Below are positions 1-37,786 of a DNA stretch of 37,786 nucleotides, piece by piece. Under the pieces are notes generated by a model. That model did not search any database. It was not told the origin of the DNA and was given only the letters and a program-made list of their open reading frames with translations. Within the stretch, counting starts at the first letter, position 1. Each line of letters opens with the position of its first letter. This stretch comes from Clostridiales bacterium (GTDB lineage: Bacteria; Bacillota; Clostridia; Christensenellales; Borkfalkiaceae), in assembly GCA_015069495.1 (NCBI GenBank), contig SVIN01000017.1, positions 1 through 37,786 of the forward strand, given 5' to 3'. A program made the position numbers and the translations under genes.

Positions 1-784
1 TGAAATCCTCAATCGGGTCGCGCCCTTCGCAACCGGAAATATCGATCACGTGGCAAAGCATACGCGTACGTTCGATATGGCGCAAGAAATCATGCCCCAA
101 ACCCGCGCCCTGCGCAGCTCCTTCAATAAGCCCGGGGATATCCGCCGCCACGAAAGATTTTTCATAATAACGCACCACGCCAAGGTTAGGCGAAAGTGTG
201 GTGAAATGATAGTTTGCAATCTTCGGACGCGCCGCGGAAATTTTACTAAGCAAGGTACTCTTTCCCACATTCGGGAAACCCACGAACCCAACGTCCGCGA
301 TAACCTTCAACTCCAAAATAACGTAATGCTCTTTTACCTTTTCCCCTTTCTGCGCGAAATTAGGCGCATGACGGCGTGCTGTGGTAAAGCGCACGTTGCC
401 CTTACCGCCATTGCCGCCGCGGGCAACCAACACAGCTTGTCCGTCCTCGAAAACGTCGCAAATCAAACGCCCCGATTCCTCGTCGCGTACCAACGTACCC
501 ATAGGCACCTTAATGTATAAATCCTTACCGCTTTTCCCAAAGCATTTCTGCGTACCGCCCATTTCACCGTTTTCGGCAAAATATCTCGACGTAAAGCGGA
601 AAGGGAACAAATCGTTCATGTCCTTATCCCCGACAAAATACACGTCACCGCCCTTACCGCCGTCACCGCCGTCAGGTCCGCAGGCAGGTTTCCCCTTGAA
701 CGCCTTGAACGAGTTCATCCCGTCCCCGCCGTCGCCTGCTTTGATGAGTATTCGCACTTTATCGGTAAATTCACCCGTAGCCAT
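1..784 (-). CDS. obg: GTPase Obg (CgtA), 3' end cut by window edge
   Basis: Obg is a ribosome-associated GTPase acting in large-subunit maturation and the stress response. The visible 261 residues start MATGEFTDKVRILIKAGDGG. The glycine-rich Obg fold spans about residues 1-158, with GPDGGDGGKGGDV at 36-48 and ARGGNGGKGN at 121-130. The G domain follows with the P-loop GFPNVGKST at 169-177, the switch region around FTTLSPNLG at 194-202 and DIPG at 215-218. The NKxD motif and the C-terminal domain lie beyond the left edge. The ATG at 784 is preceded by GAGGAT at a suitable distance, and a near-consensus promoter lies just upstream, so the gene seems to be transcribed separately from ddl. Identification is secure. 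Confidence 0.97.
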   Translation of the reverse strand, partial: MATGEFTDKVRILIKAGDGGDGMNSFKAFKGKPACGPDGGDGGKGGDVYFVGDKDMNDLFPFRFTSRYFAENGEMGGTQKCFGKSGKDLYIKVPMGTLVRDEESGRLICDVFEDGQAVLVARGGNGGKGNVRFTTARRHAPNFAQKGEKVKEHYVILELKVIADVGFVGFPNVGKSTLLSKISAARPKIANYHFTTLSPNLGVVRYYEKSFVAADIPGLIEGAAQGAGLGHDFLRHIERTRMLCHVIDISGCEGRDPIEDF

Positions 785-827
785 AATCTTATCCTCACAA
801 ATGTTAAATGGTATCTAAATCCTATAC

Positions 828-856
828 AGTATAGCAAAATCCACGGCAAAAATCAA
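828..856 (-). promoter_or_regulatory. sigma-A promoter of obg
   Basis: On the minus strand, TTGATT (851-856) and TATACT (828-833) are separated by exactly 17 bases, about 45 bases before the obg start. The -10 lies inside a 13-base odd palindrome, CTATACAGTATAG (822-834), which could be an operator or chance. Confidence 0.75.
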
Positions 857-865
857 TAGATTTTT

Positions 866-900
866 ATACCGCGGAGCGAAATTTATTCGCTCCGCGGTAT
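866..900 (-). terminator. strong hairpin after ddl
   Basis: A perfect 15-bp stem (866-880 with 886-900) and a 5-base loop lie 9 bases after the ddl stop, just upstream of the obg promoter. On the minus strand it is followed by A residues, not a U-tract; the T-rich side is on the plus strand. It is therefore either a non-canonical terminator for ddl or a barrier and mRNA 3' end. Confidence 0.6.
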
Positions 901-908
901 TTTCCTCA

Positions 909-2045
909 CTATTTATTCCTTCCAACCACTCCGCTTAATATCCCCGTGGTCAAAATTTTTTTCTCCCCCGCTTGATGATTTCTCAACGCGTCTTCCATCA
1001 AATCCCCAAAAAAAGTCCGCGCGTCCGTCATGCGCTCGCAAAAAAGGTAATAGGCAAGCGACCCAGGTACGGTGTTCACTTCGCACAAATACGCTTTGCC
1101 GTCGCTGATCAAATAATCCATCCGCACCGCGCCCGCAAGATTCATACGCTTATATACCGTCTTCGTGTACGAGCGGATTTTTTCCCGCAATTCACCGCTC
1201 AACACATACCTGCCCCCGTCTTTTGTAAAATTTCGTCCCCGCCCCGCCAAACCATCCGAGGTACGTTTGATATATTTTTCCTCAAAGGAATATACCCCCG
1301 CGCCAAACGCCGTTTCCGCTTCGGATACGAAAATTTCACCGTTTAATGAATAGGCGGCACAGTTGACGTCTTGTTTGTTTTGTAAATATTTCTCAATAAG
1401 AATGCGGTCATCTAAAGCAAACGCCGCGTCAATCGCTTGTTTCACTTCCGTCTCATTCCGCGCAAGCGAAATACCAATGGACGAGCCAAGGTGTGCAGGT
1501 TTGACGATCACAGGATATTTCAAACGGTTTGCAATCCGTTTCAATAAAAACGCACCGCGCTTTTGATAATCCTCCTCATTCACACGGATATAATCAACGG
1601 TAGGAATATCCAACCCGCGCATCACGACCTTGGTCATGCATTTGTCCATAAACACCGCTGAGGATGCAAGATCGGGGGAAGCCAAAGGAATGTCATTATA
1701 ACGACAAAGCGCAGAAATCCCGCCCCCTTCTTCCAATCCACCGTGACAGCAATTGATGGCAACGTCAGGGGTAAACAAGGGTTTGATACGCCCTTTTATC
1801 TCATTCAACGCATACATGGTGCCTCCCTCAATGATGATACGTTGAAATTGCGCATATTTCTTATCACGGAAAATATCCACACTTGTCATCTTGGGCGAAG
1901 TGTATGCCAAGCCGTTTGTGTGTATGTAAACGGGAAACAACTGATACCTTTCGCACCGCAATACGCTCATTACAAAAATCCCCGTCAATACGGAGATTTC
2001 ATTTTCACAAGATTTGCCACCAAAGAAAACCGCCACTTTTCGCAT
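909..2045 (-). CDS. ddl: D-alanine--D-alanine ligase
   Basis: This ATP-grasp ligase makes the D-Ala-D-Ala dipeptide for peptidoglycan in the cytoplasm. The 378 residues show the N-terminal motif GGKSCENEISVLTG (9-22), HGGLEEGGGIS (101-111), the ATP-grasp loop VKPAHLGSSIGIS (181-193), the omega-loop stretch YSFEEKY (252-258) and the metal-binding end GAVRMD...CEVNTVPGS (305-329). The SLAYYLF sequence after NTVPGS differs from the Escherichia coli form. The omega-loop tyrosine rather than a VanA-type histidine argues for D-Ala-D-Ala over D-Ala-D-Lac, but that is inference. The ATG at 2045 follows GGAGGTG. It is the last gene of the tsaE-led run, 57 bases after the MurF-like ligase whose product would use the dipeptide. 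Confidence 0.95.
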   Translation of the reverse strand: MRKVAVFFGGKSCENEISVLTGIFVMSVLRCERYQLFPVYIHTNGLAYTSPKMTSVDIFRDKKYAQFQRIIIEGGTMYALNEIKGRIKPLFTPDVAINCCHGGLEEGGGISALCRYNDIPLASPDLASSAVFMDKCMTKVVMRGLDIPTVDYIRVNEEDYQKRGAFLLKRIANRLKYPVIVKPAHLGSSIGISLARNETEVKQAIDAAFALDDRILIEKYLQNKQDVNCAAYSLNGEIFVSEAETAFGAGVYSFEEKYIKRTSDGLAGRGRNFTKDGGRYVLSGELREKIRSYTKTVYKRMNLAGAVRMDYLISDGKAYLCEVNTVPGSLAYYLFCERMTDARTFFGDLMEDALRNHQAGEKKILTTGILSGVVGRNK

Positions 2046-2102
2046 AAAAAAAACACCTCCGCAAGAATCGTCCGCTTTGGTGTTTCCTTTGTGAAATTTT
2101 CC

Positions 2103-3707
2103 TTAGTACACGTCAGGTAAATCGTTCAGGAACAGCACGGCGTCCCCTTCCTGTAAATACCCTTTCAAAATTGTCTGTGCCTTATCCAAACTTTCTGCAA
2201 TCGTCAGCGTTGTCATATCTCCGCCCGCGTTTTCAAAACCTTTCTTCACGCAAGCAACCAAAGTATTGCCAACCAAAATGACCTTTTCAAAGTGAAAACT
2301 TGCAATCTTTTCGCCAAGCTCGCCGTTGATTTTTTCTTCCAATACACCGCATTCTACAATGCCAGGGGTCACAAGACATTTTCTTCCCGAAAAGCGGGAA
2401 AGCGCTGTCAGCGCCTCTTCCGCGCCCTTGGGGTTGCAATTGTACCCATCGTCCAAAATATACACGCCATTGTTATGCGACAATTGTAAACGGTGCGGAA
2501 CGGGTTGCAATTTTTCCACGCCGCGCATAATTTCTTCCGCGGTCATCCCCAATTCGATACACAGCATCACGGCAAGCCGAATATTTTCCGCCGCCATCCT
2601 GCCAAGCAACGCGGTCTTGAATTGGATATTTTCTCCGTACACTTTCATAGTGAACACCGTCGCCGCCGCGCCCGTATCCACCTCAAAATCGCTTTCGTCC
2701 ACAAAAATACTTTCACCGATTTTATTGGCAAATTCCCCTTCCGCAAGCTTGCGCAAACTACCCCCGCAGAAGACTTTTTTCGCTCCGCATTTTAAAATTT
2801 CACTCTTCTCAGCCCAAACGTTTTCAATCGAGCCAAACCCTTGAATATGCTGTTCGCACACCCCCGTAAACACCGCGTAGTCAGGGTGAATTAAATCACA
2901 CAGTTCTGCGATATCCCCATGCTTACGCGCGCCCATTTCCGCAATAAAGATTTGTTTCTTGTCAAAATCGGGAGAAAGCACCGTTTTGGCTAACCCCATC
3001 GGCGTATTGAACGATTCGGGCGTAGCCACCACCGCATATTTTTCAGACAGCAGGGTGTAAAGAATATGTTTTACCGTTGTTTTACCATAACTGCCGACCA
3101 CGCCAATGCGGATAATTTCGCGTTCATCTAATACCTGCCCTGCGCGTTTAATGAATTTTCGATTTCTTTTTTCCTCGAAAACCGAAGTCACCGCACTTGC
3201 CCCCGTCAACAAAATCGGGGTCAAAACGGGCATCACAGCAAAGGGTATATACGCCACCAAGCCATACACGTGCGAGCCGTTGAGTTCGGATAAGAACCCC
3301 AACCCCGCAATGAAGATATACGCCACGCACGCAGTAAAGAAAAAGTATACCGCAAATAAACGTTTTAACCTGCCCGTAAAGTGTACGTTCACCTTTAAGG
3401 CATACTTACTATCCATGCGCACAAACAAAAACAATAAACCGAAGAAAGGAATCCACGCCACCAACAACGGGCCGTTTTTCGGTAAGAATGAAAAGCAAAG
3501 CACCGTCACGGCAGAAGTCAGCGCAAGACAAAGCGACAACACCGCTAAGCGATTGAAATATAAATTGTCTTTACGCTTCAACCAACGGAAAAAGACACCG
3601 TTTTTGTAACCGCTCTGTTGCAACGCGCCCATCATTTTCAACGTTGATAGGCACAACAACACCGCCGTCAATAGGCTGGCTACCACTCTCAATTCTACTT
3701 CACCCAT
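2103..3707 (-). CDS. MurF-like Mur ligase with N-terminal membrane domain
   Basis: The product is likely a D-alanyl-D-alanine-adding (MurF-type) ligase. The catalytic part has the Mur ATP loop GSYGKTT (205-211), EMGA (257-260), the central-domain histidine region EQHIQGFGS (285-293) and the C-terminal DDGYNCNP (419-426), a variant of the MurF DDxYNANP motif. What is odd is the front: residues 1-175 hold about five hydrophobic segments (near 7-28, 53-75, 83-97, 118-138 and 147-172) in place of the soluble UDP-MurNAc-binding domain. The ATG at 3707 is preferred over an upstream TTG at 3725 because AGAGGA sits 8 bases before it; this gives 534 residues and an 8-base overlap with the hydrolase gene. 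Lying next to ddl supports a cell-wall role. The exact substrate is not shown by the sequence. Confidence 0.85.
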   Translation of the reverse strand: MGEVELRVVASLLTAVLLCLSTLKMMGALQQSGYKNGVFFRWLKRKDNLYFNRLAVLSLCLALTSAVTVLCFSFLPKNGPLLVAWIPFFGLLFLFVRMDSKYALKVNVHFTGRLKRLFAVYFFFTACVAYIFIAGLGFLSELNGSHVYGLVAYIPFAVMPVLTPILLTGASAVTSVFEEKRNRKFIKRAGQVLDEREIIRIGVVGSYGKTTVKHILYTLLSEKYAVVATPESFNTPMGLAKTVLSPDFDKKQIFIAEMGARKHGDIAELCDLIHPDYAVFTGVCEQHIQGFGSIENVWAEKSEILKCGAKKVFCGGSLRKLAEGEFANKIGESIFVDESDFEVDTGAAATVFTMKVYGENIQFKTALLGRMAAENIRLAVMLCIELGMTAEEIMRGVEKLQPVPHRLQLSHNNGVYILDDGYNCNPKGAEEALTALSRFSGRKCLVTPGIVECGVLEEKINGELGEKIASFHFEKVILVGNTLVACVKKGFENAGGDMTTLTIAESLDKAQTILKGYLQEGDAVLFLNDLPDVY

Positions 3708-4413
3708 AGAAAAATTCCTCTGCAATCATATTAAACGCCAACGGATATTGTGCAAATGCAAAATGTCCGCCATCCATCATCGTCAACCGCCCGCGCTTGA
3801 AGCAGGCGAGGTAAGCTTCCGCTTCCCTTTTCGGTGTGGTAGTATCTTCCGCACCCTGCACCAAAAGCACTTCTCTGTCCATCTTCCGTGCGCACTCGCG
3901 CAAGTCTTCATTGACAATTTTTTTATAACTTTCTTTCATCACGGGGGATAAACTTCGGTATTCCGCCGACCCGAAATTCCGCTCGGCAAACCGCGGTGCA
4001 AACCGTCGAATTAGGCGGTAGGTTTTCACTTTACAATGATAGGAAAACCCGCGTTTTAACACAACCCCCGCCGCGCCCGTGAGTAATATTTTATCGAAAA
4101 AATCAGGTTCTAACGCTGACAACTTCACCGCCACCCGACAGCCAAACGAATGGGCAATCACGTGCGGGTGCTTTACCTGTAAAAGTTCCAAAACCGCTTT
4201 CGTCCACAACGCGTAATCTTCCACGGAAAATGCTTGCGTTAAAGGCGCACTGTCCCCAAAACCGATAAAATCGATTGCCGTTACCCGATAAAATTGGGAA
4301 AAATAGCGCACCTGCGCCATGAACGCTTCTTTCGAAGAAAGGTAGCCGTGCAACAGCACCAAATCCTTTCCCTTACCCGTCTGTAAAAACGAAACGTCGG
4401 ATAACGTAACCGT
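3700..4413 (-). CDS. alpha/beta hydrolase, apparent ACG start
   Basis: This is an alpha/beta-fold hydrolase of unknown substrate. Visible are the oxyanion-side LLHGY, the nucleophile elbow AHSFG, an acid in QGAEDTTTP and the base in DGGHFAF, so the Ser-Asp-His triad is complete. The start is unusual. The conserved N-terminus (reading TVTLSDVSFLQTGKGKD before LVLLHG) is in frame back to an ACG at 4413, which stands 6 bases after a perfect TAAGGAGG, but no ATG, GTG or TTG exists there. The first standard start is TTG at 4362, which has no ribosome site and would remove the first strand. I chose 4413 (237 residues); 4362 is the fallback. It lies between rimI and the MurF-like gene in one operon. 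Confidence 0.8.
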   Translation of the reverse strand, partial: TVTLSDVSFLQTGKGKDLVLLHGYLSSKEAFMAQVRYFSQFYRVTAIDFIGFGDSAPLTQAFSVEDYALWTKAVLELLQVKHPHVIAHSFGCRVAVKLSALEPDFFDKILLTGAAGVVLKRGFSYHCKVKTYRLIRRFAPRFAERNFGSAEYRSLSPVMKESYKKIVNEDLRECARKMDREVLLVQGAEDTTTPKREAEAYLACFKRGRLTMMDGGHFAFAQYPLAFNMIAEEFFYG

Positions 4414-4424
4414 CGCAAACCTCC

Positions 4425-4856
4425 TTACAACGCCTTGGTCATTAAATAAGCGTCCTCACCGTCCGCATAATATTTTTCCCTGATTCCGTAACGGTGATAC
4501 CCGTATTTTTCATATAAACCGATTGCGCTGGCGTTAGAAACGCGCACCTCTAACAACATACGCTCTGCGCCCAGCGCTTTGGCTTTTTCGTGCATACTCT
4601 CCATCAAAGCTTTCCCCACGCCCTTTCCGCGAACATCGGGTGAAACCGCGATATTGGCAAGCTCTGCGTCCTCAAACAGAACGATTAAACAGCCGTAGCC
4701 GCATACCTGCCCCCCTTCTTCCGCCAAAAACGTGTAATAAACGGGATAGCGCAAAGTATCCGCCAACATGTCTGCCGACCATGGGTCGGAGAAACTTTGA
4801 CGTTCAATCTCTGCAATTTTTTCAATATCTTTTTGTTCCCAAGGTCGAATAATCAT
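4425..4856 (-). CDS. rimI: ribosomal-protein-S18 alanine N-acetyltransferase (RimI type)
   Basis: This is a GNAT-family N-acetyltransferase of 143 residues. The acetyl-CoA loop is RGKGVGKAL (76-84), preceded by the beta-4 strand ELANIAVSPDVRG (65-77). LLEVRVSNASAIGLYEKYGY (101-120) is the typical RimI C-terminal signature. The open frame extends further upstream, but the ATG at 4856 overlaps the tsaB stop in an ATGA arrangement and starts the conserved MIIRPWEQKDIEKI, so the longer form is rejected. There is no good ribosome site, which fits translational coupling. A rimI next to tsaB/tsaE is common in Bacillota; tsaD is not in this window. Confidence 0.93.
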   Translation of the reverse strand: MIIRPWEQKDIEKIAEIERQSFSDPWSADMLADTLRYPVYYTFLAEEGGQVCGYGCLIVLFEDAELANIAVSPDVRGKGVGKALMESMHEKAKALGAERMLLEVRVSNASAIGLYEKYGYHRYGIREKYYADGEDAYLMTKAL

Positions 4857-5485
4857 TTGTTTAAATTCAGCTCTGCCGAGCTTTTTCTTACGTATAACGC
4901 TGTCAACTCGCCAAACTTTTCTTCCGCGGACAGCGCAAGCACCGCTCTTTCCAACCCCTTGCAAGGGTCAGCCAAAAGGACGGAAATTTTTTCTTCCAAA
5001 GGCAAGTGGGTACACGACACAAGGGTGTATCCCTCGCCCACCAATTGCAATACGTCCGCTTCTTCCAAATATGCGGGCTGGTAAATCACTTTACCGTTTT
5101 CATAACCGCACGCGTAATAACAATCATGCAATGCGTCCACCAAGCAAAGTTGCTTGGTTGAAACACCGTCTAAGGCATTATATGCCGCGACGTCAAAAGA
5201 GGTGACGGGCAAGGTCGGTTTTCCAAACGCCAACGCAAATCCTTTCACCACGGAAATGCCAATACGAATCCCTGTAAACGATCCCGCGCCCACAACCGCC
5301 GCGAAGAAATCACATTCTTCCAAGTGCAGGTCGGCTTTTTTTAACGCCTCCTCCACCGCAGGCATCACGGAAACAGAATGTTTCATCGCGCAATCGGGGA
5401 TAAAAACCGACTGCACGTTGCCATTTTTACAAGCCAATACGGCAAGATGATTATTGCTGGTATCTACCGCTAAAAAATTTTTCAT
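4853..5485 (-). CDS. tsaB: tRNA threonylcarbamoyladenosine biosynthesis protein TsaB
   Basis: TsaB is the inactive ASKHA-fold partner of TsaD in t6A37 modification of ANN-decoding tRNAs. The 210 residues begin MKNFLAVDTSNNHLAVL and contain VGAGSFTGIRIGISVVKGFALAFGKP (65-90), the family hallmark (usually GPGSFTGLRIG). A GTG at 5515 would extend the frame into tsaE; the ATG at 5485, one base after the tsaE stop, matches the family N-terminus. A GGGAG about 13 bases upstream is far away, so reinitiation is likely. It ends in a 4-base overlap with rimI. Confidence 0.94.
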   Translation of the reverse strand: MKNFLAVDTSNNHLAVLACKNGNVQSVFIPDCAMKHSVSVMPAVEEALKKADLHLEECDFFAAVVGAGSFTGIRIGISVVKGFALAFGKPTLPVTSFDVAAYNALDGVSTKQLCLVDALHDCYYACGYENGKVIYQPAYLEEADVLQLVGEGYTLVSCTHLPLEEKISVLLADPCKGLERAVLALSAEEKFGELTALYVRKSSAELNLNK

Positions 5486-5486
5486 C

Positions 5487-5888
5487 TCAGTAGTCAATCT
5501 CCCGTTCGTTTTCACTGATTTTGCGGATGCAAACTCGTTTTACTTTACGCGGTAAAAGCGGGGCGATGTTCTGCGCCCATTCAATCAAGCAAATACCGCC
5601 CATATCAAAGTAGTCGGCAAGCCCCAAATTTTCCGCCTGCGCCACCGATTCAATGCGGTAACAATCATAATGAAACAACCGTCCGTCATAATCGTTCATA
5701 TAGGCATAGGTCGGGCTGGTGACTTCTTCCTCGATACCAAGTCCCTTAGCAATTCCCTTGGAAAATACCGTTTTTCCCGCGCCCATATCCCCGTCCAAAA
5801 GTACGACGTCGCCCGCGCGCAGGGTCTTTGCATATTCTACCGCGAACGCTTCCGTATCCTCGCGGGATTTTGAAATAAAAGTAGCCAT
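5487..5888 (-). CDS. tsaE: tRNA threonylcarbamoyladenosine biosynthesis ATPase TsaE
   Basis: TsaE is the small ATPase that works with TsaB and TsaD in t6A synthesis. The 133 residues show Walker A GDMGAGKT (33-40), switch motif SPTY (58-61), HYDCYR (73-78) and LIEW (101-104), at the usual family length. The ATG at 5888 matches the family start, but no ribosome site is positioned for it. A consensus TATAAT ends only 6 bases upstream, so the predicted transcription start falls on the A of the ATG and the mRNA would be leaderless. It is the first gene of the run down to ddl. Confidence 0.95.
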   Translation of the reverse strand: MATFISKSREDTEAFAVEYAKTLRAGDVVLLDGDMGAGKTVFSKGIAKGLGIEEEVTSPTYAYMNDYDGRLFHYDCYRIESVAQAENLGLADYFDMGGICLIEWAQNIAPLLPRKVKRVCIRKISENEREIDY

Positions 5889-5894
5889 ACCTGT

Positions 5895-5923
5895 ATTATA
5901 ATACCTCTTGGAATTTTTTGCAA
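5895..5923 (-). promoter_or_regulatory. sigma-A promoter of the tsaE operon, implies leaderless mRNA
   Basis: On the minus strand, TTGCAA (5918-5923), a 17-base spacer and TATAAT (5895-5900) lie directly before tsaE. Counting 7 bases past the -10 puts +1 at 5888, the first base of the start codon. Confidence 0.75.
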
Positions 5924-5942
5924 TCGTTTAAAGAAACTTCCC

Positions 5943-6527
5943 TCAAATTTTCATCTTTTTTAAGAAATTTGACAAGCGTTTATACAACAACATTGTCAAA
6001 ATTCCCACCGCCATTGTCTTAATGAGGTTAAACAGCAACAATCCTATCCACAGCGCGGAAAAGGATTCCGCGACCGTCATACCAAAAATATTCCCGCCCA
6101 TTAGGTACGCGTAAGTGGGAAAAATAAGGACTCGGTTGACGGTAAGAGCAACCGCAGTCGCAATCAAGCAGGATGCGCTGAGGCTGAGAATGACCGTCTT
6201 CAAAGTTTTGCGGTATTGGTACAATATGGAAGGAAGCAGGAGATACGAACTTGTCACGAAAAAGTTGGCAAGTTCCCCTGCGCACATGGAAGTTGAACTA
6301 AGACAGCGCAACCCCTCTTTCATCAAACAAACCAACACACCTTCCGCGGGTCCCAATAAAAAGGCGATGAGGACAATGAACACGTTCCCAAAATCCAACT
6401 TTAAAAAACTTGCCCCAAACAACGGCAAAGGAATCTCCAACAAGCTGACGGCGTAACTAAGCGCGGTAAACACCGCCATTAACGCCAAACGCTTGGCTGT
6501 AAATCGATTTTTTAACTTTGATTGCAT
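5943..6527 (-). CDS. ribU: ECF transporter riboflavin-binding S component (RibU)
   Basis: This 194-residue membrane protein is the riboflavin-specific S component of an energy-coupling-factor transporter. It has about six hydrophobic segments, an N-terminal basic stretch (KLKNRFTAKRLALMAVFTALSYAV), the core LKLDFGNVFIVLIAFLLGP and CAGELANFF, which fit the RibU pattern (LDF...GP...GELANF). The frame is open further upstream, but the first of those ATGs is the 3' end of the riboswitch aptamer. The ATG at 6527 follows AAGGGGG at 6 bases and begins the conserved part. The shared ATPase/T module is not nearby. The FMN riboswitch in its leader strongly supports the substrate. Confidence 0.94.
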   Translation of the reverse strand: MQSKLKNRFTAKRLALMAVFTALSYAVSLLEIPLPLFGASFLKLDFGNVFIVLIAFLLGPAEGVLVCLMKEGLRCLSSTSMCAGELANFFVTSSYLLLPSILYQYRKTLKTVILSLSASCLIATAVALTVNRVLIFPTYAYLMGGNIFGMTVAESFSALWIGLLLFNLIKTMAVGILTMLLYKRLSNFLKKMKI

Positions 6528-6556
6528 ACCTGCCCCCTTCGTTTGGGTAAAAACGT

Positions 6557-6583
6557 ACGCGCCCCGATCCAATCGGGGCGCGT
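6557..6583 (-). terminator. riboswitch-controlled leader terminator of ribU
   Basis: A perfect 12-bp GC-rich stem (6557-6568 with 6572-6583) with a 3-base loop lies between the aptamer and ribU; on the minus strand ACG and then five T residues follow. Its place indicates that FMN binding ends transcription before ribU. The antiterminator pairing was not worked out. Confidence 0.85.
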
Positions 6584-6629
6584 GAAAATACTGCATTCTA
6601 CCGCCAACAACAGCGGTTGTCTTTGCCTT

Positions 6630-6740
6630 TTTCATCCGGACTATACCGTCGGTATCGGAATTGCACCGATTCGGGAACAGCCACCGCCGTTCTTCGCAGA
6701 CTTTACTGCCGGTGAGGAATTACACCTCGCCCCAAAGCTT
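6630..6740 (-). ncRNA. FMN (RFN) riboswitch aptamer
   Basis: Read on the minus strand, the leader contains the highly conserved RFN blocks in order: GGGGCGAGGTGTAATTCCTC, ACCGGCAGTAAAGTCTGCGA, CGGTGCAATTCCGATACCGA and CGGTATAGTCCGGATG. These match the multi-branched FMN aptamer (GGGGC...ATTCCC-type loops, ACCGGCGGT, AGTCCGCGA, GGATG). The P1 edges are approximate. It sits between a consensus promoter and the leader terminator of ribU. Confidence 0.97.
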
Positions 6741-6760
6741 ATGTTTTTTTGACTGTCTTT

Positions 6761-6789
6761 ATTATATTCCACTTCTTGTGTATTGTCAA
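6761..6789 (-). promoter_or_regulatory. consensus sigma-A promoter of the ribU leader
   Basis: On the minus strand, TTGACA (6784-6789) and TATAAT (6761-6766) are 17 bases apart, a full consensus match, just after the histidine kinase stop. Initiation near 6754 would produce the complete aptamer. Confidence 0.92.
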
Positions 6790-6802
6790 GCAAAACAACG
6801 GC

Positions 6803-8320
6803 TTACGGCGCTTTTATCAAGGGGAAAATGACGTAGAACGTACTCCCCTTACCCACTTCACTGTCCACACCGAACAGGAAATTGTGCCGTTCTAAAATCG
6901 TTTTCACAATCGACAAACCCAATCCCGTACCTCGAACGGGGCGTTTGTGCGTTTCCGACGAGCGGTAGTAGCGGTTCCAAATTTCAGAAATTTCCTCCGC
7001 TTTAATCCCCTTACCCGTATCGGTCACAGAAAAACGGAAGGTCGTTTCCGTTTCCTTTTGTAAACGTACGTATACCGTTTGGTCATCGCCCGTGTAGTTG
7101 ACGGCGTTGCCGATTAAATTATACAGCACCTGACCAAGTTTCATTTCATCACCGCTTGTGAACAAGCCGTCCTCAATTTCCGTGATAAAGCGATACCCTT
7201 TCGTTTCCTTGAGGTAATCAAAGCGCCCCAGCACTTCTTCAAGATAGGAAGACATGTCGAAAGTCGTTTGTTTCAAAGCCTCGATACCCGAACTGATTTT
7301 TGACAAATCCAATACGTCGTTGACAAGGGACGCCAAACGGTCGGATTCGTCCACGATAACCTGCGCGTGCTTGTTGCGCTTTTCAGGGATATCTCCGGAA
7401 ATTTCCATAATCATGGATGCGTATCCCTTAATCATGGTCAAAGGCGTTTTAAAATCGTGGGAAACGTTGGCAATCAAATCCTTTTGCATGCGGTCGGTTT
7501 TCGACAGCTCGTCACGCGCATGATTTAAGGCTTCGGCAAGGTCAACCATTTCCTTACCGTAATTCTGCCCGCGGAAATCCACGTCAAACTGTCCTTGCGC
7601 CAATCGGCGGGCTTTTTTCGTCATTTCCGTGATGGGATTTGTGAACCATCCCGCCACGACACTTGTCAACGCAAAAGACAGCATAAATACGAAAATGGAA
7701 ATCAAGACAACACGCACGTTCATACGCGCGGTCACCGCTTCTATCAATTCCAACGAACGCCCAACGTACAAATAAGTATTCATGTCCTTGTACTTCGACA
7801 ATTCCGTCGCGTACACGTATACTCCTTCCGTTTCATACACGGCATAACCGTTGCGCGTTTCCGACAATTCAGCCAGCAATACCCCCATTTCATCAGAAAA
7901 ATCCATTTGTTCTTCTACTTCAGGCGCTTCGGGGTCAAAATTCGGCTCCTGCGGAAACAGCACGTTGCCTTGCCCGTCCAAAACGTACACTTCTACGTCG
8001 TACATGTGGGACAGCATACGCAAATATCCGCTGTAATTCCCGCCCGTCCAATCGGGCTCACGCAGGATTTCACGTTTGATAATCTGCCCCTTTTCCGCCA
8101 CTTGGCGAGAAGCTTGGTCTCGGTAAGTTTGACTCAAAACCACTCTCTGCGATACCGCCGTCATCAAGACAATCATCAGCGAAAGCGCAGTAAAAATCGC
8201 CCACAGTAAAAAGTAAATACTGGTGGTGCTTTGCGTTTTGCGAAACTTCTCCCAACGGCGCAATTTGCGGGGGTTGGGTTGTTTGATTGGCTTTTGATAT
8301 TGCGGTATAAATTGATCCAT
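6803..8320 (-). CDS. sensor histidine kinase, two-component system
   Basis: This 505-residue membrane kinase has transmembrane segments near 34-56 and 204-226 flanking an extracytoplasmic sensor of about 145 residues with no recognised fold. A HAMP linker (about 225-280) follows, then the dimerisation/phosphoacceptor box SHDFKTPLTMIKGY with His288. The ATPase domain has the N box NLIGNAVNYTG (401-411), DTGKG (434-438) and GTGLGLSIV (464-472). The ATG follows GAGGA and overlaps the regulator stop in a TAATG, so the pair is translationally coupled. The signal and regulon cannot be read from the sequence; the shape is like OmpR-type partner kinases such as PhoR, WalK or VanS. Confidence 0.94.
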   Translation of the reverse strand: MDQFIPQYQKPIKQPNPRKLRRWEKFRKTQSTTSIYFLLWAIFTALSLMIVLMTAVSQRVVLSQTYRDQASRQVAEKGQIIKREILREPDWTGGNYSGYLRMLSHMYDVEVYVLDGQGNVLFPQEPNFDPEAPEVEEQMDFSDEMGVLLAELSETRNGYAVYETEGVYVYATELSKYKDMNTYLYVGRSLELIEAVTARMNVRVVLISIFVFMLSFALTSVVAGWFTNPITEMTKKARRLAQGQFDVDFRGQNYGKEMVDLAEALNHARDELSKTDRMQKDLIANVSHDFKTPLTMIKGYASMIMEISGDIPEKRNKHAQVIVDESDRLASLVNDVLDLSKISSGIEALKQTTFDMSSYLEEVLGRFDYLKETKGYRFITEIEDGLFTSGDEMKLGQVLYNLIGNAVNYTGDDQTVYVRLQKETETTFRFSVTDTGKGIKAEEISEIWNRYYRSSETHKRPVRGTGLGLSIVKTILERHNFLFGVDSEVGKGSTFYVIFPLIKAP

Positions 8321-8985
8321 TATTCCTCGAATTTGTACCCTAAACCGCGCAAGGTCACAACGAACTTGCGGTATTCTTTCAAGTTACTGCGTAACATTTT
8401 CACGTGCGTATCCACCGTGCGGTCATCCCCATAAAAGTCAAACCCCCACACGTCGTAAAGGAGTTTTTCACGCGTTAAAGCAATCCCTTTGTTGCGTACC
8501 AAGTAAAACAACAACTCGTATTCCTTCGGGGTCAGCTCGGCTTTCTCACCGTCCACGTATACGTTTCTGCCCGCCATGTCGATTTCCAAACCCTCAAATT
8601 TGAGGATTTCGTTGCCCGTGACTTTTGCAGCACGGCGTTTGGTCACCGCATTGATACGCGCCATCACTTCTTTGGGAGAGAAAGGCTTGGTCACGTAATC
8701 ATCCACACCGATTTCAAAAGCAAACAACTTGTCGTATTCTTCTCCGCGCGCGGAGAGCATTATCACAGGGATATCCTTGGTCTTTTTGATTTCCTTGACC
8801 GCGGAAAAACCGTCCAAATAGGGCATCATCACGTCCATCAATACAAGGTCGTATTCGTTTGCGCGGCAAAGTTTCACCGCTTCCATACCGTCCGCGGCTT
8901 CAAATGCCTCATTGCCCTCAAATTCGATGTACTCGCGCAAGACCGCACGAATCATTTCCTCATCGTCTACGATTAAAATTCTCAT
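8320..8985 (-). CDS. OmpR-family response regulator
   Basis: This 221-residue DNA-binding regulator pairs with the downstream kinase. The receiver domain has acidic D7-D8, the phosphoacceptor D51 in LVLMDVMMP, S78 (LSAR) and K100 (VTKPFSPKE). The C-terminal winged helix contains LTPKEYELLFYLVRNKG and GDDRTVDTHVKMLRSNL, typical of OmpR/PhoB. The ATG at 8985 follows GAGGT at 6 bases. A strong promoter lies about 125 bases upstream. The regulated genes are unknown. Confidence 0.95.
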   Translation of the reverse strand: MRILIVDDEEMIRAVLREYIEFEGNEAFEAADGMEAVKLCRANEYDLVLMDVMMPYLDGFSAVKEIKKTKDIPVIMLSARGEEYDKLFAFEIGVDDYVTKPFSPKEVMARINAVTKRRAAKVTGNEILKFEGLEIDMAGRNVYVDGEKAELTPKEYELLFYLVRNKGIALTREKLLYDVWGFDFYGDDRTVDTHVKMLRSNLKEYRKFVVTLRGLGYKFEE

Positions 8986-9110
8986 AATAACCTCTTTTTC
9001 CCATCGTTTTCGGCGATTTTTACATGTTCGCTATATATACTATACCCAAATTTTGTTAATTTTAAGGCAATTTGGGGTGAAAACTGAGTGAAATTTATTT
9101 TGACATAGGT

Positions 9111-9139
9111 ATTATATCACGTTATCGGGTAAAAGTCAA
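9111..9139 (-). promoter_or_regulatory. sigma-A promoter of the two-component operon
   Basis: On the minus strand, TTGACT (9134-9139), a 17-base spacer and TATAAT (9111-9116) predict a leader of roughly 120 bases before the regulator. A weaker TTAACA/TATATA pair lies nearer the gene, inside that leader. Confidence 0.85.
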
Positions 9140-9172
9140 GGCAAGCGGAAAATTTCCAGCTTGCCTTTTTTT
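9138..9172 (+). terminator. plus-strand terminator hairpin
   Basis: The stem AAGGCAAGC/GCTTGCCTT (9138-9146 with 9159-9167) has a nested GGAAA/TTTCC and ends in seven T residues on the plus strand. No plus-strand gene precedes it, so it may block antisense transcription; it abuts the -35 of the two-component promoter. Confidence 0.6.
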
Positions 9173-9181
9173 CTTCCTCTA

Positions 9182-9323
9182 TATGGCTTCTCTTGTGAGA
9201 GAAGCTGTCCTGAGCGTGAAACGCAGTGAACCGAAGGACTGATGAGTAGTCTCTCAATGTCAAATAAACACCTCATCACCGCTCCACAAGCTCCGCGAAG
9301 CTTCTCCCACTGGAGAAGCCATA
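9182..9323. repeat. 142-bp intergenic repeat-like element with 11-bp inverted ends
   Basis: The ends TATGGCTTCTC (9182-9192) and GAGAAGCCATA (9313-9323) are perfect inverted repeats around a non-coding core with further short inverted pieces (AGAAGCT, GAAGCTTCTC). It resembles small non-coding mobile repeats that are frequent in gut Clostridia genomes. No second copy is in this window, so its repeat nature is inferred. Confidence 0.5.
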
Positions 9324-9344
9324 AACACTGCACTCATAAGGTAA

Positions 9345-9372
9345 GGCGGGCGGTCGCACGCGACCGCCCGCC
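9345..9372. terminator. 12-bp GC-rich hairpin, possible terminator
   Basis: The stem GGCGGGCGGTCG/CGACCGCCCGCC (9345-9356 with 9361-9372) has a 4-base loop. The flanks are only moderately T-rich on either strand, so it may be a transcript 3' end rather than a true intrinsic terminator. Confidence 0.45.
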
Positions 9373-9395
9373 CATTTTCAAATTGTACACCACTT

Positions 9396-9494
9396 TAGCC
9401 GTCCCTGTGTAAGGGAAGGGGGACCACGTGAGTGGTGGAAGGGTTGTCACAATCCCTCACCGCTTTCAGCGGAGCTCCCTTTACACAAGGGAGC
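9396..9494. repeat. imperfect palindromic intergenic element
   Basis: About 99 bases with imperfect inverted ends (GTCCCTGTGTAAGGGA and TCCCTTTACACAAGGGAGC) and inner self-complementary pieces (CCACGTGAGTGG, CCGCTTTCAGCGG). It has no coding potential. It resembles a known style of palindromic spacer repeat in gut Bacillota, recognised by pattern only. Confidence 0.45.
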
Positions 9495-9500
9495 CTAATT

Positions 9501-9551
9501 TACTGCCTGCAAGCTCAGCTTGCCCGCAGGTCAATTCACTGCCGTCAGGCA
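9501..9551. repeat. small hairpin cluster after the BspA-like gene
   Basis: It contains the 15-base hairpin GCAAGC-TCA-GCTTGC (9509-9523), the 8-mer CAATTCAC (9532-9539) and GCC-GTCA-GGC (9541-9550). The same hairpin, in the other orientation, follows dnaA (32509-32523), and the 8-mer is the spacer of the 26919-27323 array. This suggests one repeat family. Confidence 0.5.
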
Positions 9552-12500
9552 TCAAAGTTTGTACCAATAATACCAACCATACGTTTCCATAAAATATCTC
9601 GCATTTATCGACGCATTGGTTACATCCGTTTCCGTACCGCCCGTCTTATTATTCCAATCCGTTTCGCTGGTGGTTCTATACCAAGTCGAAGTATCTTTAA
9701 ACGTAATACTTGTCAACGAAGAGCAATAAGCGAACGCATATTCACCAATACTCGTCACCGACTCAGGGATAGTAAATGAGGTAGCAGTTTTACCAATGGC
9801 ATATTGTATCAACGTTTTACCGTCTTTGCTATATAAATTGTCATCTATCGATTGATATGCTACATTATATTCCGATACTGTGATACTTGTCAACGAGGCG
9901 CAATTAGAGAACGCCCCAACACCAATACTTGTCACCGAATCACCTATCACCACACTTGTCAACGAGTCGCAACCATAGAACGCAAAATCGCCAATACTCG
10001 TCACCGAATTAGGGATTTCCACACTTCTCAACGATTCACAATAATAGAACGCATCTTCACCAATACTCGTCACTGAATCAGGGATTACCACGCTTGTCAA
10101 CATACGACAATGTGAAAATGCACCATCCGAAATACACAATGTGCCCTTCTTAATTATATATTCACCTGAAACATGTTGATCAACATCGATTAAATATTTC
10201 CCGATATACAATATACCATCTTCCCAATTACTTTCATCGTTCTTATATGCTGTATCCCAGAAAGCACTAGAACTAATGTTCGTCACTGAATCTCCTATTT
10301 CTACGCTTATCAACGAGGTGCAACTATCGAACGCCTGTTGCCCAATACTCGTCACCGAGTCAGGGATTTCCACACTGGTCAACCTGGTGCAATATTCGAA
10401 CGCGCAGTTACCAATACTCGTCACTGAACTAGGAATCGCAATACTTGTCAGCGAATAATGATTATAGAATGCAAATTGATAAATTTCTGTAACACCTGTA
10501 GGAATAACCAAATCTGTTTCAGAGCCTACATACCCCATCAAGCTAATTGTGTTTCTATCCGTATAGAGGATATACCCATCATCCGTGGTAGACAACTTAC
10601 TTCCACCTTTTGTCGGCGTATATACATTCTTTGCATAATATTCTATATCGCCTTCCCTTCCACCACCTGCTGTAATGGTCAATCTGGATGATTTATTGTA
10701 TACTTCAATCAATGTATAACATCCATAAAATGCATTATCCTCGATGCTATACACCGCAGCGCCTATCTCTACACTTGTCAATGAAGCGCAATAAGCAAAC
10801 GCATGTTCACCAATCCGCGTCACCGAGTTAGGGATTACTACACTTGTCAACGAGGTGCAATTCTCGAATGCATATTGATAAATTTCCGTAATATTTTCGG
10901 GCAATACTAAATCTATATCCGTACCTATATAACTTATCAAACTAACCACATTGCCATCCGTATAGAGAATATATCCGTCATCCGTGGTAGAAAGCTTACT
11001 TGTATACGGTTCGGTATACACCGCTTTTGCGTAATACCCTACATAACCATAATCACTGCCACCAACCGTAATCGGCAAGGATGATTTATTATACACCTCT
11101 ACCAATCTACCACAGCTAGAGAACGCATAAGCACCAATACTCATCACAGAATCACCAATTACCACGCTTGTCAACGAGTCACACAACCTGAACGCAGAAT
11201 CACCAATACTCGTCACCGAATCACCGATTTCCACGCTTATCAATGAGTTCCAATGATAGAACGCACGTTCTTTGATTTCCGTCACGGTATCAGGAATCAC
11301 AAGATTCCTCACCAATTCGTTATTCGAGTATAAGTTTTTAGCATAAAATAATGGATTGGAATCATCACCCTCAAATGTTATATTACACCAATGGACGATA
11401 TCATCTATATATACGCTTGTCAACGAGTAACAAAAATCGAACGCGTCGCTCCTAATCCTCGTCACCGAATCACCAATTACCACGTTTGCCAACGAGGTAC
11501 ACTTATTGAACGCATCATTACCAATACTAGTCACTGAATCGGGGATCACCACGCTTGTCAACGAGGTACAATACGCAAACGCATAACCATCAATACTCGT
11601 CACTGAATCTCCTATTTCTACGCTTATCAACGAGGCACATTCATCGAACGCCCAAGCACCAATACTCGTTACCGAATCAGGTATTACCACGCTTGCCAAC
11701 GAGGTACACTTATTGAACGCCCTATCACCAATACTCGTCACGGATAACCCATTATATGCAAACGGAACCACAATTTCTGTCGCAGTACAAGTCCCCATAC
11801 CTGTTACTGAATAGGAAGCCCCATCCTCATTCAAAGCATACTCTAACCCTTTCGTCTGTAAATCACCGCAATTTTCACGAGCACAAACGCCTTGTATATA
11901 ATTATGACCAAGGGCCCCAATAGAGTTCGTATAACTACTACCGCAATTGTTTGCACAGGTAAAGGTTCTTACACCATTCGCCGTACAAGTCGGCTCGGTT
12001 GTCACAAGCCCATCGCCATAATCATGTTCAAGCGCCGTACCCAAAGCAGTTCTTGTTTTTGACAAGCCACAACCATTATCACAATCTGCTGTTTCTGTAC
12101 CATTTTTTAGACATTTTGCGTCATTATTATATATATAATTTGTATATTTATGTCCCAACGCAGAAAGTTCCACCGTATACCCCGCACAACCATTTGTGCA
12201 CGTAAAGGTCTTAACCCCTTTTTGCGTACAGGTGGATTGCGTAGTAATCACACCATCGTCATAATTGTGTTTCAACTTTGAGCCTACAATACTCCTTACC
12301 TTCGTATTGTTGCAACCATTATCACAGTATGCCGTTTCCGTACCATCTGCCATACAAGTCGCGTTGTTGTTGGATACATAATTTGTATAGCTATGAGGCA
12401 ATTTCTCTACTGGCTTCGTATAGCTCGTCTCGCAACCATTTATACAAGTAAACGTTTTTACGCCTTTCTCCATACACGTGGGTTGCGTGGTGATTGTACC

Positions 12501-14780
12501 ATCATCATAATCATGACCATATGCAGGACGTTCCACATAAGTACTATAAACACAACGAGTGCAAGTATCGTAAGAATCCCAACCAATTTCCGTACATGTA
12601 GGTGCCTTTGCGTAATATCTTACAATATCATGTCCCCTCGCCGAAATTTCCTCGTAGGTTGTATAGGTACAACGATTACACTTTTCGTATGCATTCCAAC
12701 CAATTTCTGTACAAGTGGGTTCTTTTGCACTATACGCATCGATTACGTGGCTAAGCGCAGGAATTTCTTGATAAGTCGTATATTCACAACGACTACATGT
12801 TTCGTATACATTCCAACCGATTTCCGTACATGTAGGCGCTTTTGAATTATGGGAAATTTTAGCATGACCAAGTGCAGACAATTCTTTCGTATAAGAGTCA
12901 CCGCAATCACGGTTACAGGTAAAGGTCATCACGCCTTTTTCCGTACAAGTAGGCTGCGTGGTTACTACACCGTTATCATAATCATGCCCAAGAGCAGGTA
13001 ATACTACCGTATGCCCACCACAACCATTTGCACAAGAATATTCTTTTTCACCACTCTCTGTACAAGTGGGTTCCTTGATTATCGTTCCATTGTCATAATC
13101 ATGACCAAGGGCAGGGCGTTCTACATATGTACTATAAGAGCAACGACTGCAAGTTTCGTATGCATACCAACCTTTTTCTGTACAAGTAGGTTCTTTCGCG
13201 ATATGCGATACAATATCATGACCAAGCGCAGGAATTTCCTCGTATGTCGTATATTCGCAATTTCTACACGTTACGTATGCATACCAACCATTTTGTGTAC
13301 AAGTAGGCGCTTTTGCAGGGTGTTGAATTTCCTCATGTCCAAGTGCAGGTACAACCTCCGTCTTACCAGCACAGCCGTTCGCACAGATAAAGGTCTTGAT
13401 ACCCGTTTCCGTACAAGTAGGTTGCGTGGTAATCGTACCATTGTCGTAATCATGGCCAAGCGGTCCTACTTCTTCCATGTAAACATATCCGCAACCATGT
13501 TCACAAGTAATGGTTCTCACCCCGCCATCTGTACAAGTAGGTTGTATAGTTATTTTCCCATCATCATAATCATGACCAAGCGCAGGCAATACTTCCGTTC
13601 TGCCTGCACAGCCATTCGCGCAGGTATAAGTTTTCACCCCTGTCCCTGTACAAGTGGGTTGCGTAGTAATCGTACCATTGTCATATTTGTGACCGAGGGC
13701 GGGAATTTCAATATATGTATTATATCCACAACGGCTACACGATTCGTAGGCGTTCCAGCCAATTTCCGTACAAGTAGGCGTTTTCGAATCGCATATAGTT
13801 ATCCTATGACCAAGCGCGGGTTCGGTGGTTTCTTCATAATAAAGCCCGCATCTTTCACAGCAATATGCATTATAGCCAGGTGTCGAACACGTAGGAGGAA
13901 TTTCCGTCATCGTGTAAACATGGCCCCCAGAGAGAATTGCTTCCTCGCCATAACCACACAACCAACATCTATATAATACGTAGCCATCTTCGGTACAAGT
14001 GCTCTCCCAATAGCATTCTTCGTAAAAAGCATGACCGCCATACAAGCATTGTTCACACTCGCCACACACAGTGCAATAGCCGACGTACCATTCTTCACCC
14101 CATGGAGAAACAACCAACGCGTCTTCGTAGATATGCTCGGTGAAGATGCTTTCTCTCATAGTTTCACCACACCAATAACAGCTATATACCACGTAGCCCT
14201 CTTCCATACAAGTAGCCTCTACGCGCTCCGTTTCGAAAAACGCATGCTCGTATTCTGCACACGGCTCAATTGCGTCACAGATGGTACAAACGGAAGTGGT
14301 TACCACACCCCATGGAAAGGTCACCGGTGCCCGCGCATAGTTATGCTCAAACACGGTTTCTTCCCACATTTCCTCACCGCATGCGCAAATAAACCATTTA
14401 TACCCGATTTCCCCGCAAACAGGGGTGCCGAATTCCAGTTCTTGCCATTCATGCACGTGCTCATTTTCGGATGACTCAGATGAATCTTTTCCACTGCTAC
14501 TTTCTTCCATGGAAGAATCTTTTCCACCGTTACTTTCTTCAATGGAAGAATCTTTTCCACCGCTACTCTCTTCAATGGAAGAATCTTCCTCGCTTTCATT
14601 CTCACTCACAAGGGAATCCTTGCTCGAATTAGAATGACTTTGAGTGTCCGACTCGACATCCGATTCAACGACAATTGAACTCGAGCCAAGCGCGGTGCTT
14701 GCCTCACCATCTCCGCCGTTACATGCCGTAATTGTGCCCGCGCACACGCACGCAAGTAAAATCAGCCACAGTTTTTTCAT
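9552..14780 (-). CDS. giant BspA-like cysteine-repeat/leucine-rich-repeat lipoprotein
   Basis: This 1742-residue exported lipoprotein begins MKKLWLILLACVCAGTITAC, with the lipobox ending at Cys20. Residues ~25-110 are a Ser/Glu/Gly/Lys-rich linker with near-perfect KDSSIEES-type repeats. Roughly 110-980 hold about 20 units of ~40 residues, each with a core like PTCTExGxxxYxCxxC followed by PALGHDYDNGTI; this is a repeat known from surface proteins of gut Clostridia and possibly binds metal through its three cysteines. From ~985 to the end there are BspA-type leucine-rich repeats of 23 residues (SVTSIGDRAFNKCTSLASVVIP pattern). Such proteins are linked to adhesion, but the ligand is unknown. 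There is no sortase motif. The ATG follows AAGGAGGT, and the gene has its own consensus promoter. The repeats make it prone to recombination and assembly error. Confidence 0.93.
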   Translation of the reverse strand: MKKLWLILLACVCAGTITACNGGDGEASTALGSSSIVVESDVESDTQSHSNSSKDSLVSENESEEDSSIEESSGGKDSSIEESNGGKDSSMEESSSGKDSSESSENEHVHEWQELEFGTPVCGEIGYKWFICACGEEMWEETVFEHNYARAPVTFPWGVVTTSVCTICDAIEPCAEYEHAFFETERVEATCMEEGYVVYSCYWCGETMRESIFTEHIYEDALVVSPWGEEWYVGYCTVCGECEQCLYGGHAFYEECYWESTCTEDGYVLYRCWLCGYGEEAILSGGHVYTMTEIPPTCSTPGYNAYCCERCGLYYEETTEPALGHRITICDSKTPTCTEIGWNAYESCSRCGYNTYIEIPALGHKYDNGTITTQPTCTGTGVKTYTCANGCAGRTEVLPALGHDYDDGKITIQPTCTDGGVRTITCEHGCGYVYMEEVGPLGHDYDNGTITTQPTCTETGIKTFICANGCAGKTEVVPALGHEEIQHPAKAPTCTQNGWYAYVTCRNCEYTTYEEIPALGHDIVSHIAKEPTCTEKGWYAYETCSRCSYSTYVERPALGHDYDNGTIIKEPTCTESGEKEYSCANGCGGHTVVLPALGHDYDNGVVTTQPTCTEKGVMTFTCNRDCGDSYTKELSALGHAKISHNSKAPTCTEIGWNVYETCSRCEYTTYQEIPALSHVIDAYSAKEPTCTEIGWNAYEKCNRCTYTTYEEISARGHDIVRYYAKAPTCTEIGWDSYDTCTRCVYSTYVERPAYGHDYDDGTITTQPTCMEKGVKTFTCINGCETSYTKPVEKLPHSYTNYVSNNNATCMADGTETAYCDNGCNNTKVRSIVGSKLKHNYDDGVITTQSTCTQKGVKTFTCTNGCAGYTVELSALGHKYTNYIYNNDAKCLKNGTETADCDNGCGLSKTRTALGTALEHDYGDGLVTTEPTCTANGVRTFTCANNCGSSYTNSIGALGHNYIQGVCARENCGDLQTKGLEYALNEDGASYSVTGMGTCTATEIVVPFAYNGLSVTSIGDRAFNKCTSLASVVIPDSVTSIGAWAFDECASLISVEIGDSVTSIDGYAFAYCTSLTSVVIPDSVTSIGNDAFNKCTSLANVVIGDSVTRIRSDAFDFCYSLTSVYIDDIVHWCNITFEGDDSNPLFYAKNLYSNNELVRNLVIPDTVTEIKERAFYHWNSLISVEIGDSVTSIGDSAFRLCDSLTSVVIGDSVMSIGAYAFSSCGRLVEVYNKSSLPITVGGSDYGYVGYYAKAVYTEPYTSKLSTTDDGYILYTDGNVVSLISYIGTDIDLVLPENITEIYQYAFENCTSLTSVVIPNSVTRIGEHAFAYCASLTSVEIGAAVYSIEDNAFYGCYTLIEVYNKSSRLTITAGGGREGDIEYYAKNVYTPTKGGSKLSTTDDGYILYTDRNTISLMGYVGSETDLVIPTGVTEIYQFAFYNHYSLTSIAIPSSVTSIGNCAFEYCTRLTSVEIPDSVTSIGQQAFDSCTSLISVEIGDSVTNISSSAFWDTAYKNDESNWEDGILYIGKYLIDVDQHVSGEYIIKKGTLCISDGAFSHCRMLTSVVIPDSVTSIGEDAFYYCESLRSVEIPNSVTSIGDFAFYGCDSLTSVVIGDSVTSIGVGAFSNCASLTSITVSEYNVAYQSIDDNLYSKDGKTLIQYAIGKTATSFTIPESVTSIGEYAFAYCSSLTSITFKDTSTWYRTTSETDWNNKTGGTETDVTNASINARYFMETYGWYYWYKL

Positions 14781-14819
14781 ACTATACCTCCTTCGTAATA
14801 TGAAAAATGCTATGGCTTT

Positions 14820-14848
14820 ATTTTACCACTTTCCACCACACTTGTCAA
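14820..14848 (-). promoter_or_regulatory. sigma-A promoter of the BspA-like gene
   Basis: On the minus strand, TTGACA (14843-14848), a 17-base spacer and TAAAAT (14820-14825) lie about 40 bases before the start codon. Confidence 0.85.
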
Positions 14849-14893
14849 GGTTTTTATGTAATAAAAATAGCAAAAGCCCCGCCATTTCGCCAC

Positions 14894-14920
14894 GAAAAAA
14901 CGGAGCTAAATTGCTCCGTT
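14894..14920 (-). terminator. intrinsic terminator after ylmC
   Basis: The 8-bp stem AACGGAGC/GCTCCGTT (14899-14906 with 14913-14920), followed by a run of T residues on the minus strand, closes the spoIIGA-sigE-sigG-ylmC block. Confidence 0.9.
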
Positions 14921-14926
14921 CCGCCT

Positions 14927-15256
14927 TTATTCATACTCTTCAAAATTCCGTCCCTGCGCCCCGTAGTTTGGGGACGGCGGCGGTGCAACGCAGGTACCAT
15001 GTCCGCGTTTATCGTGTTTTTGTGACCGAGGAAAACCCACGTTGACCAAGATAACGTCCTCACCGATTTTCACAATTTGGCGCAGTTCTAAAAACAACTC
15101 CTGCTTACGCGAAAATCCCCGCCCGCCTGGCACAACCAAACCAATCCATTTATTTTCAGGATAACACAGCACCACGTCACTGACCCGTCCCAACCGCCGA
15201 CCATCCTGCGTGTTAATCACCTCTTTCGTGCGAAGCTGCGTAAAGCTAATCTCCAT
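14927..15256 (-). CDS. ylmC: YlmC/YmxH-family PRC-barrel sporulation-associated protein
   Basis: This 109-residue protein has a PRC-barrel-like domain: MEISFTQLRTKEVINTQDGRRLGRVSDVVL, then ENKWIGLVVPG and VKIGEDVILVNV. The family is found mainly in spore formers, commonly downstream of sigG; its molecular role is poorly defined. The C-terminal 35 residues, rich in Pro, Gly and Arg, are a non-conserved tail. It lies 54 bases after sigG, and its ATG is preceded by a G-rich stretch. Co-transcription with sigG is likely. Confidence 0.9.
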   Translation of the reverse strand: MEISFTQLRTKEVINTQDGRRLGRVSDVVLCYPENKWIGLVVPGGRGFSRKQELFLELRQIVKIGEDVILVNVGFPRSQKHDKRGHGTCVAPPPSPNYGAQGRNFEEYE

Positions 15257-15310
15257 ACCCGTCCCCCCCTACTTTACAGTATATGCGGACGAGTGAAATT
15301 TTGTGACCGT

Positions 15311-16078
15311 TTACGAAATATTTAACCGAATATTTTGCAAAGCATTCTTCTCTAAACGGGAAACTTGCGCCTGTGAAATGCCCACTTCTTCCGAAATTTC
15401 CGTTTGCGTTTTTCCCTCGTAGTAGCGCAGGAATAAAATTTTCTTTTCCCGTTCGCCAAGCTTCCCCAATGCCTCGCTTAACGCAACGTGTTCCGTCCAT
15501 ACTTCATCCGTGTTTTTGTCGTCGCAAAGCTGGTCCATGAGCAGTAAAGTGTCGCCCGATTTATTATACACGGGCTCGTAAATCGAAATCGGGTCGGAAA
15601 TCGCATCCAAAGCATACACCACCTCGCGTTCAGCCACTTTCAATTCGGCGGCAATGCGCGCGATGGTCGCTTCTTCGTCCTGCTCTTCTAACATTTCACG
15701 CGTTTTCAGCACGCGATATGCCATATCGCGGATACTGCGCGATACCCGTAAAGAATTGCCGTCGCGCAGATACCGTTTGATTTCCCCGATAATCATCGGC
15801 ACGGCGTAGGTGGAAAATTTCACCCCCACGCGAATATCAAACCCGTCAATTGCCTTAATCAACCCCACGCACCCCGCTTGAAACACGTCGTCCGCGCCCA
15901 AGTTTTTAATGCGGAAACGCTTGACCAGCGACAGCACCAACCGCATATTGCCCACGATAAATTTATCCCGCGCTTGCTTATCCCCCTGCTTTAGACGAAT
16001 CATCAACTCTTCATTTTCTTTCGCCGTCAGTTTCGGCAACCCCGAAGTATCCACCCCGCAGATTTCCACTTTTTGCAT
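15311..16078 (-). CDS. sigG: sporulation sigma factor SigG
   Basis: SigG is the late forespore-specific RNA polymerase sigma factor. The 255 residues open with MQKVEICGVDTSGLPKLTAKEN, the SigG-specific N-terminus (KVEICGVDTSKLP in Bacillus subtilis). Region 2 includes DDVFQAGCVGLIKAIDGFD and VKFSTYAVPMIIGEIKRYLRD; region 4 ends with EKKILFLRYYEGKTQTEISEEVGISQAQVSRLEKNAL. AGGAGG is 8 bases before the ATG. It lies downstream of spoIIGA and sigE as in B. subtilis, and a sigma-F-type promoter is present in the gap. Confidence 0.97.
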   Translation of the reverse strand: MQKVEICGVDTSGLPKLTAKENEELMIRLKQGDKQARDKFIVGNMRLVLSLVKRFRIKNLGADDVFQAGCVGLIKAIDGFDIRVGVKFSTYAVPMIIGEIKRYLRDGNSLRVSRSIRDMAYRVLKTREMLEEQDEEATIARIAAELKVAEREVVYALDAISDPISIYEPVYNKSGDTLLLMDQLCDDKNTDEVWTEHVALSEALGKLGEREKKILFLRYYEGKTQTEISEEVGISQAQVSRLEKNALQNIRLNIS

Positions 16079-16137
16079 ACTCTTTCGCCTCCTTTTCGTA
16101 TGTAAAAATTCAAAACGAAGGGGGCAGGTATGAGTTG

Positions 16138-16166
16138 AGTATGCGCATTTGCCGATATTTTTATAC
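16138..16166 (-). promoter_or_regulatory. sigma-F/sigma-G type promoter of sigG
   Basis: On the minus strand, GTATA (16162-16166), a 15-base spacer and GCGCATACT (16138-16146) match the sigma-F/G consensus (GYWTA, 15, GGNNANAMT) at all positions but one. It lies in the sigE-sigG gap, where sigma-F drives sigG in B. subtilis. Confidence 0.7.
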
Positions 16167-16186
16167 CTTGTAAAATTTTACGGGGA

Positions 16187-16900
16187 TTATTCCATCTTCG
16201 CGATTTCCTTTTTTAATCGTAAAATAATCTTCTTTTCCAAGCGGGATATGTAGCTTTGTGAAATCCCCAAAAGGTCTGCAACGTCCTTTTGCGTCATCTC
16301 CTCTCCGCCACCCAAACCAAACCGCAAAAACATAATTTTCCGTTCGCGGTCGGTTAATTTTTTCAATGCTTCTTTCAACTGCTCCTTCTCTGCGTTCGAT
16401 TCGATATCCCCATACACCGCGTCCGCAGAAGTGCCCAACACGTCGGAAAGAAGCAACTCGTTCCCATCAAAGTCGGTGTTAAGCGGTTCATCGAACGACA
16501 CCTCGCTTTTTAACCGCGCCGTACGGCGTAAATACATCAAAATTTCATTTTCAATACACCGCGAAGCATAGGTCGCCAATTTAATATTTTTATCCGCGCG
16601 AAAGGAATTGATGGCCTTAATCAACCCAATCGTGCCGATAGAGACCAAATCGTCGTTGTCCACGCCCGTGTTTTCAAACTTCCGCGCGATATACACAACC
16701 AAGCGCAGGTTGTGTTGTATAAGTGCCGTCTTCGCGCGTTCCTTATCCGCCTCTTCCGCTAACAGTCGCACAAACTCCCCTTCCTCTTCCGCAGAAAGGG
16801 GCAAGGGCAACGCTTCCCCGTTACCGCAAATGTAATCCACCGTCATTTCTTCCGTGCATACCTGATGTAAAAATCGTTTTACAAGTTCAATCAATCGCAT
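16187..16900 (-). CDS. sigE: sporulation sigma factor SigE precursor
   Basis: SigE is the early mother-cell sigma factor, made as an inactive membrane-bound precursor. The 237 residues start with an amphipathic, basic pro-sequence ([14 protein letters not shown]) leading to [14 protein letters not shown], close to the B. subtilis cleavage region (YYIGGSEALP). Region 2 has [37 protein letters not shown] and [19 protein letters not shown]; region 4 has [23 protein letters not shown]. The ATG follows GGAG and is 10 bases after spoIIGA, which encodes its processing protease, so the two are one operon. Confidence 0.97.
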
Positions 16901-16910
16901 AGTTCTCCGC

Positions 16911-17702
16911 CTATCCTTCTAATATTCGCGCGTGAATCAGCACCGCATATTCTCTCCCTATCATATTCTTACTCGGTGCGAAATATACCTCGCAAAAGAT
17001 ATTCCCTGCGCCCGTTTTCACCTCTATTTTTCCGCGGTAAAGCGAGGTCTTCGTTTGCCCGCCAAGCGTGGAAAAAGCCACTTCATCAAATACCTGCCCC
17101 TCACTTTTCATAATTTTATCCCCGATTAAATCATACAACAGCGCAGGAGAAATGAAGCAAACGGGGGTATTTTTATACGTTGCCAAATTTCCGCTGTCGT
17201 AAAACCCCACCGCTGTCACAAAAACTTTGTCCACCTGCAATCGGCAATCGTAACACCCGCGCTGCACCTGCCGTTTAGCGTACAACCGCTTGACCAAGTA
17301 GACTCCGCATATGCTCAATACTGCGAATCCGATAAAGACCAGCCAGCTTGGAATTTTCTCATCCGATACTCCATAAGTCCCCAACAACGCCCCGCCAAAC
17401 CCAAACGAGAATGCAAAAAATATCATACAGGTAAAAGCATACCGACGCATTTCCCCCTTCGCGCGTAAAGCGGGAAAGGGCAACAAACAGAGCAAACAGC
17501 CGATTGCAATTTTACATACCAGCCCCGCGCCAATCGGCAAGCCAAGCAAGGGATATACCACGGCGAATACTGCGCCCACGAGCGCTGAAAAGCAAAGTTT
17601 TCCCCAAGCGATTTTCACCTTGGCAGTATAATACGCAAGCCACAGCAACACGCCATCGTAGAGAAAATTTTCCATCAGCGCATATTCAATATAGATTTCC
17701 AT
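16911..17702 (-). CDS. spoIIGA: sigma-E processing peptidase SpoIIGA
   Basis: SpoIIGA is the membrane aspartic protease that removes the SigE pro-sequence during sporulation. The 263 residues have about five hydrophobic helices in the first 140 residues and a cytoplasmic C-terminal domain with [14 protein letters not shown]169 in YDSGN matches the catalytic aspartate. The start codon is ATG at 17702, matching the family start ([17 protein letters not shown]), but no ribosome site is present, so initiation is weak or near-leaderless. The next gene is its substrate, sigE. Confidence 0.95.
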
Positions 17703-17712
17703 AGGTTTACAA

Positions 17713-17757
17713 AGTATATCAAAACATCATAGCAAAATAAAAACACCTTTTGTCGAA
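17713..17757 (-). promoter_or_regulatory. candidate Spo0A-controlled spoIIGA promoter region
   Basis: The 0A-box core TGTCGAA is at 17751-17757 (plus strand), read TTCGACA in the direction of the gene. Downstream on the minus strand are TATGAT (17726-17731) and TATACT (17713-17718) as possible -10 elements. TCGACA to TATGAT is 19 bases, a long spacer recalling the B. subtilis spoIIG promoter. The box lies in the loop region of the yraN terminator, so chance must be excluded. Confidence 0.45.
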
Positions 17758-17764
17758 AAGGTGT
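17743..17764 (-). terminator. intrinsic terminator after yraN
   Basis: The 9-bp stem ACACCTTTT/AAAAGGTGT with a CGAC loop is followed on the minus strand by TTTTATTTT, 16 bases after the yraN stop. It closes the plsX-to-yraN transcript. Confidence 0.9.
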
Positions 17765-17780
17765 CTTTCTTGTATATTCC

Positions 17781-18140
17781 CTAAAAAGCGTATTTTATAT
17801 ATTCGATACGCCCGTCGCCGTACACTTCGGCAACGTCAAAGCGAGCGTTCGGTTCTTCCCCCGTCCGCATCCAGTAAAATTTTGCAATCTGCATATACCG
17901 CCGTTGCTTGTCCTGCCCCACCGCCTCGGCGGGTGTGCCATAGGCGAACGATTCACGGGTTTTTACCTCGACAAAGGCAATTTCATCCCCGTCTTCCACA
18001 ATCAAATCCGCTTCGCCAAACGGCGTGCGGTAATTGCGTTCAAGAATTTTACACCCCTGCTTTTTGAGGTATTTTTCCACAAGCTTTTCGCCCTTGCGCC
18101 CTAGAATTTTTTTGTGAAGGTCCTGCGGTGAATCGGGCAT
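17781..18140 (-). CDS. yraN: YraN/UPF0102 endonuclease-like protein
   Basis: This 119-residue protein belongs to the restriction-endonuclease-like superfamily. It carries GRKGEKLVEKYLKKQGCKILERNYRTPFGEADLIVED and VEVKTR (57-62), giving the E43-x-D45...E58-x-K60 active-site pattern. The function is not settled, although the fold suggests DNA binding or cleavage. The ATG at 18140 has AAGGAG 9 bases upstream and creates a 40-base overlap with rnhB. It is the last gene of the housekeeping run, as in many bacteria where yraN follows rnhB. Confidence 0.93.
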   Translation of the reverse strand: MPDSPQDLHKKILGRKGEKLVEKYLKKQGCKILERNYRTPFGEADLIVEDGDEIAFVEVKTRESFAYGTPAEAVGQDKQRRYMQIAKFYWMRTGEEPNARFDVAEVYGDGRIEYIKYAF

Positions 18141-18733
18141 AAACCATACTCCTTAATCCCTTGAATGTGCGCCGCCGTGCCGTAACCTTTGTTTTGGTCA
18201 AAGCCGTAATGCGGGTATTGTTTCGCGTATTCGTCCATCATGCCGTCACGGTAAACTTTTGCAATAATACTCGCCGCGCCAATCGAATAGGACAGCGCAT
18301 CCCCGTGCACAACGCTGAATTGAGGCAGGTCGATATCCAAGGTCATATTGCCGTCCGTCAGCACGATTTCAGGCTTACTGCCATCGGGTAAAATCAACCC
18401 CTCTACCGCTTGTTTCATACCAAGTTTCGTAGCTTCCAAAATGTTGATTTCATCAATGGTTTTTTCACTCACCTCAACCATGGTATAGGCAATTGCTCTC
18501 TTTTTAATTTCTTCAGAGAGAATTTCACGTTTCTTAATCGACACCTTTTTACTGTCATCCACGCCTACAATCAGGTCGTTTTCTTCCAAAGGCATCACCA
18601 CCGCCGCGCAAACAACGGGACCAGCCAAAGGACCTCTGCCCACTTCGTCTACACCGACAATATAACGATATCCCTTCGCTTGCAAAGCGCGTTCATATTG
18701 TAATTTTTCTTCTGCATTCCAAACTTTTTTCAT
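18101..18733 (-). CDS. rnhB: ribonuclease HII
   Basis: RNase HII cuts RNA in RNA-DNA hybrids and removes misincorporated ribonucleotides. The 210 residues contain IVGVDEVGRGPLAGPVVCAAV (26-46; D29 and E30 catalytic), VLTDGN, and SIIAKVYRDGMMDEYAKQYPHYGFDQNKGYGTAAH, followed by the usual GLCPIHRRTF end. The start is 3 bases after the rbgA stop. Length and order (rbgA-rnhB-yraN) are standard. Confidence 0.97.
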   Translation of the reverse strand: MKKVWNAEEKLQYERALQAKGYRYIVGVDEVGRGPLAGPVVCAAVVMPLEENDLIVGVDDSKKVSIKKREILSEEIKKRAIAYTMVEVSEKTIDEINILEATKLGMKQAVEGLILPDGSKPEIVLTDGNMTLDIDLPQFSVVHGDALSYSIGAASIIAKVYRDGMMDEYAKQYPHYGFDQNKGYGTAAHIQGIKEYGLCPIHRRTFTKKF

Positions 18734-18736
18734 AAC

Positions 18737-19597
18737 TTAAAATTCAAAATCGGTATAATCCGCGGGCTGTTCCAAACAAATCCGACCGATTCTGCCCTTT
18801 CTAAAATCATCTATAATCGCTTTCGCGCCGCGTTCGTAGTCAAATTCACCGCCGCGGAAAATAAATCCCCTGCGCTTGCAAACCGCCTCATACATACCCA
18901 ATTTTTCCGAAAAATCGGTAATACCGTAACGGTCGGTCAAGCACTGCGGATAGCGTTCTGCAAGTTCCCCCAACAATTCCAACGCCACATCGTCCATATC
19001 CAAAATATCGTCGTTGATACTGCCGATATATGCCAAATGGCGGGCATGGTATTGGTTGTCAAAGGACGGGGGCATCGTACCTGGAGTATCCAGCAAATCG
19101 AACGCCCCGCATTTCAACCAACGCACGTCGCGGGTTACCCCCGCTTTATCCCCCGTTTTCGCGCGCTTTTGTCCGCTGAGCAGGTTGACAATGGTACTTT
19201 TACCCGTATTGGGAATCCCTGCAACCATAAAACGGAAGGTACGGTTTAACCCCTTCGCCTGCGCTCTTGCACGTTTCTCCTCGGTGATTGCGTTCAGTTT
19301 CTGCAACAAAATACGCTTGGTGGAAATATTGGTCGAATCACACTTTACCACGTACTTGCCCTTGGCTTCGAACATTTTCACAAAGCCGTCCACCTTATTG
19401 GGGTCGGCAAGATCCGCCTTGTTTAAGACGTACAAAATGGGTTTTTCACCGAAAATCTTTTTCAAATTTTTATTGACCGTAGCAATCGGAGCGCGCGCGT
19501 CCAACACGCAAATAACCCCGTCGCAAAGGTCGCGTTTTGCTTCCATGTCGCGCATGGCTTTCGTCATGTGCCCTGGAAACCATTGTATTGTCTTCAT
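18737..19597 (-). CDS. rbgA: ribosome biogenesis GTPase RbgA (YlqF)
   Basis: RbgA is a circularly permuted GTPase needed for late 50S assembly. The 286 residues show the permuted order: G4 NKAD (59-62), then G1 GIPNTGKST (127-135), then G3 DTPG (170-173). The N-terminal IQWFPGHMTKAMR is the family signature. The ATG follows GAGGT at 7 bases, 3 bases after trmD. In Bacillota it usually follows rplS; rplS is absent here. Confidence 0.96.
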   Translation of the reverse strand: MKTIQWFPGHMTKAMRDMEAKRDLCDGVICVLDARAPIATVNKNLKKIFGEKPILYVLNKADLADPNKVDGFVKMFEAKGKYVVKCDSTNISTKRILLQKLNAITEEKRARAQAKGLNRTFRFMVAGIPNTGKSTIVNLLSGQKRAKTGDKAGVTRDVRWLKCGAFDLLDTPGTMPPSFDNQYHARHLAYIGSINDDILDMDDVALELLGELAERYPQCLTDRYGITDFSEKLGMYEAVCKRRGFIFRGGEFDYERGAKAIIDDFRKGRIGRICLEQPADYTDFEF

Positions 19598-19600
19598 AAT

Positions 19601-20266
19601 TTACCTCAATAAATCGGGGCGGTTCTTCTTAGTAATCGCTAATGCCTGTTCCCTGCGCCAAGCATCTACCTTGGCATGATCCCCGCTTCGCAATACGTCG
19701 GGTACAGTCAAGCCCTTGTACTCCTGCGGGCGAGTATACTGCGGATATTCTAACAAGTTTTCCGAAAAACTTTCATCCACCAAAGAGGAATTGCTAATTA
19801 CCCCGTCCACGTAACGGGAAACACAATCGGTTACAACCATGGCGGGCAATTCCCCGCCCGTCAAAACGTAATCGCCGATGGAAATTTCCTCATCAATAAA
19901 TAAATCCAACACGCGTTGATCCACGCCCTCGTAATGCCCGCAAAGCAAAATCAAATGCTCGTATTCCAACAGCTCAAACACCTTTTGCTGTTTGAATACC
20001 TGCCCCTTGGGGGACATGTAAATACGGCGCGCCTTATGCTCGGGGTCAAGCGCCTCGATGGCGTTGCCGATGGGAGGTGCCATCATGACCATCCCCGCGC
20101 CCCCGCCAAACGGATAATCATCGCACTTGAGGTGCTTGTCCGTTGTGTAATCACGAATATTTACAATGTTGATTTGTATTTTTCCCGACTTCTGCGCTCT
20201 GCCGATGATACTCTCCGTCATCGCGGAAAACATGTCGGGAAATAAGGTTAAAATGTCAATTTTCAT
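19601..20266 (-). CDS. trmD: tRNA (guanine37-N1)-methyltransferase
   Basis: TrmD is a SAM-dependent trefoil-knot enzyme that makes m1G37 in tRNAs, preventing frameshifts. The 221 residues contain MKIDILTLFPDMF, FGGGAGMVM (53-61), LLCGHYEGVDQRVLD (107-121) and the knot IGDYVLTGGELPAM (130-143). No ribosome site precedes the ATG at 20266. An 8-codon frame starting at the ATG at 20281 with AGGG before it overlaps the trmD start and could couple translation. It lies directly after ftsY; the usual rpsP and rimM are not between them. Confidence 0.97.
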   Translation of the reverse strand: MKIDILTLFPDMFSAMTESIIGRAQKSGKIQINIVNIRDYTTDKHLKCDDYPFGGGAGMVMMAPPIGNAIEALDPEHKARRIYMSPKGQVFKQQKVFELLEYEHLILLCGHYEGVDQRVLDLFIDEEISIGDYVLTGGELPAMVVTDCVSRYVDGVISNSSLVDESFSENLLEYPQYTRPQEYKGLTVPDVLRSGDHAKVDAWRREQALAITKKNRPDLLR

Positions 20267-20294
20267 AATTCAACGCATACATGGTACCCTGCTT

Positions 20295-21191
20295 TTACAG
20301 GATTGCCTCCACAAAGCTCTTCGAATCGAAGAACTCTAAATCGTCCATTTTTTCACCTACACCCGCAAAAAGAACGGGCAAACCCAATTCCTGCGCCAAC
20401 GAGAAGACGAAACCGCCCTTTGCCGTACCGTCCAATTTGGTCAATACGATGCCGTCCAATTCTACCGCTTCGTCAAACACACGCGCTTGGTTGACGGCAT
20501 TTTGCCCCGTCGTAGCATCCAACACCAACAACTTCAAGAAATCTGCTTCGGGGTATTCGCGCGTAACCACGCGATCCATCTTGCGAAGTTCGTTCATCAA
20601 GTTTTCTTTCACGTGCAATCTGCCCGCGGTATCCACAATCACCACGTCCGTACCCTTTGCTTTTGCCGAAGAGACCGCGTCAAAAATAACCGCGGACGGA
20701 TCACTGCCCTCTTCATGCTTGACAATACGCACCTTGGCACGCTCTGCCCAAATGGACAACTGTTCGCTTGCCGCCGCACGGAAGGTATCCGCCGCCGCTA
20801 CCGTAACCGTCTTTTTCTGGGTCAAGAAGTAGTGCGCCAATTTCCCCACGGTCGTCGTTTTACCCACACCGTTTACCCCTACAAGCATAATAACGCAAGG
20901 GTATTGCGGGGGCTCTACTTCCGATTCTTCCAAAATATCGATTAAAATCCTGCGGAGCAAACCCGTAACGTATTCCGGGTCACGCAATTTTTCATCGATT
21001 GCCTGTTCCTTAACGCGGTTTACCACTTCTTCCGCGGTCGAAACCGAAACGTCGGACGAAATCAACAATTCTTCCAATTCTTCATAGAATTCGTCGCCAA
21101 GTTTATTTTTAGAAAACAGCACGCGAAGTTTTTCCGAAAAGTTATCCTTCGTCTTTTTCAGCGCACCGAAAAATTTTCCAAATAATCCCAT
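20295..21191 (-). CDS. ftsY: signal recognition particle receptor FtsY
   Basis: FtsY is the membrane-associated SRP receptor GTPase for co-translational targeting. The 298 residues are essentially the NG domain with a short N-terminal amphipathic helix (MGLFGKFFGALKKTK) and no long acidic A domain. Motifs are G1 GVNGVGKT (105-112), the insertion-box region ADTFRAAASEQL, DTAGRLHVKENLM and TKLDGTAKGG. GAGGT is 9 bases before the ATG. It follows smc as in B. subtilis, with a hairpin between the genes; ffh is not in this window. Confidence 0.97.
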   Translation of the reverse strand: MGLFGKFFGALKKTKDNFSEKLRVLFSKNKLGDEFYEELEELLISSDVSVSTAEEVVNRVKEQAIDEKLRDPEYVTGLLRRILIDILEESEVEPPQYPCVIMLVGVNGVGKTTTVGKLAHYFLTQKKTVTVAAADTFRAAASEQLSIWAERAKVRIVKHEEGSDPSAVIFDAVSSAKAKGTDVVIVDTAGRLHVKENLMNELRKMDRVVTREYPEADFLKLLVLDATTGQNAVNQARVFDEAVELDGIVLTKLDGTAKGGFVFSLAQELGLPVLFAGVGEKMDDLEFFDSKSFVEAIL

Positions 21192-21212
21192 AACTTTTTA
21201 CCTCTTATTTAG

Positions 21213-21250
21213 AAAACGGCGTACGCGCGTGTTTTGCTGTACGCCGTTTT
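21213..21250 (-). terminator. hairpin between smc and ftsY, possible attenuator
   Basis: The 12-bp stem AAAACGGCGTAC/GTACGCCGTTTT (21213-21224 with 21239-21250), with only a short T stretch on the minus strand, lies 40 bases after the smc stop. No separate ftsY promoter was seen, so it may only reduce read-through or protect the mRNA end. Confidence 0.6.
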
Positions 21251-21290
21251 ATTTGATTTCGTGATGTCAATACGGATTGACGAAACGATA

Positions 21291-24200
21291 TTATTCCACA
21301 GTACCTGCGCCAAGCTTCGTTTCTACTTCCGCAAGTTTTACAGATACAATCTTCGATACGCCCTTTTCCTGCATCGTAACACCGAACAGCGTATCCGCCT
21401 GATTCATGGTCGGTTTTCTGTGGGTGATAACGATGAACTGCGTATCTTGCGAGAAGCGTTTTAAGTAGGATGCAAATCTATCCACGTTCGCATCGTCAAG
21501 CGCCGCTTCGATTTCGTCCAAGATACAGAACGGCATCGGTTTGGATTTCAAGATAGCGAACAAAATCGCAATCGCGGTCAAAGCTCTTTCACCGCCCGAA
21601 AGCAAGGAAATTTTCGTCAACTTCTTACCGGGAGGGCAAGCGACGATTTCCACGCCTGCCGCAAGGGGGTCTTCCACCCCTTCGTAGTCAATTTGCAATT
21701 CCGCTTTACCGCCGCCGAACAATTCCTTAAACGTCACCTTGAAGTTTTCGTTGAAATCGTAGAAACCTGCGTTGAAAATACGCAACATTTCTTCACGGAT
21801 TTGGTCAAGCGCCGACTGCAAATCGTCGATTGCCTTTTGCAAGTCGTCACGCTGTCCGACCATTTCATCGCAACGCTGACGTTCTTCGTCGTATTCTTCC
21901 ACCGCATGAGGATTGACTGCACCAAGAATGGTGATTTTACGTTTCAATGCGGAAATCAAGCTTGCCGCTTCTTCCACGTTGAAGTTTTCCACACGGAATG
22001 CAAGACAGCCTTCATAATCCAATTCGTACGCTTCTTCCATACGCTGACGGCTGTTTTCAAGCGTGGTGTCGATTTTACTGATTTCAATTTCGGCTTTGTA
22101 ACGCTTGTCCGAGCTCTTGGTCAAGGTTTCCTGCAAGTTTGCCTTTTCATCTTCGAGGCTGATTTGTTCCGCGTTCACCGTTTCCTTTTCACGGGTCACT
22201 TCGCTGATTTCATCCACGATGGCTTGCACCGCCGCCTTTTCCTCGTCCGTCAATTCCTTGCTTGCCGCTTCCGCTTCCAAACCTTTTAACTTGGTTTCCA
22301 CGTCCGTCTTTTCGTATTCCATATCCAAAATACGCTTGACGATTTCTTCCTTTTCCACGGTCAAACGTTCCACGGTTTCCTTCTGCTTTTCAAGCTGTGA
22401 AGTAAGGGTGGTATATTCCATTTCTAAGGCGCGCAAAGTCTTGCTCTTTTCCGCGCGTTCTTCCTTGAAACGGTCGCACTGACTGCGCTGGCTTTCCATT
22501 TCTTCCGCCGCGCTCTTTCTACGGGATGCGATTTGCTCTTCGCTGAGCGAGGAGTTCGCTTCTTCGTCCTGCAATTCTTTCAATTTCTTGTTGAGCTCGT
22601 CCAACGCTTCCTTATAGGTCACGATATCACTTTCCGCTTCGGCAAGCTGTTGGGTCAAAGCGGTTTCACGCTGTGCAAGCCCTGCAATTTCACTGCTTGC
22701 GCCTTGATATTTTTCACGCAAACGATCGACTTCGGCTTCCGCTTCCTTTCTTTCGCGTTCGCTGTTGGCAATCGCCGCCTTTAATTTTTCAATCAATTTC
22801 TGCTTGCGCGCGATATTGTCTTTACATTCTTGAATTTTACGTTCGTTCGACATCAGCGAACCTGCGTTTCTGCCGCGGCTGCCACCCGTCATCGCACCGC
22901 TGGTCGAAACGGTATCACCGTCCAAGGTAACGATTTTGAACATGTTGCCGTACTTCTTCGCGATTGCTGTTGCGTTGGCAATATTATCACAAATCAAGGT
23001 GTTGCCAAGCAAGTTGCTGACTACGTTGTAGTAATAATCGTCGTAATGTACAAGTTCGGTCGCAAGCCCCATCGCACCGCGTTCATCTAACGCACGGCGG
23101 ATTTCACGGGAATCGGGGCGCGCCTTCATGCTTGCTACGGGCAAGAAGGTCACGATACCGCCATTGGTGCGCTTCAAATATTCGATGAGATATCTCGCAT
23201 CGTCTGCCGTGGGCGTAACTACGTTCTGCATTGCACCGCCGAACGCCGTTTCGATTGCCGTTTCATATCTTTGGTCGGTGGTCACGATATCCGCCAACGC
23301 ACCATGCAAATGCTTGGACAAATCGGGATTGGTCTTGGAAATGGAAAGCAAACGTTTTACCGATTCCTTATACCCTTCGAAACGATTTTTCAGGCTGATG
23401 TACATTTCCAAATTTTCACGCAACGAAGCCAACTGACCGTTTGCATTGAACAGTTCTTGGTTGAAATCGTTGACCGTGAGTTGCATTTCACGCGCTTCTT
23501 CCTGCTTTTCTTCCAATTCGCGAATCCCTGAAGAACTGAAATCCTTCAAGTTTTTCATATCCTTACGAACGGAAGAAAGCTCATCCGCAAGACGTTCCTT
23601 TCTTTCGATTGCCTTGGTCAACGCACCATTGAGTTCATTCAAACGGTCCTTGGTCGCTTCCATACGTGCGGCAAGCGTACCGAGGTTTTTCTTCATTTCT
23701 GCGATTTGATCCGCATCGGAAAGCTGGGAAAGACGGCTTGCGTCCGACAGCTTTTCAAACACTTCGATTTTCTTATCCAACGCGCTGACTGCGGAACGCA
23801 ACACTTCAATTTGCGTTTCCAACTCGATGATACGCTTGTTGCCTTCCTGGGTCTTTTTACCCGTCAGAGCGATTTCATCGTCAATTTCACCGATACGGAT
23901 TTTGTTTGCCGCCAACATATCCACCGCCGCTTCGATTTGCGAACGATAGGTTTTGATACGTTCCTGCGCCAAGCGTAATTCACCGTCCTTTCTTTCGTTG
24001 CCGACCGACAATTCCACGCGGCGGTCGTTGAGAACGGTCAAACGCGCGTCCGCGCGGTTGATTTTATCGCGGTTTTCTTCCAATTTACGGTTGATACGCT
24101 CGATTTGCGTGTTGAGCGAAATAATTTTATCAGAAATCGCTGCAATGTCCTTTTTGAACTTGCTCTTTTCATTTTCCGCATTTTCATAACGGTATATGTA

Positions 24201-24890
24201 GGTATTCGCTTCGTTTACCTTTAACGAATTGGAATATTCGTTGTATTCACGCGCGGCTTCCGCTTGCTTTTTCATGTGGGGCAAACGGCGTTCCACTTCA
24301 TCGATACGCTGACGGTAAATGAATAAGTTGTCGTTTGCGTCCTCAATTTTGCGTTCGATTTCTTGTTTTCTCTGCTTGTACACCATCAAACCCATGGCTT
24401 CTTCGAAAATCAAACGTCTGTCTTCGGGACGGGCGTTCATGATTTGTTCTACTTTACCTTGACCGATGATGGAGTACCCTTCTTTACCCAAACCAATGCC
24501 GTGGAACAAGGTAACGATGTCCTTCAAACGGCTGCTTTGGTTGTTGATGAGATATTTACTTTCCCCCGTACGGTACAGACGGCGGGTCATCGCCACCTCC
24601 GACGTTTCCATGGTCGGGAAAATTTTCTTTTCGTTGTCAAAAACGAGGGTTACTTCACAAAACGATTGCGGTTTTCTTTCCAACGTACCGCCGAAAATAA
24701 CGTCTTGCATGTTCGAACCGCGCAACGATTTCGCCGACTGCTCACCAAGCACCCAGCGCACTGCGTCCGCGACGTTACTCTTACCGCATCCGTTCGGCCC
24801 TACGATACAAGTAACCCCCTCTTCGAAGCGTATAGTCGTCTTATCTGCAAACGATTTGAAACCAGCCAGTTGTATTTCTTTTAAGTCCAC
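21291..24890 (-). CDS. smc: chromosome segregation ATPase SMC
   Basis: SMC organises and segregates chromosomes with ScpA and ScpB. The 1199 residues, a standard length, run: N-terminal ATPase half with Walker A GPNGCGKSN (31-39), a coiled coil, the hinge around 510-650 (ending SGAMTGGSRGRN), a second long charged coiled coil, and the C-terminal ABC signature LLSGGERALTAIAILFAIL with Walker B FCILDEIEAALDDANVDRF. The start is GTG at 24890, supported by AAGGAG at 6 bases and by MDLKEIQLAGFKSFADKT, the family N-terminus. It is preceded by a MITE-like insertion separating it from rnc. Confidence 0.98.
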   Translation of the reverse strand: MDLKEIQLAGFKSFADKTTIRFEEGVTCIVGPNGCGKSNVADAVRWVLGEQSAKSLRGSNMQDVIFGGTLERKPQSFCEVTLVFDNEKKIFPTMETSEVAMTRRLYRTGESKYLINNQSSRLKDIVTLFHGIGLGKEGYSIIGQGKVEQIMNARPEDRRLIFEEAMGLMVYKQRKQEIERKIEDANDNLFIYRQRIDEVERRLPHMKKQAEAAREYNEYSNSLKVNEANTYIYRYENAENEKSKFKKDIAAISDKIISLNTQIERINRKLEENRDKINRADARLTVLNDRRVELSVGNERKDGELRLAQERIKTYRSQIEAAVDMLAANKIRIGEIDDEIALTGKKTQEGNKRIIELETQIEVLRSAVSALDKKIEVFEKLSDASRLSQLSDADQIAEMKKNLGTLAARMEATKDRLNELNGALTKAIERKERLADELSSVRKDMKNLKDFSSSGIRELEEKQEEAREMQLTVNDFNQELFNANGQLASLRENLEMYISLKNRFEGYKESVKRLLSISKTNPDLSKHLHGALADIVTTDQRYETAIETAFGGAMQNVVTPTADDARYLIEYLKRTNGGIVTFLPVASMKARPDSREIRRALDERGAMGLATELVHYDDYYYNVVSNLLGNTLICDNIANATAIAKKYGNMFKIVTLDGDTVSTSGAMTGGSRGRNAGSLMSNERKIQECKDNIARKQKLIEKLKAAIANSERERKEAEAEVDRLREKYQGASSEIAGLAQRETALTQQLAEAESDIVTYKEALDELNKKLKELQDEEANSSLSEEQIASRRKSAAEEMESQRSQCDRFKEERAEKSKTLRALEMEYTTLTSQLEKQKETVERLTVEKEEIVKRILDMEYEKTDVETKLKGLEAEAASKELTDEEKAAVQAIVDEISEVTREKETVNAEQISLEDEKANLQETLTKSSDKRYKAEIEISKIDTTLENSRQRMEEAYELDYEGCLAFRVENFNVEEAASLISALKRKITILGAVNPHAVEEYDEERQRCDEMVGQRDDLQKAIDDLQSALDQIREEMLRIFNAGFYDFNENFKVTFKELFGGGKAELQIDYEGVEDPLAAGVEIVACPPGKKLTKISLLSGGERALTAIAILFAILKSKPMPFCILDEIEAALDDANVDRFASYLKRFSQDTQFIVITHRKPTMNQADTLFGVTMQEKGVSKIVSVKLAEVETKLGAGTVE

Positions 24891-24944
24891 AGTCTACTCC
24901 TTTTTATAATCTATATATCCGTTTATTTTTTTCCTTCCTCAGCT

Positions 24945-25223
24945 TAAGTTGGGCAACATAATTCGAATCCGCAAAAAGGCATGCATTTTCCGCGCTTTAC
25001 GGTTCGTCCTCCTTGAAATACGCTTGTATATCTGCGTCCTCCTCACCAAAAATCATCGAAAACTCCACACCTTTTTGTGCGAGGCAATTTAGGATGAGCA
25101 GATTTTGAACACAGATAAGGCGAAAGTCGCAGTCAAACCATAGTGGTTTGACAAGAATTTTAACGAAATATGGGGCAAAATATGCCACCCTAAATCGGGG
25201 TTCGAGTTATGTTGCCCAACTTA
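24945..25223. mobile_element. MITE-like element with ~23-bp inverted ends at the rnc 3' end
   Basis: The left end (24945-24967) and right end (25201-25223) are inverted copies with one mismatch; the outermost part is TA followed by AGTTGGGCAACATAA. TA at each outer edge could be a 2-bp target duplication, as made by Tc1/mariner or IS630-type transposases (inference). The core has a perfect hairpin GTCAAACCA-TAG-TGGTTTGAC (25132-25152), and no transposase. A GTG-started 63-codon frame inside it has no recognisable family. The right end supplies the last rnc codons. Confidence 0.6.
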
Positions 25224-25858
25224 TCCAACAGCATTTTGGCCGCTTGTTGTTCCGCTTCTTTTTTATTACCGCCCGAGCCAAACGCATTTTGTCCCATCGC
25301 GGTGACAGTCGCTTCAAATACAGGGGCATTGTCTTTGCCCGATTTCACCGTTTGATACACGGGGGGCCGTTCACCTTGGCTTTGTAACCATTCCTGCAAA
25401 GCCCCTTTATGGTTTTCGGTTTGCGCTTGCGTTTCCAAACGCCCATGCTGTAAAATGAACGCTTTCGCGGGGGCATAACCGCCGTCCAAATAAATGGCGG
25501 CTACCACCGTTTCGAATATGCTGGAAATCGTCTTTTTCCCGACGTTGGCGCGCCCGCCCTCTATACGCAAATATTTCTGCAAGCCAAGGCTTCGCACCGC
25601 TTCATCCAAAGCATCCTCGCACACGTATTTTTGCCGTTGAAAGGTCAAACGCCCTTCTTCCGCCCGCGCGTCACGCAGATACTGCCATTCGGTCACCACC
25701 AATTGCAACACCGCGTCACCGAGGTATTCCATGCGCTCATTATCCTTACCGCCGTGTATATGCGCGTAAGTCGAATGGGTAAACGCTTCTTCCAGCAACG
25801 CCTTGTCGCGGAAGGTATACCCGATTTTATTTTCTATTTCTGTAAAAGGGAAATTCAT
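25190..25858 (-). CDS. rnc: ribonuclease III, altered active site and C-terminus
   Basis: This is a double-strand-specific RNase for rRNA and mRNA processing. The 222 residues have the RNase III signature NERMEYLGDAVL (40-51, with E44 and D48) and a C-terminal double-stranded-RNA-binding domain from ~155 (HKGALQEWLQSQG...FGSGGNKKEAEQQAAKMLLDKL). At the second catalytic pair, where most enzymes read LADxFEAxIGAIYLD, this one reads ISSIFETVVAAIYLD: E116 is kept but the Asp is Ser113. The last residues (GNITRTPI) come from an inverted end of a MITE-like element. The start overlaps the plsX stop (TAATG). Identity is certain; full activity is not. Confidence 0.95.
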   Translation of the reverse strand: MNFPFTEIENKIGYTFRDKALLEEAFTHSTYAHIHGGKDNERMEYLGDAVLQLVVTEWQYLRDARAEEGRLTFQRQKYVCEDALDEAVRSLGLQKYLRIEGGRANVGKKTISSIFETVVAAIYLDGGYAPAKAFILQHGRLETQAQTENHKGALQEWLQSQGERPPVYQTVKSGKDNAPVFEATVTAMGQNAFGSGGNKKEAEQQAAKMLLDKLGNITRTPI

Positions 25859-26892
25859 TATTCCGCCGTTTCCGTCTTCGTTTCGGTTGCCATCGCATTT
25901 TCTAAAATCCCCGCGATTTTTTCAACCATTTGTCCGCGCACTGCGTTTGCCGCCTGTTCGATACAAACCGCGAACCCGCGCGCTTTCGAGTTGCCGTGAC
26001 CTTTTACCACTGCTTTTTTCAAACCCAAGAACATTGCCCCGCCGACCGCTTCATAATCCAAGCTGCCGCGAATTTTCTTGATGATATCTCCGCAAAGCAA
26101 CGCGCGGATTTTCGTCCAAAGGTTGCGCTTGAATTCACGTTTCATAATCGTGCTGACCGTTTTCCCGCAGCCTTCCACCGCTTTCATGGCGATATTACCC
26201 GTAAAACCGTCCGATACCATGACGTCAATTTCACCATACATCAAATCGCGCCCTTCCACGTTGCCCACGTAATTCACCGAGGGCGTTTCCTTTAACAAGG
26301 CGTTGACTTCTTGTTGCAAAGCAAGCCCCTTGTGGTCTTCCGTACCGTTGTTCAAAAGCCCGACCTTGGGGTTTTCAATGCCGTATGCCGCTTGCGCGTA
26401 GGTGGAAGCCATGATGGCAAAATGCACCAAGTTGATGGGTTTACATTCAAGGTTTGCCCCGCAATCGCAGATGAACGTACCGCTGCCGCGATAGTTGGGA
26501 ATAATGGGACAAAGCGCAGGACGGGAAACCCCTTTCAAACGCCCAAGCACCAACACGCCCGCCGTCAATACCGCGCCCGTCGAACCCGACGATACCAAGC
26601 CGTCCGCCTTGCCGTCTTTCAACAGTTGAAATGCCACGACCGTGGACGAATCCTTTTTCGTCTTGACCGCTTTCGTGGGGACTTCTTCCATGGTAATGAC
26701 TTCCGTGGTATGTACGATTTCCAAGCGGTTTGCATCGTACTTGCACTCGGATAAAATTTCTTTGATTTGCGTTTCGTCGCCACAAAGAATCACGGACAAA
26801 TCCTTATCCTTTTTCAAAGCTTCTACCGCGCCTAATACTTGCTGTTTCGGGGCGAAATCTCCGCCCATTGCATCGATTGCTATTTTAACCAT
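25858..26892 (-). CDS. plsX: phosphate acyltransferase PlsX
   Basis: PlsX converts acyl-ACP to acyl-phosphate for phosphatidic acid synthesis. The 344 residues begin MVKIAIDAMGGDFAPKQQVLGA, the family signature, and include TKKDSSTVVAFQLLKDGKADGLVSSGSTGAVL and VSDGFTGNIAMKAVEG. The ATG has GGAG 8 bases upstream. It starts the plsX-rnc-smc-ftsY run; the acyl-carrier-protein gene often found between plsX and rnc is absent. Upstream is the hairpin array, and no convincing promoter was found within 100 bases. Confidence 0.97.
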   Translation of the reverse strand: MVKIAIDAMGGDFAPKQQVLGAVEALKKDKDLSVILCGDETQIKEILSECKYDANRLEIVHTTEVITMEEVPTKAVKTKKDSSTVVAFQLLKDGKADGLVSSGSTGAVLTAGVLVLGRLKGVSRPALCPIIPNYRGSGTFICDCGANLECKPINLVHFAIMASTYAQAAYGIENPKVGLLNNGTEDHKGLALQQEVNALLKETPSVNYVGNVEGRDLMYGEIDVMVSDGFTGNIAMKAVEGCGKTVSTIMKREFKRNLWTKIRALLCGDIIKKIRGSLDYEAVGGAMFLGLKKAVVKGHGNSKARGFAVCIEQAANAVRGQMVEKIAGILENAMATETKTETAE

Positions 26893-26918
26893 TGTATTTC
26901 TCCGTGTGTGTATATTGA

Positions 26919-27323
26919 GTGAATTGACCGCTTTGCGGTCGTGAATTGTTGCTTTTGCAACGTGAATTGAAAACGTTGTTTTCGTGAATTGACAGCTTTG
27001 CTGTCGTTATTGCTGATATTTACCACAACGCAACGCTTGGCGTTGCAATTCACTGAGCGCAGCGAAATTTCACGAACGCCTTTACGTTCTATTCACGCCG
27101 TTAGACAAAATTCACCCTATATGTTTTTGTGAGTTGACCGCTTTGCGGTCGTGAATTGTTGCTTTTGCAACGTGAATTGAAAACTTCGTTTTCGTGAATT
27201 GACAGCTTTGCTGTCGTTATTGCTGATATTTACCACAACGCAACGCTTGGCGTTGCAATTCACTGAGCGCAGCGAAATTTCACGAACGCCTTTACGTTCC
27301 ATTCACGCCGTTAGGCAATTCAC
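26919..27323. repeat. duplicated array of small hairpins with GTGAATTG spacers
   Basis: Two direct copies (26919-27115 and 27129-27323, about 96% identical, period 210). Each begins with four 21-22-base units made of GTGAATTG plus a short hairpin: GACCGC-TTT-GCGGTC, GTTGC-TTTT-GCAAC, GAAAAC-GTT-GTTTTC and GACAGC-TTT-GCTGTC. The second half has GCAACGC-TTG-GCGTTGC and GAACG-loop-CGTTC, with the spacer inverted (CAATTCAC). Stem sequences differ between units but stay complementary. It fills the plsX-asnS gap (26893-27353), where no gene was seen. Confidence 0.85.
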
Positions 27324-27358
27324 TTTAAGTTGTGCGCCTGAAGGTCGCCCAACTTAAT
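27322..27358 (-). terminator. hairpin overlapping the asnS stop codon
   Basis: TTAAGTTG...CAACTTAA arms enclose GCG...CGC and a CCTTCAGG centre (about 27324-27356). The left part on the minus strand (TTAAGTTGGGC) equals the outer end of the MITE-like element at 24945. No U-tract follows, so it is more likely a transcript-end structure or a member of the hairpin family than a classical terminator. Confidence 0.4.
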
Positions 27359-28748
27359 ACTTAAGGTCACCAAACGTACGAGGATAAGGCAAAACGTCAC
27401 GAATATTCGAAATCCCCGTCAAGTACATAACCATACGTTCAAACCCAAGCCCGAACCCTGCGTGAGTTGTACCGCCGTAACGGCGTAAATCCAAATACCA
27501 CGAATAATCTTCGGGGTTCATGCCCAATTCTTTAATGCGGTTGACAAGCTTGTCGTAATCATCTTCTCTTTGCGAACCGCCGACCAATTCCCCAATACCA
27601 GGTACCAACAAATCCGCTGCAGCAACCGTCTTGCCGTCGGGGTTTTGTTTCATGTAGAACGCCTTGATTTCCTTCGGATAATCGGTCAAGAATACGGGCT
27701 TTTGGTATACTTGTTCGGTCAAGAAACGTTCGTGTTCGCTCTGTAAATCCTTACCCCAGAAAATATTTTTATCGTCAAATTTATCCGCGTTCTGCTTCAA
27801 GATTTCAATTGCGTCCGTATAGGTCAAGCGCACGAATGCGTTTTCGGATACGTTCTTCAAACGTTCCAACAAGCCCTTGTCAACGAACTGGTTCAAGAAG
27901 TTCAACTCGTCCTTACAAGTTTCGCTTACGTAGTCAATGACGTATTTTACCATCGCTTCCGCAACGTCCATATCCCCTGCCAAATCACAGAACGCCATTT
28001 CGGGTTCGATCATCCAAAACTCTGCCGCGTGACGAGCGGTGTTGGAGTGTTCCGCACGGAAGGTAGGGCCAAACGTATATACGTTGCCGTATGCCATTGC
28101 AAACGTTTCCGCGCTCAACTGCCCCGAAACGGTCAACGCCGCGCGGGTATTGAAGAAGTCTTGTTTATAATCAACGGGTTTGCCCGTCTTTGCCACTTCG
28201 TCCAAATCAAAGGTTGTTACTTGGAACATTGCGCCCGCGCCTTCACAGTCGCTGCCCGTGATGATGGGGGTATGCACGTAAACGAATCCGCGGTCGTTGA
28301 AGAATTTGTGAATTGCGATTGCCGCTTCACTGCGGATACGGAACGCCGCGCCGAATAAATTGGTACGGGGACGAAGATATGCGATTTCACGCAAAAATTC
28401 TACCGAGTGGCGTTTTTTCTGCAAGGGATAATCGGGGGTAGATTCGCCCTCCACCTTGATTGCCGTCGCCTTGATTTCATAGGGTTGTTTGTTTTCAGGC
28501 GTCACAATGACAATACCCGTCACAATCAACGCGCAACCAACGTTTTCCTTTGCGATTTCATCATAATTGTCAAGGGTAGCGCGTTCAAACACGATTTGCG
28601 TGTTTTTGAAACAACTGCCATCGTTCAGTTCGATAAACCCGAACGCCTTTGAATCGCGGATGGTCTTTGCCCAACCCGCAACGGTAACGGTTTGACCGTC
28701 GTATTGAGAATAGCTTGCGTTAAGTGCTTTCAGCTGCATTCTTTCCAT
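27354..28748 (-). CDS. asnS: asparaginyl-tRNA synthetase
   Basis: This is a class IIb aminoacyl-tRNA synthetase charging tRNA-Asn. The 464 residues have the N-terminal OB-fold anticodon-binding domain ([25 protein letters not shown]), motif 1 around [27 protein letters not shown], motif 2 [24 protein letters not shown] and motif 3 [27 protein letters not shown]. The AMFQV and AEFWMIEPE stretches favour AsnS over AspS. No T-box leader was found; instead a promoter with paired palindromes lies upstream. A second ATG three codons in (28739), after GGAAAGA, is an equally possible start. Confidence 0.97.
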
Positions 28749-28761
28749 GATAACCTGCCTT

Positions 28762-28776
28762 TTTTCCTATGGAAAA
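28762..28776. promoter_or_regulatory. palindrome 1 (TTTTCC-TAT-GGAAAA) in asnS leader
   Basis: A perfect 6+6 inverted repeat with a 3-base centre in the untranslated leader of asnS, 71 bases from a near-identical palindrome in the promoter. It is a candidate operator half of a pair. Confidence 0.45.
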
Positions 28777-28823
28777 GTCTTTTTTCGTCTTGCGACACTT
28801 CCCCATTCTTTCGTTTCCTTTTT

Positions 28824-28852
28824 ATTATACCATTTTCCTTTGGAAAAGACAA
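28824..28852 (-). promoter_or_regulatory. sigma-A promoter of asnS with embedded palindrome 2
   Basis: On the minus strand, TTGTCT (28847-28852), a 17-base spacer and TATAAT (28824-28829) overlap the vanW stop. The spacer holds the palindrome TTTTCC-TTT-GGAAAA (28833-28847), a common place for repressor binding. Confidence 0.75.
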
Positions 28853-29694
28853 GCGTTGGAATGCATTTTATTTGTCGTTTCCGACACTTTTTTGCCGATA
28901 ATTCCTTGAATGGGGCGGTATTCGTCCACACGAATACGCTTACGGGAAAGGAGAACCCCGCCTTGATAGCGTTCGAGGTATAATTCACTGCGTGCGCCGT
29001 TCTTGGGCGAACGGATAATTTCCTCTTTTTCCCCCATTTTTACAATGGGCGCGGGCGGTGGAATTTCGGCAAGCACGTTGGAAACCATCTCATACCTGTA
29101 CCCCTCGTTTTTTCCGTAAACGGACACCCGGATCCCGCCTGCGAACACTTCCGCCGTGATACAAATTGGGTATGCATGCGGGTTGTATAATTGCAAATCG
29201 CACTCACTGGACACCATCGCATCGCGCGAGGGCTGTACGTAGGACACCCGCAAGGAATGCGGGTGATATTCTACAGCTTCCAACCCGCTTTTTAATGCCG
29301 CATTGTAAAGGGTGGAGCTGACTTGGCAAACACCGCCGCCCACCCCCAACACGTATTCACCGTTGACAATAATTTTCGCCTGCCGAAACCCCGCCTCTTG
29401 CGTGCGCCTGCCCACCGTCTTGTTGAAGGAAAATTCCCCGTACGGTTGCAACGTTGCGCCATCGATTAACTCCGCCGCAATCGCGATATTCTCACACCTG
29501 CCCCTATCGTTTGCGTTGTAATAGGTCGTGTACGAGGATATTTTCTCCCAACCGTACGGTGTATTTTGCACAGCAGATACAGTTTGCGTTTCCCACGTTT
29601 CCCTCCTTGCTTGTTGGAATTTTATTCCGTTGACAAAAAGAAAAACAGCGCCCGCAAGTAAGAACGCTGTTGTCTGTTTTTTACCTATTTTCAT
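28825..29694 (-). CDS. VanW-family protein, membrane-anchored
   Basis: This 289-residue protein has an N-terminal hydrophobic anchor (about residues 9-26, after MKIGKKQ) and a VanW domain: YGEFSFNKTVGRRTQEAGFRQAKIIVNGEY followed by GVGGGVCQVSSTLYNAAL. It is outside the cytoplasm by topology. The C-terminal part (PPPAPIVKMGEKEEII...GARSELYLERYQGG) resembles a G5-like region. The family occurs in Gram-positives and in vancomycin clusters, but its function is unknown, and this genomic setting does not suggest resistance. The ATG at 29694 has AAGGGG 7 bases upstream; an in-frame ATG at 29721 (MYALKRGEG extension) with AAAGGG is an alternative. Its last codons contain the asnS promoter. Confidence 0.9.
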   Translation of the reverse strand: MKIGKKQTTAFLLAGAVFLFVNGIKFQQARRETWETQTVSAVQNTPYGWEKISSYTTYYNANDRGRCENIAIAAELIDGATLQPYGEFSFNKTVGRRTQEAGFRQAKIIVNGEYVLGVGGGVCQVSSTLYNAALKSGLEAVEYHPHSLRVSYVQPSRDAMVSSECDLQLYNPHAYPICITAEVFAGGIRVSVYGKNEGYRYEMVSNVLAEIPPPAPIVKMGEKEEIIRSPKNGARSELYLERYQGGVLLSRKRIRVDEYRPIQGIIGKKVSETTNKMHSNACLFQRKMV

Positions 29695-29958
29695 CCCCTC
29701 ACCCCTTTTCAACGCGTACATGGGTACGCCCTTTACCGCTTTTAGTATGTGCACTTTATTGAAAAGTATGTTTAAGGCTCTATCACTGAGAATGATAGAT
29801 TCGGGAAAATCCCCCCCATTTTTACGCGAAAAACATAAGAAAGGCAAGCGATACGCAAGGGCGCATACCCGTTGCGGTCTGTAACTGCGTGCAGCGCGTA
29901 GTATTTCACAGGTTTTTTCCGTAAAAAATCAATCAGGTGGAGTAATCGTGCCTCTGGT
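29695..29958. other. vanW-recF intergenic region
   Basis: 264 bases without a convincing gene. It contains an inverted repeat CTATCA/TGATAG (29780-29785 with 29793-29798), an imperfect hairpin just after recF (CGCAA...TTGCG, near 29857-29879), and a weak sporulation-type promoter candidate on the minus strand (ACATA at 29767-29771, 14 bases, GCACATACT at 29744-29752). Confidence 0.4.
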
Positions 29959-31044
29959 TTAATTTTTAATTTTTCCGTCCTCAATACGGATTTTATTACA
30001 CTCCGCTCCGTAAAGCACTCTTTCCGCGTGCGTGCAAGTCAACACCGTCTGCATGTCCGCGATACATTTTAACAACTTCTTTCTGCGGGGTAAATCCAAC
30101 TCGCTCATGACGTCATCCAAAACCAAGACGGGATATTCTCCCGATAAAATTTTGAATATCTGCACTTCCGCCAATTTCAAAGCAAGGGCGGCGGTGCGGG
30201 TCTGTCCCTGCGAAGCGTATGATTTTGCATCGATACCGTTAATCAATACGTCTAAATCATCACGGTGCGGACCCACCGTCGTATAGCCAAGGCGTAAATC
30301 CTTTTCGTAATTATTTTCCAAACGGCGTTGCAAAACGTTCGCCACTTCCGTGGTATCCCCTGCATATTTCCATTCGGGTTTAATCAACAACTCTTCTTTG
30401 CCGTCCGTTAAAAAGGCGTGAAATTCCTTGGCGTGAGGTGCCAACTTATCCACAAACTCCGCACGCTTTTCAATGATAAGCGCGGCGTATTTGCAAAGCT
30501 GTTCATCCCACACGGGCAGAGTATCCAACACCAACGACACGTCACGGTTTTTTAACAGTGTGTTGCGCTGGTCAAGGATTTTATTATACCGCAACAAAGC
30601 GGTGTAATACGCAGGCGAGGTCTGCGAGATGGAAATATTCATAAACCGCCTGCGTTCATCGGGTCCGTCTTGAATCAAGCGCAATTCCCCAGGGGAGAAA
30701 AATACGCTGTTGATATGTCCCATGAGGTCGGCGTTTTTGGAAATTTTACTGCCGTTGACGCGGATTTCGCGTTTATTTTCGTAAATGTCTGCCTCAATGG
30801 TGACCTTGCCGTAACGGTTTTCCGCTTCGGCAACGATACGCGCGCTTTCCGCACCCATGCGAATGAGTTGCTTATCGTGCCGAATACGCAATGACGCGCC
30901 CGTACAAAGATAGAAAACCGCCTCGGCGCAATTGGTCTTCCCCTGCCCGTTTTTACCAAACAGCACGTTAAGACCGTCCGAAAACGCGAACGTTTCGTTT
31001 TCATAGTTTCTGAAATTTTGAAGGAATAATTTTTTTATTTTCAT
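29959..31044 (-). CDS. recF: DNA replication and repair protein RecF
   Basis: RecF is an SMC-like ATPase in gap repair that loads RecA with RecO and RecR. The 361 residues contain Walker A GKNGQGKTN in LNVLFGKNGQGKTNCAEAVFYL, the FFSPGELRLIQDGPDERRRFMN motif, TVGPHRDDLDVLING, the signature SQGQTRTAALALKLAE and Walker B PVLVLDDVMSELD. The ATG at 31044 (MKIKKLFLQNFRNYENE) follows GAGGA; a TTG three codons upstream is rejected. It is divergent from dnaA, whereas it lies downstream of dnaA and dnaN in many bacteria; dnaN and gyrB are not in this window. Confidence 0.97.
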   Translation of the reverse strand: MKIKKLFLQNFRNYENETFAFSDGLNVLFGKNGQGKTNCAEAVFYLCTGASLRIRHDKQLIRMGAESARIVAEAENRYGKVTIEADIYENKREIRVNGSKISKNADLMGHINSVFFSPGELRLIQDGPDERRRFMNISISQTSPAYYTALLRYNKILDQRNTLLKNRDVSLVLDTLPVWDEQLCKYAALIIEKRAEFVDKLAPHAKEFHAFLTDGKEELLIKPEWKYAGDTTEVANVLQRRLENNYEKDLRLGYTTVGPHRDDLDVLINGIDAKSYASQGQTRTAALALKLAEVQIFKILSGEYPVLVLDDVMSELDLPRRKKLLKCIADMQTVLTCTHAERVLYGAECNKIRIEDGKIKN

Positions 31045-31098
31045 AATCCTCAAAAAACCTGCCGAAATTGCTTTCTTTTCCTTGAAATTTGTATTATA

Positions 31099-31127
31099 AT
31101 TATATCAAATAATTTTCAAAAAAACAA
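31099..31127 (-). promoter_or_regulatory. candidate recF promoter
   Basis: On the minus strand, TTGTTT (31122-31127), a 17-base spacer and TATAAT (31099-31104) lie in the AT-rich recF-dnaA gap. Confidence 0.6.
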
Positions 31128-31151
31128 GTTTACAAACGGGTATGTGTAAAC
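31128..31151. promoter_or_regulatory. inverted repeat upstream of dnaA
   Basis: GTTTACA (31128-31134) and TGTAAAC (31145-31151) form a perfect 7-bp inverted repeat with a 10-base centre, 22 bases before the dnaA start. It could be an operator; only poor matches to the DnaA box TTATCCACA are present here. A weak plus-strand TTGAAA/TCAAAT pair (31082-31110) may be the dnaA promoter. Confidence 0.4.
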
Positions 31152-31173
31152 AATTTTAACAGGGGAAGAAATA

Positions 31174-32508
31174 ATGGCAGAATTTTCACAGCTTCAATTC
31201 ATCTGGAAACAAATCAGCGAACGGTTGGAAAACCTGATTTCGCCCATTTCCTATAACACCTATATCAAAACCTTAGAGCCCATGGATATCCTCGGGCGTA
31301 TCCTCGTTTTGAAAGCGGCGACTCCGCTTGGCGCAAACACTATCATGAAAAAACACGCGGAAAAAATCCGCGACGCGATGGCAAAATGCGATTTGGGTGT
31401 GAAGGATTTCCGTTTGGTTGTTGACGGCAGTGAAGAATATTCACTTGAACAAGAAGAAGACGCCACGGAAAGTTTTCAAATTTCCCCTATCAATAAGCAA
31501 TTCACTTTCGACTCATTCGTAGCAGGTTCCAACAGTAAATTTGTCTACGCGGCGGCAAAAGCGGTTGCGCAAGCACCAGGCGAAACCTTTAACCCCCTCT
31601 TTATTTATGGGGAATCGGGGTTAGGGAAAACCCACCTTATGCACGCCATCGCCAATGAAATTTCTCGTTTGTACCCTGACAAGAAGGTATTGTACACAAC
31701 TTGCGAAAATTTCTTGAACGAGTTCATTGATTCGATTGCGCAGAAAAACAGCGCGAAGTTCCGTTTCCATTACCGTAACGTGGACGTATTGATGATTGAC
31801 GACGTGCAGTTTTTGCGTAATAAAACGCAGGTGCAGGAAGAATTTTTCCATACCTTTAATGAATTGTCGGCGCAAAACAAGCAAATTGTCTTAACGTCCG
31901 ACCGTCCCCCGAAGGAAATTGCGACTTTGGAAGAACGTTTGCGCACTCGTTTTGAGGGCGGTATGATTGCGGACGTACAACCGCCCGATCCTGAAACGAA
32001 GATTGCGATTTTGAAAAAGAAAGCGGAAGATAGAAAATATATCATCAACGATGACGTGTTAGAGTTCTTGGCGCGCGATTCAGGGCATGACGTTCGTACC
32101 TTGGAAGGGCGTTTGACCAAGGTTATTTTCGCCAGCAAGTTACACGAAGAACCCATTACTTTGGCACTCGCAAAGAAGGCTTTGAGCGAGTCCGTGAACG
32201 AGTCGGAAGAACAAGAAGATATCACCCCCGACAGCATTGTGAATGCGGTATGCACTTATTTTAAGCAAAAGCGGGAAGATTTAATCGGGAAAGGCAAGCG
32301 CGCTGATTTGGTAAAGGCGCGTCAAATTTGCGCGTATTTATTGTGTGAAATGCTGTCCCTGCCTTTGGTTGCCATTGGGAATATCCTCGGCGGGCGCGAT
32401 CATACAACGATTATGTATGCCCGCGATAAAATGGAAAAATTAGCGTCGTTGAACGACCGTATCGCGAAAGAAATCGACGATATCAAAAACATTGTCCTCA
32501 AACAATAA
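31174..32508 (+). CDS. dnaA: chromosomal replication initiator protein DnaA
   Basis: DnaA is the AAA+ initiator that binds and opens oriC. The 444 residues have the N-terminal domain I (WKQISERLENLISPISYNTYIKTLEPM), AAA+ Walker A GESGLGKTH, Walker B MIDDVQFL, and the C-terminal DNA-binding domain IV with the signature GGRDHTTIMYARDKM. GGGG is 8 bases before the ATG. A dnaA next to recF suggests the origin may be near, but no DnaA-box cluster is visible in the flanking 130 or 190 bases. It is followed by mnmG after a hairpin-rich spacer. Confidence 0.98.
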   Translation: MAEFSQLQFIWKQISERLENLISPISYNTYIKTLEPMDILGRILVLKAATPLGANTIMKKHAEKIRDAMAKCDLGVKDFRLVVDGSEEYSLEQEEDATESFQISPINKQFTFDSFVAGSNSKFVYAAAKAVAQAPGETFNPLFIYGESGLGKTHLMHAIANEISRLYPDKKVLYTTCENFLNEFIDSIAQKNSAKFRFHYRNVDVLMIDDVQFLRNKTQVQEEFFHTFNELSAQNKQIVLTSDRPPKEIATLEERLRTRFEGGMIADVQPPDPETKIAILKKKAEDRKYIINDDVLEFLARDSGHDVRTLEGRLTKVIFASKLHEEPITLALAKKALSESVNESEEQEDITPDSIVNAVCTYFKQKREDLIGKGKRADLVKARQICAYLLCEMLSLPLVAIGNILGGRDHTTIMYARDKMEKLASLNDRIAKEIDDIKNIVLKQ

Positions 32509-32668
32509 GCAAGCTGAGCTTGCCAGCCTGACGCTGGGCGCAGTATGGTGTCTTATCATACGTTTCTATAGAAAATTTCGCGCATTCAGCAACCTGACGT
32601 TGCACGCAGTATGGTGTCTTATCATACGTTTCTATAGAAAATTTCGCGCATTCACTACGGTGGATGCG
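32509..32668. repeat. hairpin modules between dnaA and mnmG
   Basis: Directly after the dnaA stop: GCAAGC-TGA-GCTTGC (32509-32523), then two units of a 16-base hairpin plus an identical 50-base segment (32539-32588 and 32605-32654, period 66). The two unit hairpins share the loop CTGAC but have different matched stems (CAGC/GCTG and GCAAC/GTTGC). The 50-base part holds GTATG...CATAC and the palindrome TTTCTATAGAAA. A last 9-bp stem with a TACG tetraloop is at 32647-32668. Confidence 0.75.
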
Positions 32669-32702
32669 TATAAATTGAAGTATTAAATTATATAGGATAA
32701 CT

Positions 32703-34583
32703 ATGTCAAATAAAGAAATGACTTTTCTTGAATATGCCGCAGATGCGGTGGTTGTAGGCGCAGGGCACGCAGGTTGCGAAGCCGCCCTTGCTTTGGCGCG
32801 CACCGGTATCAAAACCGCCCTTTTAACCCTCAACCTTGACAGCATCGCATTTCTCCCCTGCAACCCCTCTATCGGCGGTACGGCAAAAGGGCATTTGGTT
32901 CGTGAGATCGACGCACTTGGCGGGGAAATGGGGATTGTCGCAGACAACACCGCTTTGCAAATCCGTATGCTCAACGTGGGCAAGGGCGCGGCGGTACAAT
33001 CGCTCCGCGCGCAATCGGATAAAAACGCTTATCACCGTGAAATGAAACAAGTGTTGGAAAACACCGAAAATCTCCGTATCATCCAAGCGGAAGCGACGGA
33101 AATTTTGACCGAAAACGGCAAATGTACGGGGGTCAAAACCCAATACGGCGGTATCATCACTTGCCAAGCCGTGATTCTTTGTACGGGGGTTTATCTCAAC
33201 GGGGAAACCATCACGGGACACGTGGTGCAAAAATCGGGTCCAAACGGCTTTGCCCCCGCCAATCATTTGACGGAAAGTTTGATAAAGCTGGGCTTTAACG
33301 TGCGCCGTTTCAAAACAGGTACGCCTGCACGTGTGGATCGCAGGACGGTGGATTTTTCTAAGTGCGAAGTGCAAAACGGAGATACGGATATCTATCCTTT
33401 CTCCTTTATGCACGATACTCCGCCTGAAAATAAACTCCCTTGCTACCTCACTTATACCAACTTAACCACGCATCAAATCATCAACGACAACCTTGACCGT
33501 TCCCCTCTTTATGACGGTACAATTTTATCGGCGGGACCTCGGTACTGCCCGTCCATTGAAACCAAAGTCGTACGCTTTAAGGACAAGGAGCGCCATCAAA
33601 TTTTCATCGAACCCGAGGGCGCGGACACCCATGAAATGTACGTGCAAGGTATGTCCACTTCTATGCCCCACGACGTGCAACGCGCTATGTATGCGTCCGT
33701 TGCAGGTTTGGAAAATGCAGACATTATGCGTTATGGTTACGCCATTGAATACGATTGCATCGATACCTTAGACGTGTTGCCAACGTTAGAATTTAAAAAG
33801 GTTGAAGGTGTTTACACCGCAGGTCAAATCAACGGGACTTCGGGTTATGAAGAAGCCGCCGCGCAAGGCTTGATGGCAGGTTTGAACGCCTCGCTGAAAC
33901 TTCGCGGGCTGCCTCCGTTCACTCTGCGCCGTGACGAAGCGTATATCGGTGTACTCATCGACGATTTGGTCACCAAAGGGACGGATGAACCCTACCGTAT
34001 GATGACTTCACGTGCGGAACATCGTATTTACCTGCGCCAAGACAACGCCGATTTCCGTTTAACTGAAAAAGGAAAAACGGTTGGGTTGGTCACCGAGGAA
34101 CGCTACAATCGCTATCTTGCCCGTAAGGAAAAATACGAGCAATTGTTGGCTTCGTTACAGACACGGGTGCCTCAAAAGGACGCAGCGCCCTTCTTAGCGC
34201 GCTATGGCTACAGCGAACCATCCAGCAGTGTTTCCTATGCAGATATGATTAAACGCTCGGTACCCTTGAAGGATATCATGGAAGAATATCAGGTATTCAC
34301 CGAATATTCCAAAGACGTTTTGGAAACGGCTGAAATCACGGTCAAGTACGAGGGTTACCTCAAGCAAGGCTTTGACTTGATTGAAAAAGCAAAACGCTTG
34401 GAAGAAAAATTGTTACCCGACGACGTGGATTACACCCAAATCAAAGGTCTGCGCTTGGAAGCGCAGGAGAAACTCAACCGCATCCGTCCTTTTAATCTTG
34501 GACAAGCGGGAAGAATTTCAGGGGTCAACCCTGCGGACGTTTCCGTCCTTATGGTTTGGCTTGCCACCCGAAACGAACGTTAA
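32703..34583 (+). CDS. mnmG: tRNA uridine-5-carboxymethylaminomethyl modification enzyme MnmG (GidA)
   Basis: MnmG is the FAD enzyme that with MnmE makes cmnm5U34 in tRNAs. The 626 residues have the FAD motif VVGAGHAGCEAALALARTG (near 17-35), PSIGGTAKGHLVREIDALGGEMG, GTPARVDRRTVDFSKCE, the cysteine motif GPRYCPSIETK, GQINGTSGYEEAAAQGL and the C-terminal helical tail ending LKQGFDLIEKAKRLEEKLLPDDVDY...RPFNLGQAGRISGVNPADVSVLMVWL. AGGA is 6 bases before the ATG. Neighbouring rnpA, mnmE and rsmG of the classical origin region are absent. Probably co-transcribed with dnaA. Confidence 0.98.
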   Translation: MSNKEMTFLEYAADAVVVGAGHAGCEAALALARTGIKTALLTLNLDSIAFLPCNPSIGGTAKGHLVREIDALGGEMGIVADNTALQIRMLNVGKGAAVQSLRAQSDKNAYHREMKQVLENTENLRIIQAEATEILTENGKCTGVKTQYGGIITCQAVILCTGVYLNGETITGHVVQKSGPNGFAPANHLTESLIKLGFNVRRFKTGTPARVDRRTVDFSKCEVQNGDTDIYPFSFMHDTPPENKLPCYLTYTNLTTHQIINDNLDRSPLYDGTILSAGPRYCPSIETKVVRFKDKERHQIFIEPEGADTHEMYVQGMSTSMPHDVQRAMYASVAGLENADIMRYGYAIEYDCIDTLDVLPTLEFKKVEGVYTAGQINGTSGYEEAAAQGLMAGLNASLKLRGLPPFTLRRDEAYIGVLIDDLVTKGTDEPYRMMTSRAEHRIYLRQDNADFRLTEKGKTVGLVTEERYNRYLARKEKYEQLLASLQTRVPQKDAAPFLARYGYSEPSSSVSYADMIKRSVPLKDIMEEYQVFTEYSKDVLETAEITVKYEGYLKQGFDLIEKAKRLEEKLLPDDVDYTQIKGLRLEAQEKLNRIRPFNLGQAGRISGVNPADVSVLMVWLATRNER

Positions 34584-34588
34584 AAGAA

Positions 34589-34617
34589 AACGCCCGCGGC
34601 ATTTCACCGCGGGCGTT
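34589..34617. terminator. bidirectional terminator between mnmG and the zinc-ribbon gene
   Basis: The 11-bp stem AACGCCCGCGG/CCGCGGGCGTT (34589-34599 with 34607-34617) has a 7-base loop. T-rich sequence follows on both strands (TATTATAT on plus, TTCTTTT on minus), serving the two convergent genes. Confidence 0.9.
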
Positions 34618-34631
34618 ATTATATGCTTATA

Positions 34632-35420
34632 TTAAGAAAAAATAGGTAGAATGGATGGGTCGAGCAGGAATACCCCCGCCAACGCGACCGCAATGGAGAG
34701 ATAGAAAAATCCCTTTGCCGCCAATTCCAAACCGCTGTCTTCGGCAGACGTCTGCATGAAAATAGATCCTACAACAATCGGCCAACCGAATAAGATGATT
34801 TTAACCACGCCGCCTTTCCAAGACGCATAGCCGACAAAGAACGACGGCCAAAAAGACGAAAGTGCCCACCATACCAAGAAAATCGCAAGCACACTAACCA
34901 AGCGAAGCAAGGTAAACATCATCCCGCCTTCGCAAACGTTTTTCTTCGCGCCTCCGCGTTTGCTTGCAATCGACAAACCAATCAAGCAAAACGGCCAAGC
35001 CAAAATATCAATGAACATTGCCAAAATATACCCTATCCACGCCATGGCATTCCCTTGTTTGCGCGGGGTTTGAGGCTGTTGTGCTTGCTGTTGCTGTACA
35101 AGTGCAGGGTTGTAAGGATACAGCATCATTTGCTGATTTTCACTTTCTTCCTCGTAATCATCCTCGTACGATTGCCCGCCGACGGGGGTTACTACGTAAT
35201 CGTATTTTACATTGTAAGCATTCCCCTTCGCATCGTAATAACACGATTGCGTATTATTGTTGGGGTAAGGCGGATTATTTTGATAAGGAAGATTGGGATA
35301 ATTCGTGGTTCTGTACTGTGATAAAGCTGCTTCGCGCAATGCTGTGGGGTTATATCCACAGTATTTACATACGGTTGCATTGTCTTTATTCTTCTTTCCG
35401 CATTCCGCACATTGAATCAT
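34632..35420 (-). CDS. zinc-ribbon membrane protein of unknown function
   Basis: Not assigned to a named family. The 262 residues start MIQCAECGKKNKDNATVCKYCGYNP, a four-cysteine zinc ribbon (C4, C7, C18, C21). A flexible region rich in Asn, Pro, Tyr and Gln follows (residues ~30-120, with a QQQQAQQ run), then about four hydrophobic helices beginning AMAWIGYILAMFIDILAWPFCLIGL. The topology suggests a cytoplasmic ribbon tethered to a membrane domain. The ATG at 35420 is 9 bases after GGAGG; a GTG two codons upstream is too close to that site. It has its own near-consensus promoter, is convergent with mnmG, and shares its general plan with the next two genes but little sequence. Confidence 0.8.
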   Translation of the reverse strand: MIQCAECGKKNKDNATVCKYCGYNPTALREAALSQYRTTNYPNLPYQNNPPYPNNNTQSCYYDAKGNAYNVKYDYVVTPVGGQSYEDDYEEESENQQMMLYPYNPALVQQQQAQQPQTPRKQGNAMAWIGYILAMFIDILAWPFCLIGLSIASKRGGAKKNVCEGGMMFTLLRLVSVLAIFLVWWALSSFWPSFFVGYASWKGGVVKIILFGWPIVVGSIFMQTSAEDSGLELAAKGFFYLSIAVALAGVFLLDPSILPIFS

Positions 35421-35426
35421 GGCCAC

Positions 35427-35637
35427 ACTCCTCCTTTTAACATTTCAACACATTATAACATATACTCGGATAAAAGTCAATATATTCTTTTTACTTTTCA
35501 CAATAAAACAAGGCTAGGGCACATATTAAAATTACTTTTTGAGACTCTATCGCTACGCTCCAGAGTGACCATATACGAAAGTATTTTTTTCTACCCCTAT
35601 TAGAATTTTGGGTGAATTAAGCTAAACCGCCAACAAA
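35427..35637. other. intergenic region upstream of the 34632 zinc-ribbon gene
   Basis: It holds the promoter of that gene and a short inverted repeat (ACTCT...AGAGT around AGCGTAGCG, near 35541-35565). Nothing else is recognised. Confidence 0.4.
35452..35480 (-). promoter_or_regulatory. sigma-A promoter of the 34632 zinc-ribbon gene
   Basis: On the minus strand, TTGACT (35475-35480), a 17-base spacer and TATAAT (35452-35457), about 30 bases upstream of the start codon. Confidence 0.88.
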
Positions 35638-35676
35638 AAACCTGCCATGCAACTTTACATGACAGGTTTTTTTCAT
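35635..35676. terminator. bidirectional intrinsic terminator
   Basis: Stem AAACCTG-C-CATG/CATG-A-CAGGTTT (35638-35649 with 35658-35669), flanked by six A on the left and seven or more T on the right, so it can act on both strands. It ends the zinc-ribbon gene at 35678. Confidence 0.85.
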
Positions 35677-35677
35677 C

Positions 35678-36823
35678 TTAAGCTTCTACTGTTTTTCCCG
35701 TTTCTTCCTTTTGCTCTTTTACTCTTCTTCTGAAAATCAAGAACAAGAAACTAAGTACCACGCACGCACCGCCGATTGCCATCGGGATCATTTCTACCTG
35801 ATAACCGCCAAGGTTAAACAAGTTCATTTCCTTTAACAATGTTTCGGTCAACGTAGTGCCTTCACCCGTACCGATAAGCGCGGACATGGAAATCGTATAA
35901 TCCAAAAGCCCTGCACCGAGGAAGAACAAGGATCTGCGGACACGCTTGGGAGCGTTCGCTTTGGAGAACACTGCAAACAACGCATACAACACCGCAAATA
36001 CACCGCAAAGCGCCATGATGTAGACAGAAAGGTTATATGCCGTACCCGTTCCACCGTTGGAAACAAAGGCGGGCAATACGTTAAACAACGAACCTTCCGC
36101 ACTGAATACGTCCATCACCATCTTCAGCATGCTGTCATAGGAAGTACCTTGCAAGAGTGCACCGCTTCCTTGCGCCAATTCGGTAATCGCGTGCACGTCC
36201 AAGAACCCAAACGTGAATACACACAAACCAATCAAGAGGAGTGCAAACAAACGGCTTGCTATATTTTTAGGAACATCTTGTTCTATCTTATCTACCGCTT
36301 TCAGCGCAGCTTTCGCCCTCTGCTTTTGCGCCTTGGTCATCTTTTTCTCAGCTCTCGCCATCAAACGCTTCGCCGCCTTTTCCGCGCGCTTGCCGACCGC
36401 CGTTGCCAAATCGTCCGTATCTTCGGTTTTGGTTTCCGCTTTTACTTCGGTAGTTTCTGCAGGTTTCTGTTCGACAGGCTGTACCGTTTCTTGAACGGGC
36501 TGTTGCATGGGTTGCTGAACGGGTTGTTGAATGGGTGCCGTCGCAAATTGAATTTGCGAACCCATCGTGTAATTCGGCTGACCTTGCGCATTGGTCGAAA
36601 CGGGATACCACACGTTCGGATTTGCCGGATTAAACGTGTAGTAATTTACCCTCGGGGTATACGTAGGCACTGTAGGAGCCACCGTTACCGCAGGCGTTGC
36701 AGGCTGAACGGGCGCAGCGGGCGTTTCCGTCTCAGCAGGCGTTTCATACTTTGTCAAAAGGTCATACCCGCATTTCGCGCAGGTAGATTTTTTCATTTTT
36801 TTACCGCATTTTGGACATTTCAT
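35678..36823 (-). CDS. zinc-ribbon, lysine-rich, four-helix membrane protein
   Basis: No named family was recognised. The 381 residues begin MKCPKCGKKMKKSTCAKCGYDL, a zinc ribbon with two CxxC pairs. A Pro/Gln/Thr-rich segment follows (about 25-135, with PVQQPMQQPVQET repeats), then a charged Lys/Ala-rich helix (about 145-200, RAEKAAKRLMARAEKKMTKAQKQRAKAALKA), then about four transmembrane helices ending SFLFLIFRRRVKEQKEE. The ATG at 36823 is 9 bases after GGGGAG; an upstream frame extension is rejected. The membrane part is clearly related to the partial gene at 37065, so these are paralogues. It has a full-consensus promoter, so expression may be high. The function is unknown. Confidence 0.82.
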   Translation of the reverse strand: MKCPKCGKKMKKSTCAKCGYDLLTKYETPAETETPAAPVQPATPAVTVAPTVPTYTPRVNYYTFNPANPNVWYPVSTNAQGQPNYTMGSQIQFATAPIQQPVQQPMQQPVQETVQPVEQKPAETTEVKAETKTEDTDDLATAVGKRAEKAAKRLMARAEKKMTKAQKQRAKAALKAVDKIEQDVPKNIASRLFALLLIGLCVFTFGFLDVHAITELAQGSGALLQGTSYDSMLKMVMDVFSAEGSLFNVLPAFVSNGGTGTAYNLSVYIMALCGVFAVLYALFAVFSKANAPKRVRRSLFFLGAGLLDYTISMSALIGTGEGTTLTETLLKEMNLFNLGGYQVEMIPMAIGGACVVLSFLFLIFRRRVKEQKEETGKTVEA

Positions 36824-36860
36824 ATCTATGTCTCCCCTATAAGTTATGCCTATTTTAACC

Positions 36861-36889
36861 ATTATATCACATATCGTTCACAATGTCAA
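36861..36889 (-). promoter_or_regulatory. consensus sigma-A promoter of the 35678 gene
   Basis: On the minus strand, TTGACA (36884-36889) and TATAAT (36861-36866) are 17 bases apart, a full consensus match, 38 bases before the start codon. Confidence 0.92.
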
Positions 36890-37020
36890 TTATTTTAATA
36901 AAGTTATAAAGAAGTTTACAAATCGATTTCTGCACATAACTAAAGTATTATGATGACGACAAGCCGAAAAGCATTCAAAAAACGGCTTTTAGACTCATTC
37001 GGATTATATTGCTTTGGTTA

Positions 37021-37055
37021 AAAAAAATCTGCCCTTTCACAAAGAAAAGGCAGAT
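37021..37055 (-). terminator. intrinsic terminator of the 37065 gene
   Basis: Stem ATCTGCC...GGCAGAT (37027-37033 with 37049-37055), extended by TTTC/GAAA, followed by seven or more T on the minus strand, 10 bases after the stop codon. Confidence 0.88.
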
Positions 37056-37064
37056 ATCGTTGAT

Positions 37065-37786
37065 TTATTTATTTTTGTTTCTTCTTCTAAAAATCAAGAA
37101 CAAGAAGCTGAGCACAAAACAACCCGCGCCGATTACCAATGCATACATGTCAAAATCATACCCTACAAGGTTGATTACGTTCAAAGGACATTTGCATGCT
37201 ACCATTGCATCTGCGGAAGCCATAAGCAATGCCGTTGCTACCGCATAGAACAAGGCGCCAACGCTGAGGAAGAACAAGGATCTTCTAACACGCTTGGGTG
37301 CTTTCTTCTTGGAGAAGATTGCAAACAACGCATGAAGAGCCGCAAATGCTACACAAGCAATAAACACGTAAATGGACACGTTGTAAAGGTCTGCGCCTTC
37401 GCCTTTGCAATATGCGGGAAGAACGCCAAATGCCGTTGCATCCGATTTCAATGCCGCCATCAACATGGAAATAAGCGTTGCATTTTCGTGCGTATACGTC
37501 ACTTTACCATTGATAGACTCGATACTGGTAATGGCAGTAAAAGTCAACAGCGCCGCTACACCTGCGCACAATGCAATCAATACAAGTGCGAACAAACGGC
37601 TAAGCACGTTTTTGCGTACGGGCGTTGTTTCCAGGATAATCCCACCGTTTTTCTTTGCCGCTTTCTTAGCTTGTTTCGCTTCTTTTTTGGCAAGTTTTGC
37701 GGCTTTCTTTTCCGCTTTCTTTGCTGCTTTCTTTGCTTTTTTGCCTACAGGCGCAACGGGCGTTTCTTCTACCTGAGCGGGTGCGG
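37065..37786 (-). CDS. paralogous lysine-rich four-helix membrane protein, N-terminus beyond window
   Basis: A partial gene running off the right edge. The visible 239 or so residues start in an APAQVEETPVAPVG linker, then a strongly basic Lys/Ala stretch (KKAKKAAKKAEKKAAKLAKK), then about four hydrophobic helices. KNVLSRLFALVLIALC, KKAPKRVRRSLFFLSVGAL and SFLFLIFRRRNKNK match KNIASRLFALLLIGLC, ANAPKRVRRSLFFLGAGLL and SFLFLIFRRRVKEQ of the neighbour at 35678, so the two arose by duplication. An N-terminal zinc ribbon is expected outside the window. A GTG inside the frame at 37607 is not taken as the start because coding-like sequence continues upstream. The function is unknown. Confidence 0.8.
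   Translation of the reverse strand, partial: APAQVEETPVAPVGKKAKKAAKKAEKKAAKLAKKEAKQAKKAAKKNGGIILETTPVRKNVLSRLFALVLIALCAGVAALLTFTAITSIESINGKVTYTHENATLISMLMAALKSDATAFGVLPAYCKGEGADLYNVSIYVFIACVAFAALHALFAIFSKKKAPKRVRRSLFFLSVGALFYAVATALLMASADAMVACKCPLNVINLVGYDFDMYALVIGAGCFVLSFLFLIFRRRNKNK

Follow-up and report, generated by a model that had tools for sequence, protein, structure and literature searches.

A tandem pair of gene-less heptamer-hairpin elements and their probable link to the S23/IVP protein family

The gap between a plsX-like gene and asnS in the stretch of DNA that we analysed (the window, 37,786 nucleotides) contains a palindromic element that is duplicated in tandem. The two copies appear MITE-like and to come from a small dispersed element, the complete form of which is an arm, a gene of the S23 / 23S rRNA intervening-sequence (IVP) family and an inverted arm. 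With a probability of about 0.68, we consider the window copies to be derivatives without the gene, their heptamers being recognised by IVP.

The original prediction had described the array as duplicated in tandem, and this was confirmed: copy 1 and copy 2 share 97% identity over 190 nt without a gap and start 210 nt apart. In each copy, GTGAATT linkers of 7 bases alternate with four hairpins, then come a short centre and four hairpins with inverted linkers. The left half reads GTGAATT-hp1-GTGAATT-hp2-GTGAATT-hp3-GTGAATT-hp4, then the centre (GTTATTG, an AT-rich part, CCACAAC), and the right half hp5-AATTCAC-hp6-(ATTTCAC)-hp7-(TATTCAC or CATTCAC)-hp8-AATTCAC. The flip of the spacer to AATTCAC and the approximate dyad proposed earlier are real. 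The features are the following, plsX-like and asnS being putative names taken over from the original prediction.

26919..27115, no strand assigned: gene-less element copy 1 (four linkers and four hairpins, centre, four hairpins and four inverted linkers), from sequence comparison
27129..27323, no strand assigned: gene-less element copy 2 (tandem duplicate, first linker degenerate, GTGAGTT), from sequence comparison
26919..27005, forward strand: copy 1 left arm, GTGAATT at 26919, 26941, 26962 and 26984, a hairpin after each
27006..27029, no strand assigned: copy 1 centre, GTTATTG...CCACAAC, the site of the IVP gene in the complete element by comparison with loci L083 and L279
27030..27115, reverse strand: copy 1 right arm, hairpin GCAACGC.., AATTCAC at 27047 and 27109, degenerate linkers at 27067 and 27090
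27129..27215, forward strand: copy 2 left arm, linkers at 27129 (degenerate), 27151, 27172 and 27194
27216..27239, no strand assigned: copy 2 centre, read from the sequence
27240..27323, reverse strand: copy 2 right arm, AATTCAC at 27257 and 27317, degenerate linkers at 27277 and 27300
25858..26892, reverse strand: plsX-like gene (ORF), flank of the insertion gap, downstream in the reading direction
27354..28748, reverse strand: asnS (asparaginyl-tRNA synthetase-like) gene (ORF), upstream in the reading direction

The hairpins of the copy 1 left arm are, in order, GACCGC.., GTTGC.., GAAAAC.. and GACAGC... Two points depart from the earlier description. Two right-arm linkers are degenerate in each copy (ATTTCAC; TATTCAC or CATTCAC), and hairpin 6 (TGAGCGCAGCGAA) pairs poorly, so that the statement that stems "always" pair was slightly too strong. 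The word GTGAATTG has 14 occurrences in the window where 2.1 would be expected, and 0/100 shuffles reached 14. Only a 24-nt centre lies between the arms, without an IVP gene, and the site is the plsX-asnS gap and not the inside of a 23S rRNA gene, with no rRNA family match in 26600-27700. Like a MITE, the window element has terminal inverted repeats, is dispersed and carries no gene. In the printed flanks of the element clusters, no target-site duplication was seen by eye. Prediction of terminators and promoters showed no excess over shuffles.

We then looked at folding and pairing. RNA folding of 26915-27125 gave z = -4.6 for the forward strand and z = -6.8 for the reverse strand, with 0/200 shuffles equally stable, and DNA folding of copy 1 gave z = -3.8. 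The element sets used for anatomy, pairing and gap counts were drawn from 100 of the 107 pattern matches of the genome described below. Hairpin units (227 in total, 178 distinct) were taken from 49 elements of the window's own genome (G000), G035 and one stretch of G028. Among the distinct units, stem pairs 2-4 from the base were Watson-Crick in 89.5%, while swapping arms between units gave a mean of 28% and a maximum of 31.8% (200 shuffles). Unit pairs differing at 1-3 positions showed 344 loop changes, 83 one-sided stem changes and 72 two-sided ones, pairing being kept in 64 and absent in 8, counts that run over all unit pairs, so that one event may count more than once. The stem sequence is free and the pairing is conserved; the original prediction was right that structure is conserved instead of stem sequence, and the array passes the check on stem changes set there, these being paired. 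Selection at the RNA level should tolerate G.U pairs, but the mispairs inside stems on the sense strand (5 G.T, 4 A.C and 2 others), a small sample, show no such tolerance. In 48 elements of G000 and G035, neighbouring hairpins are separated by 188 gaps of at most 20 nt, of which 113 measure exactly 7 nt. In elements with other linkers, gaps of 3, 5, 6, 7 and 8 were common, and we read those of 3 and 5 as fitting linkers whose own ends pair across the hairpin. A CRISPR array was rejected, as it had been from the outset, since the repeat is 7 nt long and the "spacers" are hairpins, paired far above the arm-swapped control.

The window is contig 17 of a MAG of 1.74 Mb that is 76% complete. Its genome holds 107 exact matches to the pattern GTGAATTG-N(8 to 18)-CGTGAATTG, divided 50 to 57 between the strands, and 0 matches to the pattern read backwards. 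When 29 clusters were compared (the window and 20 fetched stretches), many had the whole anatomy, some were half elements with one arm and some were duplicated in tandem. The strict pattern was present in 14/61 genomes (60 relatives and the own genome), so that the further copies envisaged earlier do occur both in the genome and in relatives. The spread within the genus is patchy, with 82 matches in G035, 63 in G022, 61 in G028 and 0 in most genomes, and three consecutive linkers were found in 5/396 genomes of the order, the own genome included. Among the species-genome matches listed, 22 loci were inspected; loci with labels other than Clostridia or Ruminococcus-like consisted of near-identical units in tandem, and no varying hairpins were seen at these GTGAATT-array loci. 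At L123, an identical repeated unit contains a short palindrome. Of 48 placed elements, 37 lie between co-directional ORFs as called by a crude ORF caller. One arm of the complete element is expanded at G000:C40:24254-24459 (L083 1255-1459), where four to five repeats of a two-hairpin dimer (CCAACTGTGTTGG / AAAACGGAGTTTT) follow one another, and slippage by whole units is suggested. A composite transposon between half-elements was considered and discarded, the genes between half-arrays at C30:81-90 kb and 43-49 kb reading as ordinary housekeeping-type ORFs.

The complete form is found in the same genome. A pair of half-arrays (L083, G000:C40) brackets a 117-aa gene (G000:C40:24530-24835), with GTGAATT arms on both sides. 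The protein matches PF05635 (E 9e-27), TIGR02436 (E 8e-31) and the solved five-chain entry 2rld (E 5e-24), and by these matches the gene is a member of the S23/IVP family. The window arms, GTGAATT...AATTCAC, have the same design as the arms around this gene, and for the GTGAATT linker the own genome has many gene-less copies and one complete copy. It also contains a second system, with CGATAT as linker, 56 three-linker matches on 13 contigs and, at C30:38403, an IVP gene flanked by this linker. In the genus, PF05635 was found in 21/57 genomes with 28 matches, one of which (L294) is below the Pfam cut-off and was excluded from the genus IVP counts, save one count giving 18/28. The few pairs in which selection was measurable indicate purifying selection on IVP, dN/dS being 0.04-0.13 in the 4/16 pairs with measurable dS, three of the four near saturation. 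Most genus IVP genes adjoin linker-hairpin arrays, and the linkers differ by group:

GTGAATT: IVP in G000, G006, G028, G030 and G077, all upstream of a glnS-like gene
ATGAATT: IVP in G011 and G076
GTGAAGT: IVP in G006 and G078
ATGAAAT: IVP in G013, G016 and G027
GCGATAT/ACGATAT: IVP in G000, G004 and G017
GTTATAT: IVP in G020 and G064
GTTATGA: IVP in G019 and G061

For some other genus IVPs the linker was seen in single cases, L295 is at a contig end, and the flanks of L287, L288, L291 and L297 showed no hairpin array on reading. A further IVP lineage, made of L297 (G000:C40:41581), L291 (G021) and L288 (G019), has TATTCACTCTTCACTTTTCACT-type repeats upstream and not hairpin arrays; just upstream of L297 and L288, a tRNA-like sequence was seen by eye. 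We compared linkers with proteins, the classes being assigned by eye with GTGAATT and ATGAATT merged, and 8/27 genus IVPs with a single or unclear linker being omitted (L277, L292, L300, L287, L288, L291, L297 and L295). The nearest IVP relative by protein shared the linker class in 19/19 cases. Identity was 0.68 within classes against 0.49 between them, a difference reached in 0/5000 permutations, with the lowest within-class value (0.47) below the highest between-class value (0.60). Because the classes often coincide with shared insertion loci, this match between linker and protein indicates co-inheritance, not yet specificity.

The plsX and glnS gaps were each read in 30/57 genus genomes, the closest by protein, and the plsX-asnS gap was located with the C-terminal 199 aa of asnS as query. 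At the plsX-asnS gap, the G006 element shares the linker of the window copies but has different hairpins, that of G074 shares their architecture but has GTGAAGT as linker, that of G022 has the linker GCGATAT, and G031 carries ATGAAAT-type arrays with two Gut-1-like matches. In G078, whose AsnS fragment is 98% identical, the gap is 36 nt long without an element. Some species thus have one version or another of the element at this site, and others have none. At the glnS gap, IVP with arms was present in 4/30 genomes (577-731 nt) and, outside the 30, in a fifth (G028, seen in L280); the gap was 25-56 nt in 12/30 genomes and longer without IVP in the rest. Array relics, e.g. a hairpin then AATTCAC, were seen there in G035, G009 and G036. 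From its relic, G035, which is rich in gene-less copies, looks like a genome that lost the complete element, a loss that is plausible but not proven from this one relic. An unrelated dispersed intergenic repeat (GTATATGCGTCGCATTTC...CACGTAC...TACGCTCCC, by eye) also recurs in the plsX or glnS gaps of relatives (G004, G019, G035, G017, G062, G072, G016, G013 and G011).

Heptamer arrays often accompany IVP genes across bacteria. Five or more occurrences of one 7-mer within 250 nt of the IVP gene were counted in 50/100 loci, the other half falling short of this mark, against 4/89 control stretches 700-950 nt away (Fisher 4e-13) and 0/16 Y1 transposase loci, this last control being the 16 best Y1 matches by score. 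By group, the five-copy test gave 17/27 in the genus, 7/29 in the phylum sample, 6/17 on named plasmids and 20/27 in genomes picked by GTGAATT matches, which are not a random sample. From the 30 pattern-picked loci, L340, L342 and L345 had been dropped (same genomes as G020, G006 and G028); the phylum set was 29 loci from the 45/249 phylum-sample genomes with PF05635, and the plasmid set 17 of 23 matching plasmid records. A word-free lag test showed strong lag-7 periodicity in 24/100 near stretches versus 2/90 far ones. Besides multiples of 7, other lags were rarely over threshold (11 three times, 8 and 16 twice each, and 17, 18 and 20 once each). Where the top word occurred on either side of IVP (41 loci), its copies were inverted in 33 loci and direct in 8. 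The statistic of 7-mers shared between flanks was too noisy to use: its inverted/direct means were 9.24/9.0 in the genus, 11/8.3 in the phylum set and 13/8.7 in the handles set. The Y1 control showed a similar tendency (5.6/3.2).

Outside Clostridia, the arrays flanking IVP are usually without hairpins. In the phylum sample, tandem 7-mers of this kind, often inverted, lie beside a good part of the IVP genes (AGTGGAG upstream and ACTCCCC downstream; GTCAGCA and TGCTGAC). Tandem repeats likewise adjoin IVP in Tychonema, in Rikenellaceae and other Bacteroidota loci, and in Oscillatoriaceae, where an 18-base unit flanks the gene (L341). AGTAGGG ... CCCTACT surrounds IVP on Nostoc edaphicum pNe_5, inverted heptamers are visible by eye, below thresholds, on Azospirillum lipoferum AZO_p2, and arrays of AAAAGCT and AAAAGCC run in the same direction on Pseudanabaena galeata pPg_01. 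The period is 8 at the Gemmatirosa locus and at a Verrucomicrobiales locus, the latter with an array on one side only. Two IVP genes from other genera of the phylum (L319 and L321) are flanked by 11-mers (GTTAAACGATA, TAGTTAAACGA) and not 7-mers; periods of 7+4 or 7+11 may be meaningful. Phage records gave 0 matches to the query IVP protein. On Anabaena sp. 90 pANA02 (L379), Pseudanabaena galeata pPg_01 (L372) and a plasmid of Picosynechococcus PCC 7003 (L377), IVP lies amid cas genes with short flanking repeats, its neighbours being either cas6 and cas4 or cas10 and a cmr3-like gene. The listing of IVP as CRISPR-linked in a CRISPR survey may reflect such insertion into cas operons.

In the explanation that we favour, the heptamers (GTGAATT here) would be the recognition units of the IVP protein, a ring in one reported member. 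The ring would read heptamers one after another and tolerate whatever folds away between them. With the hairpins folded out, the heptamers would form a near-contiguous tandem array, the form found beside IVP genes elsewhere. A perfect hairpin does fold away, and this would account for hairpins spaced 7 nt apart, for a linker that does not change and for stems that pair although their sequence is free. Gene-less copies would spread and persist through IVP protein supplied in trans; we infer this mobility and its chemistry, as well as the strand and the nucleic acid bound, and put the chance of mobility in trans somewhat above one half. The inverted arms round the gene, the many gene-less copies, the occupied and empty gaps and the intergenic placement are the traces to be expected of a small mobile element with MITE-like offspring. 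The arms have four GTGAATT and a possible fifth inner heptamer, and tandem arms vary widely in length; five heptamers per ring is a guess.

Several observations go against this explanation. Ten GTGAATT-positive genus genomes have no GTGAATT-flanked IVP, including G035 with its 82 matches at 93% completeness, and G030 has IVP with 0 pattern matches. The window copies themselves lack the gene, half of the IVP loci fail the five-copy test, and the direct arrays (8/41) do not follow the inverted design. Also on this side are the genus IVPs, at least four, that lack a hairpin array, the failure to see a target-site duplication by eye, the description of the S23 family as of no known function and the absence of RVT_1 matches from the four genomes with most pattern matches. 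The protein-binding scaffold put forward in the original prediction comes close to the explanation that we favour, with IVP as the putative binder. That prediction, partly supported in its interpretation overall, had missed the dispersal, the complete form with the IVP/S23 gene in the same genome, and a curated family of the same design, Rfam Gut-1.

The main rival is that the arms are regulatory RNA sites, IVP binding a heptamer-hairpin leader of its own mRNA and of genes near the dispersed copies, which would have been dispersed by other means. TRAP, which binds repeated triplets, is the model for such a leader. In complete GTGAATT elements the array is directly 5' of the IVP start, and at L279 the inner end of the arm extends over what is likely the Shine-Dalgarno region (GTTGCGGGAG, ahead of ATG). 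The prevalence of co-directional neighbours among the placed elements and the curation of Gut-1 as an RNA also fit. However, a leader alone has no need of the inversion seen in most two-sided loci, the few mispairs include no excess of G.U, and the copies adjoin different genes, the same gap being empty in several relatives. As a full account we hold it unlikely; the upstream arm may nevertheless have an autoregulatory role as RNA, which is compatible with recognition of the heptamers by IVP, the two being not exclusive.

Palindromes that template themselves and spread passively, through replication slippage, template switching and recombination, with the IVP gene as a hitch-hiker, would suit the tandem duplication in the window, the repeated dimer at G000:C40:24254-24459 and the stem changes on both sides at once. 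This leaves unexplained why, in several phyla, heptamer arrays accompany the IVP family but not the transposase family taken as control, and why each IVP group has its own heptamers, and we find it improbable; the slippage that the original prediction had suggested fits the duplication and the dimer but is at most a secondary process. We give still less credit to REP/BIME-like palindromes mobilised by a RAYT or an IS200-type Y1 transposase. The single Y1_Tnp gene of the own genome (G000:C34:72159-72515, L040), a 156-aa ORF that reads like what we take to be an ordinary IS200/IS605 TnpA, does have arrays at about 1.6 kb and 2.4 kb on either side. Against this, G035 (82 matches) and G028 (61 matches) have no Y1_Tnp match, G030 and G031 have strong ones with 0 pattern matches, and 7-mer arrays were absent within 250 nt of the best-scoring Y1 loci. 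No GTAG/CGTC tag was read, the hairpin foot being G...C flanked by GTGAATT. The own-genome Y1 gene thus failed as a partner on co-occurrence and on its flanks, in line with the earlier view that the array is not a standard REP.

More widely, and tentatively, since we put it at somewhat under even odds, S23/IVP may be an unrecognised, phylum-crossing class of small mobile elements, in which a ring-shaped non-transposase protein goes with cognate inverted heptamer arrays read in series, whether or not hairpins fold out between the heptamers, and may be the source of much of the bacterial heptamer excess, of 23S rRNA IVSs and of the Gut-1 "RNA". This would join three orphans: the S23/IVP family, the intergenic heptamer repeats of several phyla and Rfam Gut-1. 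If the protein reads heptamers, the origin and spread of bacterial heptamer repeats become testable with a 117-aa protein and a short oligonucleotide. The reading would also explain in a simple way why the linkers are constant while the hairpin stems vary freely.

Among the closest known systems, RAYT with REP/BIME has a similar logic, one small chromosomal protein going with cognate dispersed palindromes. The partner differs, a four-helix bundle instead of the Y1 transposase of RAYT, and so does the conserved part, the 7-nt linker instead of the palindrome. Gut-1 RNA (Rfam RF01706, type sRNA) resembles the window arms, its consensus being hairpins joined by (G)UGAAAU, but it has another linker and no two-armed palindrome. 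It matched the window at 24.0 and 20.7 bits, below the gathering score of 50. It exceeded the gathering score in the IVP loci L284 (51.9 bits) and L282 (51.2 bits), where it lies some 130 nt upstream of the IVP match, and it was found at E <= 0.1 in 12/19 IVP loci searched; a twentieth source searched, L264, is an asnS locus with two matches.

Avd of diversity-generating retroelements is described, in part of PMC10053308, as a likely PF05635 homologue by sequence and structure alignment. Unlike in such retroelements, no reverse transcriptase was found in the own genome (76% complete), G035, G022 and G028, the four genomes with most matches, where RVT_1 gave 0 hits. RVT_1 is present in 8/57 genus genomes, including the array-bearing G012, G014 and G033. 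Copying by a resident reverse transcriptase was rejected because the four most array-rich genomes have no RVT_1. Dispersed intergenic tandem heptamers similar to the IVP arrays, for which the portions consulted name no agent, are TAACTGA in Beggiatoaceae, Cyanobacteria and Bacteroidetes, GGGAATC in Xanthomonas and GGGGATT in Nostoc (PMC4679880, PMC4692102). Passages of these papers call heptamer repeats over-represented and little studied (PMC4692102) and state that "no mechanism is evident" (PMC4679880); "S23" and "four helix" have 0 occurrences in the text available from either. In the open-licence literature, we found no paper tying S23/IVP to heptamer or hairpin arrays.

The 23S rRNA IVS with an S23p ORF is like the complete element in that a protein of the same family lies between inverted repeats. 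Sections of PMC4990558 describe the S23 family as of no known function, the Xanthomonas S23p as a homopentameric toroid, and an IVS of one pathogen with tandem heptameric repeats ahead of the S23p ORF, and mention a proposed mobile origin of IVSs. Unlike these IVSs, the window element occupies an ordinary intergenic gap, has heptamer-hairpin arms and is accompanied by many gene-less copies.
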